Shown here one piece after another: positions 1 to 55,661 of a DNA stretch of 55,661 nt. Position 1 is the first letter of the stretch, and every line of letters starts with the position of its first letter. This DNA is from an uncultured Erysipelotrichaceae bacterium. Lineage in GTDB: Bacteria; Bacillota_I; Bacilli_A; Erysipelotrichales; Erysipelotrichaceae. The stretch covers positions 1 through 55,661 of the forward strand of contig CANSQL010000012.1 in the NCBI GenBank assembly GCA_947649125.1, given 5' to 3'. The notes beneath the pieces were generated by a model. The model was given only the letters and a program-made list of their open reading frames with translations, did not search any database and was not told the DNA's origin. The position numbers were made by a program, and so were the translations under genes.

Positions 1-900
1 ACAACAGGCCCTTACAGGGCAAGTTCATACCACGTCTTTTAGGCGTGGTTTTGATTTGCGACCCCTTTGGCTGAGCACGATATATGGCTGCAGGCAAAGG
101 AAGGCTTTGACAGTGCCTGCAGGGACTATAAGGTAAACGGCGATTGGCTCGGTCCGACAATAATCGACACGGCTGAAATGGAGGATGTAGTTTATACGGG
201 AATACTGCAGCAGGCAGACGGGATTATTACTCAAGGAGTTATTTCCCGAGAAATAATTGATTTTGCCGAACAGGAAAATATTCCGATCGTTTTTGTCGAC
301 AGCAATATGGAAGATGCTGCACATTTATATTATATGGGCAAGGATTTTCATAAGCAGGCAGAGCTTTTATTACAGGATATTGAGGCAAAGCTCGGCAAGA
401 AGGAAAAGCTGAAAGCTGCGATACAGGTGGCAAACCTTGATTTTAAAATTGCTCAAGATCAGATCAAGGAAATCGAAGCGGTATTTGCGAAGCATCCGGG
501 CGGCTATGAAATCGTCAGTATCAGCGAATCACAATCCGAGGAAATCAGAGCCAAAAAGGAGTGGGAGCTTGTGCTGCACGAACACAGCGATGTCAATGTG
601 GCAATCAACTTCGCGGCAGAATCAGCCGAATTCTGTTGGGAGGCGGCCAATGCCCAAAAACGCCGCGAACATATGCTGATCTATGGAGTCGATGATATGC
701 CGATCACATTACAGCTGATTCGCGACGGCAAAATCGACGGCAGTGTTGTCACCTCATTTTATCAATACGGCTATCAAGGCGTTAAAATGCTGTATCAATA
801 TATTACCGAAGGAAAAAAGCCGCAGAATATCGACACGAATTTGATCATTGTCGACAGAAGCAATATCAATCATTATCGGGAGCTGAACGATGGAAAATAA
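1..900 (+). CDS. Sugar-binding protein (Peripla_BP_4 type), 5'-partial, apparent frameshift
   Basis: This is the C-terminal part of a periplasmic-binding-protein-like sugar receptor. Such proteins often sit beside YesM/YesN two-component systems and act as an extracytoplasmic sugar sensor or ABC-transporter binding subunit. The main frame reads from about 67 to 900 and shows the alternating beta/alpha pattern, with segments such as QADGIITQGV, IPIVFVDS and GVDDMP. The only in-frame starter is a TTG at 67 with no ribosome-binding site, and a stop lies just upstream (52-54). A different frame, open from base 3, encodes LLGVVLICDPF, which looks like the missing first beta strand. It would join the main frame if one G of the GG at 69-70 were removed. 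I therefore read a gene that starts before the window and carries a +1 frameshift (mutation or sequencing error). The stop overlaps the kinase start by 11 nt. Confidence 0.6.
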
Positions 901-2302
901 GAAAAGCTTTAAGGAAAGAGTAGAAAGTACAAATCAATGGCTCGGGGCCTTCGTATCCGTTGTCGTCGTTTTGTTCTGTATCGTTGCCTATTGGAATTCT
1001 TCCTGTTATAATCGCATCTTTGAAGGCTACAGCGACCTGCAGAAGTATTATGAGGCGGTAAAACAAAGCAGTGATGATATGAAAAAATACCTGACGGTCG
1101 GTGAAGAAGAATACTTGAACGAATATAAGCTGAATATGCTTCATGCCAAAACAGGCATTCGCGATTTATTGGAAAATCCGATCATGAATGATAAATGGCG
1201 CTTTCGTCTGTTGAAAAACATGCTGATTGAATATGAAGACTCGGCACAGGAGCTTATGGAGCAGTATATGAAAAACGAGGATGCCGCAAGCTATCGCAGC
1301 TACTATGAGCACTTCTTAAAAAATGAACGATTGATTCAGGAAACGGCCACGAATTATTATCATATCGTAACGGAAACAATGGATAAACAAAAATCAAATC
1401 TTTCGCTCGCACAGGCATTGACCTATATAATGATCATCATCGCTTCATTGACAATTCTTTTTTGGACACGTTACTTCTCAAAGTTGTTCTATCATACGAT
1501 TTCAAAGCCGCTGCAAAAGGTATTGGAGAGTATAGCTTTGATCAAACAGGGAGAATATAATCTTGAGATGGAACCGCAAAGCAGCTTGGAAATGGAGGAA
1601 ATCTGTGTTGCATTAGAAGAAATGGCCGGTAAGATTGCCTTAAATATGGAAACACAAAAGGAAAAGGCAGAGCTGGAAAAAAAGCTTGCGAAAAGTGAAT
1701 TAAAGATGCTTCAAAATCAGATCAATCCGCATTTTCTCTTTAATACCTTGAATACGATCTACTGCATGGCTGAACAAGAGGGCGCCTTTGATGCTTCCGA
1801 TATGCTGCTGAAAACAAGCCATTTGCTGCGCTACAGCTTAGAGATGCAAAATCGCTTAAGTGATTTTGAACGAGAATTAAATGCACTGGAATATTATATT
1901 GAGATACAGAAAAAACGCTTTGATGATAAAATCACCTTTCATATCGATATTGACAATGACAAGGAAATAAAGAAAACATCGATTCCGGCAATGATTCTTC
2001 AGCCGTTGGTGGAAAATGCGATTCAACACGGATTAAAGGATTGTGTAAAGGATGGTGCGGTAATGATTCAAATCGAAAGGCATGGGCATCGTTTGATGAT
2101 CAGAGTGAGTGATAACGGACAGGGCATGAGTCAAACGGAGTTGAAACAGCTGATCGAAAACGATTATCATAAAAAAGAGGGAGAAGGACTCGGTTTATAC
2201 AATGTCGTACATCGCCTACAGATGTATTATCAGGATTTTGATGTCGCAATCAAAAGCGATATCGGGGAGGGGTTTGAAATTTCATTGACAGTGAGTGCAT
2301 AG
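890..2302 (+). CDS. YesM-like sensor histidine kinase
   Basis: This is a membrane histidine kinase of the HisKA_7TM-independent His_kinase (PF06580) family, 470 residues. A membrane helix at about residues 17-37 and another at about 178-200 flank an extracellular sensor region. A HAMP-like linker follows, and then the H-box NPHFLFNT with the phospho-accepting His281. The ATPase domain has the N-box PLVENAIQHGL, the G1 motif SDNGQGM and the G2 stretch GEGLGLYNV. It should autophosphorylate in response to an extracellular ligand, probably presented by the sugar-binding protein encoded upstream, and pass the phosphate to the regulator encoded 10 nt downstream. The start overlaps the end of the binding-protein gene (ATGGAAAATAA), which suggests translational coupling. 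The family call is secure; the ligand is unknown. Confidence 0.92.
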   Translation: MENKKSFKERVESTNQWLGAFVSVVVVLFCIVAYWNSSCYNRIFEGYSDLQKYYEAVKQSSDDMKKYLTVGEEEYLNEYKLNMLHAKTGIRDLLENPIMNDKWRFRLLKNMLIEYEDSAQELMEQYMKNEDAASYRSYYEHFLKNERLIQETATNYYHIVTETMDKQKSNLSLAQALTYIMIIIASLTILFWTRYFSKLFYHTISKPLQKVLESIALIKQGEYNLEMEPQSSLEMEEICVALEEMAGKIALNMETQKEKAELEKKLAKSELKMLQNQINPHFLFNTLNTIYCMAEQEGAFDASDMLLKTSHLLRYSLEMQNRLSDFERELNALEYYIEIQKKRFDDKITFHIDIDNDKEIKKTSIPAMILQPLVENAIQHGLKDCVKDGAVMIQIERHGHRLMIRVSDNGQGMSQTELKQLIENDYHKKEGEGLGLYNVVHRLQMYYQDFDVAIKSDIGEGFEISLTVSA

Positions 2303-2312
2303 GAGGTGTCAT

Positions 2313-3767
2313 ATGTATAAGATAATGATTGTAGAGGATGAGAAAATTGAACGCGATCATCTTGTAAGAGTAATAGAATCATTAAAGCTTCCGCTTCAGG
2401 CAGTATTAACTGCGACAAACGGTGAGGAGGGAATCACGATATTCGATCAATATCATCCCGATATCATTATTGCCGATATCAATATGCCGATCATGGACGG
2501 ACTCAGAATGATTGAGCTTGTAAAACGGCGAAGTCCCGATACGGTATGCTTTATCCTCAGCTCTTATAATTATTTTACCTATGCACAAAAGGCACTGCGC
2601 TTGGGTGTTATCGATTTTATTTTAAAGCCGAGTGATCGCAAAGCAATCAACGACTGTCTGATCAAAGCATTGGAACAGTTGAAGCTGAGAGAAAACCGCA
2701 AGGAACAGGAAAAGAAGCTGATGGCAAAAATGAATGATTTGAATGAGGAAATTGTTAAAAACTGCTTCTATTCGATTATGACCTATAAGGATGAGCTCCA
2801 AATCCAAGAGAATTTGAATTTATTGGGAATCAAGGCACTGTGCGGTGTTTGTTTCTATATCAACGGCTGTGATTCTCAACAGATGAATGAGGTGGCAAGA
2901 ATTATAGCGGATTGCGGGTATGATCCGATTTATCATATGCTGGAACAAAGCATTGTTTTATTTGCGTTATCCAATCATATGATGGATGAGCAGGAAATCA
3001 AAAAGCTTCAGGTTGTGATCGAAGAGGCACTGGTAAATTGTGAATGCAGCGTCGGCAGAAGGGCCGATGAGCTTTATGAGCTGATACATTCCTATGAGGA
3101 TGCACGTCAACAGGCGCAAAATGAAGTAGTCAAGGAACAGAGTGTTATGAATGATGACGAGCTGAAGCGTTTGGCGGTGCATTTTCTCGATATGCTTGAA
3201 ATCGATGATAAGCAGGGAATCGATACCGTTTTATATCCGATTCTGCGCCAAGGTGATCAATTGAAATACGGTTCACAACTGGAGCTGATGTTTGAATATA
3301 CGCTGCAAGAGGTAAAAAAGCGCTATGATATTGAACCGGATCATGATTTCCTGAAGCAATGTGAAATTCATGACACGAAGCAGCTGGAAATGGCGGTGAT
3401 GGAGTTTTGCGTGATGCTTCAAAAGGTTTTAAAGAATGTGCAGTATACAAGAAATCAGTATAATTATAAAAAGGCATGTACCTTTATTGAAGCGAATTAT
3501 CTGAAGCCGATTACCTTACTGACGGTAGCGGATGCACTTCATATATCTCCTTCTTATTTAAGTCGTTTGATCGGTAAAAACGGCAATGACAGCTTTACCG
3601 ATATGGTGAATGCGTTAAGAATCAAGGAAGCGAAAAAACAGATCAAGCAGGGGATTGCGTTTAAAGAGGTGGCACATAATGTCGGCTTTACCTCACAGAG
3701 CTATTTTACTAAGATCTTTCGAAAAATCGTCGGTATGGCACCGAGTGAATATAAGAACCTGTTTTAA
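2313..3767 (+). CDS. YesN-like AraC-family response regulator
   Basis: This is the DNA-binding partner of the preceding kinase, 484 residues. The N-terminal receiver domain has the acidic pocket VEDE, the phospho-acceptor Asp55 in IADINMP and the conserved Lys in LKPSD. A central region of about 250 residues has no clear family. The C-terminal 100 residues are an AraC/XylS double helix-turn-helix (ITLLTVADALHISPSYLSR; FKEVAHNVGFTSQSYFTKIFRK). I chose the ATG at 2313 because AGGAGG at 2301-2306 sits 6 nt before it; a longer GTG start at 2295 would read through that site. YesN-type regulators usually activate neighbouring carbohydrate genes, so the GH89 glycosidase gene that follows is the natural candidate target. 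That target assignment is inference. Confidence 0.92.
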   Translation: MYKIMIVEDEKIERDHLVRVIESLKLPLQAVLTATNGEEGITIFDQYHPDIIIADINMPIMDGLRMIELVKRRSPDTVCFILSSYNYFTYAQKALRLGVIDFILKPSDRKAINDCLIKALEQLKLRENRKEQEKKLMAKMNDLNEEIVKNCFYSIMTYKDELQIQENLNLLGIKALCGVCFYINGCDSQQMNEVARIIADCGYDPIYHMLEQSIVLFALSNHMMDEQEIKKLQVVIEEALVNCECSVGRRADELYELIHSYEDARQQAQNEVVKEQSVMNDDELKRLAVHFLDMLEIDDKQGIDTVLYPILRQGDQLKYGSQLELMFEYTLQEVKKRYDIEPDHDFLKQCEIHDTKQLEMAVMEFCVMLQKVLKNVQYTRNQYNYKKACTFIEANYLKPITLLTVADALHISPSYLSRLIGKNGNDSFTDMVNALRIKEAKKQIKQGIAFKEVAHNVGFTSQSYFTKIFRKIVGMAPSEYKNLF

Positions 3768-3790
3768 TGAAGCGGGCAAAAAGATGTAAG

Positions 3791-3869
3791 GACTGTCGTT
3801 TTGATATGTCTCCTCTTTACACAAAGCGGTAAGGAAGGTGCATAGTAATGAATACGACGGTCTTTTTTT
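3791..3869 (+). terminator. Probable intrinsic terminator with a long loop
   Basis: GACTGTCG (3791-3798) can pair with CGACGGTC (3855-3862) through one T-G wobble, followed by seven T residues. The loop is long, about 56 nt. It would end the binding-protein/kinase/regulator transcript before the glycosidase promoter. Confidence 0.5.
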
Positions 3870-3995
3870 CGTCGAAACAGGGGAGCGCGATCGGTCTTTT
3901 TTCGTGCCTGAAAGCGATGCGATGTGTAGGAATCACAGGATAAAAATGCAGGTCAATTCTTTACAAGAAAAGCTAATATTTTATAAAAAGATGTC

Positions 3996-4004
3996 TGATA
4001 TAAT
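3996..4004 (+). promoter_or_regulatory. Extended -10 promoter candidate for the GH89 gene
   Basis: TGATATAAT (3996-4004) is a perfect extended -10 element. No good -35 box lies 17 nt upstream. Transcription would begin near 4011, leaving a leader of about 70 nt before the start codon at 4079. A weak -35 box with an extended -10 fits a promoter that needs an activator such as the YesN-like regulator; that link is inference. Confidence 0.5.
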
Positions 4005-4078
4005 GATAATGGATAAAAGTAAGGGGTTTCAGGGTGGATTGGTGTTTTGCTTCTATGAAGCAAGAGAGGAGGATTATG

Positions 4079-7000
4079 ATGAAAAGAATAGGGAAAGGAA
4101 TATTGGCGCTCATGTTAACGCTGACGACGTTATTCAGCGGAATTCACATTGAACCGGTATTTGCCGCAGCACCTGCAGGTGAATATCCGATCAGTGAGGA
4201 TGCGTTTGTACGTAGTGATAAGGGTACGACGGTTTATAATAACGAAGCGATTACGGCGGCACACGGCGCTCAATATGAAGGAAAGGGATATAAGGTATTA
4301 AATACAAAATATTATCCCGACGGTCGAGAGCTCATGAGTGTTATGAAGCTGAAGCTTCCGACAGCCGAGGAAATTGCGGCGAATCACTATGATACTTATG
4401 AATTTGAATTCCATATATTTAAAAACGCGGATTTTAAAAAGGGACCGCAGACATATCATTTCTACTATACAAATGATGTCAGTTGGAGCGAATCTTCCAT
4501 CACATGGAACAATAAGCCCGCAGCGATTACCCATGCCGGAACTGATTTGTTTTTTGACTTTACGATTGCGGCAGATAAGGAATATGAGCATTTAAGCGAT
4601 GCGGAAAAAACGATTCGCGTCGATGTAAGTGATAAGGTAAAAGAACTCGTTCAAAACGGCGTGAGTGAAATTACTGTTTTTACAGCTGCGAATGATAAAA
4701 AAGATACTTCCTTAATGCTTCACAGTAAGGAAAGCGGTGACGGCTCCTATACAGCGAAGCTGGTCGCATCGAATAATGATGAAAACAGCCTACGCCTGCA
4801 GGAATTGATTGAAGCTTGTGAAAAAATCACTGCCGACGGGTATACGAGCGCAAGCTATCAGGAATTGCAAAATCAACTGACAGCGGCACAGTCTGCATTG
4901 TCAACAGGAGATGCGAATCAAATTTCACAAGCATATAACAATCTGATGATTGCGAAAACAAGCTTAACCGCAGAATTTTCAGTGCTTGAGGATGCTTTTG
5001 TGAGAAGTGACAGAGGAACGACAAACTATAATTTTGAAAATATCACAAAGGATCACGGCGCTCAATATGTCGGTAAAAACTATAAGGTAATCAATGCGAA
5101 ACGCTATGTGAATAATAATGAAATCATCGGTATGATGAAGTTTGATGTACCGAGCAATGAATGGCTGAATCAACATGAATTGGATACTTATTTCCTTGAA
5201 TTTGATATCTTTAAAAATCCGGGCTTTAATAACGGCGATCAAACATTTCACTTCTATTACACTGCCGATACAAGCTGGAGTGAAACCGCGGTTACTTGGA
5301 ATACCAAGCATGCCGATATTAAGCACGACGGTGAAAAGCTGTTATGTGATTTTGTGATTAAACAGGGAACGGAATATGAAACGAAAACCGATGCCCAAAA
5401 GCATATCAAAATAGATATCAGTGAAAAAATCAAAGAAATTGCGGATGCGGGATACAGCGGAATCACTGTATTTATGGTAGCGGATAAGGGTATGGAAACC
5501 TCATTGATGCTTCATACAAAGGAAAGTGCCGACGGGACAAAGGGTGCGAAAATCACCGGAGTTTATCAGGACTATACGATGCGCTTGGCAAACTTAATCA
5601 AGGAATGTAAAAGCTTAGATGAAGCAGCGTATGAAAAAACAGGCATGGAAGCATTAAAGAATGTACTTGCACAGGCAGAGGGTCTGGGCGATACCGCAAG
5701 CGGATTGGATATCCATATCATGTATGAAAGACTTGCGGCAGCGAAGGAAGCACTTGTTTCCTTGGCCGATCCGAGTGACAGTGCGAACATTGCCTATCAA
5801 AAGCCGACACGCACCAATTTGTCTAAAACACAGAGTGCGCGTGTTACCGACGGCAATTTAGATACGTTCTGGCAGGCAGAGTTTTATCCTTCTTATGTCG
5901 ATATTGATTTAATGGAAGCCTATGATATTACCGGCATGAAGCTATTTACACCGGTCGGTAAAAAAGTAAACTATACGATCTACGGCAGTAATGACGGAAC
6001 TAATTATACACGTCTTTATCAAAAGCGCGATCTAACACCGATGAATGCAGGCGGTGATACGATTACCTTTGTGAAGGCGGAACAGTATCGCATTGTGCGT
6101 GTTTATATGGAATATACCCAGGGTGAAAACAACGCATTCTTATCCGAGGTCAGAGTATACGGTACTGCGGCAGGTAAAAATACCGATGAATTGAAGCAGG
6201 GAACGCTTGAGGAAATTTTAGGAGTTACTTCTTTTGACGACAGTCAGTATGCAGGAGTAATTTCCGATCAGGAAACGATCGATAATGTATACGGCATCAT
6301 TGATCGCACGGTCGGTGCTCAATACCGCAGCTGGTTCAGCTTTGAAATCGTGAAAGACGGAAGTAATAATGATTGGTATGAAATCAGTGATAAGAACGGA
6401 AAGATTCATATCAAAGGTAATGAAGGCCTGTCACTTACCACCGGCTTAAACTATTATTATAAAAACTATCTGAATGTTCATATTTCCGAGCAGACGAAGC
6501 AGGTGTCAATGCCTGATGCAATCGTTAAGGTAAATAAGACAATCAGAAAGGAAACGCCGTATCAAGTGCGCTATGCGTTTAATTATTGTACCTTGAGCTA
6601 TACATTTGCGTTCTTCGGACAGGACGAATGGCAAAGAGAAAACGACTGGTTGGCATTAAACGGTGTGAATGTCGTGCTTGATTTGGCAGGACAGGAAGCA
6701 ACATGGATCAAATTCTTAATGAATTTCGGATACAGTTTTGATGATGCCAAGGATTGGTTAAGCGGTCCTGCGTATTATGCATGGCAGTTTATGGACAATA
6801 TGGAAGTATTCGGCGGTCCGGTGCCTGACGGTTATGTGAAGGATCGTTTGGAGCTGGCAAGGTCCTCACAGCGTTGGAAGCGTTCTTTGGGAATGCAGAC
6901 GATTTTACAGGGCTATGCCGGTATGGTTCCGACGAACTTTAACGAATATCAAAAGGATGTACAGCTGTTGGCACAGGGCGGCTGGGGCGGCTTTACCCGT

Positions 7001-10000
7001 CCGAGCATGATTGCGACAGATACGGCAACCTATGATGAATATGCACGTTTGTTCTATGAAGCACAGGAGTTTGTATACGGCGCAACCTCAGACTACTATG
7101 CGGTAGATCCGTTCCATGAAGGCGGTAAGCGTCCGGCAGGCTTAAGTGATTCCACGATTGCGGATGAGGTATTGAATTCAATGTTGGAATATGACAAGGA
7201 TGCCGTTTGGGTCGTACAGGGATGGCAAAGCAATCCGACCAATGACCTGTTAAAGGGGATGGGCAATCGTCGTGAGGATCATGTCCTTGTGGTTGATTTG
7301 ATTAAATATCCGATCGCTTCTTGGACGAAATATAATAAAACAAGCTACGGCAGTACCAAATTGGACGCGAAGGAATTTAACGGAACAAGCTGGGCATGGG
7401 GCTTATTGGCAAACTTCGGCGGTAATCCGTCGATGCACGGACAGATGGAGGTCATGGTAAACGATATTCAAAATGCGCGAAAGACCTCTCAGCATATGGT
7501 CGGTCTCGGTATCATTTCCGAAGCACAATACGATAATCCGGTGATGTACGACTTGATTTTTGATTTGGCATGGGCAGATGAAAGCTTCCATTTGGATACA
7601 TGGCTTCAGGGATATATCAATCGTCGCTACGGCGGAACCTCGGAAAATGCACGAACCGCTTGGAGTATTATGAAAAATGCCAATTATAATCACGGTGTTC
7701 GCTATACGAATGAGCTGTTCGGTATGAAATCCAAAGCACCGCAGGATTACGGCAAGCAAACGATTCCTTACGGTGCGGAAAATTTAGAAAGTGCACTGCG
7801 CTTATTATTGGAGGATTTTGATAAATTCAAAGACAGCGAATGCTATTTATATGATATTACGGAAATCATGCGCCAACAGGTAAGCAATTATGCAGTATTG
7901 AAATACAATGAGGTCCTAGACGCAAGATCGACAGATACTGTGGCAGAGTTTAAGACATTAAAGGATGAATTCCTGAATGCCTTTGATGTATTGAATGAGG
8001 TAGCCTCGACGCAGCAGGAGCAGCTCGGCGGTGAATGGATCGGCAAGGCAACGGACCGAGGAAGCGCATATGATGATTTTGCGGTGGATTCCTTTGAAAT
8101 GGGTGCTAAGGCGTTGATTACCTCTTGGGGCTCACGAAATTCACACGGTGGCTTAAAGGATTACGGCTGGCGCAATTATGAAGGTATTTTCAAGGATTTA
8201 AATACCGGTATTTGGAGTGAATATTTGAATCGTGTTGCCGATAATTTAGAAAATAACGCTTCGGTAACCAACGGTAATTTATCAAAGAGTGATTACTTTG
8301 ATGTCTATTGGAAATGGAATTTATCGAAGCAGAATTATACAAGAACCGCGAAGGATTCTGCGGCAGAAATTCAGACGATTGCACAGCGTGTATTAGATGA
8401 ATGCGCAATCAGCGGAGAACTTGATCCGAATATCGGAAATGTCGCTTTGCCGGGCTTTGGTGAGGCATCGCCTGCCAATGAGAATGTCAATACGGTAAAT
8501 GACGGTGATAAGGGTACGGTTTTAGAACTTGCGGGAAAAGATGCTGAGGTGATGATCGATTTGATCGGTGAATTCCAATTATCTAAGCTTAATATCGCAT
8601 CGAATGCGCAAAGCTGCGGCTACAGTGTTTATATCAGCAATGATAAAAATACATGGGTGAAGGTCGGTGAAAAGAAGGCCGGAAACGAGGATGAAGCAGG
8701 GATTAATTATCCGTTAGAGGCAGCGATTGCGCGTTATATCAAAGTAGTAGCTGATGATGAAACGAAGCCGTTACAGCTCGGTGAAGTGCGTGCATACGGT
8801 GAGCGTATTCTTCCTGATTTGGTACAGCTCAAAACATTGCTTGATTTTGCGGCAACATTAAATATTGATAATGCGGCGCAAGAGGCAATAAAGCCGTTTG
8901 AGACAGCGCTGAGTGATGCGACGACCTCTTATGATAACGGTGCGAATCCGGATGAAGCAGGAACCGTATATTGGGCACTTTATGATGCGATTGTCGCACT
9001 GGATCTAAAAACGACTCCTAATGTTGCCTTGAATAAAACAGTTACGGCTCATAATGATCCGTCAGGCAACAGCGAGCGTTTGACCGACGGCAGTTTAGAT
9101 ACACATTGGAATGCGGGCCGCTTAAGCGCAACCGGTAAGCCGTATGAGGAAACGATCACACCGGGCTGGGCAGTGGTTGATTTAGAGAAGCTGTATGAGG
9201 TTTCACAGATTCAGGTGGTTTTCGGTAATAATATTTGGCATCATTATGAGGTTTATGTCAGTGAGGATAATCAAACATGGACAAAAATCGGAGAAAAGAA
9301 AACGAACGCATTACCGGGTGATGAGGATGTGTATGAGCTTGACAATGTTTTAGCACGTTATGTGAAGCTGTATTTGACCGATGTACAATTAGAATCCGGC
9401 GGTAAGCGTAATTCCGTAGCCGTTAAGGAGCTGATTGTCAAAGGAACAAGGTTCAAGGCGAATACATCCGATTTGAGTGATGCGATCGCAGAGGCGAAAG
9501 GTTTATCTGAAGAACTTTATACGACTGAAAGCTGGACATTGCTTAAACAAGCATTGGAAAACGCATTACAGTTTGAAAAAGCGGAAGATGTAACACAGAA
9601 TGAAGTGGATACTGCATGTGCTGCCCTGCGTGATGCAATGGCACAGCTTGTCTATAAGGAAGCTGACTATACAAAGGTAGATGAAGCAATTCGTAAGGCC
9701 GAGGCCTTAAATCCGAATGATTATATGGATTTCAGTGCGGTAGAGGAAACAATCGATGCGGTAATACGTGATAAGAAAATCAATGAACAGGATGCTGTAG
9801 ACGCTATGGCTAAGGCAATCGAAAATGCGATTGCGAAGCTTCAGAAAAAAGCGCAGCCTTCCGATTTGGCAGCATTACAGGAAGCTATCGCTAAGGCAAA
9901 GGCTTTAAAGGAGCAGGATTACGCACCTTCTACATGGAAAGTGCTGACTGCGGTCATCGAACGTGGTGAGGCAACAGCTGAGAAGGATATCGCAGCATTG

Positions 10001-10639
10001 AGTGAGGTAAATGAATGTATTGCGGATATTGAGCAAGCAATCAAGGGCTTAAAGCCTCGTGAGGATTATCGAACGGTAACAGATGAAAATATCAGCGTAA
10101 CCGGTAAGATGGAGGAGGATGTCAAGCTGTTGGTTATCAATACGGCAAAGAAGGCGACAGGCCTGTTCCAGGAGCTGTGTGAGAAAACGATGAATTATGA
10201 TGAAAAGTATTTCGTTGATAAAGAGCTGTTGAATGTTTACGATATCAAGCTGATAAAGAATAATGTGCAGTATAAGGCCGAGGGCACAATGCTTGTGAGA
10301 ATCAAGCTGCAGAAAGAATGGATCGGCAGAGATTTATCAGTTATTTATATCAAAGAGGACGGAAGCTTTGAAACAGTTCGATCATCAATCGTTGACGGTA
10401 CGTTGTGCTTCAGCGTTGAGCATTTCTCTTATTACGGAATTGTCGGCAGTAAAAAGGACTTGATAGAAGTACCGAGCGTTAAGCCAAATGATCCGGCATT
10501 GAGACCGGGAGAAAATACTACAACTGGAGCTAATACGGGCGTTGCGGATAATTTCTCCTTAAGCTTCTTGATGGTAATTATCAGCGGCACTATCTTGGGA
10601 TATCATATGCGTAAGAATCATATCAAAATATGGAAATAA
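4079..10639 (+). CDS. Surface GH89 alpha-N-acetylglucosaminidase, multimodular
   Basis: This is a secreted, wall-attached exo-glycosidase of about 2186 residues, predicted to remove terminal alpha-GlcNAc from host glycans (gastric-type mucin or heparan sulfate, as known for family GH89). The order is: signal peptide (1-30, ending VFA-AAP); DNRLRE/CBM96-like module (35-230); FIVAR-like helices; a second DNRLRE module (300-495); helices; F5/8-type-C module (568-700); the three NAGLU parts (about 710-1440); two more F5/8-type-C-like modules (about 1450-1574 and 1645-1790); FIVAR repeats (1795-1995); a beta-rich domain (1996-2126); and a membrane helix with a Lys/Arg tail. Likely catalytic residues are Glu1014 in DPFHEGG and Glu1148 in IISEAQYDNPV, 134 apart, close to the spacing in human NAGLU. 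The start at 4079 is 6 nt after AGGAGG; the adjacent ATG at 4076 is an alternative. Confidence 0.9.
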   Translation: MKRIGKGILALMLTLTTLFSGIHIEPVFAAAPAGEYPISEDAFVRSDKGTTVYNNEAITAAHGAQYEGKGYKVLNTKYYPDGRELMSVMKLKLPTAEEIAANHYDTYEFEFHIFKNADFKKGPQTYHFYYTNDVSWSESSITWNNKPAAITHAGTDLFFDFTIAADKEYEHLSDAEKTIRVDVSDKVKELVQNGVSEITVFTAANDKKDTSLMLHSKESGDGSYTAKLVASNNDENSLRLQELIEACEKITADGYTSASYQELQNQLTAAQSALSTGDANQISQAYNNLMIAKTSLTAEFSVLEDAFVRSDRGTTNYNFENITKDHGAQYVGKNYKVINAKRYVNNNEIIGMMKFDVPSNEWLNQHELDTYFLEFDIFKNPGFNNGDQTFHFYYTADTSWSETAVTWNTKHADIKHDGEKLLCDFVIKQGTEYETKTDAQKHIKIDISEKIKEIADAGYSGITVFMVADKGMETSLMLHTKESADGTKGAKITGVYQDYTMRLANLIKECKSLDEAAYEKTGMEALKNVLAQAEGLGDTASGLDIHIMYERLAAAKEALVSLADPSDSANIAYQKPTRTNLSKTQSARVTDGNLDTFWQAEFYPSYVDIDLMEAYDITGMKLFTPVGKKVNYTIYGSNDGTNYTRLYQKRDLTPMNAGGDTITFVKAEQYRIVRVYMEYTQGENNAFLSEVRVYGTAAGKNTDELKQGTLEEILGVTSFDDSQYAGVISDQETIDNVYGIIDRTVGAQYRSWFSFEIVKDGSNNDWYEISDKNGKIHIKGNEGLSLTTGLNYYYKNYLNVHISEQTKQVSMPDAIVKVNKTIRKETPYQVRYAFNYCTLSYTFAFFGQDEWQRENDWLALNGVNVVLDLAGQEATWIKFLMNFGYSFDDAKDWLSGPAYYAWQFMDNMEVFGGPVPDGYVKDRLELARSSQRWKRSLGMQTILQGYAGMVPTNFNEYQKDVQLLAQGGWGGFTRPSMIATDTATYDEYARLFYEAQEFVYGATSDYYAVDPFHEGGKRPAGLSDSTIADEVLNSMLEYDKDAVWVVQGWQSNPTNDLLKGMGNRREDHVLVVDLIKYPIASWTKYNKTSYGSTKLDAKEFNGTSWAWGLLANFGGNPSMHGQMEVMVNDIQNARKTSQHMVGLGIISEAQYDNPVMYDLIFDLAWADESFHLDTWLQGYINRRYGGTSENARTAWSIMKNANYNHGVRYTNELFGMKSKAPQDYGKQTIPYGAENLESALRLLLEDFDKFKDSECYLYDITEIMRQQVSNYAVLKYNEVLDARSTDTVAEFKTLKDEFLNAFDVLNEVASTQQEQLGGEWIGKATDRGSAYDDFAVDSFEMGAKALITSWGSRNSHGGLKDYGWRNYEGIFKDLNTGIWSEYLNRVADNLENNASVTNGNLSKSDYFDVYWKWNLSKQNYTRTAKDSAAEIQTIAQRVLDECAISGELDPNIGNVALPGFGEASPANENVNTVNDGDKGTVLELAGKDAEVMIDLIGEFQLSKLNIASNAQSCGYSVYISNDKNTWVKVGEKKAGNEDEAGINYPLEAAIARYIKVVADDETKPLQLGEVRAYGERILPDLVQLKTLLDFAATLNIDNAAQEAIKPFETALSDATTSYDNGANPDEAGTVYWALYDAIVALDLKTTPNVALNKTVTAHNDPSGNSERLTDGSLDTHWNAGRLSATGKPYEETITPGWAVVDLEKLYEVSQIQVVFGNNIWHHYEVYVSEDNQTWTKIGEKKTNALPGDEDVYELDNVLARYVKLYLTDVQLESGGKRNSVAVKELIVKGTRFKANTSDLSDAIAEAKGLSEELYTTESWTLLKQALENALQFEKAEDVTQNEVDTACAALRDAMAQLVYKEADYTKVDEAIRKAEALNPNDYMDFSAVEETIDAVIRDKKINEQDAVDAMAKAIENAIAKLQKKAQPSDLAALQEAIAKAKALKEQDYAPSTWKVLTAVIERGEATAEKDIAALSEVNECIADIEQAIKGLKPREDYRTVTDENISVTGKMEEDVKLLVINTAKKATGLFQELCEKTMNYDEKYFVDKELLNVYDIKLIKNNVQYKAEGTMLVRIKLQKEWIGRDLSVIYIKEDGSFETVRSSIVDGTLCFSVEHFSYYGIVGSKKDLIEVPSVKPNDPALRPGENTTTGANTGVADNFSLSFLMVIISGTILGYHMRKNHIKIWK
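9665..10457 (+). repeat. Direct repeat copy 1 (C-terminal module of the GH89 gene)
   Basis: This is the first copy of a 793-bp direct repeat; the second lies 3909 bp downstream in the DUF218 gene. By eye about 27 positions differ, nearly all in the first 380 bp and at the 3' end. About 338 bp (10037-10374) show no difference at all. It encodes FIVAR helices plus the beta-rich C-terminal domain. Confidence 0.9.
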
Positions 10640-10740
10640 GCCGACTTTACGTATGATAACTGAAGGTAAAAGGAAGCCTGAAAGTAAGTAGATCTCTGTT
10701 GCTGTTATATGGCGTAGCGGAATCTGACACATAAATTGAT

Positions 10741-10791
10741 AAGCAGTCTGTAAGGACCATAGTGATATGAATCTTTGCCGGCTGCTTTTTT
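10741..10791 (+). terminator. Probable intrinsic terminator after the GH89 gene
   Basis: AAGCAGTC (10741-10748) pairs with GGCTGCTT (10780-10787) through one wobble, with a loop of about 30 nt, followed by a T run. It would end the glycosidase transcript. Confidence 0.55.
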
Positions 10792-10948
10792 ATCATCAGC
10801 ACTGATACTCAACCGGGGGTTACATACGGTTAATTGTATACAAAGATATATTCAAATTTCGCTGTTCATTCAATTTGATATTATGTATATGATTAAGAGG
10901 AAAAATATCAGCGAGGAATAATGCCGAAACAAAAATTAAAATAAAAAA

Positions 10949-10962
10949 AGAAAGCGCTTGCA
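10949..10962 (+). promoter_or_regulatory. cre-like catabolite repression site
   Basis: AGAAAGCGCTTGCA matches the CcpA-binding consensus TGWAANCGNTNWCA except at positions 1 and 12, and its AAGCGCTT core is palindromic. It overlaps the -35 box, a position where CcpA would block RNA polymerase. Confidence 0.5.
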
Positions 10963-10986
10963 CGGAATAAAGATATGAGCTATAAT
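10958..10986 (+). promoter_or_regulatory. Sigma-A promoter of the DUF218 gene
   Basis: TTGCAC (10958-10963), a 17-nt spacer and a perfect TATAAT (10981-10986). Transcription would begin near 10993, directly before the RAT-like element. Confidence 0.8.
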
Positions 10987-10994
10987 GTATGTGT

Positions 10995-11028
10995 AGAACT
11001 TGTTACTATTTAATTAGGCAAGATTTGG
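10995..11028 (+). promoter_or_regulatory. RAT-like antiterminator site (BglG/LicT/SacY family target)
   Basis: The transcript begins almost exactly here and contains TTGTTACT, 8 nt, then AGGCAAGA. This is the core and spacing of the ribonucleic antiterminator (RAT) of sac/bgl-type PTS operons. The inner CTG/CAG stem of known RATs appears as CTA/TAG with the same 6-nt loop, a compensatory change. The outer stem is imperfect. Its 3' side overlaps the 5' arm of the following terminator, the arrangement needed for antitermination. The cognate PRD-containing antiterminator is not in this window. Confidence 0.7.
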
Positions 11029-11066
11029 AGACAATTTTATGCGATCTTCAGGTCTTGCTTTTGTTA
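11018..11066 (+). terminator. Leader terminator overlapping the RAT
   Basis: A 14-bp stem forms between 11018-11031 and 11045-11058 (11 Watson-Crick pairs and 3 G-T wobbles) with a 13-nt loop, followed by TTTTGTT. It lies between promoter and gene, 135 nt before the start codon, so it should stop transcription unless the RAT is stabilised by an antiterminator protein. Confidence 0.75.
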
Positions 11067-11200
11067 TAGCTGCATAAAGGAGGTTTGGAATAAAATAGCG
11101 GTTAATGAATAATTAGGTGAACGGTGTAAATGACATTTTAAAGGTAATAATTTCTTAAAACGGTTATGTTTTTAAACAAACAGAAAAGGAGAGACGTATT

Positions 11201-14200
11201 ATGAGAATTTTGAAAAAATGGGTTTTGGCATTCACTGCTTTCACAATGATCATTTCTTTATTTACCGTAACAAGCAGTGTACAAGCGGCAAGCGTAAATG
11301 CGGATACCTACATTAAGCAATTGATTGCATATTACCGTGATTATCAGGAGAATGCAGCTACTGATATCCAACGTGTTTTACAGGAATTAAAGGCTGTGGA
11401 TGAGTCCAAGTATGAGGCATGGAATCAAATCATGAATTATTGGAGCTATGCCAATACAGATATGGTAGTGAATGACGGTGTTGCGGCTGACGGCTTACCC
11501 AATGATAACAGCGTATGTATTGTTATTCTGGGATTTGCATTGAACAGTGACGGAACGATGAAAAGTGAGCTTATCGGTCGCTTACAGGCAGGCTTGGATA
11601 CGGCGAATAAATATCCTAACGCTTATGTAGTTGTTACGGGAGGCGGTACTGCTTCGGGGAATCCCAATGTAACAGAGGGCGGATTGATGGGAGAGTGGCT
11701 GTTGGATCAAGGCTTGAGTGCCGATCGTCTTATTATTGAAAACAAAGCGCCTGATACGGTCGGTAATGCGAAAAATACGTATGATATTTTAAGCAGTAAT
11801 TATCCGGATGTAAAATCACTGATTATGGTTACAAGCGATTATCATGTGCCGCGCGGCAGTATTCTGTTTTATTCCAAATGTCTTTTGGCTGCTTATGAAT
11901 CAGGAGGTAAGCCGTTAGAAATGATTTCCAATGCGGGTTATAATACCGGATCAAAAGGATATGAAACCATCAGTCTGCAGGCTTCCGGCGTGGCTACGGT
12001 AGCAGGTGTAAGCTTATCCGGTGTTTCTGTAACTTTATCACAGCTAACAGGATTAAGGTTTGCTCAGGAAGGTGAATATCAAGCCGGTGAGGATTTAAAA
12101 TTAACCGTAACAGCTGAATACGATAATGGATTTTCACGTGATGTCAGTGATTTAGTCACTGTTTCAAATTTCGATCCTTCCTTAGGAGCGAATCAGACGA
12201 TTACAATTTCATATACGGAAAACGGTATAACAATTAACGGATTGTTTGATTTAAGCAAGACTGCAGGCAGCATTGCGGATAATACTTATTTAAGAAATTT
12301 AATCGCAAAGGTAGAAGTGATGAATCTCTCCAGCTATACAAAGGCATCAATAGCGCGTTTACAAGCGGCTTTAGCAAGTGCGAAAACAGTTGTTGAAAGT
12401 GGTACGACGGATAACAAAGTGGTGAAGGAAGCATATCAGAACTTAAGCAATGCAGTAAATAAGCTTGCAAAACGTGTGAATATCGCTAAAAATATGAGCG
12501 TAGAGGCCAATTGTAACCAAGGCGATGCTGTAAAAATTACCGATGGTACAGTCAGCACGAGCAATTATTGGGCAAGTGTCAACAACGGCACTAATGTGGC
12601 AGCTTCAGATGCGGAAGTAATAATTGATTTAGGCGGGGTCTATCATGTTGATTCCGTTCAGGTATATCCTTACTGGGGAGGGAATCGTATCTATAAATAT
12701 GAATTGTTCGGAAGTAAGGATAAAATAAACTGGCAGAAAATCGGCGAAAATATTTCTAATGATTATGCGACGTCATCCGGCTTTACCCATGACATGGATG
12801 AACAAATTGCTTATGTGAAGCTGGTGGGAATTGAAACAAAGGTGGAGGGCAGAGATGATATTAATAATCTTCATATTATTGAGATACAGGTGTATGGAGA
12901 TGATGCTTATAATCTTGCTTATCTCAAGCCGGTAACTTCCAGCGGAACAGATACAAGTGCAGGCTCCTCAGCAAGCAGCAGCGATGCAACGGTTGTAGAC
13001 GGTGATCGTTCTACCTATTGGGATGGCGGTGTTTATGCCGATTCGCCTTGGATTACAGTGGATTTGGAAGCGATGTGTCAGATTGATGAAGTAAATATTG
13101 TTACTTATTGGTCAAGACCTGATAATCGTTATTACTATTACGATATTTATACAAGCCTTGACGGTAAGAATTATACCTTGGCGTATTCTAAAAAAGATAA
13201 CACTGATAAAGCCACGATTTACGGGGATACATTTGATTTCACTGCTACACCGCTGTATGCGCGGTATGTAAAAATCATTGGCACATATGATTCGGTTAAT
13301 CCATCCTTCCATCTGAATGAAATTCGGGTGCTCGGAAAAGCGATCGGCGATGATTTGATTGAAGAAATGGAAGCTTTAAAGGCCATGGTTGAACAGGCAC
13401 AAGCAGTTGATTTAACCAATCGTACCGAAGCTTCTATCACCCGTTTACAAGGACTGATTGCGCAAGCTGAAAAACTAATAGAAACACCGCTTGGTTCTAT
13501 GACATTAGATGAGATAACGACAATGAAGAATGAATTAAATCAAGGGATTTCGTCGTTAGAGTATGTGGATGCAGACTATACAAAGGTAGATGAAGCAATT
13601 CGCAAGGCCGAGACTTTAAATCCGAATGATTATATGGATTTCAGTGCGGTAGAGGAAACGATCGATGCGGTAATACGTGATAAGAAAATCAATGAGCAGG
13701 ATGCTGTAGACGCTATGGCAAAGGCAATCGAAAATGCGATTGCGAAGCTTCAGAAAAAAGCACAGCCTTCCGATTTGGCAGCGTTACAGGAAGCCATCGC
13801 TAAGGCAAAGGCATTAAAGGAGCAAGATTACGCACCTTCGACTTGGAAAGTGCTGACTGCGGTCATTGAACGTGGGGAAGCAACCGCTGAGAAGGATATC
13901 GCAGCTTTGAGCGAAGTAAATGAATGTATTGCGGATATTGAGAATGCAATCAAGGGCTTAAAGCCTCGTGAGGATTATCGAACGGTAACAGATGAAAATA
14001 TCAGCGTAACCGGTAAGATGGAGGAGGATGTCAAGCTGTTGGTTATCAATACGGCAAAGAAGGCGACAGGCCTGTTCCAGGAGCTGTGTGAGAAAACGAT
14101 GAATTATGATGAAAAGTATTTCGTTGATAAAGAGCTGTTGAATGTTTACGATATCAAGCTGATAAAGAATAATGTGCAGTATAAGGCCGAGGGCACAATG

Positions 14201-14548
14201 CTTGTGAGAATCAAGCTGCAGAAAGAATGGATCGGCAGAGATTTATCAGTTATTTATATCAAAGAGGACGGAAGCTTTGAAACGGTTCGTTCATCAATCG
14301 TTGACGGTACGTTGAGTTTCAGCGTTGAGCATTTCTCTTATTACGGAATCGTCGGCAGTAAAAAGAGTGTAATTGAGACTCCTGTTGTTAAGCCGAATCA
14401 GCCAGTACAGAAGCCGGGTGAAAGCGGAACGACCGGTGCTGATACAGGGGTTGAGGATTATGGATTGCTGAATTCGATGCTGATGCTGATGAGCGGTACG
14501 CTTTTGGCGGTGTATAGGAAAAAGCATCGTGTGAAGGCTTGGAAGTAG
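11201..14548 (+). CDS. Surface DUF218 (SanA/YdcF/ElyC-type) protein with CBM-like modules
   Basis: This is a secreted, anchored protein of 1115 residues. After a signal peptide (about 1-29, ending VQA-A) comes a DUF218 domain at about 100-232. It carries the family pattern LGFALNSDG, VVVTGGG, ENKAPDTVGNA and MVTSDYHVPRG. DUF218 proteins such as SanA and ElyC act in envelope biogenesis, but their chemistry is poorly known. Next come an Ig-like domain (268-350), FIVAR helices, two F5/8-type-C modules (427-567 and 569-713), more FIVAR (790-925), the same beta-rich domain as the GH89 enzyme (926-1057), and a membrane helix with a Lys/Arg tail. AAGGAG lies 9 nt before the ATG. The leader suggests control by carbon catabolite repression and PTS-dependent antitermination. 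The substrate is unknown. Confidence 0.85.
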   Translation: MRILKKWVLAFTAFTMIISLFTVTSSVQAASVNADTYIKQLIAYYRDYQENAATDIQRVLQELKAVDESKYEAWNQIMNYWSYANTDMVVNDGVAADGLPNDNSVCIVILGFALNSDGTMKSELIGRLQAGLDTANKYPNAYVVVTGGGTASGNPNVTEGGLMGEWLLDQGLSADRLIIENKAPDTVGNAKNTYDILSSNYPDVKSLIMVTSDYHVPRGSILFYSKCLLAAYESGGKPLEMISNAGYNTGSKGYETISLQASGVATVAGVSLSGVSVTLSQLTGLRFAQEGEYQAGEDLKLTVTAEYDNGFSRDVSDLVTVSNFDPSLGANQTITISYTENGITINGLFDLSKTAGSIADNTYLRNLIAKVEVMNLSSYTKASIARLQAALASAKTVVESGTTDNKVVKEAYQNLSNAVNKLAKRVNIAKNMSVEANCNQGDAVKITDGTVSTSNYWASVNNGTNVAASDAEVIIDLGGVYHVDSVQVYPYWGGNRIYKYELFGSKDKINWQKIGENISNDYATSSGFTHDMDEQIAYVKLVGIETKVEGRDDINNLHIIEIQVYGDDAYNLAYLKPVTSSGTDTSAGSSASSSDATVVDGDRSTYWDGGVYADSPWITVDLEAMCQIDEVNIVTYWSRPDNRYYYYDIYTSLDGKNYTLAYSKKDNTDKATIYGDTFDFTATPLYARYVKIIGTYDSVNPSFHLNEIRVLGKAIGDDLIEEMEALKAMVEQAQAVDLTNRTEASITRLQGLIAQAEKLIETPLGSMTLDEITTMKNELNQGISSLEYVDADYTKVDEAIRKAETLNPNDYMDFSAVEETIDAVIRDKKINEQDAVDAMAKAIENAIAKLQKKAQPSDLAALQEAIAKAKALKEQDYAPSTWKVLTAVIERGEATAEKDIAALSEVNECIADIENAIKGLKPREDYRTVTDENISVTGKMEEDVKLLVINTAKKATGLFQELCEKTMNYDEKYFVDKELLNVYDIKLIKNNVQYKAEGTMLVRIKLQKEWIGRDLSVIYIKEDGSFETVRSSIVDGTLSFSVEHFSYYGIVGSKKSVIETPVVKPNQPVQKPGESGTTGADTGVEDYGLLNSMLMLMSGTLLAVYRKKHRVKAWK
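13574..14366 (+). repeat. Direct repeat copy 2 (C-terminal module of the DUF218 gene)
   Basis: This is the second copy of the 793-bp repeat found at 9665-10457, about 96-97% identical by eye, with a central 338-bp block free of differences. Most differences outside that block are synonymous. Confidence 0.9.
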
Positions 14549-14627
14549 ATGCTGCGGAAGTGATGAAGCGTGGTTGTACAGGACATTAAAGCTTCAGATA
14601 AGAATCATATAGGAAGAAATTAATAAC

Positions 14628-14692
14628 AGCCTGCCAAGGGTTGGTGTGTGTACGAGGTTTTGTATGCGGATCGAACTCTTGGCGGGCTTTTT
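14628..14692 (+). terminator. Intrinsic terminator after the DUF218 gene
   Basis: AGCCTGCCAAG (14628-14638) pairs with CTTGGCGGGCT (14678-14688) through one wobble, followed by five T residues. The loop is about 39 nt. Confidence 0.75.
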
Positions 14693-14862
14693 GTATTTAT
14701 GATTATTTAATGCAAGAAACTATTTAACGTAAAAAGCGAATAGTAAGAAAAAGAGGCGGTGAAAGAAATATACCGTCTCATAACTAAAGCATGTTCAAGG
14801 TGATTAAGGTCAATAAAAGGTCGCTAATAATATCTCATGTTTATTTGAACAGTTTATTTACA

Positions 14863-14890
14863 TTGAATTTTACGATAAGCAGAGTATAAT
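14863..14890 (+). promoter_or_regulatory. Promoter candidate for the sigma-fusion gene
   Basis: TTGAAT (14863-14868), a 16-nt spacer and TATAAT (14885-14890) form a good sigma-A promoter, giving a leader of about 310 nt. No ECF-type promoter pair could be picked out by eye. Confidence 0.6.
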
Positions 14891-15209
14891 AAAAGATATA
14901 TCAGGGAAGTATGCTTGAACTGTTATTTTACCTGTACGGATCGAAAAGTATTATATCGATATACTGAAAACCAAAGTTACATAGGTGAATCTGCCTGCGC
15001 ATTTTGTCGGTTCTCTAAATTGATAAAAGAGCTTTTGCTTAATAAAAAATAAATTTTATATTTTTTTAAATCTTTTTATCCTTGGCAATCGTTAATAGGG
15101 TGAAGGCAGACGAACAGTAATCGCTTTTCAAGAGAATATTCAGAATATACAGGGTCTGTCTGAATAATAAGTCAAGCTAAAAGTGGAAAGATTAAGGGAG
15201 GAAACAAGA

Positions 15210-16970
15210 ATGAATGAAAACCAATGGCTGGAAAAAGCAAAACAAAATGATGAAGAGGCAATCACTCAGCTGATTGAATTAACGCAGCACAATGCATATT
15301 TCGTTGCAAAGCGATATGTGAAAAAAGATAGTGATGCGGAAGACGTTTTACAGGAAAGCTATATAAAAGCATTAGCGAATCTTGATAAAGTGAAAGACCA
15401 TGAGCATTTTATCAAATGGTTTCATTGTATTGTCGCAAACACAAGCAAGGATTTTTTGAAGAAGAAAAATTTAATGTTATTCAGTGATATTTCTGACGAA
15501 AACAATGACATTGAAATTGAAGATACGCGGATTGAATTTGTACCTGATCAAGCACATAATTATAAAGAGCAGCAGCGAATGGTTATGGAAATCATTGATC
15601 GATTGCCTGATGATCAGCGTATGTGTTTAATCATGTACTATTACGATCAGTTCAACGGAAAAGAGATAGCCGAGGCCTTGCAGATACCGGAAGCGACAGT
15701 AAAAAGCCGATTAAAATATGCGAAAAATAAGCTTGTGCATGAGGTAGAGGCTTATGAAAAGGCTAATGATGTGAAGCTGCACAGCAGTGCTGTATTTTCG
15801 TTTGTTGCGTATGTACTTATGCAGGAAGCGAAAGATTGCAAACTGCCGAATACCTGTAAGATATCAAACGATATTTATGAGCGTTTATCAAAACAAGTGA
15901 AAAAAGAAAAGACAGGCTTCATTCGATCAACAGGTTTTAAATGGCTGATTGCAGCAACTGTTGTATCGATATTCGGTGTTTTGGGCTATTTCATATGGCA
16001 ATATGAATCCGATTTAATGACTTTGAAAAAATCAACGATAACTGTAGAATACGGTACGGAATTTTCTTTTAAACCGTCTGATTATGTACAATGTAAAAGA
16101 GAACGAGTTTGTGAATTGGCTGAAGTAACAATTGACTTTAAAAAGGTGAAGGAACATTCTTATGCAGAGGTGGGGACTTATGAAGGTAAAGTGATACATC
16201 GCAATGAAGAAGAGATATTTAAAATTACTGTAAAGGATACAAAAAAACCAACGATTGAATTGAAAAAAGATAAGATTACCTTTACAGAGGGAGAGGCCTT
16301 CGAGCCGTCAAAAAATATTAAAAGTGTAAAAGATCCCGTAGACGGCAATATTAAGGAGAGAAAAGATAAGTCAATTGTAAAAGATGGATATATCATCAAA
16401 AATACGGTTGATAAAAATAAACCGGGTAACTATACGGTGAAAGTTTTAGCTTATGATAAAAACGGTAATAAGACAGAAAAGTCATATGCGGTAACAGTTA
16501 AGAAAAAACCAAAGCCTAAGCCGGTTGTTAAGACACAAAATACATTTTCTGCTCCGTCAATCAAGCAATCGGAAGTCGGTTCTTCTACCGGTGTGGCGGT
16601 AGCGAATGCGGCAAAGAAGCTTGTTGGGAAGAGCAGTGTTTGGTATGCTGAGGCATCATGCATTAATACGGCGGCGGCAGCTATGGAGGGAGCAGGCCTG
16701 AATTCAGATCAATTATACAATGCGTATCATGATTTGGGAAAAGGCAACTATAAAAAATATGAAGTTTCATCCCTTAAAATCGGTGATGTGATTATGTATT
16801 ATTCTACACTGGGAGTGTATCATACGTGCGTTTATATCGGTAACGGCATGGCTGTGCACGGCGGTTTCCCTCATGTTGCAGAGGTGCCGGAAGAGGGAAT
16901 GGTAACTGTTCAAATTTCAACTTATAACTGTGCTGCTGCATCAGAAGTGAAATTTTTTCGTTTTTGGTGA
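15210..16970 (+). CDS. Membrane-spanning ECF-like sigma factor fused to an extracellular NlpC/P60 domain
   Basis: This 586-residue protein combines transcription and envelope domains. Residues about 1-85 are sigma region 2 (SDAEDVLQESYIKAL). Residues 125-180 are region 4 (RLPDDQRMCLIMYYYDQFNG, IAEALQIPEATVKSRL). A linker follows, and then a single membrane helix at 245-263 (WLIAATVVSIFGVLGYFIW). Outside, two Ig-like/DUF5011-type domains (about 275-430) and a Lys/Pro linker (KKKPKPKP) lead to a C-terminal NlpC/P60-like peptidase domain with Cys484, His538 and His550. The 54- and 12-residue spacings match those of active NlpC/P60 enzymes. The ATG at 15210 was chosen over GTG 15183 because GGGAGG lies about 8 nt before it and inside the longer version. 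The fusion is one uninterrupted frame. It may be a membrane-tethered sigma factor that senses or cuts cell wall. No anti-sigma gene is adjacent. Confidence 0.88.
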   Translation: MNENQWLEKAKQNDEEAITQLIELTQHNAYFVAKRYVKKDSDAEDVLQESYIKALANLDKVKDHEHFIKWFHCIVANTSKDFLKKKNLMLFSDISDENNDIEIEDTRIEFVPDQAHNYKEQQRMVMEIIDRLPDDQRMCLIMYYYDQFNGKEIAEALQIPEATVKSRLKYAKNKLVHEVEAYEKANDVKLHSSAVFSFVAYVLMQEAKDCKLPNTCKISNDIYERLSKQVKKEKTGFIRSTGFKWLIAATVVSIFGVLGYFIWQYESDLMTLKKSTITVEYGTEFSFKPSDYVQCKRERVCELAEVTIDFKKVKEHSYAEVGTYEGKVIHRNEEEIFKITVKDTKKPTIELKKDKITFTEGEAFEPSKNIKSVKDPVDGNIKERKDKSIVKDGYIIKNTVDKNKPGNYTVKVLAYDKNGNKTEKSYAVTVKKKPKPKPVVKTQNTFSAPSIKQSEVGSSTGVAVANAAKKLVGKSSVWYAEASCINTAAAAMEGAGLNSDQLYNAYHDLGKGNYKKYEVSSLKIGDVIMYYSTLGVYHTCVYIGNGMAVHGGFPHVAEVPEEGMVTVQISTYNCAAASEVKFFRFW

Positions 16971-16993
16971 TCATCGGGAAATAAAAAACGTGA

Positions 16994-17045
16994 AAAGCCT
17001 ATAGAGAATCGCTGAATTACAGGCGTAGCTCTATAGGCTTTCCTT
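16994..17045. terminator. Long hairpin, probable bidirectional terminator
   Basis: AAAGCCTATAGAG (16994-17006) is perfectly complementary to CTCTATAGGCTTT (17029-17041), a 13-bp stem with a 22-nt loop. The T run after it is short (TTTCCTT), so termination on the plus strand may be partial. Confidence 0.65.
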
Positions 17046-17254
17046 ATAATATATAGGTATTATGAATAAACATCTTTAATGAGGATTAAGGGAAGATCAG
17101 AGCTGAGCAATCCTATAAGATGAGATTTGATGATGCTGAACAATAAAGCTACGGTATAAGGTGATGAAACAGCATTAAAGCAGCCTACAAAACAAAGGAT
17201 AATACGGACGAGCATTCGCTAACTCCGCTTGTATTAAAAAAATGAAATTTATGC

Positions 17255-17283
17255 TTGTAATCATAGATGCATTATGATAAAAT
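17255..17283 (+). promoter_or_regulatory. S10 operon promoter
   Basis: TTGTAA (17255-17260), a 17-nt spacer and TAAAAT (17278-17283). Transcription would begin near 17290, about 118 nt before rpsJ. Confidence 0.65.
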
Positions 17284-17287
17284 ATTT

Positions 17288-17399
17288 GCACGACCGCGTG
17301 GACGTGCGAGGTTGCTGACACACCGATAAGCGTTGTCATGAATGCAGTGTGTCAGGGAATTCGCATTGAGCGAGTCTATCAAGATATAGACGAAAGGAG
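17288..17399 (+). promoter_or_regulatory. Structured S10 operon leader
   Basis: Three hairpins can be drawn. GCACG/CGTGC spans 17288-17307. A perfect 9-bp stem, CTGACACAC/GTGTGTCAG, spans 17315-17355. GTCTAT/ATAGAC (17374-17391) abuts the rpsJ ribosome-binding site GAAAGGAG (17392-17399). Ribosomal operons are often controlled by a ribosomal protein binding such a leader. Which protein would bind here cannot be told from the sequence. Confidence 0.5.
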
Positions 17400-17407
17400 A
17401 AAAATTC

Positions 17408-17719
17408 ATGGCAAAAAACAGCGTAAGAATTCGCTTAAAGGCTTATGAACACAGAATCTTAGATGCTTCTGCAGAAAAGATCGTTCAGGCAGCACAATCT
17501 CACGGTGCAAAAAAGATCGTTGGGCCGGTACCGCTCCCGACTGAAAAACAGGTAGTAACAATCCTGCGTGCGGTGCACAAATACAAAGACTCACGTGAGC
17601 AATTTGAGGTAAGAACGCACAAGCGTTTAATTGAAATTGTCGGACCTACGGCAGAAACAATCGACTCATTAAGTCGTTTGGAATTGCCGAGCGGTGTTGA
17701 CATCGAGATCAAACTTTAG
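17408..17719 (+). CDS. rpsJ: 30S ribosomal protein S10
   Basis: 103 residues, the normal length. It starts [19 protein letters not shown] and keeps the S10 signature region (ATG after GAAAGGAG). S10 sits in the 30S head and also serves as NusE in antitermination. It is the first gene of the S10 operon, 11 nt before rplC. Confidence 0.98.
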
Positions 17720-17730
17720 GAGGTGGCAGC

Positions 17731-18420
17731 ATGAAAGGAATCTTAGGACGTAAGCTAGGGATGACTCAGGTTTTCACTGAAGATGGAGTATTGATCCCGG
17801 TAACCGTAGTTGAAGCTACACCGAATATCGTTTTACAAAAGAAAACAAATGAAAACGACGGCTATGAAGCAGTTCAATTAGGGTTTGAAGATGTAAAAGA
17901 AAGACGTGCAACCAAAGCGTGCAAGGGACATGCGGCAAAAGCAAATACCGCACCGAAGCGTTTTGCGAGAGAATTCAAGGCTGAGGAATTTAACGGCTTG
18001 GAATTAGGCACAGAAGTTAAGGTTGATATTTTCAATGATGGTGACATCGTTGATGTAATCGGAACAAGCAAGGGTAAAGGATATAACGGTACGATTGTTC
18101 GTAACAATGCGAAAATCGGTCCTAAATCACATGGTTCAGGACATCATCGTCATATCGGTTCCTTAGCAACCAATGGTATTACTTCCCGCCAAGGTAAAAT
18201 CTTAAAGGGTACAATCATGGCAGGTCAGGAAGGCGGATACCGCACAACCAATCAAAATTTACAAATCGTTAAAGTAGATGTTGAGAACAACTGCTTATTG
18301 ATTAAGGGAAATGTTCCCGGACCGAAACGTGGTATGGTAATGGTTTGTAGCGCAAAATGTGCTAAGAAAGCAAAACCGGCACCGACATTAGTTCAGTATA
18401 ACAGAAGCGAGGAGGAATAA
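17731..18420 (+). CDS. rplC: 50S ribosomal protein L3
   Basis: 229 residues. It starts MKGILGRKLGMTQVF and has the long central loop GHGSGHHRHIGS-like segment (HGSGHHRHIGSLATNGI) that reaches towards the peptidyl transferase centre. The C-terminus is about 20 residues longer than the B. subtilis protein (209 aa), adding a Lys-rich tail (KCAKKAKPAP). Three nt separate it from rplD. Confidence 0.97.
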   Translation: MKGILGRKLGMTQVFTEDGVLIPVTVVEATPNIVLQKKTNENDGYEAVQLGFEDVKERRATKACKGHAAKANTAPKRFAREFKAEEFNGLELGTEVKVDIFNDGDIVDVIGTSKGKGYNGTIVRNNAKIGPKSHGSGHHRHIGSLATNGITSRQGKILKGTIMAGQEGGYRTTNQNLQIVKVDVENNCLLIKGNVPGPKRGMVMVCSAKCAKKAKPAPTLVQYNRSEEE

Positions 18421-18423
18421 CAG

Positions 18424-19053
18424 ATGCCTAAAACGGTAGTATTAAACCAAGAGGGTAAGGAGCTGCACGAAATCACTCTGAGCCCTGAAGTATTTGGCAT
18501 CGAGCCAAATCAGCAGGCAATATTTGATGCCATCATCATGCAGCGCGCATGTATGCGTCAAGGCACACACGACACAAAAGGTCGCAGCGAAGTACGCGGC
18601 GGCGGTCGTAAGCCATGGCGTCAAAAAGGAACCGGTCGTGCCCGTCAGGGTTCAACTCGTGCTCCGCAGTGGCGCGGCGGCGGTACCGTATTCGGTCCGA
18701 CACCGAGAAGCTACAGCTACAAGCTAAACAAAAAAGTACGTCGTTTGGCACTGAAATCAGTATTGAGCGAAAAGGTAGCAGACAGCAATATGACTGTTGT
18801 TGATGCCTTCAATATTGCAGAGCCGAAAACAAAGACGTTCGTTCAAATTATCAGCAATATCAATGCCTGCAACAAAACATTGTTTGTTGTAGCACCGGAT
18901 GAAGACTTCGAGAACGCATTCTGCTCTATGCGCAACATCCCGACAATGATGATGCTGACTGCGGATGGTATCAATGTATATGATATCGTTAATGCAAACA
19001 AAATCGTGTTCACAGAAGCTGCTGTGAAGCATGTTGAGGAGGCATTAGGATAA
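18424..19053 (+). CDS. rplD: 50S ribosomal protein L4
   Basis: 209 residues, with the conserved extended loop [19 protein letters not shown] that lines the peptide exit tunnel. In some bacteria L4 also represses its own operon. The stop overlaps the rplW start by one base (TAATG), so translation is likely coupled. Confidence 0.97.
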
Positions 19054-19349
19054 TGAACTATAAAGATATTATTATCCGTCCGATTATCACAGAAAAAACA
19101 ATGAGATATATGGACGAAAACAATGTAGTAACCTTTGAAGTAAAAAAGGGTTCAAACAAAATTTTGATCAAACAGGCAGTGGAAAACATTTTCCATGTTG
19201 ATGTTGATAAAGTAAATGTTGTAAATGTACGTCCGAAAACAAAAAGAGTGGGACGTTACATCGGCAAGACCAAAGCGATCCGCAAGGCCTATGTAAAAAT
19301 CAAGGCAGGACAGGATATCGATCTGTTCGGCGAAGCGGAAGCGAAATAA
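19053..19349 (+). CDS. rplW: 50S ribosomal protein L23
   Basis: 98 residues, starting [17 protein letters not shown], a typical L23. It lies at the tunnel exit and docks trigger factor and SRP. A 53-nt gap with its own AAGGAGG precedes rplB, the widest gap within this operon. Confidence 0.97.
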   Translation: MNYKDIIIRPIITEKTMRYMDENNVVTFEVKKGSNKILIKQAVENIFHVDVDKVNVVNVRPKTKRVGRYIGKTKAIRKAYVKIKAGQDIDLFGEAEAK

Positions 19350-19402
19350 ATCAGGGAGAAGCACGCTATTTCCTGAATAAATAATGCGTAAGGAGGATAT
19401 CA

Positions 19403-20236
19403 ATGGCAATCAGAAAATATAAGCCAACCACGCCCGGTCGTCGTGGTATGACCAGCTTGACATATGAGGAAATCACAACAAACAAGCCGGAAAAAAGTTT
19501 ACTTGCTCCGTTAAAGAGCAAAGGCGGTCGTAATAATAACGGTCGCATCACTACTCGTCATCAAGGCGGCGGACATAAAAGAGCATATCGAATCATCGAC
19601 TTTAAGCGTAATAAGGACGGAATTCCTGCTAAAGTCGCAACGATTGAATATGATCCGAACCGCAGTGCCAACATTGCACTGCTGAACTATGCAGACGGTG
19701 AAAAACGTTACATCTTAGCACCGAAGGGCTTAACCGTAGGTATGAGCGTAGAATCAGGAAAGGGAAGCGATATTAAAGTCGGAAACGCTTTAGAGCTTCG
19801 CGATATGCCTGAAGGTACGGTTGTACACAACGTTGAATTAAAGCCGGGTAAGGGCGGACAGATGGCGCGTTCTGCCGGTACATCTGCTCAGATTCTCGGT
19901 ATTGAAGAAAAATACGTTACACTGCGCTTGGCATCAGGCGAGGTTCGTAAAGTATTAAGCAACTGCCGCGCAACAATCGGTGTTGTCGGTAATGAGGATC
20001 ATTCCTTAGTAAACTACGGTAAAGCAGGACGTAATCGTTGGAGAGGTATTCGTCCGACAGTCCGCGGTTCCGTAATGAACCCGAACGATCACCCGCACGG
20101 CGGTGGTGAAGGTCGTACTCCGGTAGGACGCAAATCACCGATGACTCCGTGGGGCAAGAAAGCTATGGGTGTGAAAACACGCAAAGCGAAGAAAGCATCT
20201 ACGAAATTAATCGTACGTCGTCGTAACGGTAAATAA
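19403..20236 (+). CDS. rplB: 50S ribosomal protein L2
   Basis: 277 residues, full length. It has the start [18 protein letters not shown] and the universally conserved [13 protein letters not shown] loop, whose histidine is important for peptidyl transfer and subunit association. Confidence 0.98.
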
Positions 20237-20256
20237 GCGAAGGAGGAAATGGTAAA

Positions 20257-20535
20257 ATGAGTCGTAGCTTGAAAAAAGGCCCATTCTGTGATGATCACTT
20301 GATGAAAAAAGTGGAAGCGCTGAATGCTGCCGGTAAAAAAGAAGTAATCAAAACATGGTCACGTCGATCAACAATCTTCCCAAGCTTTGTAGAGCATACA
20401 TTTGCTGTTTACAACGGTAAAGAGCATTTACCGGTTTACGTAACGGAAGATATGGTAGGACACAAATTAGGTGAATTCGTTCCGACCCGTAAATTTGCGG
20501 TACACGGTGACGATGACAAGAAAGCGAAACGATAG
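20257..20535 (+). CDS. rpsS: 30S ribosomal protein S19
   Basis: 92 residues, starting [18 protein letters not shown]. The signature [15 protein letters not shown] is present. S19 forms a dimer-like unit with S13 in the 30S head. It lies 12 nt before rplV. Confidence 0.98.
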
Positions 20536-20547
20536 GAGGAATTAGTG

Positions 20548-20883
20548 ATGGAAGTAAAAGCAACAGCAAAAACATTACGTATCCCACCTAGAAAGGCTCG
20601 CTTAGTATTAGACCTGATTCGTGGGAAAAACGCAGAGGAAGCTGCCGCAATTTTGAAGTTTACACCGAATGTAGCAGCTGAGGCAATCGCAAAGGTTTTA
20701 AAATCTGCGGTTAGCAATGCCGTAAACAATAACGAAATGGATGAAGAAAAACTGTACGTGAAAGCATGTTATGCAAACGAGGGTGTTACCTTAAAGCGTT
20801 TTATGCCACGTGCCAAAGGATCCGCAAGTGCGATCCACAAACGCACCAGCCACATTACTGTTGTGGTTGACGAGCGTGATTAA
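20548..20883 (+). CDS. rplV: 50S ribosomal protein L22
   Basis: 111 residues, starting [20 protein letters not shown]. The tunnel-facing loop region ([19 protein letters not shown]) is intact, as in macrolide-sensitive forms. The ATG at 20548 is used, 7 nt after AGGAGGA; a GTG one codon upstream is less well placed. Confidence 0.98.
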
Positions 20884-20894
20884 GGAGGTAGCCC

Positions 20895-21674
20895 ATGGGA
20901 CAGAAAGTAAGCCCGATCGGCATGCGTGTCGGAATCATTCGTGATTGGGAATCAAGATGGTTTGCAGACAAGGACTATGCTGATTTACTGTTAGAAGACG
21001 TAAAAATTCGTGAATTCATCATGCAGGAATGCAAAGCAGCTTCCGTCAGCCGTGTTGAAATCGAGCGCTCAAAAAACCGTGTGGAAATCATGATCCGTAC
21101 CGCTCGTCCGGGTGTGATCATCGGTACCAACGGTGAAAATATTGAAAACTTGAAAAAGAAATTAGAAAAACTGACAAAGAAAAATGTCTATGTAAAAGTG
21201 CTTGAAATCGCTAATCCTGATTTGGATGCGCGCTTGGTCGCAAGAAGCATCGCGGATCAGTTAGAGCAGCGTGCAAGCTTCCGTACTTGCCAGAAAAAAG
21301 CAATCCAGCGTACAATGCGTGCCGGTGCAAAGGGTATTAAAACCAGCGTATCCGGACGTTTGGGCGGAGCTGATATGGCGCGTACCGAAGGCTATTCCGA
21401 AGGTGTCGTTCCGCTTCATACACTTCGTGCGGATATTGACTACGCATGGGAAGAAGCAAGCACAACCTACGGACGTCTTGGCGTTAAAGTGTGGATTTGC
21501 CGCGGTGAAGTATTACCGGGACAAATGGTAACGGAACCGGAAGCACCGAAAAATCCGGTAAACGATCGCCGTCGTCGCAATAACCGCGGCGGACGTAATG
21601 ATCGCGGAAACCGCAATAACCGTAACAACAACACTGCTAAGGCAGAAGGGGCAAAAGCGGAAGGAGGAAACTAA
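20895..21674 (+). CDS. rpsC: 30S ribosomal protein S3 with extended C-terminal tail
   Basis: 259 residues, about 40 more than the B. subtilis protein. The KH domain ([14 protein letters not shown]) and the C-terminal S3 domain are normal. The extra tail is rich in Arg, Asn and Gly ([19 protein letters not shown]) and ends in Ala/Glu/Lys. S3 lines the mRNA entry channel and has helicase activity there, so a basic tail could contact RNA. Three nt separate it from rplP. Confidence 0.97.
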
Positions 21675-21677
21675 TCT

Positions 21678-22091
21678 ATGTTGATGCCAAAGAGAACAAA
21701 ATATAGACGTCCTCACCGTTTGAGCTATGAAGGACGCAGCAAGGCAGGCCGTGAAGTAAACTTCGGTGAATTCGGTCTGATGGCAGATTCCGGTGCTTAT
21801 GTAAGCAACCGTCAAATAGAAGCTGCCCGTATTGCGATGACACGTTATATGAAGCGTGGCGGTAAGGTTTGGATTCGTATATTCCCGCATTTGGCAATTA
21901 CGAAAAAACCGCTTGAAGTACGTATGGGTTCCGGTAAAGGTGCTCCTGAAGGATGGGTAGCAGTTGTAAAGCCGGGCCGTATCATGTTTGAAATCGAGGG
22001 AGTAAGTGAAGAAGTAGCACGCGAGGCTTTCCGTCTTGCTTCTCACAAATTACCGGTAAAAACAAAATTTGTTAGAAAAGGAGTTAAGTAA
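21678..22091 (+). CDS. rplP: 50S ribosomal protein L16
   Basis: 137 residues, with the start [15 protein letters not shown] and the conserved segment [20 protein letters not shown]16 helps place the acceptor arm of A-site tRNA. It lies 2 nt before rpmC. Confidence 0.98.
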
Positions 22092-22093
22092 TT

Positions 22094-22294
22094 ATGACAG
22101 CGAAAGAGATCAGAGAAAAAAGCAATACGGAATTACTACAAGAGATCGAAACGCTTAAAGATGAACTCTTCAATCTTCGTTTCCAGCAAGCAACCGGTCA
22201 ATTAACTAACACAGCCCGTATGCGTACAGTGAAAAAAGACATTGCACGTATCAAGACAGTGGTACGCGAGCGTGAGCTTGCCAATCAGGAATAG
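22094..22294 (+). CDS. rpmC: 50S ribosomal protein L29
   Basis: 66 residues, a two-helix protein with the [13 protein letters not shown] signature. It lies near the tunnel exit beside L23. The ribosome-binding site lies inside the end of rplP. Confidence 0.97.
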
Positions 22295-22308
22295 GAGGAT
22301 CATGAAGC

Positions 22309-22569
22309 ATGGAAAGATCTAACCGTAAAACATACCGTGGTACCGTCATTTCCGATAAAATGGACAAGACGATCACAGTAATTGTAGAAACAAAGAAAAC
22401 GCATCCGATTTACGGAAAGCGTGTAAAATATTCAAAGAAGTTCAAGGCTCATGACGAAAAGAACGAAGCGAAAATCGGCGATAAGGTATTGATTATGGAA
22501 ACTCGTCCGTTGTCAGCAACAAAGCGTTTCCGTTTGGTTGAAATCGTTGAAAAAGCCGTTGAGCTGTAG
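22309..22569 (+). CDS. rpsQ: 30S ribosomal protein S17
   Basis: 86 residues, starting [21 protein letters not shown]. An OB-fold protein that binds 16S rRNA early in 30S assembly. The signature [20 protein letters not shown] is intact. Confidence 0.97.
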
Positions 22570-22590
22570 GCCGACAGGAGGTAAGCATTC

Positions 22591-22959
22591 ATGATTCAAA
22601 ATGAAAGTAGATTGCGTGTTGCCGACAATACCGGTGCTAAGGAAGTCTTAGTTATCCGTTGTTTAGGCGGCAGCGTACGTAAATTTTCCAACATCGGCGA
22701 CATTGTCGTATGTACAGTGAAGCAGGCTGCTCCCGGCGGTACAGTGAAGAAGGGCGACGTCGTAAAAGGCGTTATCGTTCGTACAAAACGCGGAGTGCGC
22801 CGTGAAAACGGAACTTACATCAAATTCGATGACAATGCCGTTGTATTGATTAAAGATGATAAAACACCACGCGGAACTCGTATTTTCGGGCCGGTGGCAA
22901 GAGAGCTGAGAGACAACGATTTCATGAAGATCGTATCTTTGGCTCCGGAAGTATTATAG
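22591..22959 (+). CDS. rplN: 50S ribosomal protein L14
   Basis: 122 residues, starting [19 protein letters not shown], of standard length. L14 forms an intersubunit bridge and is the binding site of the silencing factor RsfS. It is the first gene of the classical spc block, here continuous with the S10 block. Confidence 0.98.
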
Positions 22960-22972
22960 GAGGTGTGTCCAA

Positions 22973-23296
22973 GTGAAAATCAAAAAAGGTGATAAGGTAC
23001 AAGTCATTGCCGGTGCTTACAAGGGCACAGTTGCTGAAGTACTTCAAGTATTCCCTAAAAAGGATAAGGTGCTTGTAGCGGGCGTCAATGTTGTGAAAAA
23101 GCATATGAAACCGACTCAGGCAAATCCTGACGGAGGAATCATTGAAAAAGAAATGCCGATTCATGTTTCCAATGTGATGGCTTATGATGAAAAAGCAAAA
23201 GCTGCAAGCAGAATCGGTTATAAAACAGAAACAGATAAGAAAGGCAATCAGACAAAAGTGCGCGTGCTTAAAAAGAGCGGCACTGTCTTGAAGTAG
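22973..23296 (+). CDS. rplX: 50S ribosomal protein L24
   Basis: 107 residues from a GTG start, with AGGAGG about 7 nt upstream. It has the KOW motif [20 protein letters not shown]24 initiates 50S assembly. Confidence 0.97.
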
Positions 23297-23307
23297 GAGG
23301 GATTGAC

Positions 23308-23847
23308 ATGAACCGCCTGGAACAGAAATATAAGGAAACAGTCATTTCCGCTATGATGGAGAAATTCGGTTACAAAAATGTAATGGAAGTTCCTCGTGTA
23401 GAAAAGGTTGTTATTAACATCGGTGTTGGTGATGCAATCCAAAATGCAAAAGCTTTGGAGGATTCCGTAAAAGAATTAGAGCAGATTACCGGACAAAAAG
23501 CAGTGGTAACTAAGGCAAAGAAATCAATCGCGAACTTTAAGCTTCGTGCCGGAATGCCGATCGGCTGCAAGGTAACACTTCGCTCTGAAAAAATGTATGA
23601 TTTCTTAGATAAGCTGATGAACATTTCACTGCCGCGTGTACGTGATTTCCGCGGTGTCAGTGATACTTCCTTCGACGGTCGCGGTAATTATACCTTGGGT
23701 GTGAAGGAACAGCTGATCTTCCCGGAAATTGATTACGATAAGGTAAGCAAAATCCGCGGTATGGATGTCGTTATTGTAACGACTGCCAAAACAAACGATG
23801 AAGCAAAGGCATTATTAACCGACTTAGGTATGCCTTTCAAGAAATAG
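23308..23847 (+). CDS. rplE: 50S ribosomal protein L5
   Basis: 179 residues with the motif [18 protein letters not shown]5 binds 5S rRNA and contacts P-site tRNA. Gap of 11 nt on each side. Confidence 0.98.
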
Positions 23848-23858
23848 GAGGACTTCAT

Positions 23859-24044
23859 ATGGCAAAGAAAGCAATGATTAATAAATGTAACCGTCCTCAG
23901 AAGTACAAAGTGCGTGAGTACACACGTTGTGAACGCTGTGGACGCCCTCACTCAGTATTGCGCAAATACAAGCTATGCCGTATTTGCTTCCGTGAATTGG
24001 CTTATAAGGGTCAAATTCCGGGAGTGAAGAAGGCCAGCTGGTAA
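23859..24044 (+). CDS. rpsZ: 30S ribosomal protein S14, zinc-binding form
   Basis: 61 residues, the short type-Z form, with two CxxC pairs (CERCGRP and CRICFREL) that hold one zinc ion. It is 61 residues long where the zinc-free form has about 89-100. A zinc-independent paralogue is often present elsewhere in Firmicutes genomes but cannot be judged here. Confidence 0.98.
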
Positions 24045-24060
24045 GAAGGAGGAGCGCTCA

Positions 24061-24456
24061 ATGATTATGACAGATCCAATTGCGGATATGCTTACAAGAG
24101 TTCGTAATGCCCTGCAGGCGCGTCACGAAACTGTTGAAATTCCCGCAAGTAAAGAGAAAACAGCAATCGCTGAAATCTTAAAAAACGAAGGCTTCATCAC
24201 TGATTTTACAATCGCAGGTGATGTTAAGAAAACAATTACGATTACTTTGAAATACGGTCCTAACGGTGAAAAAGTAATCAGCGGCTTAAAGCGTATTTCT
24301 AAACCGGGATTACGTGCATATGCGAAGGTAGATTCCATTCCGCGTGTATTAAACGGTTTAGGCATTGCCATCATTTCTACATCTGAAGGTATGATGACAG
24401 ATAAAGATGCGCGTGCAAAACATGTAGGCGGCGAAGTGCTTGCTTACGTTTGGTAA
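24061..24456 (+). CDS. rpsH: 30S ribosomal protein S8
   Basis: 131 residues, starting [17 protein letters not shown], with the C-terminal signature [21 protein letters not shown]8 is a primary 16S rRNA binder and in E. coli represses the spc operon. Confidence 0.98.
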
Positions 24457-24475
24457 AATAACGGAGGTATAGAGA

Positions 24476-25021
24476 ATGTCACGTATCGGTAATAAAACGA
24501 TTACCGTTCCTGCCGGCGTTGAAGTAAACGTCGCAGCCGGGAACGAGGTGACTGTGAAGGGACCTAAGGGAACCTTGACGCGTCAGTTTTCCGATTTGAT
24601 GGAAATCAAACAGGAAGAAAATGAAATTAAGGTCATTCGTCCGAATGATGAAAAGCATACGAAGCAGCTTCACGGTACTACTCGTGCTTTGTTAAACAAC
24701 ATGGTTGAAGGTGTATCAAGCGGCTTCACAAAGTCACTGGAATTAGTCGGTATCGGTTTCCGTTCCGCTGTTTCCGGCAATAAATTGACTTTGAATATCG
24801 GATATTCTCATCCGGTAGAATTTGCGATTCCGGAAGGAATTAATGCAGAATGCAAATCAGCTACGGAAATTATTATTTCCGGTATTGATAAGCAGTTAGT
24901 CGGTGAGTTTGCCGCTAATGTTAGAGCCAGCAGAAAACCGGAGCCTTACAAGGGCAAGGGTGTTCGTTACAAGGATGAGCACGTTCGCCGTAAGGAAGGT
25001 AAAACTGCAGGTAAGAAATAG
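24476..25021 (+). CDS. rplF: 50S ribosomal protein L6
   Basis: 181 residues, starting MSRIGNKTITVPAGVEVNV, with the C-terminal signature PEPYKGKGVRYKDEHVRRKEGK-type region. It lies near the sarcin-ricin loop. Confidence 0.98.
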   Translation: MSRIGNKTITVPAGVEVNVAAGNEVTVKGPKGTLTRQFSDLMEIKQEENEIKVIRPNDEKHTKQLHGTTRALLNNMVEGVSSGFTKSLELVGIGFRSAVSGNKLTLNIGYSHPVEFAIPEGINAECKSATEIIISGIDKQLVGEFAANVRASRKPEPYKGKGVRYKDEHVRRKEGKTAGKK

Positions 25022-25042
25022 TGGGAAAGGAGAAATTGAACA

Positions 25043-25399
25043 ATGCTTAAGAAAACTTCAAGAAATGATGAAAGACTTCGTCGTCATGCACGTGTTCGTA
25101 CCAAAATCAGTGGTACTCCTGAATGTCCCCGCCTGAACGTATTCCGTTCTAATGCTAACATTCATGCACAGATTATCGACGATGTAAATCAAACTACACT
25201 GGTTGCTGCAAGCAGTGTTTCTCTGAAACTTGAAAACGGCGGAAATGTTGAAGCCGCAAAGCAGGTCGGAGAAGCAATCGCAAAAGCAGCGTTAGCAAAG
25301 AATATCACTAATGTTGTATTTGATCGCGGTGGTTATGTATATCACGGTCGTGTACAGGCATTGGCAGAGGCGGCAAGAGAAGCCGGCTTGAAATTTTAG
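25043..25399 (+). CDS. rplR: 50S ribosomal protein L18
   Basis: 118 residues with [15 protein letters not shown] and [14 protein letters not shown]. It binds 5S rRNA with L5. The ATG at 25043 follows AAAGGAGA. Confidence 0.97.
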
Positions 25400-25411
25400 G
25401 AGGTAGCGCTA

Positions 25412-25921
25412 ATGGAACGCAAACCAAGAAGAGATCAACGCGAAAAAGAATTTGAAGAGCGCGTTGTCACAATCAACCGTGTAACAAAAGTAGTAAAAGG
25501 TGGACGTCGTTTCCGTTTCGCTGCACTTGTAGTGATCGGTGATAAAAAAGGACGTGTCGGTTTCGGAACAGGTAAAGCGAATGAGGTTCCTGATGCAATT
25601 AAAAAGGCAGTTGAGGACGCTAAGAAAAACGTATTCAAAGTACCTGTGATCAACGGAACTATTCCTCATGATATTATCGGAACTTACGGAGCAGGTGAAG
25701 TATTTATTCGTCCGGCTTCCGAAGGTACCGGTGTTATCGCCGGCGGTGCTGTACGTGATGTATTAGAGCTTGCCGGAATCAACGATATTTTAACAAAATG
25801 TATCGGAAGCCGTACTCCTATCAATATGGTACGCGCTACCGTAAATGCGTTAAAGAGCTTGAAGACGATTGAGGAAGTAGCTGCGCTCCGCGGTAAAAAA
25901 CCGGAAGAAATTCGCGGTTAA
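25412..25921 (+). CDS. rpsE: 30S ribosomal protein S5
   Basis: 169 residues with the S5 signature region [19 protein letters not shown] and [20 protein letters not shown]5 affects decoding fidelity. Only 14 nt separate it from rplO, so the rpmD gene that normally lies between them is absent. Confidence 0.98.
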
Positions 25922-25935
25922 TAGGAGGAATAGAC

Positions 25936-26376
25936 ATGAAATTACATGAAATGAAATATACGGAGGGTGCTCGTCAGGAACGTAAGCGTATCGGACGCGG
26001 CCCTGCCTCCGGTAACGGTAAAACAGCCGGTAAAGGCCATAAGGGACAGAAAGCACGCAGTGGCGGCGGTGTTCGTTTAGGCTTTGAGGGTGGTCAAACA
26101 CCGTTGGCTCGTCGTTTGCCGAAACGTGGTTTTACCAACTTCACACGTAAAGAGTACGCAATCGTTAATGTGGAAAGCCTGAATCGTTTTGAAAACGGTA
26201 CAGAGGTTACTCCGGAATTATTAATCGAGTGCGGTCTTGTTAAAAAGGAACTTGACGGTATCAAGATTCTGGGACAGGGTGAATTAGAGAAAAAACTTAC
26301 GGTAAAGGCAAATAAATTCTCAAAGAGCGCTGTCGCTGTAATTGAGCAGGCAGGCGGTACTTCCGAGGTTATTTAA
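25936..26376 (+). CDS. rplO: 50S ribosomal protein L15
   Basis: 146 residues with the Gly/Arg-rich N-terminus ([20 protein letters not shown]) and the C-terminal L15 domain. Its stop is one base before the secY start. Confidence 0.97.
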
Positions 26377-26377
26377 C

Positions 26378-27679
26378 ATGTTTGCGACATTTGTAAGTAT
26401 GTGCAAGAATAAAGAGATTCGTAATCGTATTCTCTTTACGCTTGCCATGCTGTTCATCTTTCGCTTCGGAACAGCAATCACTGTTCCGGGTGTAAATACT
26501 GCAGAGCTGTTGAGCGGTGCTGATGATAACTCCTTGATTGCGATGATGAACCTGTTAGGCGGCGGCGGATTAGAGCAATTATCCATCTTCGCTTTGGGTG
26601 TCGGTCCTTATATTACCGCATCCATCATCATTCAGCTTCTATCAATGGATGTAATCCCACCGCTGACGGAACTTGCCAAAAGCGGTGCAACCGGTAAAAA
26701 ACAGCTGGATCGCTATACACGCTATCTGGCAGTCGTGTTGTCCTTTTTACAGGGCTTCACAATGGTATTCTCCTTCAGTAAGACATATCCGACACTGTTG
26801 GAAAGCAATGCTGTATTTGCACAGTGCTTCTATATTTCTACCTTGTTGACGGCGGGTTCTATGTTCCTGCTTTGGATCGGCGACCGTATTTCCATGAAGG
26901 GAATCGGAAACGGTGTATCCATTATCATCATGGCGGGAATCGTTGCACGTTTGCCGCATCAGTTTACATCGGCATATCAAACGCTTGTCGGTTCACTAGA
27001 CAGCAGTGCGATGTTCGGCGGTCTGTTGAATTTCGGTTTATTTATTCTGTGCTATGTATTAATTATGATATTTGTCGTATTTATGCAGCTGGCAGAGCGT
27101 AAAATTCCGATTCAATATACAAGCAGTACCGTTCAGACACGTAAAAAAGATATGACTTATCTTCCGTTGAAGATAAATTCAGCCAGCGTTATTCCGGTCA
27201 TCTTTTCATCAGCCATTATGGTAGCACCGTTACAAATTGCACGTTTCTTCTATGCAGAAGGCTCAGATGTATTGGTAACAATGACTAAGTACTTAGGGTT
27301 GACGACACCGATCAGCTTAACGATTTATGTGATTTTAATTCTGATGTTTACCTTCTTCTATACGAAGCTTCAGGTCGATCCGGAAAAGATCGCTGAAAAT
27401 CTCGGTAAATCCGGAACTTATATTCCGGGAATTCGTCCGGGTACGGAAACAAAGGAATATATCACAAAGGTATTAAATCGTATCACCGTCTTGGGAGCGA
27501 TCGGCTTAGCTTTCATAGCCGTATTGCCTCATGCATTACCGTTGTTTACTGCATTGCCGCAGTCAATGGGTTTAGGCGGTACCGGTATTATCATCGTTGT
27601 CGGTGTAGCAATGGAAACCGTAAAACAGCTGGAAGGACAGTTGACTCAGAAATCTTATCGCGGCTTTATGACTCGTTAA
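26378..27679 (+). CDS. secY: Protein translocase subunit SecY
   Basis: 433 residues with ten predicted membrane helices. It forms the channel through which SecA pushes signal-peptide proteins; the big surface proteins of this window would use it. The motif FALGVGPYITASIIIQLL is the classical SecY signature. The ATG at 26378 is one base after the rplO stop, with GAGG inside the end of rplO as a weak ribosome-binding site. Translation is probably coupled to rplO. A longer reading from 26342 lies inside rplO and is rejected. Confidence 0.97.
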   Translation: MFATFVSMCKNKEIRNRILFTLAMLFIFRFGTAITVPGVNTAELLSGADDNSLIAMMNLLGGGGLEQLSIFALGVGPYITASIIIQLLSMDVIPPLTELAKSGATGKKQLDRYTRYLAVVLSFLQGFTMVFSFSKTYPTLLESNAVFAQCFYISTLLTAGSMFLLWIGDRISMKGIGNGVSIIIMAGIVARLPHQFTSAYQTLVGSLDSSAMFGGLLNFGLFILCYVLIMIFVVFMQLAERKIPIQYTSSTVQTRKKDMTYLPLKINSASVIPVIFSSAIMVAPLQIARFFYAEGSDVLVTMTKYLGLTTPISLTIYVILILMFTFFYTKLQVDPEKIAENLGKSGTYIPGIRPGTETKEYITKVLNRITVLGAIGLAFIAVLPHALPLFTALPQSMGLGGTGIIIVVGVAMETVKQLEGQLTQKSYRGFMTR

Positions 27680-27691
27680 GAGGTGAATTAT

Positions 27692-28339
27692 ATGAATATT
27701 CTGATTATGGGTGGCCCGGGTGCCGGAAAAGGCACTATGTCAGCTAAAATTGTAGAGAAATTTAACGTCAATCATATTTCGACAGGTGATATTTTTCGCA
27801 GTGAAATCAGCAACGGAACAAAGCTTGGCTTAGAAGCGAAAAGCTATATCGATCAAGGTAAGCTTGTTCCCGATGAAGTAACAAACTCAATGGTAAAGCA
27901 TTATCTAGAAGGCTTGAGCGATAAAAAATCCGGCTTTCTGTTGGATGGATATCCTCGTACCTTAGATCAGGCAAAAGCTTTTGATGCTTTATCCGCCGGA
28001 ACTGATTTGGAAATCTCCGCTGTAATAGCGATGGAAATACCCTTTGAGGTTTTGGCACAGCGTGTAACAGGCAGACGCCTATGCAAGGAATGCGGTTCGA
28101 TTTATCACATTGAATCAAACCCTTCCAAGCAGGAAGGCGTATGCGATAAATGCGGTGCTTCATTGTATCAGCGTAAGGATGATACGATTGAAAGTCTGCA
28201 GATACGTCTGCAGGAATATCAGAATCAAACACAGCCGGTTCTGACATTCTATGAGGAAAAGGGCTTGGTTCAGACAATCAATGCGAATCAGCCGATTGAA
28301 AAAGTATGGGCAGACGTAGAAAAGGCGTTAAGTCTTTAA
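27692..28339 (+). CDS. adk: Adenylate kinase, zinc-lid type
   Basis: 215 residues. It converts ATP and AMP to two ADP in the cytoplasm. The P-loop is GGPGAGKGT, the AMP-binding DGYPRT motif is present, and the lid carries four cysteines (CKEC and CDKC) that bind zinc as in Gram-positive enzymes. The ATG at 27692 has AAGAGG upstream; GTG at 27683 lies inside that site. It follows secY by 12 nt. The map gene usually found after adk is not here; a hairpin and a new promoter follow instead. Confidence 0.97.
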   Translation: MNILIMGGPGAGKGTMSAKIVEKFNVNHISTGDIFRSEISNGTKLGLEAKSYIDQGKLVPDEVTNSMVKHYLEGLSDKKSGFLLDGYPRTLDQAKAFDALSAGTDLEISAVIAMEIPFEVLAQRVTGRRLCKECGSIYHIESNPSKQEGVCDKCGASLYQRKDDTIESLQIRLQEYQNQTQPVLTFYEEKGLVQTINANQPIEKVWADVEKALSL

Positions 28340-28352
28340 AATGATAAAACAA

Positions 28353-28396
28353 TGATTGAGTGATGCAGGTGTATGGCACCTGCCTTCATTCATCAT
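28353..28396 (+). terminator. Strong hairpin after adk
   Basis: GCAGGTG (28364-28370) and CACCTGC (28377-28383) form the core, and TGAGTGA/TTCATTCA flanks extend the stem. There is no T run, so it may be a partial terminator or an RNA-processing or stabilising structure at the end of the S10-spc transcript. Confidence 0.5.
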
Positions 28397-28495
28397 ATAT
28401 CGATCTTATATGACGAAAGATGCAGCTTATACTTGAATATCAGAGGAAACGCATCATGAAATCAAAAATCTTTAATGATTTACGCATGTAAATGC

Positions 28496-28524
28496 TGGAA
28501 AATGGGCGCGAATTCTGATATAAT
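28496..28524 (+). promoter_or_regulatory. Promoter candidate for the infA-rplQ operon
   Basis: TGGAAA (28496-28501), a 17-nt spacer and TATAAT (28519-28524), with TG at 28516-28517 giving an extended -10. It would let infA-rpmJ-rpsM-rpsK-rpoA-rplQ be transcribed separately. A leader hairpin (AGGTTTT/AAAACC, about 28535-28562) follows. Confidence 0.6.
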
Positions 28525-28634
28525 ACACAAAGGCAGGTTTTTTATGGTGAAAACCGGCCTGTCGGGGAAGTATCTAACTGATATCTTTCTAATCACAAGA
28601 CAAGCAATTATCAATAAGGAGGATCATCCGGATA

Positions 28635-28853
28635 ATGGGTAAACAAGATGTTATTGAGATCGAAGGCGTAGTTGAAGATACTTTGCCAAATGCACAATTT
28701 AAAGTGAAATTAGAAAACGGACACGAAATTTTGGCTCACGTTTCCGGTAAAATCCGTATGCATTACATTCGCATTTTACCGGGGGACCGTGTAACCGTAG
28801 AGATTTCACCTTATGATTTAACACGTGGGCGAATTACATTCCGACACAAATAG
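28635..28853 (+). CDS. infA: Translation initiation factor IF-1
   Basis: 72 residues, starting [19 protein letters not shown], a complete S1/OB-fold protein with the signature [16 protein letters not shown]. It blocks the A site during initiation. AAGGAGG precedes it by 11-12 nt. Its usual upstream neighbour map is absent. Confidence 0.98.
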
Positions 28854-28875
28854 TCGTGAATAAGGAGGGAAACGC

Positions 28876-28992
28876 ATGAAAGTAAGACCATCTGTCAAAC
28901 CAATATGCGATAAGTGCCGTGTCATTAAACGAAAAGGTCGCGTTATGGTAATTTGTGAAAACCCAAAACATAAGCAAAGACAAGGAAATTAA
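28876..28992 (+). CDS. rpmJ: 50S ribosomal protein L36, zinc-binding form
   Basis: 38 residues, [14 protein letters not shown] at the start, with the zinc ligands Cys11, Cys14, Cys27 and His32. It is the last protein to join the 50S subunit. AAGGAGGG lies about 6 nt before the ATG. It was found by direct reading because it is very short. Confidence 0.97.
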
Positions 28993-29010
28993 TGGAGGTG
29001 TAATTACACA

Positions 29011-29376
29011 ATGGCTCGTATTGCAGGTGTAGATATTCCACGCGATAAGCGTGTCGTAGTATCATTAACTTATATTTACGGAATCGGACGTCCGACAGCG
29101 GAAGAGATTCTGAAAACAACCGGTATCAGTGAAGATGTTCGTGTAAAGGACTTAACTGATGATCAGGTAAATGCAATTCGCGGTGAGGTTGATAAAATCA
29201 AGACCGAAGGTGATTTGCGTCGTGAAGTAAACTTAAACATTAAGCGTCTGATGGAAATCGGATGTTACCGTGGAATCCGTCATCGTAAAGGATTGCCGGT
29301 ACGTGGACAGCGTACAAAGACGAATGCTCGTACTCGCAAGGGTCCGGCTCGTGCTGTCGCAGGCAAGAAGAAATAG
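29011..29376 (+). CDS. rpsM: 30S ribosomal protein S13
   Basis: 121 residues, starting [19 protein letters not shown], with the C-terminal signature [16 protein letters not shown]-type region ([19 protein letters not shown]). It contacts P-site tRNA and S19. Confidence 0.98.
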
Positions 29377-29399
29377 GACGATAGGAGGGAAAAACGATA

Positions 29400-29792
29400 A
29401 TGGCAAAAGCGAAAACAGGTGCACGCAAGCGTCGTGCACGTAAGAATATAGCGCGCGGAGTTGCACATATTCATTCAACTTTCAATAATACGATCGTTAC
29501 TATTACCGATGATAACGGAAATGCAGTGGCATGGTCCTCTGCCGGAGCACTTGGCTTTAAGGGTTCTCGTAAATCCACTCCGTATGCCGCTCAAATGGCA
29601 GGAGAAGCCGCAGGTAAGGCAGCGATTGATAATGGTATGAAAACTATATCAGTAAATGTGAAAGGCCCGGGTCCGGGTCGTGAAGCAGCGGTAAGAGCAT
29701 TACAGGTTGCAGGATTGGAAATCACCATGATTAATGATGTTACACCGATTCCGCATAACGGATGCCGTCCGCCGAAGCGCCCACGTGGTTAA
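29400..29792 (+). CDS. rpsK: 30S ribosomal protein S11
   Basis: 130 residues with the signature [19 protein letters not shown] and the conserved end CRPPKRPRG. It lies on the 30S platform. As usual in Firmicutes, rpsD is not between rpsK and rpoA. Confidence 0.98.
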
Positions 29793-29818
29793 GAAACCTT
29801 GATTGAGGAGGTAATAGC

Positions 29819-30778
29819 ATGGAAAAATTCGAACGTGCAAATTTTGAAGTCAAAGAATATGTAGAATCTGAACACTACGGTAAGTTTGTATTTGAACCTC
29901 TGGAAAGAGGCTTCGGAGTTACGATTGGAAATGCACTAAGACGTGTTTTGCTCTCCTCGTTACCGGGAGGCGCCGTATTTTCAATTAAAGTGGATGGCGT
30001 ATACCATGAATTTACTGCGATTCCGGGAATTGTTGAGGATGTTACCGCAATTATCTTGAATATCAAAACCTTGATTATGACGATTCAAGATGATGAAGTA
30101 TATACATTACGCATTTCTAAGCAAGGCGTCGGAGAGGTTACCGGTGCAGATATCATCTGTCCGGACGGTGTGGAAATTCTGAACAAGGATTTACATATCT
30201 GTACTCTTGAAGAAGGCGGTTCCTTGGAAATGGAATTGCAGGCACGTGTAGGACGCGGCTATGTAAGTGCCGATACGAACAAGTCGTTGTATCAGAGTCA
30301 AAATCAGCCTTTGGGAACGATTTATACTGACTCAATTTATACACCGATCAATCGTGTGTCCTATAACGTGGAACCGACTCGTGTCGGACAAAACGCAAAA
30401 TATGATAAGGTCGAATTGGAAATTTGGACAAACGGTGCTATTTCTCCGATTGAATCAATCGCATTAGCTGCGAAAATTCTGATTGACCACTTAGAGCTTT
30501 TGACAAATGTTCATGAGCAAGTAAATGAATTGGACTCCATGATGAAAGAAGCGCAGGGTGAAACTCAGAACAAGGGCTTGATCATGATGATTGAAGACCT
30601 TGACTTATCTGTTCGTTCCTATAACTGCTTAAAGCGTGCGGGAATTCAAACAGTTGAGGAGTTAACTCAAAAGACGGAAGATGAAATGATGCGAGTTCGT
30701 AACTTAGGTAAGAAATCATTAAAAGAAGTCAAAGATAAAATCTATGATCTGGGGCTGAGCTTCAAATCATACGAATAG
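29819..30778 (+). CDS. rpoA: RNA polymerase alpha subunit
   Basis: 319 residues. The N-terminal domain, which dimerises and starts core assembly, has GFGVTIGNALRRVLLSSLPG. The C-terminal domain, which binds UP elements and activators, has NCLKRAGIQTVEELTQKTEDE. It is followed by rplQ after 23 nt. Confidence 0.98.
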   Translation: MEKFERANFEVKEYVESEHYGKFVFEPLERGFGVTIGNALRRVLLSSLPGGAVFSIKVDGVYHEFTAIPGIVEDVTAIILNIKTLIMTIQDDEVYTLRISKQGVGEVTGADIICPDGVEILNKDLHICTLEEGGSLEMELQARVGRGYVSADTNKSLYQSQNQPLGTIYTDSIYTPINRVSYNVEPTRVGQNAKYDKVELEIWTNGAISPIESIALAAKILIDHLELLTNVHEQVNELDSMMKEAQGETQNKGLIMMIEDLDLSVRSYNCLKRAGIQTVEELTQKTEDEMMRVRNLGKKSLKEVKDKIYDLGLSFKSYE

Positions 30779-30801
30779 CGCAAAAGGGAGGTTAAATACC
30801 A

Positions 30802-31164
30802 ATGTGGAATCGTAAATTAGGACGTACTGCCGACCATCGTAAAGCAATGCTGCGCAACATGGCAACATCTCTGATTATTGACGGTCAGATTGAAACAACA
30901 GAAATGAAGGCAAAAGAGCTTTCTGCAGTTGTAGATAAATTGATCACTTTAGCAAAACGCGGTGATTTACATGCGCGCCGTCAAGCTGCTGCATATGTAC
31001 GTGATGTTGTAGCAGATGAAAAAACAGGTCAGACAGCTTTACAGAAACTGTTCACAGAAATCGGTCCTTCATATGCAGATCGTAACGGTGGATACACAAG
31101 AGTTGTAAAGACCAGATTACGTCGCGGTGACAGTGCCCCGATGGCAATTATTGAATTAGTTTAA
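30802..31164 (+). CDS. rplQ: 50S ribosomal protein L17
   Basis: 120 residues, starting [20 protein letters not shown], with the C-terminal signature [19 protein letters not shown]. It is the last gene of the alpha operon, followed by a strong terminator. Confidence 0.98.
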
Positions 31165-31169
31165 AAATC

Positions 31170-31190
31170 AGCCCGATTCGGGCTTTTTTC
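31170..31190 (+). terminator. Intrinsic terminator of the alpha operon
   Basis: AGCCCG, a 3-nt loop and CGGGCT (31170-31184) followed by TTTTT. A compact, classical terminator 5 nt after the rplQ stop. Confidence 0.9.
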
Positions 31191-31389
31191 TTTATTGTCA
31201 AGGCGCAAGCAAAGTATATCATTTGGTTCTGCCTTCATAGGCTTTAACTATATGATATCAAGCTATCAGCATTATGTATCTAAAATATAGAAATCGATCA
31301 TTCATCGTGCTCATAAAATGATAAAGGATGATATTTTATAAATATCCTTTAAGAACGATAAAATAATCAACAAAAAAGCTTAATAAATA

Positions 31390-31398
31390 TGCTATAAT
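31390..31398 (+). promoter_or_regulatory. Extended -10 promoter for the VanY-type gene
   Basis: TGCTATAAT (31390-31398) is a perfect extended -10, with no clear -35 box. The leader to the ATG at 31433 is about 28 nt. Confidence 0.5.
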
Positions 31399-31432
31399 CA
31401 TATTATAAAAATAAGCAGAATCGAGGTTGAGC

Positions 31433-32434
31433 ATGAAAAAACGTAAAAGGAGAGTCAGACCGAGAGCGATATTTTGTTTGATCGCAATTTCAATATTTAT
31501 CATTGCGGCAGTATGGCTATTCATCGATAAGCTGATTTCCGTTAATGAAGCACCTGTAATTACCTTAAAGGCCGATATGATCATCATTGATGAAGGTACT
31601 TCGTTTCATGCGGAACAATATATCACTTCAGTAGAGGATTTTAACGGGAATGCACTCAGCTTCAGTAAACAGGAGCACAAGAAAGGAAGCTATTGGATCA
31701 GCGGTAATGTTGATATCAATAAACAAGGCGTTTATAAGGTAATCGTTTATGCGCTTGATGACAAAGAGAATCAAGCCGAAAAAATGCTGACGGTAACGGT
31801 CGAGAATAAAGAAACAAGCAGCCCCGTAAGTAAGCCGAATACTGCAGATAAACCTAATAATAAGGGGGATGAAGGCAATGTGCCGTCTAATATAGACAGC
31901 GGCGGATATGACAGCTCGATCGATCCCGATGATTGTGAGCCATATTATGTGAACGGAATTTTATTGGTGAATAAGCTTCATCCCTTGCCGCCTAGCTATG
32001 GAGAATTAGATGATGAGGCAGTACAGGCACTGGAGAAGCTGCAGAGTGCCGCAAACAGCGCAGGCTATTCGATTCCGACCTTAAGCGCATATCGCAGCTA
32101 TGATTATCAGGGAACCTTGTACAATAATTATGTAGCGCTTGATGGACAGGAAGCGGCCGATACCTATTCAGCCCGTCCGGGCTTCAGTGAGCATCAATCG
32201 GGACTGGCATTCGATGTCGGAGAGCTAAGCTATGATTACGGTGATACAGCGGCCGGTAAATGGCTGCATCAGCACTGCCATGAATATGGCTTTATTATTC
32301 GTTACCCAAAAGATAAGGAAAAAATTACCGGTTATGTATATGAACCGTGGCATATTCGCTATGTCGGAAAATCAACAGCGAAAACAATATATCAGAAGGG
32401 AGTAACGCTTGAGGAATACCTGGGCGTAAACTAG
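31433..32434 (+). CDS. VanY-type D-alanyl-D-alanine carboxypeptidase (M15B), membrane-anchored
   Basis: 333 residues. It is predicted to trim the terminal D-Ala from peptidoglycan stem peptides outside the cell. A very basic N-terminus and one membrane helix (about 15-35) anchor it. An Ig-like DUF5011-type domain (about 40-125) and a Ser/Pro/Asn linker lead to the M15 domain. The metal ligands are His254 and Asp261 in SEHQSGLAFD and His307 in EPWHIRY; the AYRSYDYQ motif is also present. The ATG at 31433 follows GAGG by 6 nt; TTG at 31427 is less likely. The trmR-like gene follows after 10 nt. VanY enzymes can aid vancomycin tolerance, but no other van gene is here, so a housekeeping role is more likely. 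Confidence 0.9.
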   Translation: MKKRKRRVRPRAIFCLIAISIFIIAAVWLFIDKLISVNEAPVITLKADMIIIDEGTSFHAEQYITSVEDFNGNALSFSKQEHKKGSYWISGNVDINKQGVYKVIVYALDDKENQAEKMLTVTVENKETSSPVSKPNTADKPNNKGDEGNVPSNIDSGGYDSSIDPDDCEPYYVNGILLVNKLHPLPPSYGELDDEAVQALEKLQSAANSAGYSIPTLSAYRSYDYQGTLYNNYVALDGQEAADTYSARPGFSEHQSGLAFDVGELSYDYGDTAAGKWLHQHCHEYGFIIRYPKDKEKITGYVYEPWHIRYVGKSTAKTIYQKGVTLEEYLGVN

Positions 32435-32444
32435 AGGAACATCA

Positions 32445-33035
32445 ATGGATATTATAAAAGAAATGGAAGCCTATGCGAAGCAGTATAATGTTCCGATCAT
32501 GGAATCAGAAGGAATTGTATTTTTGTGTGAATTTATTCGTAAGCATCATATAAAGCGCATATTAGAGGTCGGTACCGCAATCGGCTATTCTGCGATTCGC
32601 ATGGCTATGGTAAATGAAAATATTGAAGTAGTGAGTATTGAAAGAGATACCGAAAGATATCATTGTGCAGTTGAAAATGTAGCTGAGGCGAAGCTTGAAA
32701 AGCAAATTACGCTTCGTCACGCGGATGCGCTTGAGTGTGAGGTAACGGGAAGCTTTGATATGATATTTATCGATGCCGCAAAGGCACAGTACCTGAAGTT
32801 CTTTCAACGCTATGAAAAACAACTGAATATCGGCGGATGGATCGTCAGCGATAATCTGCAGTTTCACGGCTTTGTCGAGCATCCCGAAATCATACGCTCC
32901 CGACACCTGAGACAAATGGTACGCAAGATTAAAAACTATATCGAATTTTTGGAAAATAACGGCAATTATGACACTGAATTTGTAAACATAGGAGATGGTG
33001 TCGCAATCAGCCGGAAAAAAGCTGAAAATTTATGA
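32445..33035 (+). CDS. trmR: O-methyltransferase, TrmR/YrrM-like
   Basis: 196 residues, a SAM-dependent methyltransferase of the type-3 O-methyltransferase family. Motif I is ILEVGTAIGYSA, the acidic residue after beta 2 lies in VVSIERD, the metal-binding IDAAKAQY and SDNLQFHG segments are present. The close Firmicutes homologue YrrM/TrmR methylates 5-hydroxyuridine at tRNA position 34. The general family is secure and the tRNA role is inferred. It is likely co-transcribed with the VanY-type gene. Confidence 0.8.
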   Translation: MDIIKEMEAYAKQYNVPIMESEGIVFLCEFIRKHHIKRILEVGTAIGYSAIRMAMVNENIEVVSIERDTERYHCAVENVAEAKLEKQITLRHADALECEVTGSFDMIFIDAAKAQYLKFFQRYEKQLNIGGWIVSDNLQFHGFVEHPEIIRSRHLRQMVRKIKNYIEFLENNGNYDTEFVNIGDGVAISRKKAENL

Positions 33036-33044
33036 ATTTATCTG

Positions 33045-33072
33045 TTCAAAAAAACGTACAATGTGGTACAAT
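33045..33072 (+). promoter_or_regulatory. Promoter candidate for the RraB-domain gene
   Basis: TTCAAA (33045-33050), a 16-nt spacer and TACAAT (33067-33072). A second TACAAT lies 11 nt upstream. Confidence 0.45.
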
Positions 33073-33094
33073 ATTGATAAGAAAGTGGTGATAG

Positions 33095-33967
33095 ATGATG
33101 AAGAAAATCATACCTGTATTAGCTGTACTCGGAAGTGCCGTTGCCTTTGCGGTTTATAAGATGAAAAAGGAAGAACAAAAACAATTAATGGATTTAGATG
33201 AAGGCTTGTTGGAGGATGATCAGAATCTTGATTTTCATCGCGAAGAACCGGTCGTACATAAACCGATTCAAAAGCCAATCGTAAATGACGAGGTACATTT
33301 TGAAAAGCAGATCGAAATTCCGATCGCGAAGGAATTTGAACCGGAATTTGCGCAGCCGGAAAAAAATGTAGAGATACCGGTAAGCGACATTCAGCAGCTG
33401 TTAAAGGAAGCTGCACAGGAAACAATGGGAGAACCGATGATTTCTAATGAGGAGCCTGTCATCGAGGAGCCGATCATTCCGGTTGCCCCTCAGCCGACAA
33501 TGCCTCAGGAGCCGGTTGTGAAGCCTGAGCCGATGATCAATCAACAGCCGATGAATATGCAGCCTAATGCGGAACCAATGCCTCAGGAGCCTGAAAAAGC
33601 TGATGATGAGGATAATTCCTACAGCAGTGATTTCCCGCATTTGACAATGCGTATGGTAAACGATATTAATATGATGACAAGAGATGCCATCGAAGCATTG
33701 GCCAAGGACGGCGATGTACATGCACATGAGCGTCCGGTTCAGCATATGGTATCCTTCCGTAATAAAGAGGATATGGAAAGCTTCAAGAGCCGTGTGATCA
33801 ATAAAGGCTTTGTCATTACAAAGGGTGAGGATGAATATGATTTGATCGTTCTTCATATTTCTTCTATTGATGAAGTGAAGCTGGTAAATCACATTCTTTA
33901 TTTGGCCGATCAGGCATATGCCTTCAACGGTGAATATCGCGGATGGCAAAGTAAGGTCAGCTTCTAA
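33095..33967 (+). CDS. Membrane-anchored RraB-domain protein
   Basis: 290 residues. An N-terminal membrane helix (about 4-21, IIPVLAVLGSAVAFAVY) is followed by about 180 residues rich in Glu, Pro and Gln, probably disordered. A C-terminal domain of about 85 residues (205-290) resembles RraB (PF06877): it has VQHMVSFRNKEDMESFKS, then GFVITKGEDEYDL, and ends GEYRGWQSKV, like the EYDGWET end of that family. In E. coli RraB binds and inhibits RNase E. This bacterium probably lacks RNase E, so the domain may act on another partner, for example a membrane-bound RNase. That is inference. ATG at 33095 or 33098 are both possible. It has its own promoter and terminator. Confidence 0.7.
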   Translation: MMKKIIPVLAVLGSAVAFAVYKMKKEEQKQLMDLDEGLLEDDQNLDFHREEPVVHKPIQKPIVNDEVHFEKQIEIPIAKEFEPEFAQPEKNVEIPVSDIQQLLKEAAQETMGEPMISNEEPVIEEPIIPVAPQPTMPQEPVVKPEPMINQQPMNMQPNAEPMPQEPEKADDEDNSYSSDFPHLTMRMVNDINMMTRDAIEALAKDGDVHAHERPVQHMVSFRNKEDMESFKSRVINKGFVITKGEDEYDLIVLHISSIDEVKLVNHILYLADQAYAFNGEYRGWQSKVSF

Positions 33968-33994
33968 GCTGAAATAAAAATCATTGAATGAAAT

Positions 33995-34036
33995 AAATAT
34001 CTCGCAGAAATGAAACAGCGGGATATTTTATTTTTG
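33995..34036 (+). terminator. Intrinsic terminator after the RraB-domain gene
   Basis: AAATATCTCGC (33995-34005) pairs with GCGGGATATTT (34018-34028) along 11 bp with one wobble. A T-rich run follows (TATTTTT). Confidence 0.8.
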
Positions 34037-34159
34037 TGCCGGTGTGAATGTAAGCTTACTGATACAACTGTAAGGATGTATAAGCAAACTAAGAATCATC
34101 CATAAAACCTGAAAGCCTGCCTAATCAACCACCAACTTAAAAAAGAAATAAAATAATAC

Positions 34160-34187
34160 TTGTGTTACTAATAAATATCATTATAAT
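34160..34187 (+). promoter_or_regulatory. Promoter of the DUF308-type gene
   Basis: TTGTGT (34160-34165), a 16-nt spacer and TATAAT (34182-34187). The start site would be near 34194, so the coding start must be at 34213 rather than at the upstream GTG at 34162. Confidence 0.65.
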
Positions 34188-34212
34188 TAAGCTTCAAGGA
34201 AGGACGATTACG

Positions 34213-35538
34213 ATGCTGAAGCAACGCTTTAATTATTTCTCAATGCTGATCACAGGAATATTTTTCTGTGTTTTAGGAATGTCCTTTCTGTTTGAAAAAT
34301 GGACACCGTGGAACTGGCTGTACTTTACCCTGTTGATTGGAATCAGCATTGTCGGTGGCTTGCGTATCCTAAACTTTATCTTAAACTTTCATAAGCTGAA
34401 GCATCGCTTTACTCAGCTTATCGATGTAATATTTTGGATCGTTTTGATCATTATCGCTGTCACAAATGATAAAATGTTCTATGCGTTTTTTCCGCGTGCT
34501 GTCGGTATATGGATTATGCTTCATGCGCTTGTGAAAATCATCGTGCTGTATATTAAAATAAGCGATCACTTATCCGGATGGCTTCGTTCCTTGATTTTTC
34601 TTTGCGGTGATTTATTTATGGCTTTTGTGCTGTTGTTTATGCCGTATCGTTTTGCTTGGCTTGTGAATATGGTAATGGGCTGTTACTTTATTATTTACGG
34701 CAGTAATATGCTGTTGGATTTTATCCGTGAAATACTTCCTTCAAGAAGCACTGATACGATGAATCAACAAAGATTGGCAGTACCGCCTTTTTTGGCTGCG
34801 ATCATTCCCCCTGCCTTAATGCGCTTTATTTTGGAAAAGGACAAGGAGGATCGGGAGCGTGAGGATTTTGAAGCGATAAAAAAGGATATACCGATTGATT
34901 TAGAGGTATTTGTGCACTTGGCGCCGGGCGGTCCGGCAATGCTGGGGCATGTCGATATTGCATATCAAGGCTATTTGTTGTCGTACGGCTGTTATGATCC
35001 GCATCGGCGTCGCTTGTTCGGCGGTATGGGAGACGGTGTGGTATTGCTTGCGGATAAGAATGAATATATTTATAATTGCTTAAAGAATGAGAATAAGGTA
35101 CTTGTTTGTTTCGGCATTGCTTTCAATGATAAACAGAAGCAGTCGTTTCAGGATACGCTGTGCGAAATGCTTGCGAATTTAAGTGAGTTTGAGTGTGATG
35201 AACAGCTGAAACAAAAAAATAAAGCATACAGCGGCGCTTGTGATGATTATCTGTCAAGGGTTACACGCAATATAACGAATGCACGTTATTTCAAATATCG
35301 AGACGGTAAATTTAAAACCTTTTTTGTACTTTCAACGAACTGTGTCTTTTTTACTACACATTTATTAAGTGCTGTCGGACTTAATTTATTTGATATGAGC
35401 GGTATCATTTCTCCCGGATCTTATTTTGACTTTTTAAATAAACAGTTTAAGAGTGATAAAAGCTTTGTGATATCACGCTGTATTTATACAAAGCGCAATA
35501 TGGATATCTTTTTAAAGAAGGAAAAACAAGATACGTGA
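34213..35538 (+). CDS. DUF308/HdeD-like membrane protein fused to a permuted papain-like domain
   Basis: 441 residues. The first 190 residues hold about six membrane helices in hairpins, like DUF308/HdeD proteins (for example GIFFCVLGMSFLFEKW, IFLCGDLFMAFVLLFMPY). The cytoplasmic or outer C-terminal half looks like a circularly permuted NlpC/P60 (papain-like) domain: a His-first motif (MLGHVDIAYQGYLLSYG) comes before the Cys motif (STNCVFFTTHLL), the reverse of the normal order. Segments CYDPHRRRLFGGMGDGV and GIISPGSYFDFL are further landmarks. The substrate could be a peptide, lipid or wall fragment; the sequence does not tell. The start follows AAGGAAGGA. The gene stands alone between its own promoter and the ECF operon. 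Confidence 0.65.
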   Translation: MLKQRFNYFSMLITGIFFCVLGMSFLFEKWTPWNWLYFTLLIGISIVGGLRILNFILNFHKLKHRFTQLIDVIFWIVLIIIAVTNDKMFYAFFPRAVGIWIMLHALVKIIVLYIKISDHLSGWLRSLIFLCGDLFMAFVLLFMPYRFAWLVNMVMGCYFIIYGSNMLLDFIREILPSRSTDTMNQQRLAVPPFLAAIIPPALMRFILEKDKEDREREDFEAIKKDIPIDLEVFVHLAPGGPAMLGHVDIAYQGYLLSYGCYDPHRRRLFGGMGDGVVLLADKNEYIYNCLKNENKVLVCFGIAFNDKQKQSFQDTLCEMLANLSEFECDEQLKQKNKAYSGACDDYLSRVTRNITNARYFKYRDGKFKTFFVLSTNCVFFTTHLLSAVGLNLFDMSGIISPGSYFDFLNKQFKSDKSFVISRCIYTKRNMDIFLKKEKQDT

Positions 35539-35683
35539 CAGATGCTTCGATCGGCAGAAGGTTGAAATTATCGTACAGAACAATCGGAAGCAGATAATAA
35601 TGAATGACCGTAACGGATAAGGGTACGAATAATGGTAAGGTATCAAAAGTGAAATTTTTTTGAACAGCTTTACGCGGAAAGGT

Positions 35684-35712
35684 TTGCGTACCAACAGGGA
35701 TTGTTGTATAAT
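35684..35712 (+). promoter_or_regulatory. Promoter of the ecfA1-ecfA2-ecfT operon
   Basis: TTGCGT (35684-35689), a 17-nt spacer and a perfect TATAAT (35707-35712), 25 nt before the ecfA1 start. Confidence 0.75.
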
Positions 35713-35737
35713 GAAGTGAACTTTTGAGGTGAACAGC

Positions 35738-36565
35738 ATGAAAAAAATACAAGTATCTCATTTGTCCTTTGGTTATCATAAGGAAAATCCGGTAATTCAT
35801 GATGCCTCCTTTTCCATCGAGGAGGGAAGCTATACAACGATAATCGGTCATAACGGCTCCGGAAAGTCAACGATTGCGAAGCTGATGATCGGTCTGTTGG
35901 AAAGTGATTCGGGCGTTATTACCGTGGACGGCTTAGAATTAAGCGAGGCGAATATCCATGATATACGCGATCGAATCGGTATCGTTTTTCAGAATCCCGA
36001 TAATCAGTTTATCGGCGCAAGCGTTGCCGATGACATTGCCTTCGGCTTAGAGAATCATCGCGTACCGAGTGAACAAATGCAGGGCATCATCGAGGAATTT
36101 GCCGATCGTGTCAATATGCGTAAATTTTTAAACAGTGAGCCGACTAAGCTGTCGGGCGGACAAAAGCAGCGTGTTGCGATTGCCGGTGTACTCGCAATGA
36201 AGCCGCAGATCATCATCTTTGATGAAGCGACGAGTATGCTTGATCCGCAAGGCAAGGCAGAAATCAATGCGCTGATTCAGGACATTCATGCGCAAAGCAA
36301 TTTAACGATCATTTCAATTACACATGATATCGAAGAGGTTGCCCACAGCGATCATGTGATCGTATTGGATGGCGGACATATCGTATTAGACGGTTCTCCG
36401 GATGAGGTGCTGTTTCACGAACAGGAATTGATTGATTTACGCTTGGATATTCCCTATGCCTTAAAGCTTCAGCATGCGTTGAAGCGACAAGGATTGGAGA
36501 CAAAGCCATGTACGACAATGGAAGGGGTTGTGGATGAATTATGCCGATTACGTTTAAAGAATTAA
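35738..36565 (+). CDS. ecfA1: Energy-coupling factor transporter ATPase EcfA1
   Basis: 275 residues. It is one of two ATPases powering group II ECF transporters, which import vitamins and metals through exchangeable S components. Walker A is GHNGSGKST, the Q loop is VFQNPDNQF, the signature is LSGGQKQRVAIAG and Walker B is IIIFDEATSMLDP. ATG 35738 follows GAGGTGA by 5-6 nt. Its end overlaps ecfA2 by 25 nt. No S component is encoded nearby, as expected for a shared module. Confidence 0.96.
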   Translation: MKKIQVSHLSFGYHKENPVIHDASFSIEEGSYTTIIGHNGSGKSTIAKLMIGLLESDSGVITVDGLELSEANIHDIRDRIGIVFQNPDNQFIGASVADDIAFGLENHRVPSEQMQGIIEEFADRVNMRKFLNSEPTKLSGGQKQRVAIAGVLAMKPQIIIFDEATSMLDPQGKAEINALIQDIHAQSNLTIISITHDIEEVAHSDHVIVLDGGHIVLDGSPDEVLFHEQELIDLRLDIPYALKLQHALKRQGLETKPCTTMEGVVDELCRLRLKN

Positions 36566-37401
36566 CGCATGAGTATAATGCGGGAACCCCTTTTGCCTAT
36601 TTAGCACTTGATGCAATTGATCTTTCAATCACGGAAGGCGCGATTACCGCAATCATCGGTGAAACAGGAAGCGGAAAATCAACACTGGTTCAGCATTTGA
36701 ATGCGCTGCTTTTACCGACCGAGGGCTCACTTACCGTATTGGATCGAACCATTACCGCAACTGAAAAACCAAAACAGCTGAAGGAACTGCGAAAGCGTGT
36801 CGGGCTTGTATTTCAGTTTCCGGAATATCAGCTGTTTGAGGAAACGATTGCCCAAGATATTGCTTTCGGACCTAAAAATTTCGGAATGAGCGAAGAAGAA
36901 GCACTGAGTAAGGCAAAGGAAATGCTTCAGATCGTGGGCTTGAGCGAGGATTACTTGGAACGAAGTCCGTTTGAGCTATCCGGAGGTCAAAAGCGCAGAG
37001 TTGCGATTGCGGGTATTTTGGCAATGGACCCTGAGGTGCTTGTTTTAGATGAACCGGCGGCAGGATTAGATCCGCAAGGGGCAAAGGATATGATGGAGCT
37101 GTTTGTACGCTTAAACAAGGAGCTTCATAAAACGGTATTGTTGGTTACACATGATATGGAGCATGTATTAAACTATTGTGATCATGTAGTCGTAGTCGAT
37201 AACGGTCATATCGTACAGACATCAGATAAGCTGCATTTCTTTCAGGATACTTCGTTGTTACATAAGCTGAGAATCAATCCCCCGGCAATCATCCGACTGC
37301 GTGATGAATTAAATCAACGAGGCTTTGACCTTCCCTGTGATATTTTAGATACGGAAGTATTGGCAAAGGCGATTGCGGATGAGGTGAAGCACCATGAATA
37401 A
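36541..37401 (+). CDS. ecfA2: Energy-coupling factor transporter ATPase EcfA2
   Basis: 286 residues, the partner ATPase of EcfA1. Walker A is GETGSGKST, the Q loop region is VFQFPEYQLFE, the signature is LSGGQKRRVAIAG and Walker B is VLVLDEPAAGLDP. It overlaps ecfA1 by 25 nt and ecfT by 8 nt, so the three proteins are probably made in step for complex assembly. Confidence 0.96.
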   Translation: MPITFKELTHEYNAGTPFAYLALDAIDLSITEGAITAIIGETGSGKSTLVQHLNALLLPTEGSLTVLDRTITATEKPKQLKELRKRVGLVFQFPEYQLFEETIAQDIAFGPKNFGMSEEEALSKAKEMLQIVGLSEDYLERSPFELSGGQKRRVAIAGILAMDPEVLVLDEPAAGLDPQGAKDMMELFVRLNKELHKTVLLVTHDMEHVLNYCDHVVVVDNGHIVQTSDKLHFFQDTSLLHKLRINPPAIIRLRDELNQRGFDLPCDILDTEVLAKAIADEVKHHE

Positions 37402-38194
37402 TATTGCGTTAGGCAGATATTTGCCGCTGAATTCCTGCATTCACAGACTGGACCCGAGAACTAAAATCATCGCCTTGATTTTAATGATGGTGGCTATTTT
37501 TATTCCGGCAGGATGGCTCGGTTATTTATTGATCGGTATTGCGGTCTTGTTTTTAACAATGCTGGCAAAGCTGAAATTCAGCTTTTTATGGCGTTCCATG
37601 AAGCCGATGCTGTTTATGCTGTTTTTTCTGTTGATTATCAATGTAATTGTGATTCATGAGGGAACGGTACTGTTTACGATAGGAAGCTTTTCTGTTTACA
37701 GTGAAGCATTGTTTCAAACACTGTATATCGTTGTACGCTTGATGCTGATGATCATGCTGACTACGGTATTGACGGCAACGACAAAGCCGTTGGATTTGAC
37801 CTTGGGCATTGAAGATCTGCTTTCTCCCTTTAAGGTCATTCATGTCCCTGCCCATGAGATTGCGATGATGATTTCCATCGCATTGCGCTTTATTCCGACC
37901 TTGATTGAGGAAACACAGCGAATTATGAAGGCACAGGCATCGCGCGGTGTTGATATGGAAGAGGGCAGCTTTAAGGAAAAGCTGATGGCGATTTTATCCT
38001 TGATCGTACCGTTGTTTGTTTCTGCCTTCCAGCATGCCGATGATTTGGCGAATGCGATGGAGGCAAGAGGCTATGTGCCCGATCGCCCCAGAACACGCTA
38101 TAAGCAGCTGAAAATGCAGAAGCGTGATTATCTTACACTGAGTGCGGCACTGCTTATTTTAGTGCTTCTGATAGGCTTGGCATGGCTGGGGTAA
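37394..38194 (+). CDS. ecfT: Energy-coupling factor transporter membrane protein EcfT
   Basis: 266 residues, with four to five membrane helices and the two Ala-Arg-Gly coupling motifs (SRGVD at the first and EARGYVP at the second) that dock onto the ATPases. It starts LDPRTKI-containing (HRLDPRTKIIALI), as usual for the family. The 3' end overlaps truA by 13 nt. Confidence 0.96.
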   Translation: MNNIALGRYLPLNSCIHRLDPRTKIIALILMMVAIFIPAGWLGYLLIGIAVLFLTMLAKLKFSFLWRSMKPMLFMLFFLLIINVIVIHEGTVLFTIGSFSVYSEALFQTLYIVVRLMLMIMLTTVLTATTKPLDLTLGIEDLLSPFKVIHVPAHEIAMMISIALRFIPTLIEETQRIMKAQASRGVDMEEGSFKEKLMAILSLIVPLFVSAFQHADDLANAMEARGYVPDRPRTRYKQLKMQKRDYLTLSAALLILVLLIGLAWLG

Positions 38195-38982
38195 GGCGCA
38201 TAAAGGCTGTCTGTGCATATGACGGCTCTGCATATCAGGGCTGGCAAAGACAAACGAATGCGCTCAGTATCCAGGCAGTCATCGAGGATGTATTAAACTC
38301 CATGCACAAGCACGATATTACGGTAACAGCCAGCGGACGAACCGATGCACAGGTACATGCACTCGGACAGGTATTTCATTTTGACAGTGATAAGGATATC
38401 GATGAATATCATTGGAAATCGGCATTGAACAGTATGCTTCCTAAGGATATTCGCATTCAACGGGTGGAAATCGTATCAATGGATTTTCACGCGCGTTTTT
38501 CTGCGATTGCGAAGCGTTATGATTATTTGATTACGAATTGCGTCGATTCCCCCTTTTATCAGCGCTATACGGCAACGGAGCGAGGTGCTTTGGATGTTGT
38601 GTATATGCAGACCTGCGCAAAGGCTTTTATCGGTACCCATGACTTTACGAGCTTTACCAGTGCGAAAATCGATCCGCGTAAGCCGCGCGTAAAAACCTTA
38701 CTTGAATTAAAAGTAAGCCAAGAGGCAGATTTTATTCGCATGAGTTTTATCGGAACCGGCTTTTTACGGTATATGGTGCGTATGCTTGCCCAAACTTTGA
38801 TTGAGGCGGGAAAGCATCGTTTAAGCGAGAAACAAATAGTGGAAATGTTGGAGAGTGAAAACAAGCATGCGTGCCGCTATAAGGCAGTACCGCAGGGCTT
38901 GTATTTAACGGAGGTGTATTACGATGAAAGCGAATTATCACACGCATACAGCGCGTTGTCATCATGCGATCGGCAAGGATGA
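38182..38982 (+). CDS. truA: tRNA pseudouridine(38-40) synthase TruA
   Basis: 266 residues. It makes pseudouridine at positions 38-40 of the anticodon arm. The catalytic Asp is in SGRTDAQVHALGQ; the start IKAVCAYDGSAYQGWQ and the end GLYLTEVYYDE are typical. The frame runs about 17 residues past the usual C-terminus (ESELSHAYSALSSCDRQG), read from DNA that also encodes the start of the next gene in another frame. The ecfA1-ecfA2-ecfT-truA order is common in Firmicutes. Confidence 0.95.
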   Translation: MAGVRRIKAVCAYDGSAYQGWQRQTNALSIQAVIEDVLNSMHKHDITVTASGRTDAQVHALGQVFHFDSDKDIDEYHWKSALNSMLPKDIRIQRVEIVSMDFHARFSAIAKRYDYLITNCVDSPFYQRYTATERGALDVVYMQTCAKAFIGTHDFTSFTSAKIDPRKPRVKTLLELKVSQEADFIRMSFIGTGFLRYMVRMLAQTLIEAGKHRLSEKQIVEMLESENKHACRYKAVPQGLYLTEVYYDESELSHAYSALSSCDRQG

Positions 38983-39715
38983 GGATTATGTAAAAAGTGC
39001 GATTGCGGCCGGCTTTGATGAATTGGGCTTTTCCGATCATACACCTTGGCGCTATCACAGTGATTTTGTATCACATATGCGAATGCGCCTTGAAAAGTTT
39101 CAGGATTATAAACAAAGTGTTTTGGCCTTAAAAGAAAAGTATCGAGATCAGATATCCATTAAGCTTGGCTTAGAGGTGGAATATTTCCCGCAGTATATGG
39201 GGTGGCTTCGCGAGTTTTTAAGGCAGGAACAAGTAGATTATATTATTTTCGGCAATCATTATTATTTGAGTGATGAAAAGCGTGTTTATTTCGGGACGGC
39301 TTGTGTTGATGAGCGCTATTTGGAGTTGTATTGTGAACAGTGTATCGAGGGAATGGAAAGCGGTCTGTATTCATATCTTTGTCATCCTGAGCTGTTTATG
39401 CGCGGCTATCCGCGTTTTGATGAACGCTGTGAGAAAATCGCTTATCGCATTTGTGAGGCGGCTAAGCGTTTGAATATTCCGTTGGAGTATAATCTTGCCG
39501 GAGCAGCTTATAATGAAATCAATCATGTACATGAGTATCCGCATCCGCGGTTTTGGGAAATTGCGCGTGAGGTAGGGAATACGGCAATCATCGGCAGTGA
39601 TGCGCATCACTATGAGGATTTGCGTAATCCTTATTATTGGGACAAGGCGCAGCATTATTTGGATGAGGTGCTGCAGATCAAGCGCATTGAATGCTTGGAG
39701 TGCAAGGGCTTTTAG
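38924..39715 (+). CDS. PHP-family histidinol-phosphatase-like phosphoesterase
   Basis: 263 residues, a PHP-domain hydrolase resembling HisK/HisJ. The metal-binding motifs are NYHTHTARCHHA at the N-terminus, GFSDHTPW, GLEVEYFP, FGNHYY and SDAHHYED near the C-terminus. HisK dephosphorylates histidinol phosphate in histidine synthesis, but no his gene is nearby, so another phosphate ester is possible. The ATG at 38924 is needed because the YHTHT motif begins at residue 5. The gene overlaps truA by 59 nt in a different frame; GGAGGTG lies upstream inside truA. Confidence 0.88.
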   Translation: MKANYHTHTARCHHAIGKDEDYVKSAIAAGFDELGFSDHTPWRYHSDFVSHMRMRLEKFQDYKQSVLALKEKYRDQISIKLGLEVEYFPQYMGWLREFLRQEQVDYIIFGNHYYLSDEKRVYFGTACVDERYLELYCEQCIEGMESGLYSYLCHPELFMRGYPRFDERCEKIAYRICEAAKRLNIPLEYNLAGAAYNEINHVHEYPHPRFWEIAREVGNTAIIGSDAHHYEDLRNPYYWDKAQHYLDEVLQIKRIECLECKGF

Positions 39716-39740
39716 GCCTTCTGACGATAAGGGATCGTTC

Positions 39741-39759
39741 AAAGGGACTGCCCTTTTTT
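39741..39759 (+). terminator. Intrinsic terminator of the ecf-truA-phosphatase operon
   Basis: AAAGGG, a 4-nt loop and CCCTTT followed by TTT, 25 nt after the stop. Confidence 0.7.
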
Positions 39760-39927
39760 ATTTGACGGGAAGCAAATTTACAACATTTAGGTAAGTGCTG
39801 ATGCGTATTACTTCTATCTTACGACACGGCACACATAATATCGTATCTTTCAATCGGAAGCAAAAGGCGCAACAACACCCGATTGCGTTAAAGTAAATTA
39901 TATCTCATAGCTTTATTTTAATAAATA

Positions 39928-39936
39928 TGTTACAAT
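39928..39936 (+). promoter_or_regulatory. Extended -10 promoter candidate
   Basis: The sequence ATGTTACAAT (TG, one base, TACAAT at 39931-39936) resembles an extended -10 box. No good -35 box is seen. It would serve the small membrane protein and Nudix genes. Confidence 0.4.
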
Positions 39937-39955
39937 ACTTGCGAGGAGTGATGGA

Positions 39956-39997
39956 ATGAATAAAATCGCAAGCTATCCCAAAGAGGTGAAAGCGTGA
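39956..39997 (+). CDS. Possible 13-codon leader ORF
   Basis: ATG at 39956 opens a 13-codon frame (MNKIASYPKEVKA) with GAGGAG about 8 nt upstream. Its stop overlaps the GTG start of the next gene (GTGA at 39994-39997). It could couple translation or be a regulatory leader peptide. It may also be chance; nothing in the peptide resembles a known attenuator. Confidence 0.35.
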   Translation: MNKIASYPKEVKA

Positions 39998-40359
39998 AAT
40001 TCAATTCTAAAATATTCAGTGTCGCATTGATTCCGCTGTATTGTTATGTACTGCTTTGTGCCTATGCCGTAACACAGGCTCACTATGAATGGAGCTTAAG
40101 CGATACGCTTGCTGCATGCGGTATCAGTGCTGCATTGCTTGCGGCCGGTGTTTTGATTTCCTTACGCAAACGAATTCAGCATCGCATCGGATTACTGCTG
40201 TATATGACAGTGGGTTGCTTCGGTATCTACAACGGTTTGATCGCTGATGAGGTCATGAATTGGGCACAGATCATCGCATCCGCATTCGTATTTGCGTTCG
40301 GCATCAGCTTTTATGAAACAGTTGAACGCCACTATGAGGCTTGGCATGAAGAAGATTGA
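39994..40359 (+). CDS. Small membrane protein of unknown function
   Basis: 121 residues from a GTG start with AGAGGTGA 5 nt upstream. Four hydrophobic segments are visible (about 7-25, 38-55, 65-82, 88-107), and the C-terminus is acidic (YEAWHEED). I do not recognise a family. It overlaps the Nudix gene by 14 nt, so the two are translated together. Confidence 0.75.
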   Translation: MKFNSKIFSVALIPLYCYVLLCAYAVTQAHYEWSLSDTLAACGISAALLAAGVLISLRKRIQHRIGLLLYMTVGCFGIYNGLIADEVMNWAQIIASAFVFAFGISFYETVERHYEAWHEED

Positions 40360-40735
40360 TGTCGTCTGTGCTGTCATTGAAAACGCTGAAAAGCGGCTAT
40401 TGATCGCAAAGCGCAATTCAAAGGTCGCAGACGGTATATGGGAATTTCCGGGCGGCAAGGTAGAAGCAGGGGAGAGCTATGAAGCAGCCTGTATTCGCGA
40501 ATGTCGTGAGGAATTGAATGTCGATATTACAATCGATCGATTCCTGCTTGATTTTTATGATGAGGACTTTTCTCTCAGCATCCATGTGCATGCCTTTAAG
40601 GCTCATATTGTCAGCGGTGAACCGGAATTTCGTGCGCATTATGAGGGTGTATGGGTAAAAAGAAATGAGCTGTATGATTATGAGTTTCAAGCGGCCGATC
40701 GCTGCTTGTTGGATTATTTACAAACACAGGAATAG
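40346..40735 (+). CDS. Nudix hydrolase, MutT-like
   Basis: 129 residues with a good Nudix box (GGKVEAGESYEAA followed by RECREELNV). It resembles MutT-type 8-oxo-dGTP diphosphatases, which cleanse the nucleotide pool, but substrate cannot be fixed from sequence. The ATG at 40346 puts MKKIDVVCAVIEN at the start, as usual for the family, and overlaps the preceding gene. Longer readings lie within that gene. Confidence 0.88.
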   Translation: MKKIDVVCAVIENAEKRLLIAKRNSKVADGIWEFPGGKVEAGESYEAACIRECREELNVDITIDRFLLDFYDEDFSLSIHVHAFKAHIVSGEPEFRAHYEGVWVKRNELYDYEFQAADRCLLDYLQTQE

Positions 40736-40754
40736 CTTATGGATTCGGTATATG

Positions 40755-40798
40755 AAAACGACTGCGTATGATAGTATTCATAAAACAGTCGTTTTTTT
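40755..40798 (+). terminator. Intrinsic terminator after the Nudix gene
   Basis: AAAACGACTG (40755-40764) pairs perfectly with CAGTCGTTTT (40786-40795), followed by more T residues. Confidence 0.9.
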
Positions 40799-40814
40799 AT
40801 GTAAGCGGCAGTCA

Positions 40815-40843
40815 TTGACAATTTGAGAATATTGTAGTACAAT
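40815..40843 (+). promoter_or_regulatory. Promoter of the toxin-antitoxin operon
   Basis: A consensus TTGACA (40815-40820), a 17-nt spacer and TACAAT (40838-40843). The -10 lies inside the palindrome listed next. Confidence 0.85.
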
Positions 40844-40851
40844 GTACTACA
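40833..40851. promoter_or_regulatory. Palindromic operator over the -10 box
   Basis: TGTAGTAC, AAT and GTACTACA form a perfect 8-bp inverted repeat with a 3-nt centre. It covers the -10 and likely start site. The position fits binding by the antitoxin dimer to repress its own operon. Confidence 0.75.
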
Positions 40852-40868
40852 CAAGGAGGCGATATGTC

Positions 40869-41090
40869 ATGGCATTTTCAATTCGTTTAACAGAGGAAGA
40901 AAAAAGGTTGGCGGAATGTTACGCAAAGCTGCATTCATTATCACTCGGTGAAGCTTTTAAACAAGCGCTGTTTGAAAAAATTGAAGATGAATTCGATGTC
41001 GCAATCGCAAATGAGGCTTATGATGAATATATACAAAGTGGAAAACGCAGCAAGCCTATCTCGGAGCTTTGGCAAGATCTTGATTTATGA
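40869..41090 (+). CDS. RelB/DUF6290-like antitoxin
   Basis: 73 residues. The N-terminus FSIRLTEEEKRLAECYAKLHS looks like a ribbon-helix-helix DNA-binding domain, and the acidic C-terminus (YDEYIQSGKRSKPISELWQDL) would wrap the toxin. Of this pair it should neutralise the toxin and repress the operon. ATG 40869 follows AAGGAGG by 9-10 nt. Its stop overlaps the toxin start (ATGA). Confidence 0.88.
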   Translation: MAFSIRLTEEEKRLAECYAKLHSLSLGEAFKQALFEKIEDEFDVAIANEAYDEYIQSGKRSKPISELWQDLDL

Positions 41091-41356
41091 TGCAGTATTC
41101 GGTTGAGACAACTTCACGCTTTGATCGAGAATTTAAAAAGCCGGATAAATATACCCAGCTGATGCTTAAGGCATGGATTGAAAAGAATCTTATGGATTGT
41201 GAAAACCCAAGACAACAGGGCAAGGCCTTGGTCGGGAATAAGAAAGGACAGTGGCGATATCGTATCGGTGATTACAGACTGATTTGTGATATTCAAGATA
41301 ATAAATTGATAATTCTTGCGATGAGTGTAGGTCATAGAAATAAAGTATATCGGTAG
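41087..41356 (+). CDS. RelE/ParE-family toxin
   Basis: 89 residues with the family core GQWRYRIGDYRLICDI and the end VGHRNKVYR. RelE-type toxins cut mRNA on the ribosome; ParE-type toxins act on gyrase; the two share a fold. The GDYR and GHR..VY pattern fits RelE better. The start overlaps the antitoxin stop by 4 nt, so translation is coupled. Confidence 0.9.
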   Translation: MMQYSVETTSRFDREFKKPDKYTQLMLKAWIEKNLMDCENPRQQGKALVGNKKGQWRYRIGDYRLICDIQDNKLIILAMSVGHRNKVYR

Positions 41357-41375
41357 GTCAAAAGCCTGCCTTTTT
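41352..41375 (+). terminator. Terminator of the toxin-antitoxin operon
   Basis: GGTAGG, which includes the stop codon, pairs with CCTGCC across a 7-nt loop (one wobble) and is followed by TTTTT. Confidence 0.65.
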
Positions 41376-41403
41376 AAAAGCCCTCCCTTTAGAATGGGAG
41401 GGC
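41376..41403 (-). terminator. Terminator of the oxidoreductase gene
   Basis: GCCCTCCC and GGGAGGGC (41380-41403) form a perfect 8-bp stem. On the minus strand it is followed by TTTTAAAAA, 24 nt after the stop codon. Confidence 0.75.
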
Positions 41404-41426
41404 AATGTTTTATTAAATTGCAGCTG

Positions 41427-42407
41427 TTAGATTGCATCTGCCGGAAAACGAATTCCCGCTTTTTTACGCGCCTGTTCAAGCACTTCCATAACCTCATTGG
41501 AATACTCTAACAATGCCTCACATGCCGCATAATCTTGTTCTTCCATGATTTTCATAAAGTCCTTGATTTCATAATACAAGGCAATATCCTCTTGTTTGAT
41601 TGCCGGTAAAATCGTTCCGTCATTAGTCGTCAATGAATAATTTGCACAACGACTTGTTTCTGAATTCAAGGTAATATAACCCTTTTCCCCTTGAATCTGT
41701 GAAATGTTATGAGATTTTGTATCCTTACAGCCGACACATACGGCATGAAAGCCTTCATAGTTCAGTACAAGTACACCTGAGGTATCAATACCCTTCGTCA
41801 TATTCGGATAATAATTAACATCATTTGGCTTTCCGAAAAGATTCATCACAAAGTGCAGATTATAAATATTGATATCCATAAGTGCACCGCCCGAAAATTT
41901 AGGATCGAATACATTCACCGGTTCTCCTGCCATAAATTTATCATAGCGTGAGGAATACTGTGAGAAGTTACATTGTACCATTTTAATATCTCCCAATTCA
42001 GGAAGCTTTTCCTTTAAAGAAATATAATTAGGCATATGTATGGTAACAATTGCTTCAAACAAGAATAAATGCTTTGACTTCGCCAGTTCACTCAGTTCCT
42101 TTAATTCCTTTGTCGTAGAAGTAAACGGCTTCTCACAAATCACATGCTTACCGGCGTTCAATGCCGCTGAGGCATGTGAATAATGCAGGGAATTCGGTGA
42201 TGCTACATATACGCATTCAATTTCATCATCCTTCAGCATTGTATCAAGGTCTGTATATACCTTTTGTATCCCATATTGCGAAGCTAAGTCTCTGCCCTTT
42301 TGTTCATTCCTTGAATAAACGGCAATCGGCTCTGCATTGTCTATTTTAGCTGCGGCAGATAAAAACCACTCTGTAATAAAGCTTGTTCCGATCGTTGCGA
42401 TTTTCAT
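41427..42407 (-). CDS. Gfo/Idh/MocA-family oxidoreductase
   Basis: 326 residues. It is an NAD(P)-dependent sugar or cyclitol dehydrogenase type. The N-terminal Rossmann fold starts MKIATIGTSFITEWFLSAAA, the EKP motif (CEKPFTSTTKE) carries the catalytic Lys, and the C-terminal domain has GGALMDINIYNLHFV. The substrate cannot be told from sequence. The start at 42407 has AGGAGG 7 nt upstream; a longer reading to 42548 has no such support. It is transcribed alone, against the toxin-antitoxin operon. Confidence 0.9.
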   Translation of the reverse strand: MKIATIGTSFITEWFLSAAAKIDNAEPIAVYSRNEQKGRDLASQYGIQKVYTDLDTMLKDDEIECVYVASPNSLHYSHASAALNAGKHVICEKPFTSTTKELKELSELAKSKHLFLFEAIVTIHMPNYISLKEKLPELGDIKMVQCNFSQYSSRYDKFMAGEPVNVFDPKFSGGALMDINIYNLHFVMNLFGKPNDVNYYPNMTKGIDTSGVLVLNYEGFHAVCVGCKDTKSHNISQIQGEKGYITLNSETSRCANYSLTTNDGTILPAIKQEDIALYYEIKDFMKIMEEQDYAACEALLEYSNEVMEVLEQARKKAGIRFPADAI

Positions 42408-42731
42408 AATCATACCTCCTGAAAGTATTTGACTTTGTCTATCTATAATATAACACATTTTAATCGTTTGTGATAGTAAATCATCACTTCTTGCGGTTTT
42501 AAATCCTGTTAAGGCTTGAATCAGAGTTGAAAAGTGCTGATATTTCAATGATAATGTCCTGTATACAGGGTTGCTTTTACTTACAGTATTACCTTTACTT
42601 ACATCGACATGCTGATTCTTGATAAAAAACGGTTTGATCGAATAAGATTCAGCTTTGTTGATTGATATGAAATTATTTCCTTTTCAAGTATACCGTTCTA
42701 TAGTACAATGATAGTAAAGTGAGGTAGCGTT
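42408..42731. other. Divergent intergenic region
   Basis: This 324-bp region separates the oxidoreductase gene from the HD gene. It holds a perfect palindrome, CCTGTATACAGG (42558-42569), and two copies of TTTACTTACA 18 nt apart (42576-42585, 42594-42603), which may bind a regulator. For the HD gene TACAAT at 42704-42709 is a -10 candidate; its -35 box is poor. Confidence 0.5.
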
Positions 42732-43955
42732 ATGTTTGAAAAAACCGGTGAACAAAAGGTAATGCGTGATCCGATTCATGGTTATATCCATGTTGAGGAT
42801 AAAATACTGTGGGATTGTATCAATGCGAAGGAAATGCAAAGGCTCAGAAGGATTCATCAGCTAGGCGGTGATTTTCAGATTTATCATACGGCGGAGCATT
42901 CACGCTTTTCTCATTCGCTCGGTGTTTATGAAATCGTTCGCAGAATGGTGAATGAAATTGATGAGCTGCGAGTGCGTTTAAGTGATTATGAAAAGCTTAC
43001 GGTCATGCTGGCGGGGTTGCTTCATGATATCGGACACGGTCCCTTTTCTCATGCGTTTGAGTCGGTCAGCTTGTTGTCTCATGAGGAATATACATGTAAA
43101 ATCATAATGGGAAACAGTGAGATTCATCGTATCTTAGAGCGTTGTGATGCTTCCTTAAGCAAGGATGTAGCCGATATCATCAAGGGCTGTCATCGCAATG
43201 AGCTGCTGAATCAAATCGTATCGGGACAGCTGGATGCGGATCGTATGGATTATTTACTGAGAGATGCTTATTTTACCGGTACGAGCTACGGGAATTTTGA
43301 CTTAGAGCGCATTATCCGTACGATGCGTATTGTTGATGAACGCATTACGGTCAAGGAAAGCGGAATCCACAGTGTTGAGGATTATATTATGGCGCGTTAT
43401 CATATGTATTGGCAGGTGTATCTGCATCCGGTGGCACGAAGCTATGAGGGCTTGATGGTTATGCTGTTTCGACGTTTGAAGTATCTTTATCAAAGTGATG
43501 CCGACAGTTTGAAGCATGTTGAAATGCTGATTCCTTTCTTGAAGGATACACCGGCGGGAATCGAGGATTTGTTTCTGTTGGATGAGGCAGCGGCCTTTTA
43601 CGGCTTTGCGCTTTTAAGAACGCATCCTGACGCAATACTGCGGGATTTGTCTCGTCGTATCTTGGACAGAGATTTATTTGAATATGAGACCGTAAGTGAT
43701 GAAGCACGTATTGAGGAAATAAAGCATAAGGCTTCACAGGCAGGCTATTCACCTGATTACTATGTGTACAGTGATACGGCGGCACAGGCGCTTTATTCTT
43801 TGTATCAGCGCAATGAAAGCGGTCATAACATTTGGATTTTAGGTGAGGATCAGACGGTAAAGGAACTTTCTACGATCAGTCCTTTGGTTCATGCGGTTTG
43901 TCATGAAAAGCTGAAGGAGGATCGCAAGGTTTATTATCCGAAGGAAATTCTTTGA
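42732..43955 (+). CDS. HD-domain phosphohydrolase, YwfO-like
   Basis: 407 residues with MRDPIHGYI at the start and the HD metal motif HSRFSHSLGVYE plus LHDIGHGPFSHAFE, and the later Asp in GQLDADRMDYLLRDA. Relatives include dNTP triphosphohydrolases and YwfO. It may hydrolyse dNTPs or a signalling nucleotide; the exact substrate is open. It is convergent with the GHKL gene, sharing a terminator. Confidence 0.88.
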   Translation: MFEKTGEQKVMRDPIHGYIHVEDKILWDCINAKEMQRLRRIHQLGGDFQIYHTAEHSRFSHSLGVYEIVRRMVNEIDELRVRLSDYEKLTVMLAGLLHDIGHGPFSHAFESVSLLSHEEYTCKIIMGNSEIHRILERCDASLSKDVADIIKGCHRNELLNQIVSGQLDADRMDYLLRDAYFTGTSYGNFDLERIIRTMRIVDERITVKESGIHSVEDYIMARYHMYWQVYLHPVARSYEGLMVMLFRRLKYLYQSDADSLKHVEMLIPFLKDTPAGIEDLFLLDEAAAFYGFALLRTHPDAILRDLSRRILDRDLFEYETVSDEARIEEIKHKASQAGYSPDYYVYSDTAAQALYSLYQRNESGHNIWILGEDQTVKELSTISPLVHAVCHEKLKEDRKVYYPKEIL

Positions 43956-43973
43956 TATCATAAATGAAACAAT

Positions 43974-44035
43974 AAAAGCTTGTCGTATGATGTGTTTCCC
44001 GAAGTTAGGTACAATCAATACTGACAAGCTTTTTA
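43974..44035. terminator. Bidirectional terminator
   Basis: AAAAGCTTGTC (43974-43984) and GACAAGCTTTT (44023-44033) form an 11-bp perfect stem between convergent genes, with T runs on both strands. The loop is 38 nt. It touches the stop codon of the minus-strand gene. Confidence 0.75.
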
Positions 44036-45469
44036 TGCGCTTCGTTTGCGATTCACTCGCTGTGTGTTTTTCTGTTCCTGTTGGCGATGCTCCTTCTGTG
44101 CCTTCTTTTGATTCAACGGTATTTTCAAAAAGATACTGAATACATTCTGCGGATATTCCATATCAATGCTTCCCTGATATTTACCGACGACTGCCTGAAC
44201 GGTCTTTAACCCGATACCGCCGAATTTCTTACGTGATTTTAAGCGGTTATTTACCTTATTGATAAAGCCGTCAAAGGAATTGTCCATGACGATCACAAGA
44301 CTGCCGTTTTGAATTTTTCCGTCTACATTGATAAAACGCTGACTCATATCCTTCACATATCCGCATGCTTCAACGGCATTTTCCAAGCAGTTGCCGAACA
44401 GAATACATAAATCTAAATCCGGAATGGGCAGCTGTCCGGGTAAATCGATATGCGTTTCGAAATAAATCTGTTGTTGCTTACAAATATAATGCCAGTAGGA
44501 AAATAATAAATTCAATGACTGATTATTACAAACGGTTACGACATCGTGATCGTGAAAGGTCTGTGAGATACGATCGACGAATACGCTGGCACCTGCGACA
44601 TTATCATTCACAAGCAGGGAGTTCATTGTCTGCATCTGATTATCTAGTGTCTTTGTGCGATTATTCATATCGATATAATGATTCAGAAGCATTTCGTAGT
44701 AATGCCGTCCGCTTGTCAACAGATCCATCGGATCAGAAACGATTTCCTTTTTTACGACGGCAGGCTGTTTGTTTGTATCCTTACTGCTGCTTTTCGCTTC
44801 CGCAGTCGTTGCTTTAGAGAATGCCGCATATACGATACCGTAAACGGTAAGAATCAAAAACATCAGAGTCAACAGCGCAATTACATTGCCGTTCATATCC
44901 GTCAGCTCAGGAAGCATGACATAATCCACAAGCAGAATCACAAACGCAAATACAGGCAGTGTACAGGCAATCGCTACCAATCGATTGGACACCTGTTCCA
45001 GCATCGTTTGAAACATTTGTTTAAATACGAAAAATATGAATACAAGATACAGAAGAATCAGTCCTAAGGTAATGATACGAAACAGAATATCCGGTGTCAG
45101 ATTATTAATGATATTCATATCGCTTACAGCGGTGAAGATATGATTGGTTATAATATTGCTTAACAGATGGATCATTAAACAATATAATAAAGAGCTGAAA
45201 TAGGTGAATACGATTTTAGCTACCGAATCCTTATATAACAGCGGGATAATGATAAACGGTAAAAATCCGATGATATATTCAATAAAGGTCAATGAGGAAA
45301 AGGCGGTCATAAAATATAATGCACCGATTCCTGCATAAAACAATGCGATAACGGAATATACGGCAGCTTTAGCGATTGCTTTGGTAAAGGTTAAATCGCA
45401 TAACAGGAAACAAGACCAGTAGACGCAGCTTCCGTATATAAAGGTATATAATGTAACATCCTGCAGCAT
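44033..45469 (-). CDS. GHKL-domain sensor protein (AgrC-like), phospho-His not recognisable
   Basis: 478 residues. Six or more membrane helices fill residues 1-220, like the sensor part of AgrC-type quorum-sensing kinases. The C-terminal ATPase domain has the N-box GNCLENAVEAC (about 359-369), MDNSFDG and KFGGIGLKTVQ. In AgrC relatives the dimerisation helix carries a RHD..NH motif with the phospho-accepting His. Here the matching stretch reads NRTKTLDNQMQTM (about 270-282) with no His. The C-terminus is basic and Gln-rich. No LytTR regulator or peptide gene is adjacent. It may be an ATP-binding pseudo-kinase or partner subunit. AAGGAG lies about 10 nt before the ATG. Confidence 0.8.
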   Translation of the reverse strand: MLQDVTLYTFIYGSCVYWSCFLLCDLTFTKAIAKAAVYSVIALFYAGIGALYFMTAFSSLTFIEYIIGFLPFIIIPLLYKDSVAKIVFTYFSSLLYCLMIHLLSNIITNHIFTAVSDMNIINNLTPDILFRIITLGLILLYLVFIFFVFKQMFQTMLEQVSNRLVAIACTLPVFAFVILLVDYVMLPELTDMNGNVIALLTLMFLILTVYGIVYAAFSKATTAEAKSSSKDTNKQPAVVKKEIVSDPMDLLTSGRHYYEMLLNHYIDMNNRTKTLDNQMQTMNSLLVNDNVAGASVFVDRISQTFHDHDVVTVCNNQSLNLLFSYWHYICKQQQIYFETHIDLPGQLPIPDLDLCILFGNCLENAVEACGYVKDMSQRFINVDGKIQNGSLVIVMDNSFDGFINKVNNRLKSRKKFGGIGLKTVQAVVGKYQGSIDMEYPQNVFSIFLKIPLNQKKAQKEHRQQEQKNTQRVNRKRSA

Positions 45470-45760
45470 CTAAGCCTCGCTCCTTTCTTTCAATAGGTAT
45501 ATTATATAATGAAAATGCTGATTAGAAAAGTCTGTGTAAGAAAATAGTTGTTTTTTTATCAAAAAAATAACTTGACGTGAATAAGAATGCCTTAAAATAC
45601 ATTTATTTTTCATTGATTCATTTTTTGATTGAGAATGTCAATATATTCCATGTATCGGTAAGTTTGTTTATGGAATGTTAAATGAAAAAGTGTTTTAATT
45701 ATACATAGATACAGTGATGAATTGTAATTTTGATAATCATACGGTCAGGAGGAGTTGTCA

Positions 45761-46081
45761 ATGAGCAGTGAGATGTTGTGCTTACAGATCATTACCGAAG
45801 CAGGCAATGCCAGAAGCAAATATGTAGAGGCGATACAGGAGGCAAAGGCAAATCATTATGAGGCCTGTAATGAGCTGTTGAAGCAGGGGAATGAGGCCTA
45901 TGCGAAGGGGCATCGAATTCATGCCGATTTATTGAATCAGGAAGCCGGGGGAAATAAGGCTGAGCTTGATTTATTGCTTGTGCATGCAGAGGATCAGCTG
46001 ATGAGTGCCGAATCGTTTAAAATATTGTGCAGTGAATTTTTAGATATTTATCGTCGTTTTGAGGCGGTGGAGAAGGGGTAG
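45761..46081 (+). CDS. PTS EIIA component, lactose/cellobiose family
   Basis: 106 residues, an all-helical trimeric EIIA of the Lac family that carries phosphate from HPr to EIIB. The phosphorylated His75 lies in LLVHAEDQLM. The Gln/His-rich helix ANHYEACNELLKQGNEAY is typical. AGGAGG lies 7 nt before ATG 45761; a TTG two codons earlier is less likely. No EIIB or EIIC gene is near, so it must serve permeases encoded elsewhere or be regulatory. Confidence 0.92.
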   Translation: MSSEMLCLQIITEAGNARSKYVEAIQEAKANHYEACNELLKQGNEAYAKGHRIHADLLNQEAGGNKAELDLLLVHAEDQLMSAESFKILCSEFLDIYRRFEAVEKG

Positions 46082-46194
46082 GGAAGGCAGTAAGTATGAT
46101 AAGTTTTTGTATGATATGCAGGCTTAGGAATGAGACAACGGTCTGTGAATTAAGATAGGGGAAACGCACTGTAAGTAATAATAAGGTAAAGGAA

Positions 46195-46219
46195 AAGCAG
46201 CTGTCGGCTGCCTTTTTAA
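46195..46219. terminator. Terminator after the EIIA gene
   Basis: GCAGC, a 5-nt loop and GCTGC followed by CTTTTTAA. The minus strand also has a T run, so it may stop the ABC exporter transcript too. A second hairpin, ATACGCA/TGCGTAT (46241-46260), follows. Confidence 0.65.
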
Positions 46220-46314
46220 TATGATTTGTACAATATTATTATACGCACGTTTATGCGTATTGTGAATGGACATTGAATTGAAAGAAAAAACTTTTTTTCT
46301 GTCAGATGAATTTA

Positions 46315-48090
46315 TTAAGAATCACTGTAAAGCATCGCATTCGTCTGCCTATCAAAATCCAACCCTTCAAACTGCAGGCGGTAATATTTCGCATAAACAC
46401 CGTCCTGCTTCATCAAGGCTTCATGATTTCCGCGCTCTGCCAGTCCGTTCTCACTGATGACGATGATTTCATCAGCGCTTCGAATTGTAGACAGACGGTG
46501 GGCAATCGTTATCGTTGTACGATTTTTGGCAAGCTCCTCAAGACTTTTTTGGATATGACGTTCACTTTCATTGTCAAGTGCGCTTGTTGCTTCATCTAAA
46601 ATAAGAATTTTCGGATCCTTTAAAAAGACTCTGGCAATCGAAATACGCTGCTTTTGACCGCCCGATAATCGAGTCCCGCGCTCACCGACAAAGGTATCAT
46701 ACCCTTGCGGAAGGGATAGGATAAAGTCATGAATATTCGCCTTTTCTGCGGCTGCGATAATTTCCTCATCGCTTGCGCCCGGCTTTCCGTATGCGATATT
46801 TTCCTTGATCGTACCGGTAAATAAATAAACCTCCTGTTGAACGATACCGATGGCTTTTCGCAAGGAATGCAAAGTCAATTTGCGAATATCTTTACCATCG
46901 ATCGTTATTAAACCCTGATCAATGTCATAGAAACGCGGCAGTAAGGAACAAATCGTTGTTTTGCCGCCGCCTGACGGGCCGACCAGGGCAATGCTTTTTC
47001 CGGCTTCGATATGGAAATCAATATCCGATAAGACCGGCTCGTCCTTTTCATAGGCAAATGATACATGATGATAGTCGATGACTCCCTTTACCTCGCTCAG
47101 CTCAACCGCATCACTCGCATCCACGATTGTCGGTTCGGTTTCAATGACTTCTAAAAAGCGTTTGAATCCGGAAAAGCCCTTTTGAAACATCTCCGTAAAT
47201 TCTACCAGAATCTCAATCGGTGAAACGAAAATATTAATATAAAGCGCATAGGTCGCAAGCGCAGTCGGAGCCAAGGAGCCATCCGCCACAAAATAAGCAC
47301 CCGCAACTAATATCACGATATAGAGAAGTCCTTGAAAAAAATTATTTCCGCCGTAAAAAGCACCCATGATTTTATAATTGTTTTCCTTTGATTTCAAAAA
47401 GTGTTGATTGGACTCATAAAATTTTTCACGCTCCAAATCCTCATTCGCAAAGCTTTTCACAATACGAATACCGGCCAATGAATCCTGCAGACGGGCATTG
47501 ACACCGGCAATTTTTTTACGATTATCGCTGAAGGTCGCCTGCATCTTTTTATTTTGATGATAGGAGAAAACAAGCATGATCATTGTCACTGCCAATAGAA
47601 TCATGGTGAGAGGAATATGAATCATCGCCAACAACAGAAAGCTTCCGCATATCTTCAACAATGAAATAAACAGGTTCTCCGGGCCGTGATGGGCAAATTC
47701 CGAAATATCGAATAGATCCGATACCAAGCGGCTCATCATTTCACCGGTATTGTTTTGATCGTAATAAGAAAAAGAAAGCTTTTCATAATGATTAAATAAA
47801 TCCTGACGCATATCGCTTTCCATGCGCGCTCCCATAATATGTCCCTGACCGTTGACATAATAGCGACACAGGGCACGAATCAGATACAGAATCAGTAAGC
47901 CGATAAACAGATAAAGCAGGCTGTTCATAATGGCTTCTTTCGTATCGAGATATAAGGTTTTATTCAAGTAATTTAATATTTGCGGAAATGCTAAGTCAAT
48001 AATGCTGATCGTAAAGGCACAAAGCATATCCAACAGGAATATTTTTTTATAAGGTCGATAATAGCTGATAAATTTTTTCATTACATTCAT
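46315..48090 (-). CDS. ABC exporter, fused permease and ATPase
   Basis: 591 residues. Six membrane helices (about 1-320) precede the ATPase with Walker A GPSGGGKTT, signature LSGGQKQRISIAR, Walker B ILILDEATSALD and the H-loop His in IAHRLST. Such half-transporters dimerise to export lipids, peptides or drugs (MsbA/BmrA/Sav1866 type). The cargo is unknown. AGGAGG lies 8 nt before the start. The gene is alone and divergent from the HAD gene. Confidence 0.93.
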   Translation of the reverse strand: MNVMKKFISYYRPYKKIFLLDMLCAFTISIIDLAFPQILNYLNKTLYLDTKEAIMNSLLYLFIGLLILYLIRALCRYYVNGQGHIMGARMESDMRQDLFNHYEKLSFSYYDQNNTGEMMSRLVSDLFDISEFAHHGPENLFISLLKICGSFLLLAMIHIPLTMILLAVTMIMLVFSYHQNKKMQATFSDNRKKIAGVNARLQDSLAGIRIVKSFANEDLEREKFYESNQHFLKSKENNYKIMGAFYGGNNFFQGLLYIVILVAGAYFVADGSLAPTALATYALYINIFVSPIEILVEFTEMFQKGFSGFKRFLEVIETEPTIVDASDAVELSEVKGVIDYHHVSFAYEKDEPVLSDIDFHIEAGKSIALVGPSGGGKTTICSLLPRFYDIDQGLITIDGKDIRKLTLHSLRKAIGIVQQEVYLFTGTIKENIAYGKPGASDEEIIAAAEKANIHDFILSLPQGYDTFVGERGTRLSGGQKQRISIARVFLKDPKILILDEATSALDNESERHIQKSLEELAKNRTTITIAHRLSTIRSADEIIVISENGLAERGNHEALMKQDGVYAKYYRLQFEGLDFDRQTNAMLYSDS

Positions 48091-48246
48091 GGAAGTACCT
48101 CCTGATGAACGCTATTATAGCGCAATTTGTAAGAAAATGCCAGTATTTCACATGAGTGAATAAGGGCTTTGACAGTGGCAGCAGCGGGGAATTTATGGTA
48201 TGATTCTTGATGTTGGGGTGGGACAGTGATGATTTGATAAAAGAAT

Positions 48247-48291
48247 AAAGAAAAGAATCATAAAGAAAAGAATCATAAAGAAAGAATACAT
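48247..48291 (+). repeat. 15-nt tandem repeat, about three copies
   Basis: Two exact units of AAAGAAAAGAATCAT and a third imperfect one, just upstream of the HAD gene. Such purine-rich tandem units can change in copy number by slippage. Confidence 0.8.
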
Positions 48292-48325
48292 AGGATAATG
48301 CAAGCGCAAGCAGGAGGACAAAACG

Positions 48326-49162
48326 ATGAAAATTAAAACGATTGTATCCGATATTGATGCTACCTTATTACCGCCGGACAGCGGGATTCGTTTAAAGCAC
48401 GAGGTTGCCTCAATCATATACGAGCTTGAACAAAGCGGAGTAACGATGATTCTTGCATCGGCAAGGGCATATGCGGGAGTGGTGCCGATTGCCAAACAGC
48501 TCCACATGGATACACTCGGCGGCTACATCATTGCGGAAAACGGTGCATCTGTCTATGATGCGAAAAACAATGTGCTTCTGTATGCCCGTGAGATGGATCG
48601 CTCAGATGTATTGTCATTATGGAAGCTGTGTCAAAGCTATGATGCAGACTTTGCCTTTTCTCAGAAGGACTGTATGATTGCCTCTGATTTTTCCAAGGGC
48701 TTTGCATTGGATCATAAGAACTGCGATCTTGATTATATCGTGAGTGATCATCCGCAGCGTTATATGAAGGATGCTGTCATGAAGTGCTCAGTATCAAAAA
48801 ACGAGGATAAAATTGCTGAGCTTTATCCGATCTTAAAAGCACATATCGAACAGCAGTATCCTTATGCAGTCACCTACAGCACTGCCAATATCCTCGATAT
48901 TTCGGCAAAGGACTGCAGTAAAGCAAATGCGCTTCGGCAGCTTGTTGAAATGAACTTGATGAAATGGGAGGAAACTGCGGCAATCGGTGACGGATGCAGT
49001 GATGCGGAAATGATTCAGCGTGCGGCACTTGGCGCTACCTTGACAAACGGTAAACCGGAATGTAAAAAAATTGCCGATATGATTGTAGAAAGCTGTTACG
49101 AGGACGGCTGCATCCGCTTTTTCAAGCACATCATAAAGCTGAATTCCGCCGCTAAGCTTTGA
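48326..49162 (+). CDS. HAD-IIB (Cof-type) phosphatase
   Basis: 278 residues. The catalytic motif reads SDIDATLL (Asp9 and Asp11); most relatives have DxDGT, so Gly is replaced by Ala. Motif II is LASAR and motif IV is IGDGCSDAEM. Cof-type enzymes hydrolyse sugar phosphates, FMN or similar small molecules. AGGAGG lies about 10 nt before the start. Confidence 0.9.
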   Translation: MKIKTIVSDIDATLLPPDSGIRLKHEVASIIYELEQSGVTMILASARAYAGVVPIAKQLHMDTLGGYIIAENGASVYDAKNNVLLYAREMDRSDVLSLWKLCQSYDADFAFSQKDCMIASDFSKGFALDHKNCDLDYIVSDHPQRYMKDAVMKCSVSKNEDKIAELYPILKAHIEQQYPYAVTYSTANILDISAKDCSKANALRQLVEMNLMKWEETAAIGDGCSDAEMIQRAALGATLTNGKPECKKIADMIVESCYEDGCIRFFKHIIKLNSAAKL

Positions 49163-49335
49163 CACACCAACAATTTGTGCTTCAAACCATAACCATGCGG
49201 TTTTCGACACTTTCATCAATTTCGGCTTCGGTTTAAGAAAGCATTATCATTTTTCATTAAAATATACAAAATAACTATGGGAATTTTTTTGAAAATAAGG
49301 TAAAATAGTATAAGATGGATTAGGAGGATATCCTT

Positions 49336-51384
49336 ATGAATAATAAAATCGTTGAAGCATACTATCAAGGACACTGCTTCAAGGCATATGAGCTGTTCGG
49401 TGCTCACCTTTGCGAAGAACGCGGAAAAAAGGGTGTGCGCTTTACGACCTTTGCGCCTCATGCACAAAGCATTCAGGTCATCGGTTCATTCAACGGCTGG
49501 TCCTGTGAGGATTGTTATATGGAGCGTGTAGATGATAAGGGAATTTGGTCTGTTTTTATCAAGGATGCGAAGGAGCATGATATGTATAAGTATCGTGTTA
49601 CACAGGCAACCGGCAGAGTAGTTGATAAAATGGACCCGTATGCGTTCTACAGTGAACTAAGACCGAATACTGCCAGTATCGTTGCGGATTTGGATTTCTC
49701 ATTGTGGAGTGATGATAAATGGATGAATAAACGGACAAAGAATTTCGATCGACCTGTAAATATTTATGAAATGCATGTCGGCTCATGGAAAAAAGCCGAG
49801 GATGTAGAATGGATCAATTATCGTGAAATCGCTGCTGATTTGATTGCCTATCTAAAGGAAATGAATTTTACTCATGTAGAATTCATGCCGTTATGTGAGT
49901 TCCCGTTTGACGGCTCATGGGGCTATCAGTGCTCAGGCTATTTCTCGGTAACCAGTCGCTATGGGGAATGTATCGATCTCGCTTATTTGATCAATGAGCT
50001 GCATAAGGCGGATATCGGTGTTATTATGGATTTTGTGCCGGTGCATTTTGTCAGAGATGATTTTTCACTTTCTTATTTTGACGGTACACCGCTGTATGAA
50101 TATGAAAAGGCGCATGATGCCGATTCCCAATGGGGAACTGCCAACTTTAATCTGTGGAAAGAGGAGGTTCGCTCCTTCCTGATGTCGGCCGGTGCCTTTT
50201 GGCTCGATAAGTACCATGTCGACGGTTTACGCATGGATGCGATTTCCAATATCATTCACTGGCACGGCAATAAGGATTTAGGCGAAAACCAAGGAGCTCT
50301 CGATTTTATTCGCCGTATGAATTATAATTTATCGGCAAGCTTCCCGGGCGTGATGTTGATTGCGGAGGATTCCAGTGATTATCCGAACGTAACCAAGCTT
50401 ACCATTGATAACGGCTTAGGCTTCGATTATAAATGGGATCTCGGTTGGATGAATGATACATTGAAGTATTTGGAAAAAGATCCAATCTATCGTAAATGGC
50501 ATCATAATCAGATTACCTTCTCAATGGCTTATTTTTATTCAGAGCGCTTTATGACTGAATTTTCCCATGATGAAGTAGTGCACGGGAAAAAGACGATCAT
50601 TGATAAAATTTGGGGTACCTATGAACAGAAATTCGCTCAGCTCAGAACCTTATATATGTATATGTTTACCCATCCGGGCAAGAAGTTGAATTTTATGGGC
50701 AATGAATTGGCACATTTCAGAGAATGGGATGAATCTAAGGAAAACGATTGGTTCTTATTGACCTATCCGCTGCATGATGCCTTCCATAATTATTTTGCGC
50801 GGTTAGGAGAATTCTATCAAAAGGAACCGGCTCTGCATGCGGATGATTATAATTATGAAAGCTTCCGTTGGATTGATGCCGATAATGCGGATGAAAATCT
50901 GTTCAGCTATATTCGTCGCGGGGCGACGAAGGATTTTGTCGTTATCTTAAATTTCTCACCGAATACTTATCGTCAGCATCGCTTCGGTGTTTTAAGCAAC
51001 GGTACCTATAACGAGGTATTGAACAGTGAGGCAGATACTTGGGGCGGCTGTAATATTACCAACCCTAATAAGGTGAAGGCTGAAAAAACACCGTATAATA
51101 ATATGGATCACAGCATCTGTGTAGATGTTGCGCCGTTCGGTGCACTTATGCTTGAGGTAAAAAAGCGTAATACGAAGCCGAAAGCACAACCGGCTGTGAA
51201 AGCGACTAAAAAACAAACGGCCGTAAAGACAACGGCAAAAAAGGCTTCATCAAAGACAAAGGCTGCATCAAAAGCATCTGAAGCGAAGGCTGTAAAGACA
51301 GCTTCAGCTTCCAAACCGGTGAAAAAAGCTGCAGCTAAAGCTTCAACAAAGAAAAAAACAAGCGCTAAAGTGAAAAAATCATAG
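49336..51384 (+). CDS. glgB: 1,4-alpha-glucan branching enzyme with a basic tail
   Basis: 682 residues. It makes alpha-1,6 branches in glycogen. An N-terminal CBM48 (about 15-110) precedes the GH13 barrel with the nucleophile Asp301 (GLRMDAI), the acid/base Glu344 (LIAEDSS) and Asp412 (FSHDEVVHGK). After the usual end near residue 608, about 70 extra residues consist mostly of Lys, Ala, Thr and Ser (KPVKKAAAKASTKKKTSAK), like the tail of histone H1. The tail may bind nucleic acid, membrane or glycogen-associated partners. AGGAGG lies upstream. The glgP gene follows after its own promoter. Confidence 0.95.
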   Translation: MNNKIVEAYYQGHCFKAYELFGAHLCEERGKKGVRFTTFAPHAQSIQVIGSFNGWSCEDCYMERVDDKGIWSVFIKDAKEHDMYKYRVTQATGRVVDKMDPYAFYSELRPNTASIVADLDFSLWSDDKWMNKRTKNFDRPVNIYEMHVGSWKKAEDVEWINYREIAADLIAYLKEMNFTHVEFMPLCEFPFDGSWGYQCSGYFSVTSRYGECIDLAYLINELHKADIGVIMDFVPVHFVRDDFSLSYFDGTPLYEYEKAHDADSQWGTANFNLWKEEVRSFLMSAGAFWLDKYHVDGLRMDAISNIIHWHGNKDLGENQGALDFIRRMNYNLSASFPGVMLIAEDSSDYPNVTKLTIDNGLGFDYKWDLGWMNDTLKYLEKDPIYRKWHHNQITFSMAYFYSERFMTEFSHDEVVHGKKTIIDKIWGTYEQKFAQLRTLYMYMFTHPGKKLNFMGNELAHFREWDESKENDWFLLTYPLHDAFHNYFARLGEFYQKEPALHADDYNYESFRWIDADNADENLFSYIRRGATKDFVVILNFSPNTYRQHRFGVLSNGTYNEVLNSEADTWGGCNITNPNKVKAEKTPYNNMDHSICVDVAPFGALMLEVKKRNTKPKAQPAVKATKKQTAVKTTAKKASSKTKAASKASEAKAVKTASASKPVKKAAAKASTKKKTSAKVKKS

Positions 51385-51401
51385 GCTGATAGGACAGAAA
51401 T

Positions 51402-51434
51402 AAGGAAGTGTTTTAGGTAAAATACTTCCTTTTC
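51402..51434 (+). terminator. Intrinsic terminator after glgB
   Basis: AAGGAAGTGTTTTA pairs with TAAAATACTTCCTT across a 2-nt loop (one wobble), followed by TTC. It separates glgB from glgP. Confidence 0.75.
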
Positions 51435-51525
51435 TTGGGTGCTTGACGCTTAAATAAAAGGGAGCTGTGCATACTATAGGCAGGAGATGAATTTACATGA
51501 GATACAGATTATATCTATGTAGGAT

Positions 51526-51554
51526 TTGTCTTTTGATGAAATTTTTGGTAAAAT
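51526..51554 (+). promoter_or_regulatory. Promoter of glgP
   Basis: TTGTCT (51526-51531), a 17-nt spacer and TAAAAT (51549-51554), 23 nt before the start codon. So glgP can be made apart from glgB. Confidence 0.65.
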
Positions 51555-51577
51555 AAAGCTTACGAGAGGTGAAAAGA

Positions 51578-54007
51578 ATGAAAAAAGAAACAGCGAAAAA
51601 TAAATTTCAAAACAAGGATGAATTTAAAGAAGAATATAAGCGCAGGGTGATCGAGAAATACGGTCGCTCAATTGAACAGGCACATAAGACAGAAAAGTAT
51701 ATGGTACTCGGTGAAATGATTCGTGATTTTGCGAGTGTGAATTGGAAGTCAAGCAAGGAAGCAATCGCAGCTAAGGAACAGAAACAGATGCATTATTTCT
51801 CAATGGAATTTTTAATGGGAAGATTAATGACAAATAATCTGATGAACTTAGGTATTTATGATATTGTCAAGGACGGCTTGGCAGATTTGGATATCGATAT
51901 CAATGAGCTTGAGGATTTGGAAAGCGATGCCGGTTTAGGAAACGGCGGTTTAGGTCGTTTGGCTGCGTGCTTCTTGGATTCCTTGGCAAGCTTGAATTTG
52001 CCGGGACACGGTAACTGTATTCGTTATCAATACGGCTTGTTTAAGCAGGATATCAGAAATAATGAGCAGGTGGAGCTTCCCGATAACTGGATGAAGCTCG
52101 GTAATGTTTGGGAGGTTAGAAAGCCTAAGCATGCGGTCGATGTGAAATTCGGCGGTCATGTAGATATGTGGATGGGCCATGACGGCAAGGCAGTTGTCAA
52201 TCATATCCCGGAAATGGTAGTGCGTGCGGTGCCTTATGATGTACCGATTGTCGGCTATAACACAAAGCTTACGAATACCCTTCGTCTTTGGTCGGCTGAG
52301 GTTGCGGATGAAGCGGTGAATTCTAAGGATTTATCTGCGTATATGCACGAGGTTGAGGAAATCAATCTGAATGTCTATCCGGATGATTCTACCGAAAGCG
52401 GTAAGCTGTTACGCTTGAAGCAACAGTATTTCTTTGTATGTGCCGGCTTGACAGCGATTTTGAAGCAACATTTGCGTGTATATCCTTCTTTGGATAATTT
52501 GGCTGATAAGATCAGTATCCAGTTGAATGATACGCATCCGGTTTTATGTGTACCGGAATTGATGCGTTTATTAATGGATGATTACGGCTACGGCTGGGAT
52601 CAGGCATGGGATATTACAACGAAAACAATGTCTTATACAAACCATACGGTTTTGAGTGAGGCACTGGAAAAATGGAATATTTCTTATGTTCAGAAGCTGT
52701 TGCCGCGTGTTTATATGATTATTGAGGAAATCGATCAGCGTTTCCGCTTCCAAGTAGGTCATGATTACGGTCATCCTGAATTGGTAAACGAGGTCGCTGT
52801 CTTAAAGGACGGTCAGGTGCATATGGCGCATTTGGCGATTGTCGGTTCTCACAGTGTAAACGGTGTTGCGGCACTGCATACGCGTATTTTAATGGAAGAT
52901 GTAATGAAAAGCTTCCATACCATTTATCCGCATAAGTTTAATAATAAAACAAACGGTATTACTCACCGTCGTTGGTTATTGTATTCTAATCCGCAACTTA
53001 CGGCTCTGATTGCTTCTTATATCGGAGATGAATTTAAAACAAATCCGAAAAAGCTTGAGGATTTAATGAAGCATGTGGATGATGAAAAGCTTCAAAAGGC
53101 TTTCATGGATGTGAAGCAGGAGCGTAAACAGATTTTAGCTGATTATATCAAGCAGAGCACCGGTATTGAGGTTGATGTGAATTCAATTTTTGATGTACAG
53201 GCAAAGCGTCTGCATGCGTATAAGCGTCAGCTGTTGAATGTGATGCATATTATTCATCTGTATTTACAGATGAAGGAGGATTCAAGCTTTAAGATTGCGC
53301 CGAGAACCTTTATCTTTGCGGCGAAGGCGGCCCCTTCTTATGTATTTGCGAAAGAGGTTATCAAGCTGATTCACTGTGTTGCGGATAAGGTAAACAACGA
53401 TCCGCATGTATCCTCAATGATGAAGGTCGTGTTCCTGCCGAATTACGGTGTTTCGATCGCTGAAATTCTACAGAATGCGGCGGATGTTTCTGAACAGATC
53501 TCTACTGCCGGTAAGGAAGCAAGCGGTACCGGAAATATGAAGTTTATGATGAACGGTGCGATTACATTGGGTACCATGGACGGTGCCAATGTTGAAATCG
53601 TTGAGCGAGTCGGTTTTGAAAATGCGGAAATCTTTGGTTTGCGTGCCGATGATGTGGCATTGATCAAGATGGATAATATGTATAATGCGTGGGATAAGTA
53701 TAATCAAAATCCTACACTGCAGAAAATTATCTCTGCGTTGATTGATGATACGTTCAGTAATGATCCGAATGCGTTTAAAACGATTTATAATGAACTGATG
53801 TTTAAGAATGATGAATATTTATTGTTGGCAGATTATGATGCTTATGCGTTTGCGCAGCGTAATATTGACAAGCGTTATGCAGAAAAACAGGCATGGGCAA
53901 GAATGTGTCTTGTGAATATCGCGCAGTCTGGCTTCTTCTCCAGTGATCGTACGATTCAGCAATATGCGGATGAAATTTGGAATATTAAGCCGGTTATTGT
54001 AAAGTAA
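51578..54007 (+). CDS. glgP: Glycogen/maltodextrin phosphorylase
   Basis: 809 residues of the GT35 family. It releases glucose 1-phosphate from the ends of glycogen. The pyridoxal phosphate lysine is Lys655 in SGTGNMKFMMNGA; other landmarks are GNGGLGRLAACFLDS and the Lys/Tyr-rich KRLHAYKRQLLN. ATG 51578 follows GAGAGGTG; GTG 51569 lies inside that site. Glycogen breakdown and branching are both here, but the synthesis genes glgC, glgD and glgA are not in the window. Confidence 0.96.
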   Translation: MKKETAKNKFQNKDEFKEEYKRRVIEKYGRSIEQAHKTEKYMVLGEMIRDFASVNWKSSKEAIAAKEQKQMHYFSMEFLMGRLMTNNLMNLGIYDIVKDGLADLDIDINELEDLESDAGLGNGGLGRLAACFLDSLASLNLPGHGNCIRYQYGLFKQDIRNNEQVELPDNWMKLGNVWEVRKPKHAVDVKFGGHVDMWMGHDGKAVVNHIPEMVVRAVPYDVPIVGYNTKLTNTLRLWSAEVADEAVNSKDLSAYMHEVEEINLNVYPDDSTESGKLLRLKQQYFFVCAGLTAILKQHLRVYPSLDNLADKISIQLNDTHPVLCVPELMRLLMDDYGYGWDQAWDITTKTMSYTNHTVLSEALEKWNISYVQKLLPRVYMIIEEIDQRFRFQVGHDYGHPELVNEVAVLKDGQVHMAHLAIVGSHSVNGVAALHTRILMEDVMKSFHTIYPHKFNNKTNGITHRRWLLYSNPQLTALIASYIGDEFKTNPKKLEDLMKHVDDEKLQKAFMDVKQERKQILADYIKQSTGIEVDVNSIFDVQAKRLHAYKRQLLNVMHIIHLYLQMKEDSSFKIAPRTFIFAAKAAPSYVFAKEVIKLIHCVADKVNNDPHVSSMMKVVFLPNYGVSIAEILQNAADVSEQISTAGKEASGTGNMKFMMNGAITLGTMDGANVEIVERVGFENAEIFGLRADDVALIKMDNMYNAWDKYNQNPTLQKIISALIDDTFSNDPNAFKTIYNELMFKNDEYLLLADYDAYAFAQRNIDKRYAEKQAWARMCLVNIAQSGFFSSDRTIQQYADEIWNIKPVIVK

Positions 54008-54040
54008 GCTTGTTGAGAAACAGCTTGAAGTGATGTTAAG

Positions 54041-54066
54041 GCGACAGAGTGGATTCTGTCGCTTTT
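54041..54066. terminator. Intrinsic terminator after glgP
   Basis: GCGACAGA (54041-54048) pairs with TCTGTCGC (54055-54062) and is followed by TTTT. It lies between convergent genes. Confidence 0.85.
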
Positions 54067-54108
54067 CTCATAAGAAGGGCTCTGTAAAACATTGGGTAGA
54101 GGCGGTTG

Positions 54109-55661
54109 TCAGAGTTGATCGGATTTGATGCGCTGATGATTTGCGCGCTTTGTGATTGTTATGAGGATAAGGGATGATAACATCAGTAGGAATGATGAGG
54201 AACGATCGGTGTTATCGCCTGTATTCGGAGTTCTAGGGATTTTGCGGTTGGTGATTTCGATGACTCGGTCTTTGGGTTCTTTATTCAACCACTCATCGTT
54301 GATGGTGACTTTGTTAACCTTGTCGGATAACTCATAACCACTAGGGGCTTTGGTTTCCTTGATGTATACTGTAGTGCCAAAGGTGATATCTTTGAAGCTT
54401 GCGTTTCCTAATTGATTCGTGACTGCTTCAGAGAGCTTCTCGGTGCACCCCTTATTCGCGTACATTGTAAACTCTGCGCCTTGTAAAGCGATACTGCGAT
54501 CTGTTTCATCTACCTTGTGGATATTGATGTCCGTCTTCATGAGCTTGTTGTCTGCCTCAATCGTTTCCACTTGTCCATGCTTGGTTAGCTCTATCTTGAA
54601 CACTTCATCAGTCAAGACATAGTGTGCCAATGTGGACTTTTCTTTGATGTAGTAGGTGCCGAGCTCAAGCTCATCGAATACGATGCGACCGTTACCGTCT
54701 GTTTTTCTTGTATCGATGACGTTAGTGAAGTTCTCATCTGTCGCAAGCTCAAAGCTGACTCCCGCCAAATAATTTGTATTATCCTTCGTTAATGGATTAC
54801 GGTAGATTTTGGCATATTCTTCCATATTCCGGAAAGAGTCTGCGTATTCCTGTTCTGTCTTTGTGTAATGCAGGGAATCGGTTGTTGTTTTGATGATCTC
54901 AATGCTGCCTCGTTTTAGATCATTGTTGATCGGTTCTCCTTCGTTGATCTCAATCGTATATTCCTTGACTTCCTCTCCCGGATAGCCTACCTCAAAATCA
55001 TATTCCGTCGTATCTAATTGATATTGATCGTTTGTCTGCAGCTCTTTGAAATAATATACACCGTTAGGTAATTCAAAGGTGTTTATTAAATGTCCGTTTT
55101 CGTCAATGCCTGAGATACTGATCAATGAGCCGTTCTCAATTACTGCTTCACCCATATAGTTATAGATATCCTCTCTCGCATATAAGCCGAAGATAACATC
55201 TTGATAAGCTTTACTGTTAATAAAGGTTTCTTGTTTCTCTAATGCCTTTGTGAAATCAAGATTGACCTTCGCTCTTTTGTTATTGATAGAGATGCCGTTC
55301 AGCTGAATCTCTGCTTTTCCGTTTGGTTTGATTTCAAAGGTATAAATCGTTTCATCCTTGATATAGCCATGCGGTGTTTTTGATTCATAGGATTCATACT
55401 TTCCGACAGGTAATAAAAGACTGTCCGTTGTCTGCCAATCAGATTCAAGCACAGCTACGACATCACCTTTCTTAAAGTGCTCTGTTTGATCCCATGTAGT
55501 GATATCCTCTGCCGCTTGTATCGTCAGCTCAGCTCCTAACAAATTGCCTTGTTCCCATATCGGGTGGTGTTCCTTACCGAATTCTCCTTCCACGATTTCA
55601 GCTTTACGGAAGCTCTCTCCTGTCTTAGTGAATTGTACCTTGCCTTTGACTTGGGTATTCG
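54109..55661 (-). CDS. SpaA/Cna-B-type surface protein, 5'-partial, sortase-anchored
   Basis: The gene enters from beyond the window end; 517 codons are visible, open to the last base. It carries four or more SpaA/Cna-B prealbumin-like domains, each ending in a GTYYIKE-type motif (VYYFKELQ, GTYYIKEKST, TVYIKETKAPSGYELS). The lysines near domain starts (IEIIKTTTDS, INIHKVDETD) and the acidic residues of those motifs are the usual partners in isopeptide bonds. The C-terminus has the sorting signal PRTPNTGDN, a hydrophobic segment (SFLLMLSSLILIT) and a basic tail. It is probably a pilin-like or adhesin protein attached by sortase. No sortase gene is in the window. Confidence 0.88.
   Translation of the reverse strand, partial: NTQVKGKVQFTKTGESFRKAEIVEGEFGKEHHPIWEQGNLLGAELTIQAAEDITTWDQTEHFKKGDVVAVLESDWQTTDSLLLPVGKYESYESKTPHGYIKDETIYTFEIKPNGKAEIQLNGISINNKRAKVNLDFTKALEKQETFINSKAYQDVIFGLYAREDIYNYMGEAVIENGSLISISGIDENGHLINTFELPNGVYYFKELQTNDQYQLDTTEYDFEVGYPGEEVKEYTIEINEGEPINNDLKRGSIEIIKTTTDSLHYTKTEQEYADSFRNMEEYAKIYRNPLTKDNTNYLAGVSFELATDENFTNVIDTRKTDGNGRIVFDELELGTYYIKEKSTLAHYVLTDEVFKIELTKHGQVETIEADNKLMKTDINIHKVDETDRSIALQGAEFTMYANKGCTEKLSEAVTNQLGNASFKDITFGTTVYIKETKAPSGYELSDKVNKVTINDEWLNKEPKDRVIEITNRKIPRTPNTGDNTDRSSSFLLMLSSLILITITKRANHQRIKSDQL

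Follow-up and report, generated by a model that had tools for sequence, protein, structure and literature searches.

Can a sigma factor, a membrane anchor, and a wall-facing enzyme domain form one working protein, and if so, what would such a protein do? The question is raised by a single gene in the 55,661 nt stretch of DNA that was analyzed here (the window), which derives from an uncultured Erysipelotrichaceae bacterium of the mouse gut. The open reading frame encodes 586 amino acids and runs uninterrupted from an ATG at position 15210 to a stop codon at position 16970. A longer frame with a GTG start at position 15183 was judged less likely than the ATG start with its good ribosome-binding site. 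The initial annotation of the window had placed sigma regions 2 and 4, a membrane helix (residues 245–263), two Ig-like domains, and the residues Cys484, His538, and His550 within this one frame, and all of them were found at these residues. The features of the gene are the following:

15194–15201, + strand: ribosome-binding site AAGGGAGG, 5' of the ATG at 15210, with AAGGAGG at the equivalent position of the G002 ortholog (sequence).
15210–16970, + strand: whole gene, ECF sigma factor, membrane helix, two Ig-like domains, and NlpC/P60 domain (open frame and translation, full-length orthologs).
15216–15470, + strand: sigma region 2, residues 3–87 (Pfam Sigma70_r2, AF2 helices, alignment with Escherichia coli sigmaE).
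15543–15767, + strand: sigma region 4, residues 112–186 (Pfam Sigma70_r4_2, AF2 helices, alignment with SigW).
15783–15836, + strand: juxtamembrane helix, residues 192–209 (AF2 models of the fusion protein and one paralog, alignment with paralogs).
15942–15998, + strand: single membrane helix, residues 245–263 (KD 1.97, AF2 helix 241–267, flank charges).
16011–16502, + strand: two Ig-like domains, residues 268–431 (AF2 strands, Pfam match below the cut-off, identity to Ig-domain proteins).
16575–16967, + strand: NlpC/P60 domain, residues 456–586 (fold match, triad, dN/dS).
16659–16661, 16821–16823, and 16857–16859, + strand: Cys484, His538, and His550, the triad of the NlpC/P60 domain.

The N-terminal part of the protein contains regions 2 and 4 of an ECF (group 4) sigma factor according to Pfam, TIGR02937, and predicted fold. 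Sigma70_r2 (residues 23–87) and Sigma70_r4_2 (residues 123–175, E = 3.9e-14) both match above their curated Pfam cut-offs, and the TIGR02937 score is 95.5 bits (cut-off 42.9). Residues 1–182 of the AF2 model align with SigW (Z = 16.5) and region 2 aligns with E. coli sigmaE (Z = 15.1), and the sigma part looks complete. The model as a whole, of moderate confidence (mean pLDDT 74), comprises two helical domains in the sigma part, the helix at residues 192–209, the membrane helix, and then a pair of beta-sandwich domains and one alpha/beta domain; the relative placement of the domains is unreliable (pTM 0.38). The juxtamembrane helix at residues 192–209 is a candidate for a built-in inhibitory or hinge segment. 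The sole hydrophobic helix (residues 245–263, mean KD 1.97) has a flanking charge of +4 toward the sigma part and of 0 toward the outer part, which by the positive-inside rule predicts an N-in/C-out topology with the sigma domain inside the cell. The suggestion in the initial annotation that the sigma factor is tethered to the membrane by its own sensor domain fits this predicted topology.

The most trivial explanation of such a gene would be an artefact, that is, two genes joined by assembly or annotation, or a dead gene. A full-length ortholog with 96% identity was identified in G004 (the mouse-gut MGBC assembly of isolate A81) at the same place, 5' of the S10 operon, and a second one with 53% identity in G002 at a different genomic place, adjoining coenzyme-A biosynthesis genes. 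In the comparison with the G004 copy, dN/dS is 0.11 for the whole gene, with values of 0.025 in the sigma part and 0.06 in the NlpC part, which indicates that both ends of the fusion are under purifying selection. The gene is thus present in three independent assemblies and two genomic contexts, its sigma regions 2 and 4 are conserved, and relatives split into two genes were not found in the search. These data rule out an assembly join, split genes, and a decaying gene; nothing was found in favor of an artefact, and its probability is negligible.

The distribution of the fusion is narrow. At E ≤ 1e-42 no ortholog was found in the remaining four members of the genus or in 266 other genomes of the family, among which G017 gave a match at this threshold to the sigma part only, and a scan of named genomes returned the 96% ortholog as the sole match. 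Only three species, all from one genus, are known to carry the fusion, and one distant look-alike is present in another genus (G041, genus g8). The look-alike (L121:115–1842, 575 amino acids) combines a diverged sigma factor with a membrane helix, a beta domain, and an NlpC/P60 domain and is apparently a separate instance of the combination, which may therefore have arisen more than once. The two Ig-like domains are visible as AF2 strands; the Bact_surface_Ig-like family matches residues 355–430 (E = 4e-5, below the Pfam cut-off). The Ig pair shares ∼45–51% identity with separate proteins of the genus that carry Ig domains, suggesting that the fusion originated by domain shuffling. These separate proteins form a family of about ten per genome (L002–L010, L052–L070) that resembles residues 265–460 of the fusion, and at least one of its members (L032) carries a lipoprotein-like signal. 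A VanY-type carboxypeptidase elsewhere in the window (31427–32434) has an N-terminal Ig-like domain like those of the sigma fusion.

What does the sigma factor transcribe? The upstream regions of the three orthologs were compared and the surroundings of the gene were searched for transcription signals:

15067–15093, + strand: predicted autoregulatory ECF promoter, −35 TAAATC at 15067–15072, 16-nt spacer, −10 TCGTT at 15089–15093.
14863–14890, + strand: possible upstream housekeeping (sigmaA) promoter TTGAAT-16-TATAAT (consensus scan only).
16994–17041, + strand: hairpin 3' of the gene, probable terminator before rpsJ (17408) (RNA fold).

TAAATC-N16-TCGTT is found ∼120–145 bp 5' of the fusion gene in all three species. 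The sole upstream sequence shared by the orthologs is a block that reads TTTTTAAATCTTTTT-N12-CGTT(A/G)ATAGGGTGAA in the window and G002 genes (local alignment score 60 against a shuffle maximum of 35), and it is kept although the G002 copy sits elsewhere in its genome. The block has the form of an ECF promoter, in which an AAC-like −35 element ∼16 nt from the −10 element is expected, and resembles 15 promoters of related sigma factors described below. With up to three mismatches, the longer pattern occurs only before the three orthologs in seven genomes of the genus; TAAATC-N16-TCGTT has no other intergenic copy in the source genome (G000), and the strictest pattern has no second copy in G002 or G004. 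A promoter that is conserved and unique among intergenic sites implies autoregulation, which we regard as a prediction for the living cell, and its conservation indicates a working sigma factor. With the full −35 matrix from the cassette promoters described below, this site takes rank one or two in the upstream region of each of the three orthologs. Another −35-like site, at 14840, scores higher but was set aside, as it is absent from G002. The sigmaA-like sites in the upstream region are no more numerous than in shuffled sequences. A wider regulon was considered as well: a looser pattern yields three extra sites in the source genome, all of which fall within coding frames or at their ends. 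These look like chance matches; a reversed control pattern was about as frequent. Other targets with a weaker promoter match are possible.

The gene is flanked by a DUF218/F5-8 surface protein gene and the ribosomal protein S10 operon, and in agreement with the initial annotation neither of these neighbors resembles an anti-sigma factor. The 3' hairpin, which a simple terminator scan had missed, lies in a 110-nt stretch with a folding energy of −32 kcal/mol. Given this hairpin and the unrelated neighbors in G002, the simplest reading would be a single self-regulating gene that is probably monocistronic and whose only obvious target is itself. Further upstream, the window encodes two surface proteins (4034–10639, with an alpha-N-acetylglucosaminidase NAGLU module and F5/8; 11201–14548, with DUF218 and F5/8) that share a near-identical C-terminal region of roughly 260 amino acids, a sign of recent exchange.

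The product of this putative loop ends in the NlpC/P60 domain. Residues 456–586 of the AF2 model, for which the alignment contained NlpC rows with the triad columns matched, have the fold of NlpC/P60 enzymes (Z = 12.8, 12.2, and 11.8). In nine homologous domains, the residues corresponding to Cys484, His538, and His550 are C/H/H or C/H/N, as in a Cys-His-polar triad. Hydrolase activity is predicted. The Pfam match of the domain is below the cut-off in the fusion protein (E = 0.008) and above it in the 53% ortholog (24.7 bits against 23 bits). NlpC/P60 folds can also be non-catalytic wall binders, as in RipD, which is among the fold matches. The outer domain could accordingly bind peptidoglycan or act as a substrate-gated sensor and cut nothing, in which case autoregulation would only adjust the number of sensors; the low Pfam score and the RipD fold speak for this. 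Such a role is possible but rather unlikely, given that the triad is identical in both orthologs, including the one that is only 53% alike, that the nine homologs share its residues, and that the NlpC part has the low dN/dS value given above.

Taken together, the protein can be explained as a membrane-tethered, self-regulating ECF sigma factor that is released by proteolysis and forms a one-gene positive-feedback switch, an explanation that as a whole we consider fairly probable. At rest, the membrane helix would keep the sigma domain inactive on the cytoplasmic face of the membrane, and the Ig-like stalk and the peptidase-like NlpC/P60 domain would be located within or beneath the wall. A change in the wall, the presumed signal, would trigger cleavage in or close to the membrane helix, possibly by a protease of the S2P/RseP type. 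Release by intramembrane proteolysis when the outer domain binds or cuts wall material had been put forward as a possibility in the initial annotation. The freed sigma factor would then, together with RNA polymerase, transcribe its own gene from TAAATC-N16-TCGTT. Since transcription would yield further copies of this wall-facing protein, the circuit would be a positive-feedback switch made of one gene, and the output of the switch would be the wall enzyme or adhesion domain itself. The architecture, conservation, fold, triad, and promoter block are computed results, whereas the resting tether, cleavage, sigma release, self-transcription, and wall-facing output are drawn from known systems. An RseP-like M50 (S2P-type) protease is encoded in the same genome (all controls of this search were positive); RseP-type proteases are nearly universal and its presence discriminates little.

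Membrane-associated sigma precursors that are activated by proteolysis are familiar from Bacillus sporulation (pro-sigmaE and pro-sigmaK). These have a short N-terminal pro-sequence and no outer sensor, whereas the tether of the fusion protein is C-terminal and carries a large ectodomain. In IutY the extension of the sigma factor is a FecR-type anti-sigma domain that serves iron-starvation cell-surface signaling. This protein of Pseudomonas putida (ECF243), a FecI-like sigma factor fused to a membrane anti-sigma factor and released by Prc and RseP, is the closest experimentally supported precedent for release (PMC8999054). It resembles the fusion protein in that a single chain unites all three components, a sigma factor, a membrane helix, and an outer domain, and in the intramembrane release of the sigma factor proposed here; it differs in that the fusion protein has an Ig and NlpC/P60 outer part, an Erysipelotrichales host, and no Pfam match to a FecR/STN-type C-terminal part. 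In the actinobacterial groups ECF48, ECF52 (SCO4117), and ECF53 a zinc-finger anti-sigma domain lies between sigma factor and membrane, and ECF52 has a proline-rich region with a carbohydrate-binding domain (PMC5826349, PMC8999054). Proteolytic release has been proposed for all three groups (PMC8999054, PMC5826349), and for SCO4117, the second precedent after IutY, with its wall- or carbohydrate-facing module, autoregulation has been proposed as well (PMC5826349). The arrangement of sigma factor, membrane helix, and an outer domain able to meet wall or carbohydrates is common to these groups and the fusion protein. The fusion protein, however, has a peptidase-fold ectodomain and no zinc finger: a direct reading of residues 186–244 contains no HX3CX2C, Pfam gives no zinc-finger match, and the ectodomain matches Ig-like and NlpC/P60 domains only, not a carbohydrate-binding module of the ECF52 type. 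As neither the zinc finger of ECF48/52/53 nor the FecR part of IutY was found, the protein may work like these systems and is not classed with them. The initial annotation had called the locus the best candidate for an undescribed signaling system, which overstated the case: IutY and ECF48/52/53 already represent the principle of fusing a membrane extension to a sigma factor, with proteolytic release a proposal for the latter groups (PMC8999054, PMC5826349). A search of the open-licence literature found nothing on sigma-NlpC fusions or on Erysipelotrichaceae ECF sigma factors with membrane domains, and an earlier description in a subscription journal is possible.

The same comparison bears on a different mode of action, in which the sigma factor works while bound to the membrane and is never cleaved. 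Binding to the wall would alter its conformation or clustering and RNA polymerase would be recruited to it, in a manner similar to ToxR or CadC. The AF2 model allows for this with a flexible, low-confidence stretch (residues 231–244) that joins the sigma part to the helix, the sigma factor is whole and has no recognized anti-sigma domain, and a cleavage site is not demonstrable by sequence. A sigma factor must, however, leave DNA and polymerase in order to recycle, which a tether hampers. Moreover, IutY, the closest characterized fused sigma factor, requires proteolysis and becomes constitutive when truncated (PMC8999054). Action from the membrane is therefore considered unlikely, and proteolytic release is retained as the preferred mechanism.

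Two aspects that the initial annotation had missed are the promoter described above and the membership of the gene in a genus-wide expansion of tethered sigma factors. A total of 25 further tethered ECF sigma factors (327–374 amino acids, 24 loci, L073–L096) were identified in the source genome, a count that applies to one draft genome of 93 contigs in which giant genes are often cut at contig ends. These sigma factors consist of a sigma part, a juxtamembrane helix, a membrane helix, and a helical ectodomain of 60–70 amino acids. For 23 out of 25, a large surface-protein frame follows 124–404 bp downstream on the same strand, and the remaining two reach contig ends. The downstream proteins measure ∼1,700–1,840 amino acids where complete (e.g., sigma factor L093:1802–2875, giant gene L093:3250–8775). 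Pfam gives no notable match to the ectodomain (e.g., L093:2663–2872), in which a conserved AYF is often followed by WACC or AHC. Among 316 genomes of the order, this ectodomain is present in the seven members of the genus and in one further genus. A PDB fold search with a paralog model gave sigma-like matches only among the matches listed, with the ectodomain left without fold assignment. Internal stop codons (TAA or TAG) interrupt several of the cassette sigma genes of G001, G003, G005, and G006, which suggests turnover of the cassettes. Near many cassettes (L082, L085, L086, L087, L091, L094) lies a repeated gene of up to ∼340 amino acids whose product starts with variants of MKNNLEVADAIE(T/N)NDLNKAYDEYCKKILSNKQILARIMKECV and which is possibly a mobile element.

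The gaps between sigma and giant genes were compared with orthologous cassettes of G001, G005, G002, and G003, as a plain count of GAAC-like motifs in these gaps had given only a modest enrichment. In 15 gaps, footprints were found in which exactly 16 nt separate a GAAC-like −35 from a cassette-specific −10, the −10 types being TGTC, CGTC, GTTC, ATTC, GAGC, TGGC, CATC, TATC, GGAC, and CTCT. A leave-one-out −35 matrix ranked the footprint site first in 11 out of 15 gaps, a test that is partly circular because the sites were picked with the footprints in view. A cleaner test is given by alignments anchored on the −35 element alone (9 distant and 27 nearer comparisons), in which conservation drops across the spacer and climbs again at the −10 position, providing independent evidence for the −10 element. 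Members of the tethered class thus have dedicated, conserved GAAC-like-N16-NNNC promoters before their neighbor genes, and most cassette sigma factors appear, from this arrangement, to control one neighboring giant surface protein. Housekeeping-type promoters precede 8 out of 25 cassette sigma genes (0.5 expected). The array recalls the SigI/RsgI units of Clostridium thermocellum, where many sigma units have separate outer sensors and RseP releases the signal (PMC12203970). Both sets contain many paralogous sigma units with their own outer sensors that control surface or extracellular proteins; sigma factor and RsgI are separate there and one protein here, and the two flanks of the fusion gene include no RsgI-type gene.

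The fusion protein shares with the cassette factors the sigma, juxtamembrane helix, and membrane helix plan and the form of the promoter. It differs in its ectodomain, which in the cassettes is the short helical one outside any Pfam family, and in having no giant gene downstream, so that it is a relative of the cassettes and not a typical member; the predicted target of a cassette factor is the next gene and that of the fusion is itself. It appears to be an odd member of the family, a surface cargo fused to its own sigma factor. A similar plan extends to G017 (genus g7, 4.3 Mb), where most of 73 sigma-domain matches fall in frames of ∼426–490 amino acids and where each of the five proteins inspected (e.g., L209–L213) combines a membrane segment with an outer domain, some of them adjoining surface-protein genes. 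The paralogs of the source genome and G017 together mark the tethered plan as a broad local invention. This repetition weighs against the view that no signal crosses the membrane at all and that two independent activities, a constitutively active sigma factor and a wall hydrolase anchored in the membrane, happen to share one polypeptide. That view draws on the fact that a signal, or a target beyond the gene itself, was not found; the recurrence of the same sigma-linker-helix plan in ∼25 paralogs whose ectodomain is unrelated to that of the fusion, and of a similar plan in the five G017 proteins, argues that the tether matters, which leaves the absence of signaling quite improbable.

The cassette array is probably a larger find than the fusion in the window. 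For the genus as a whole, the picture that may hold, with about an even chance, is one of ∼25 one-component tethered sigma factors, nearly all of which would be paired with a single giant surface protein by way of a promoter of its own, in which −35 and spacer are constant and the −10 is individual; outside contact could then switch on the surface proteins singly. The fusion gene would be a self-contained, single-gene transmembrane feedback switch of sigma factor and wall peptidase whose promoter drives itself. If true, this would be about the shortest route from wall to promoter, with sensor, relay, sigma factor, and output in one polypeptide. Its ∼25 tethered paralogs, all from one small gut genome and apparently with distinct promoters, are a naturally occurring set whose parts could serve as orthogonal switches. 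With them it would become possible to test by what means a gut bacterium selects the giant surface protein on display, how crosstalk between the promoters of related ECF sigma factors is avoided, and whether a sigma factor is subject to direct intramembrane proteolysis in this group.
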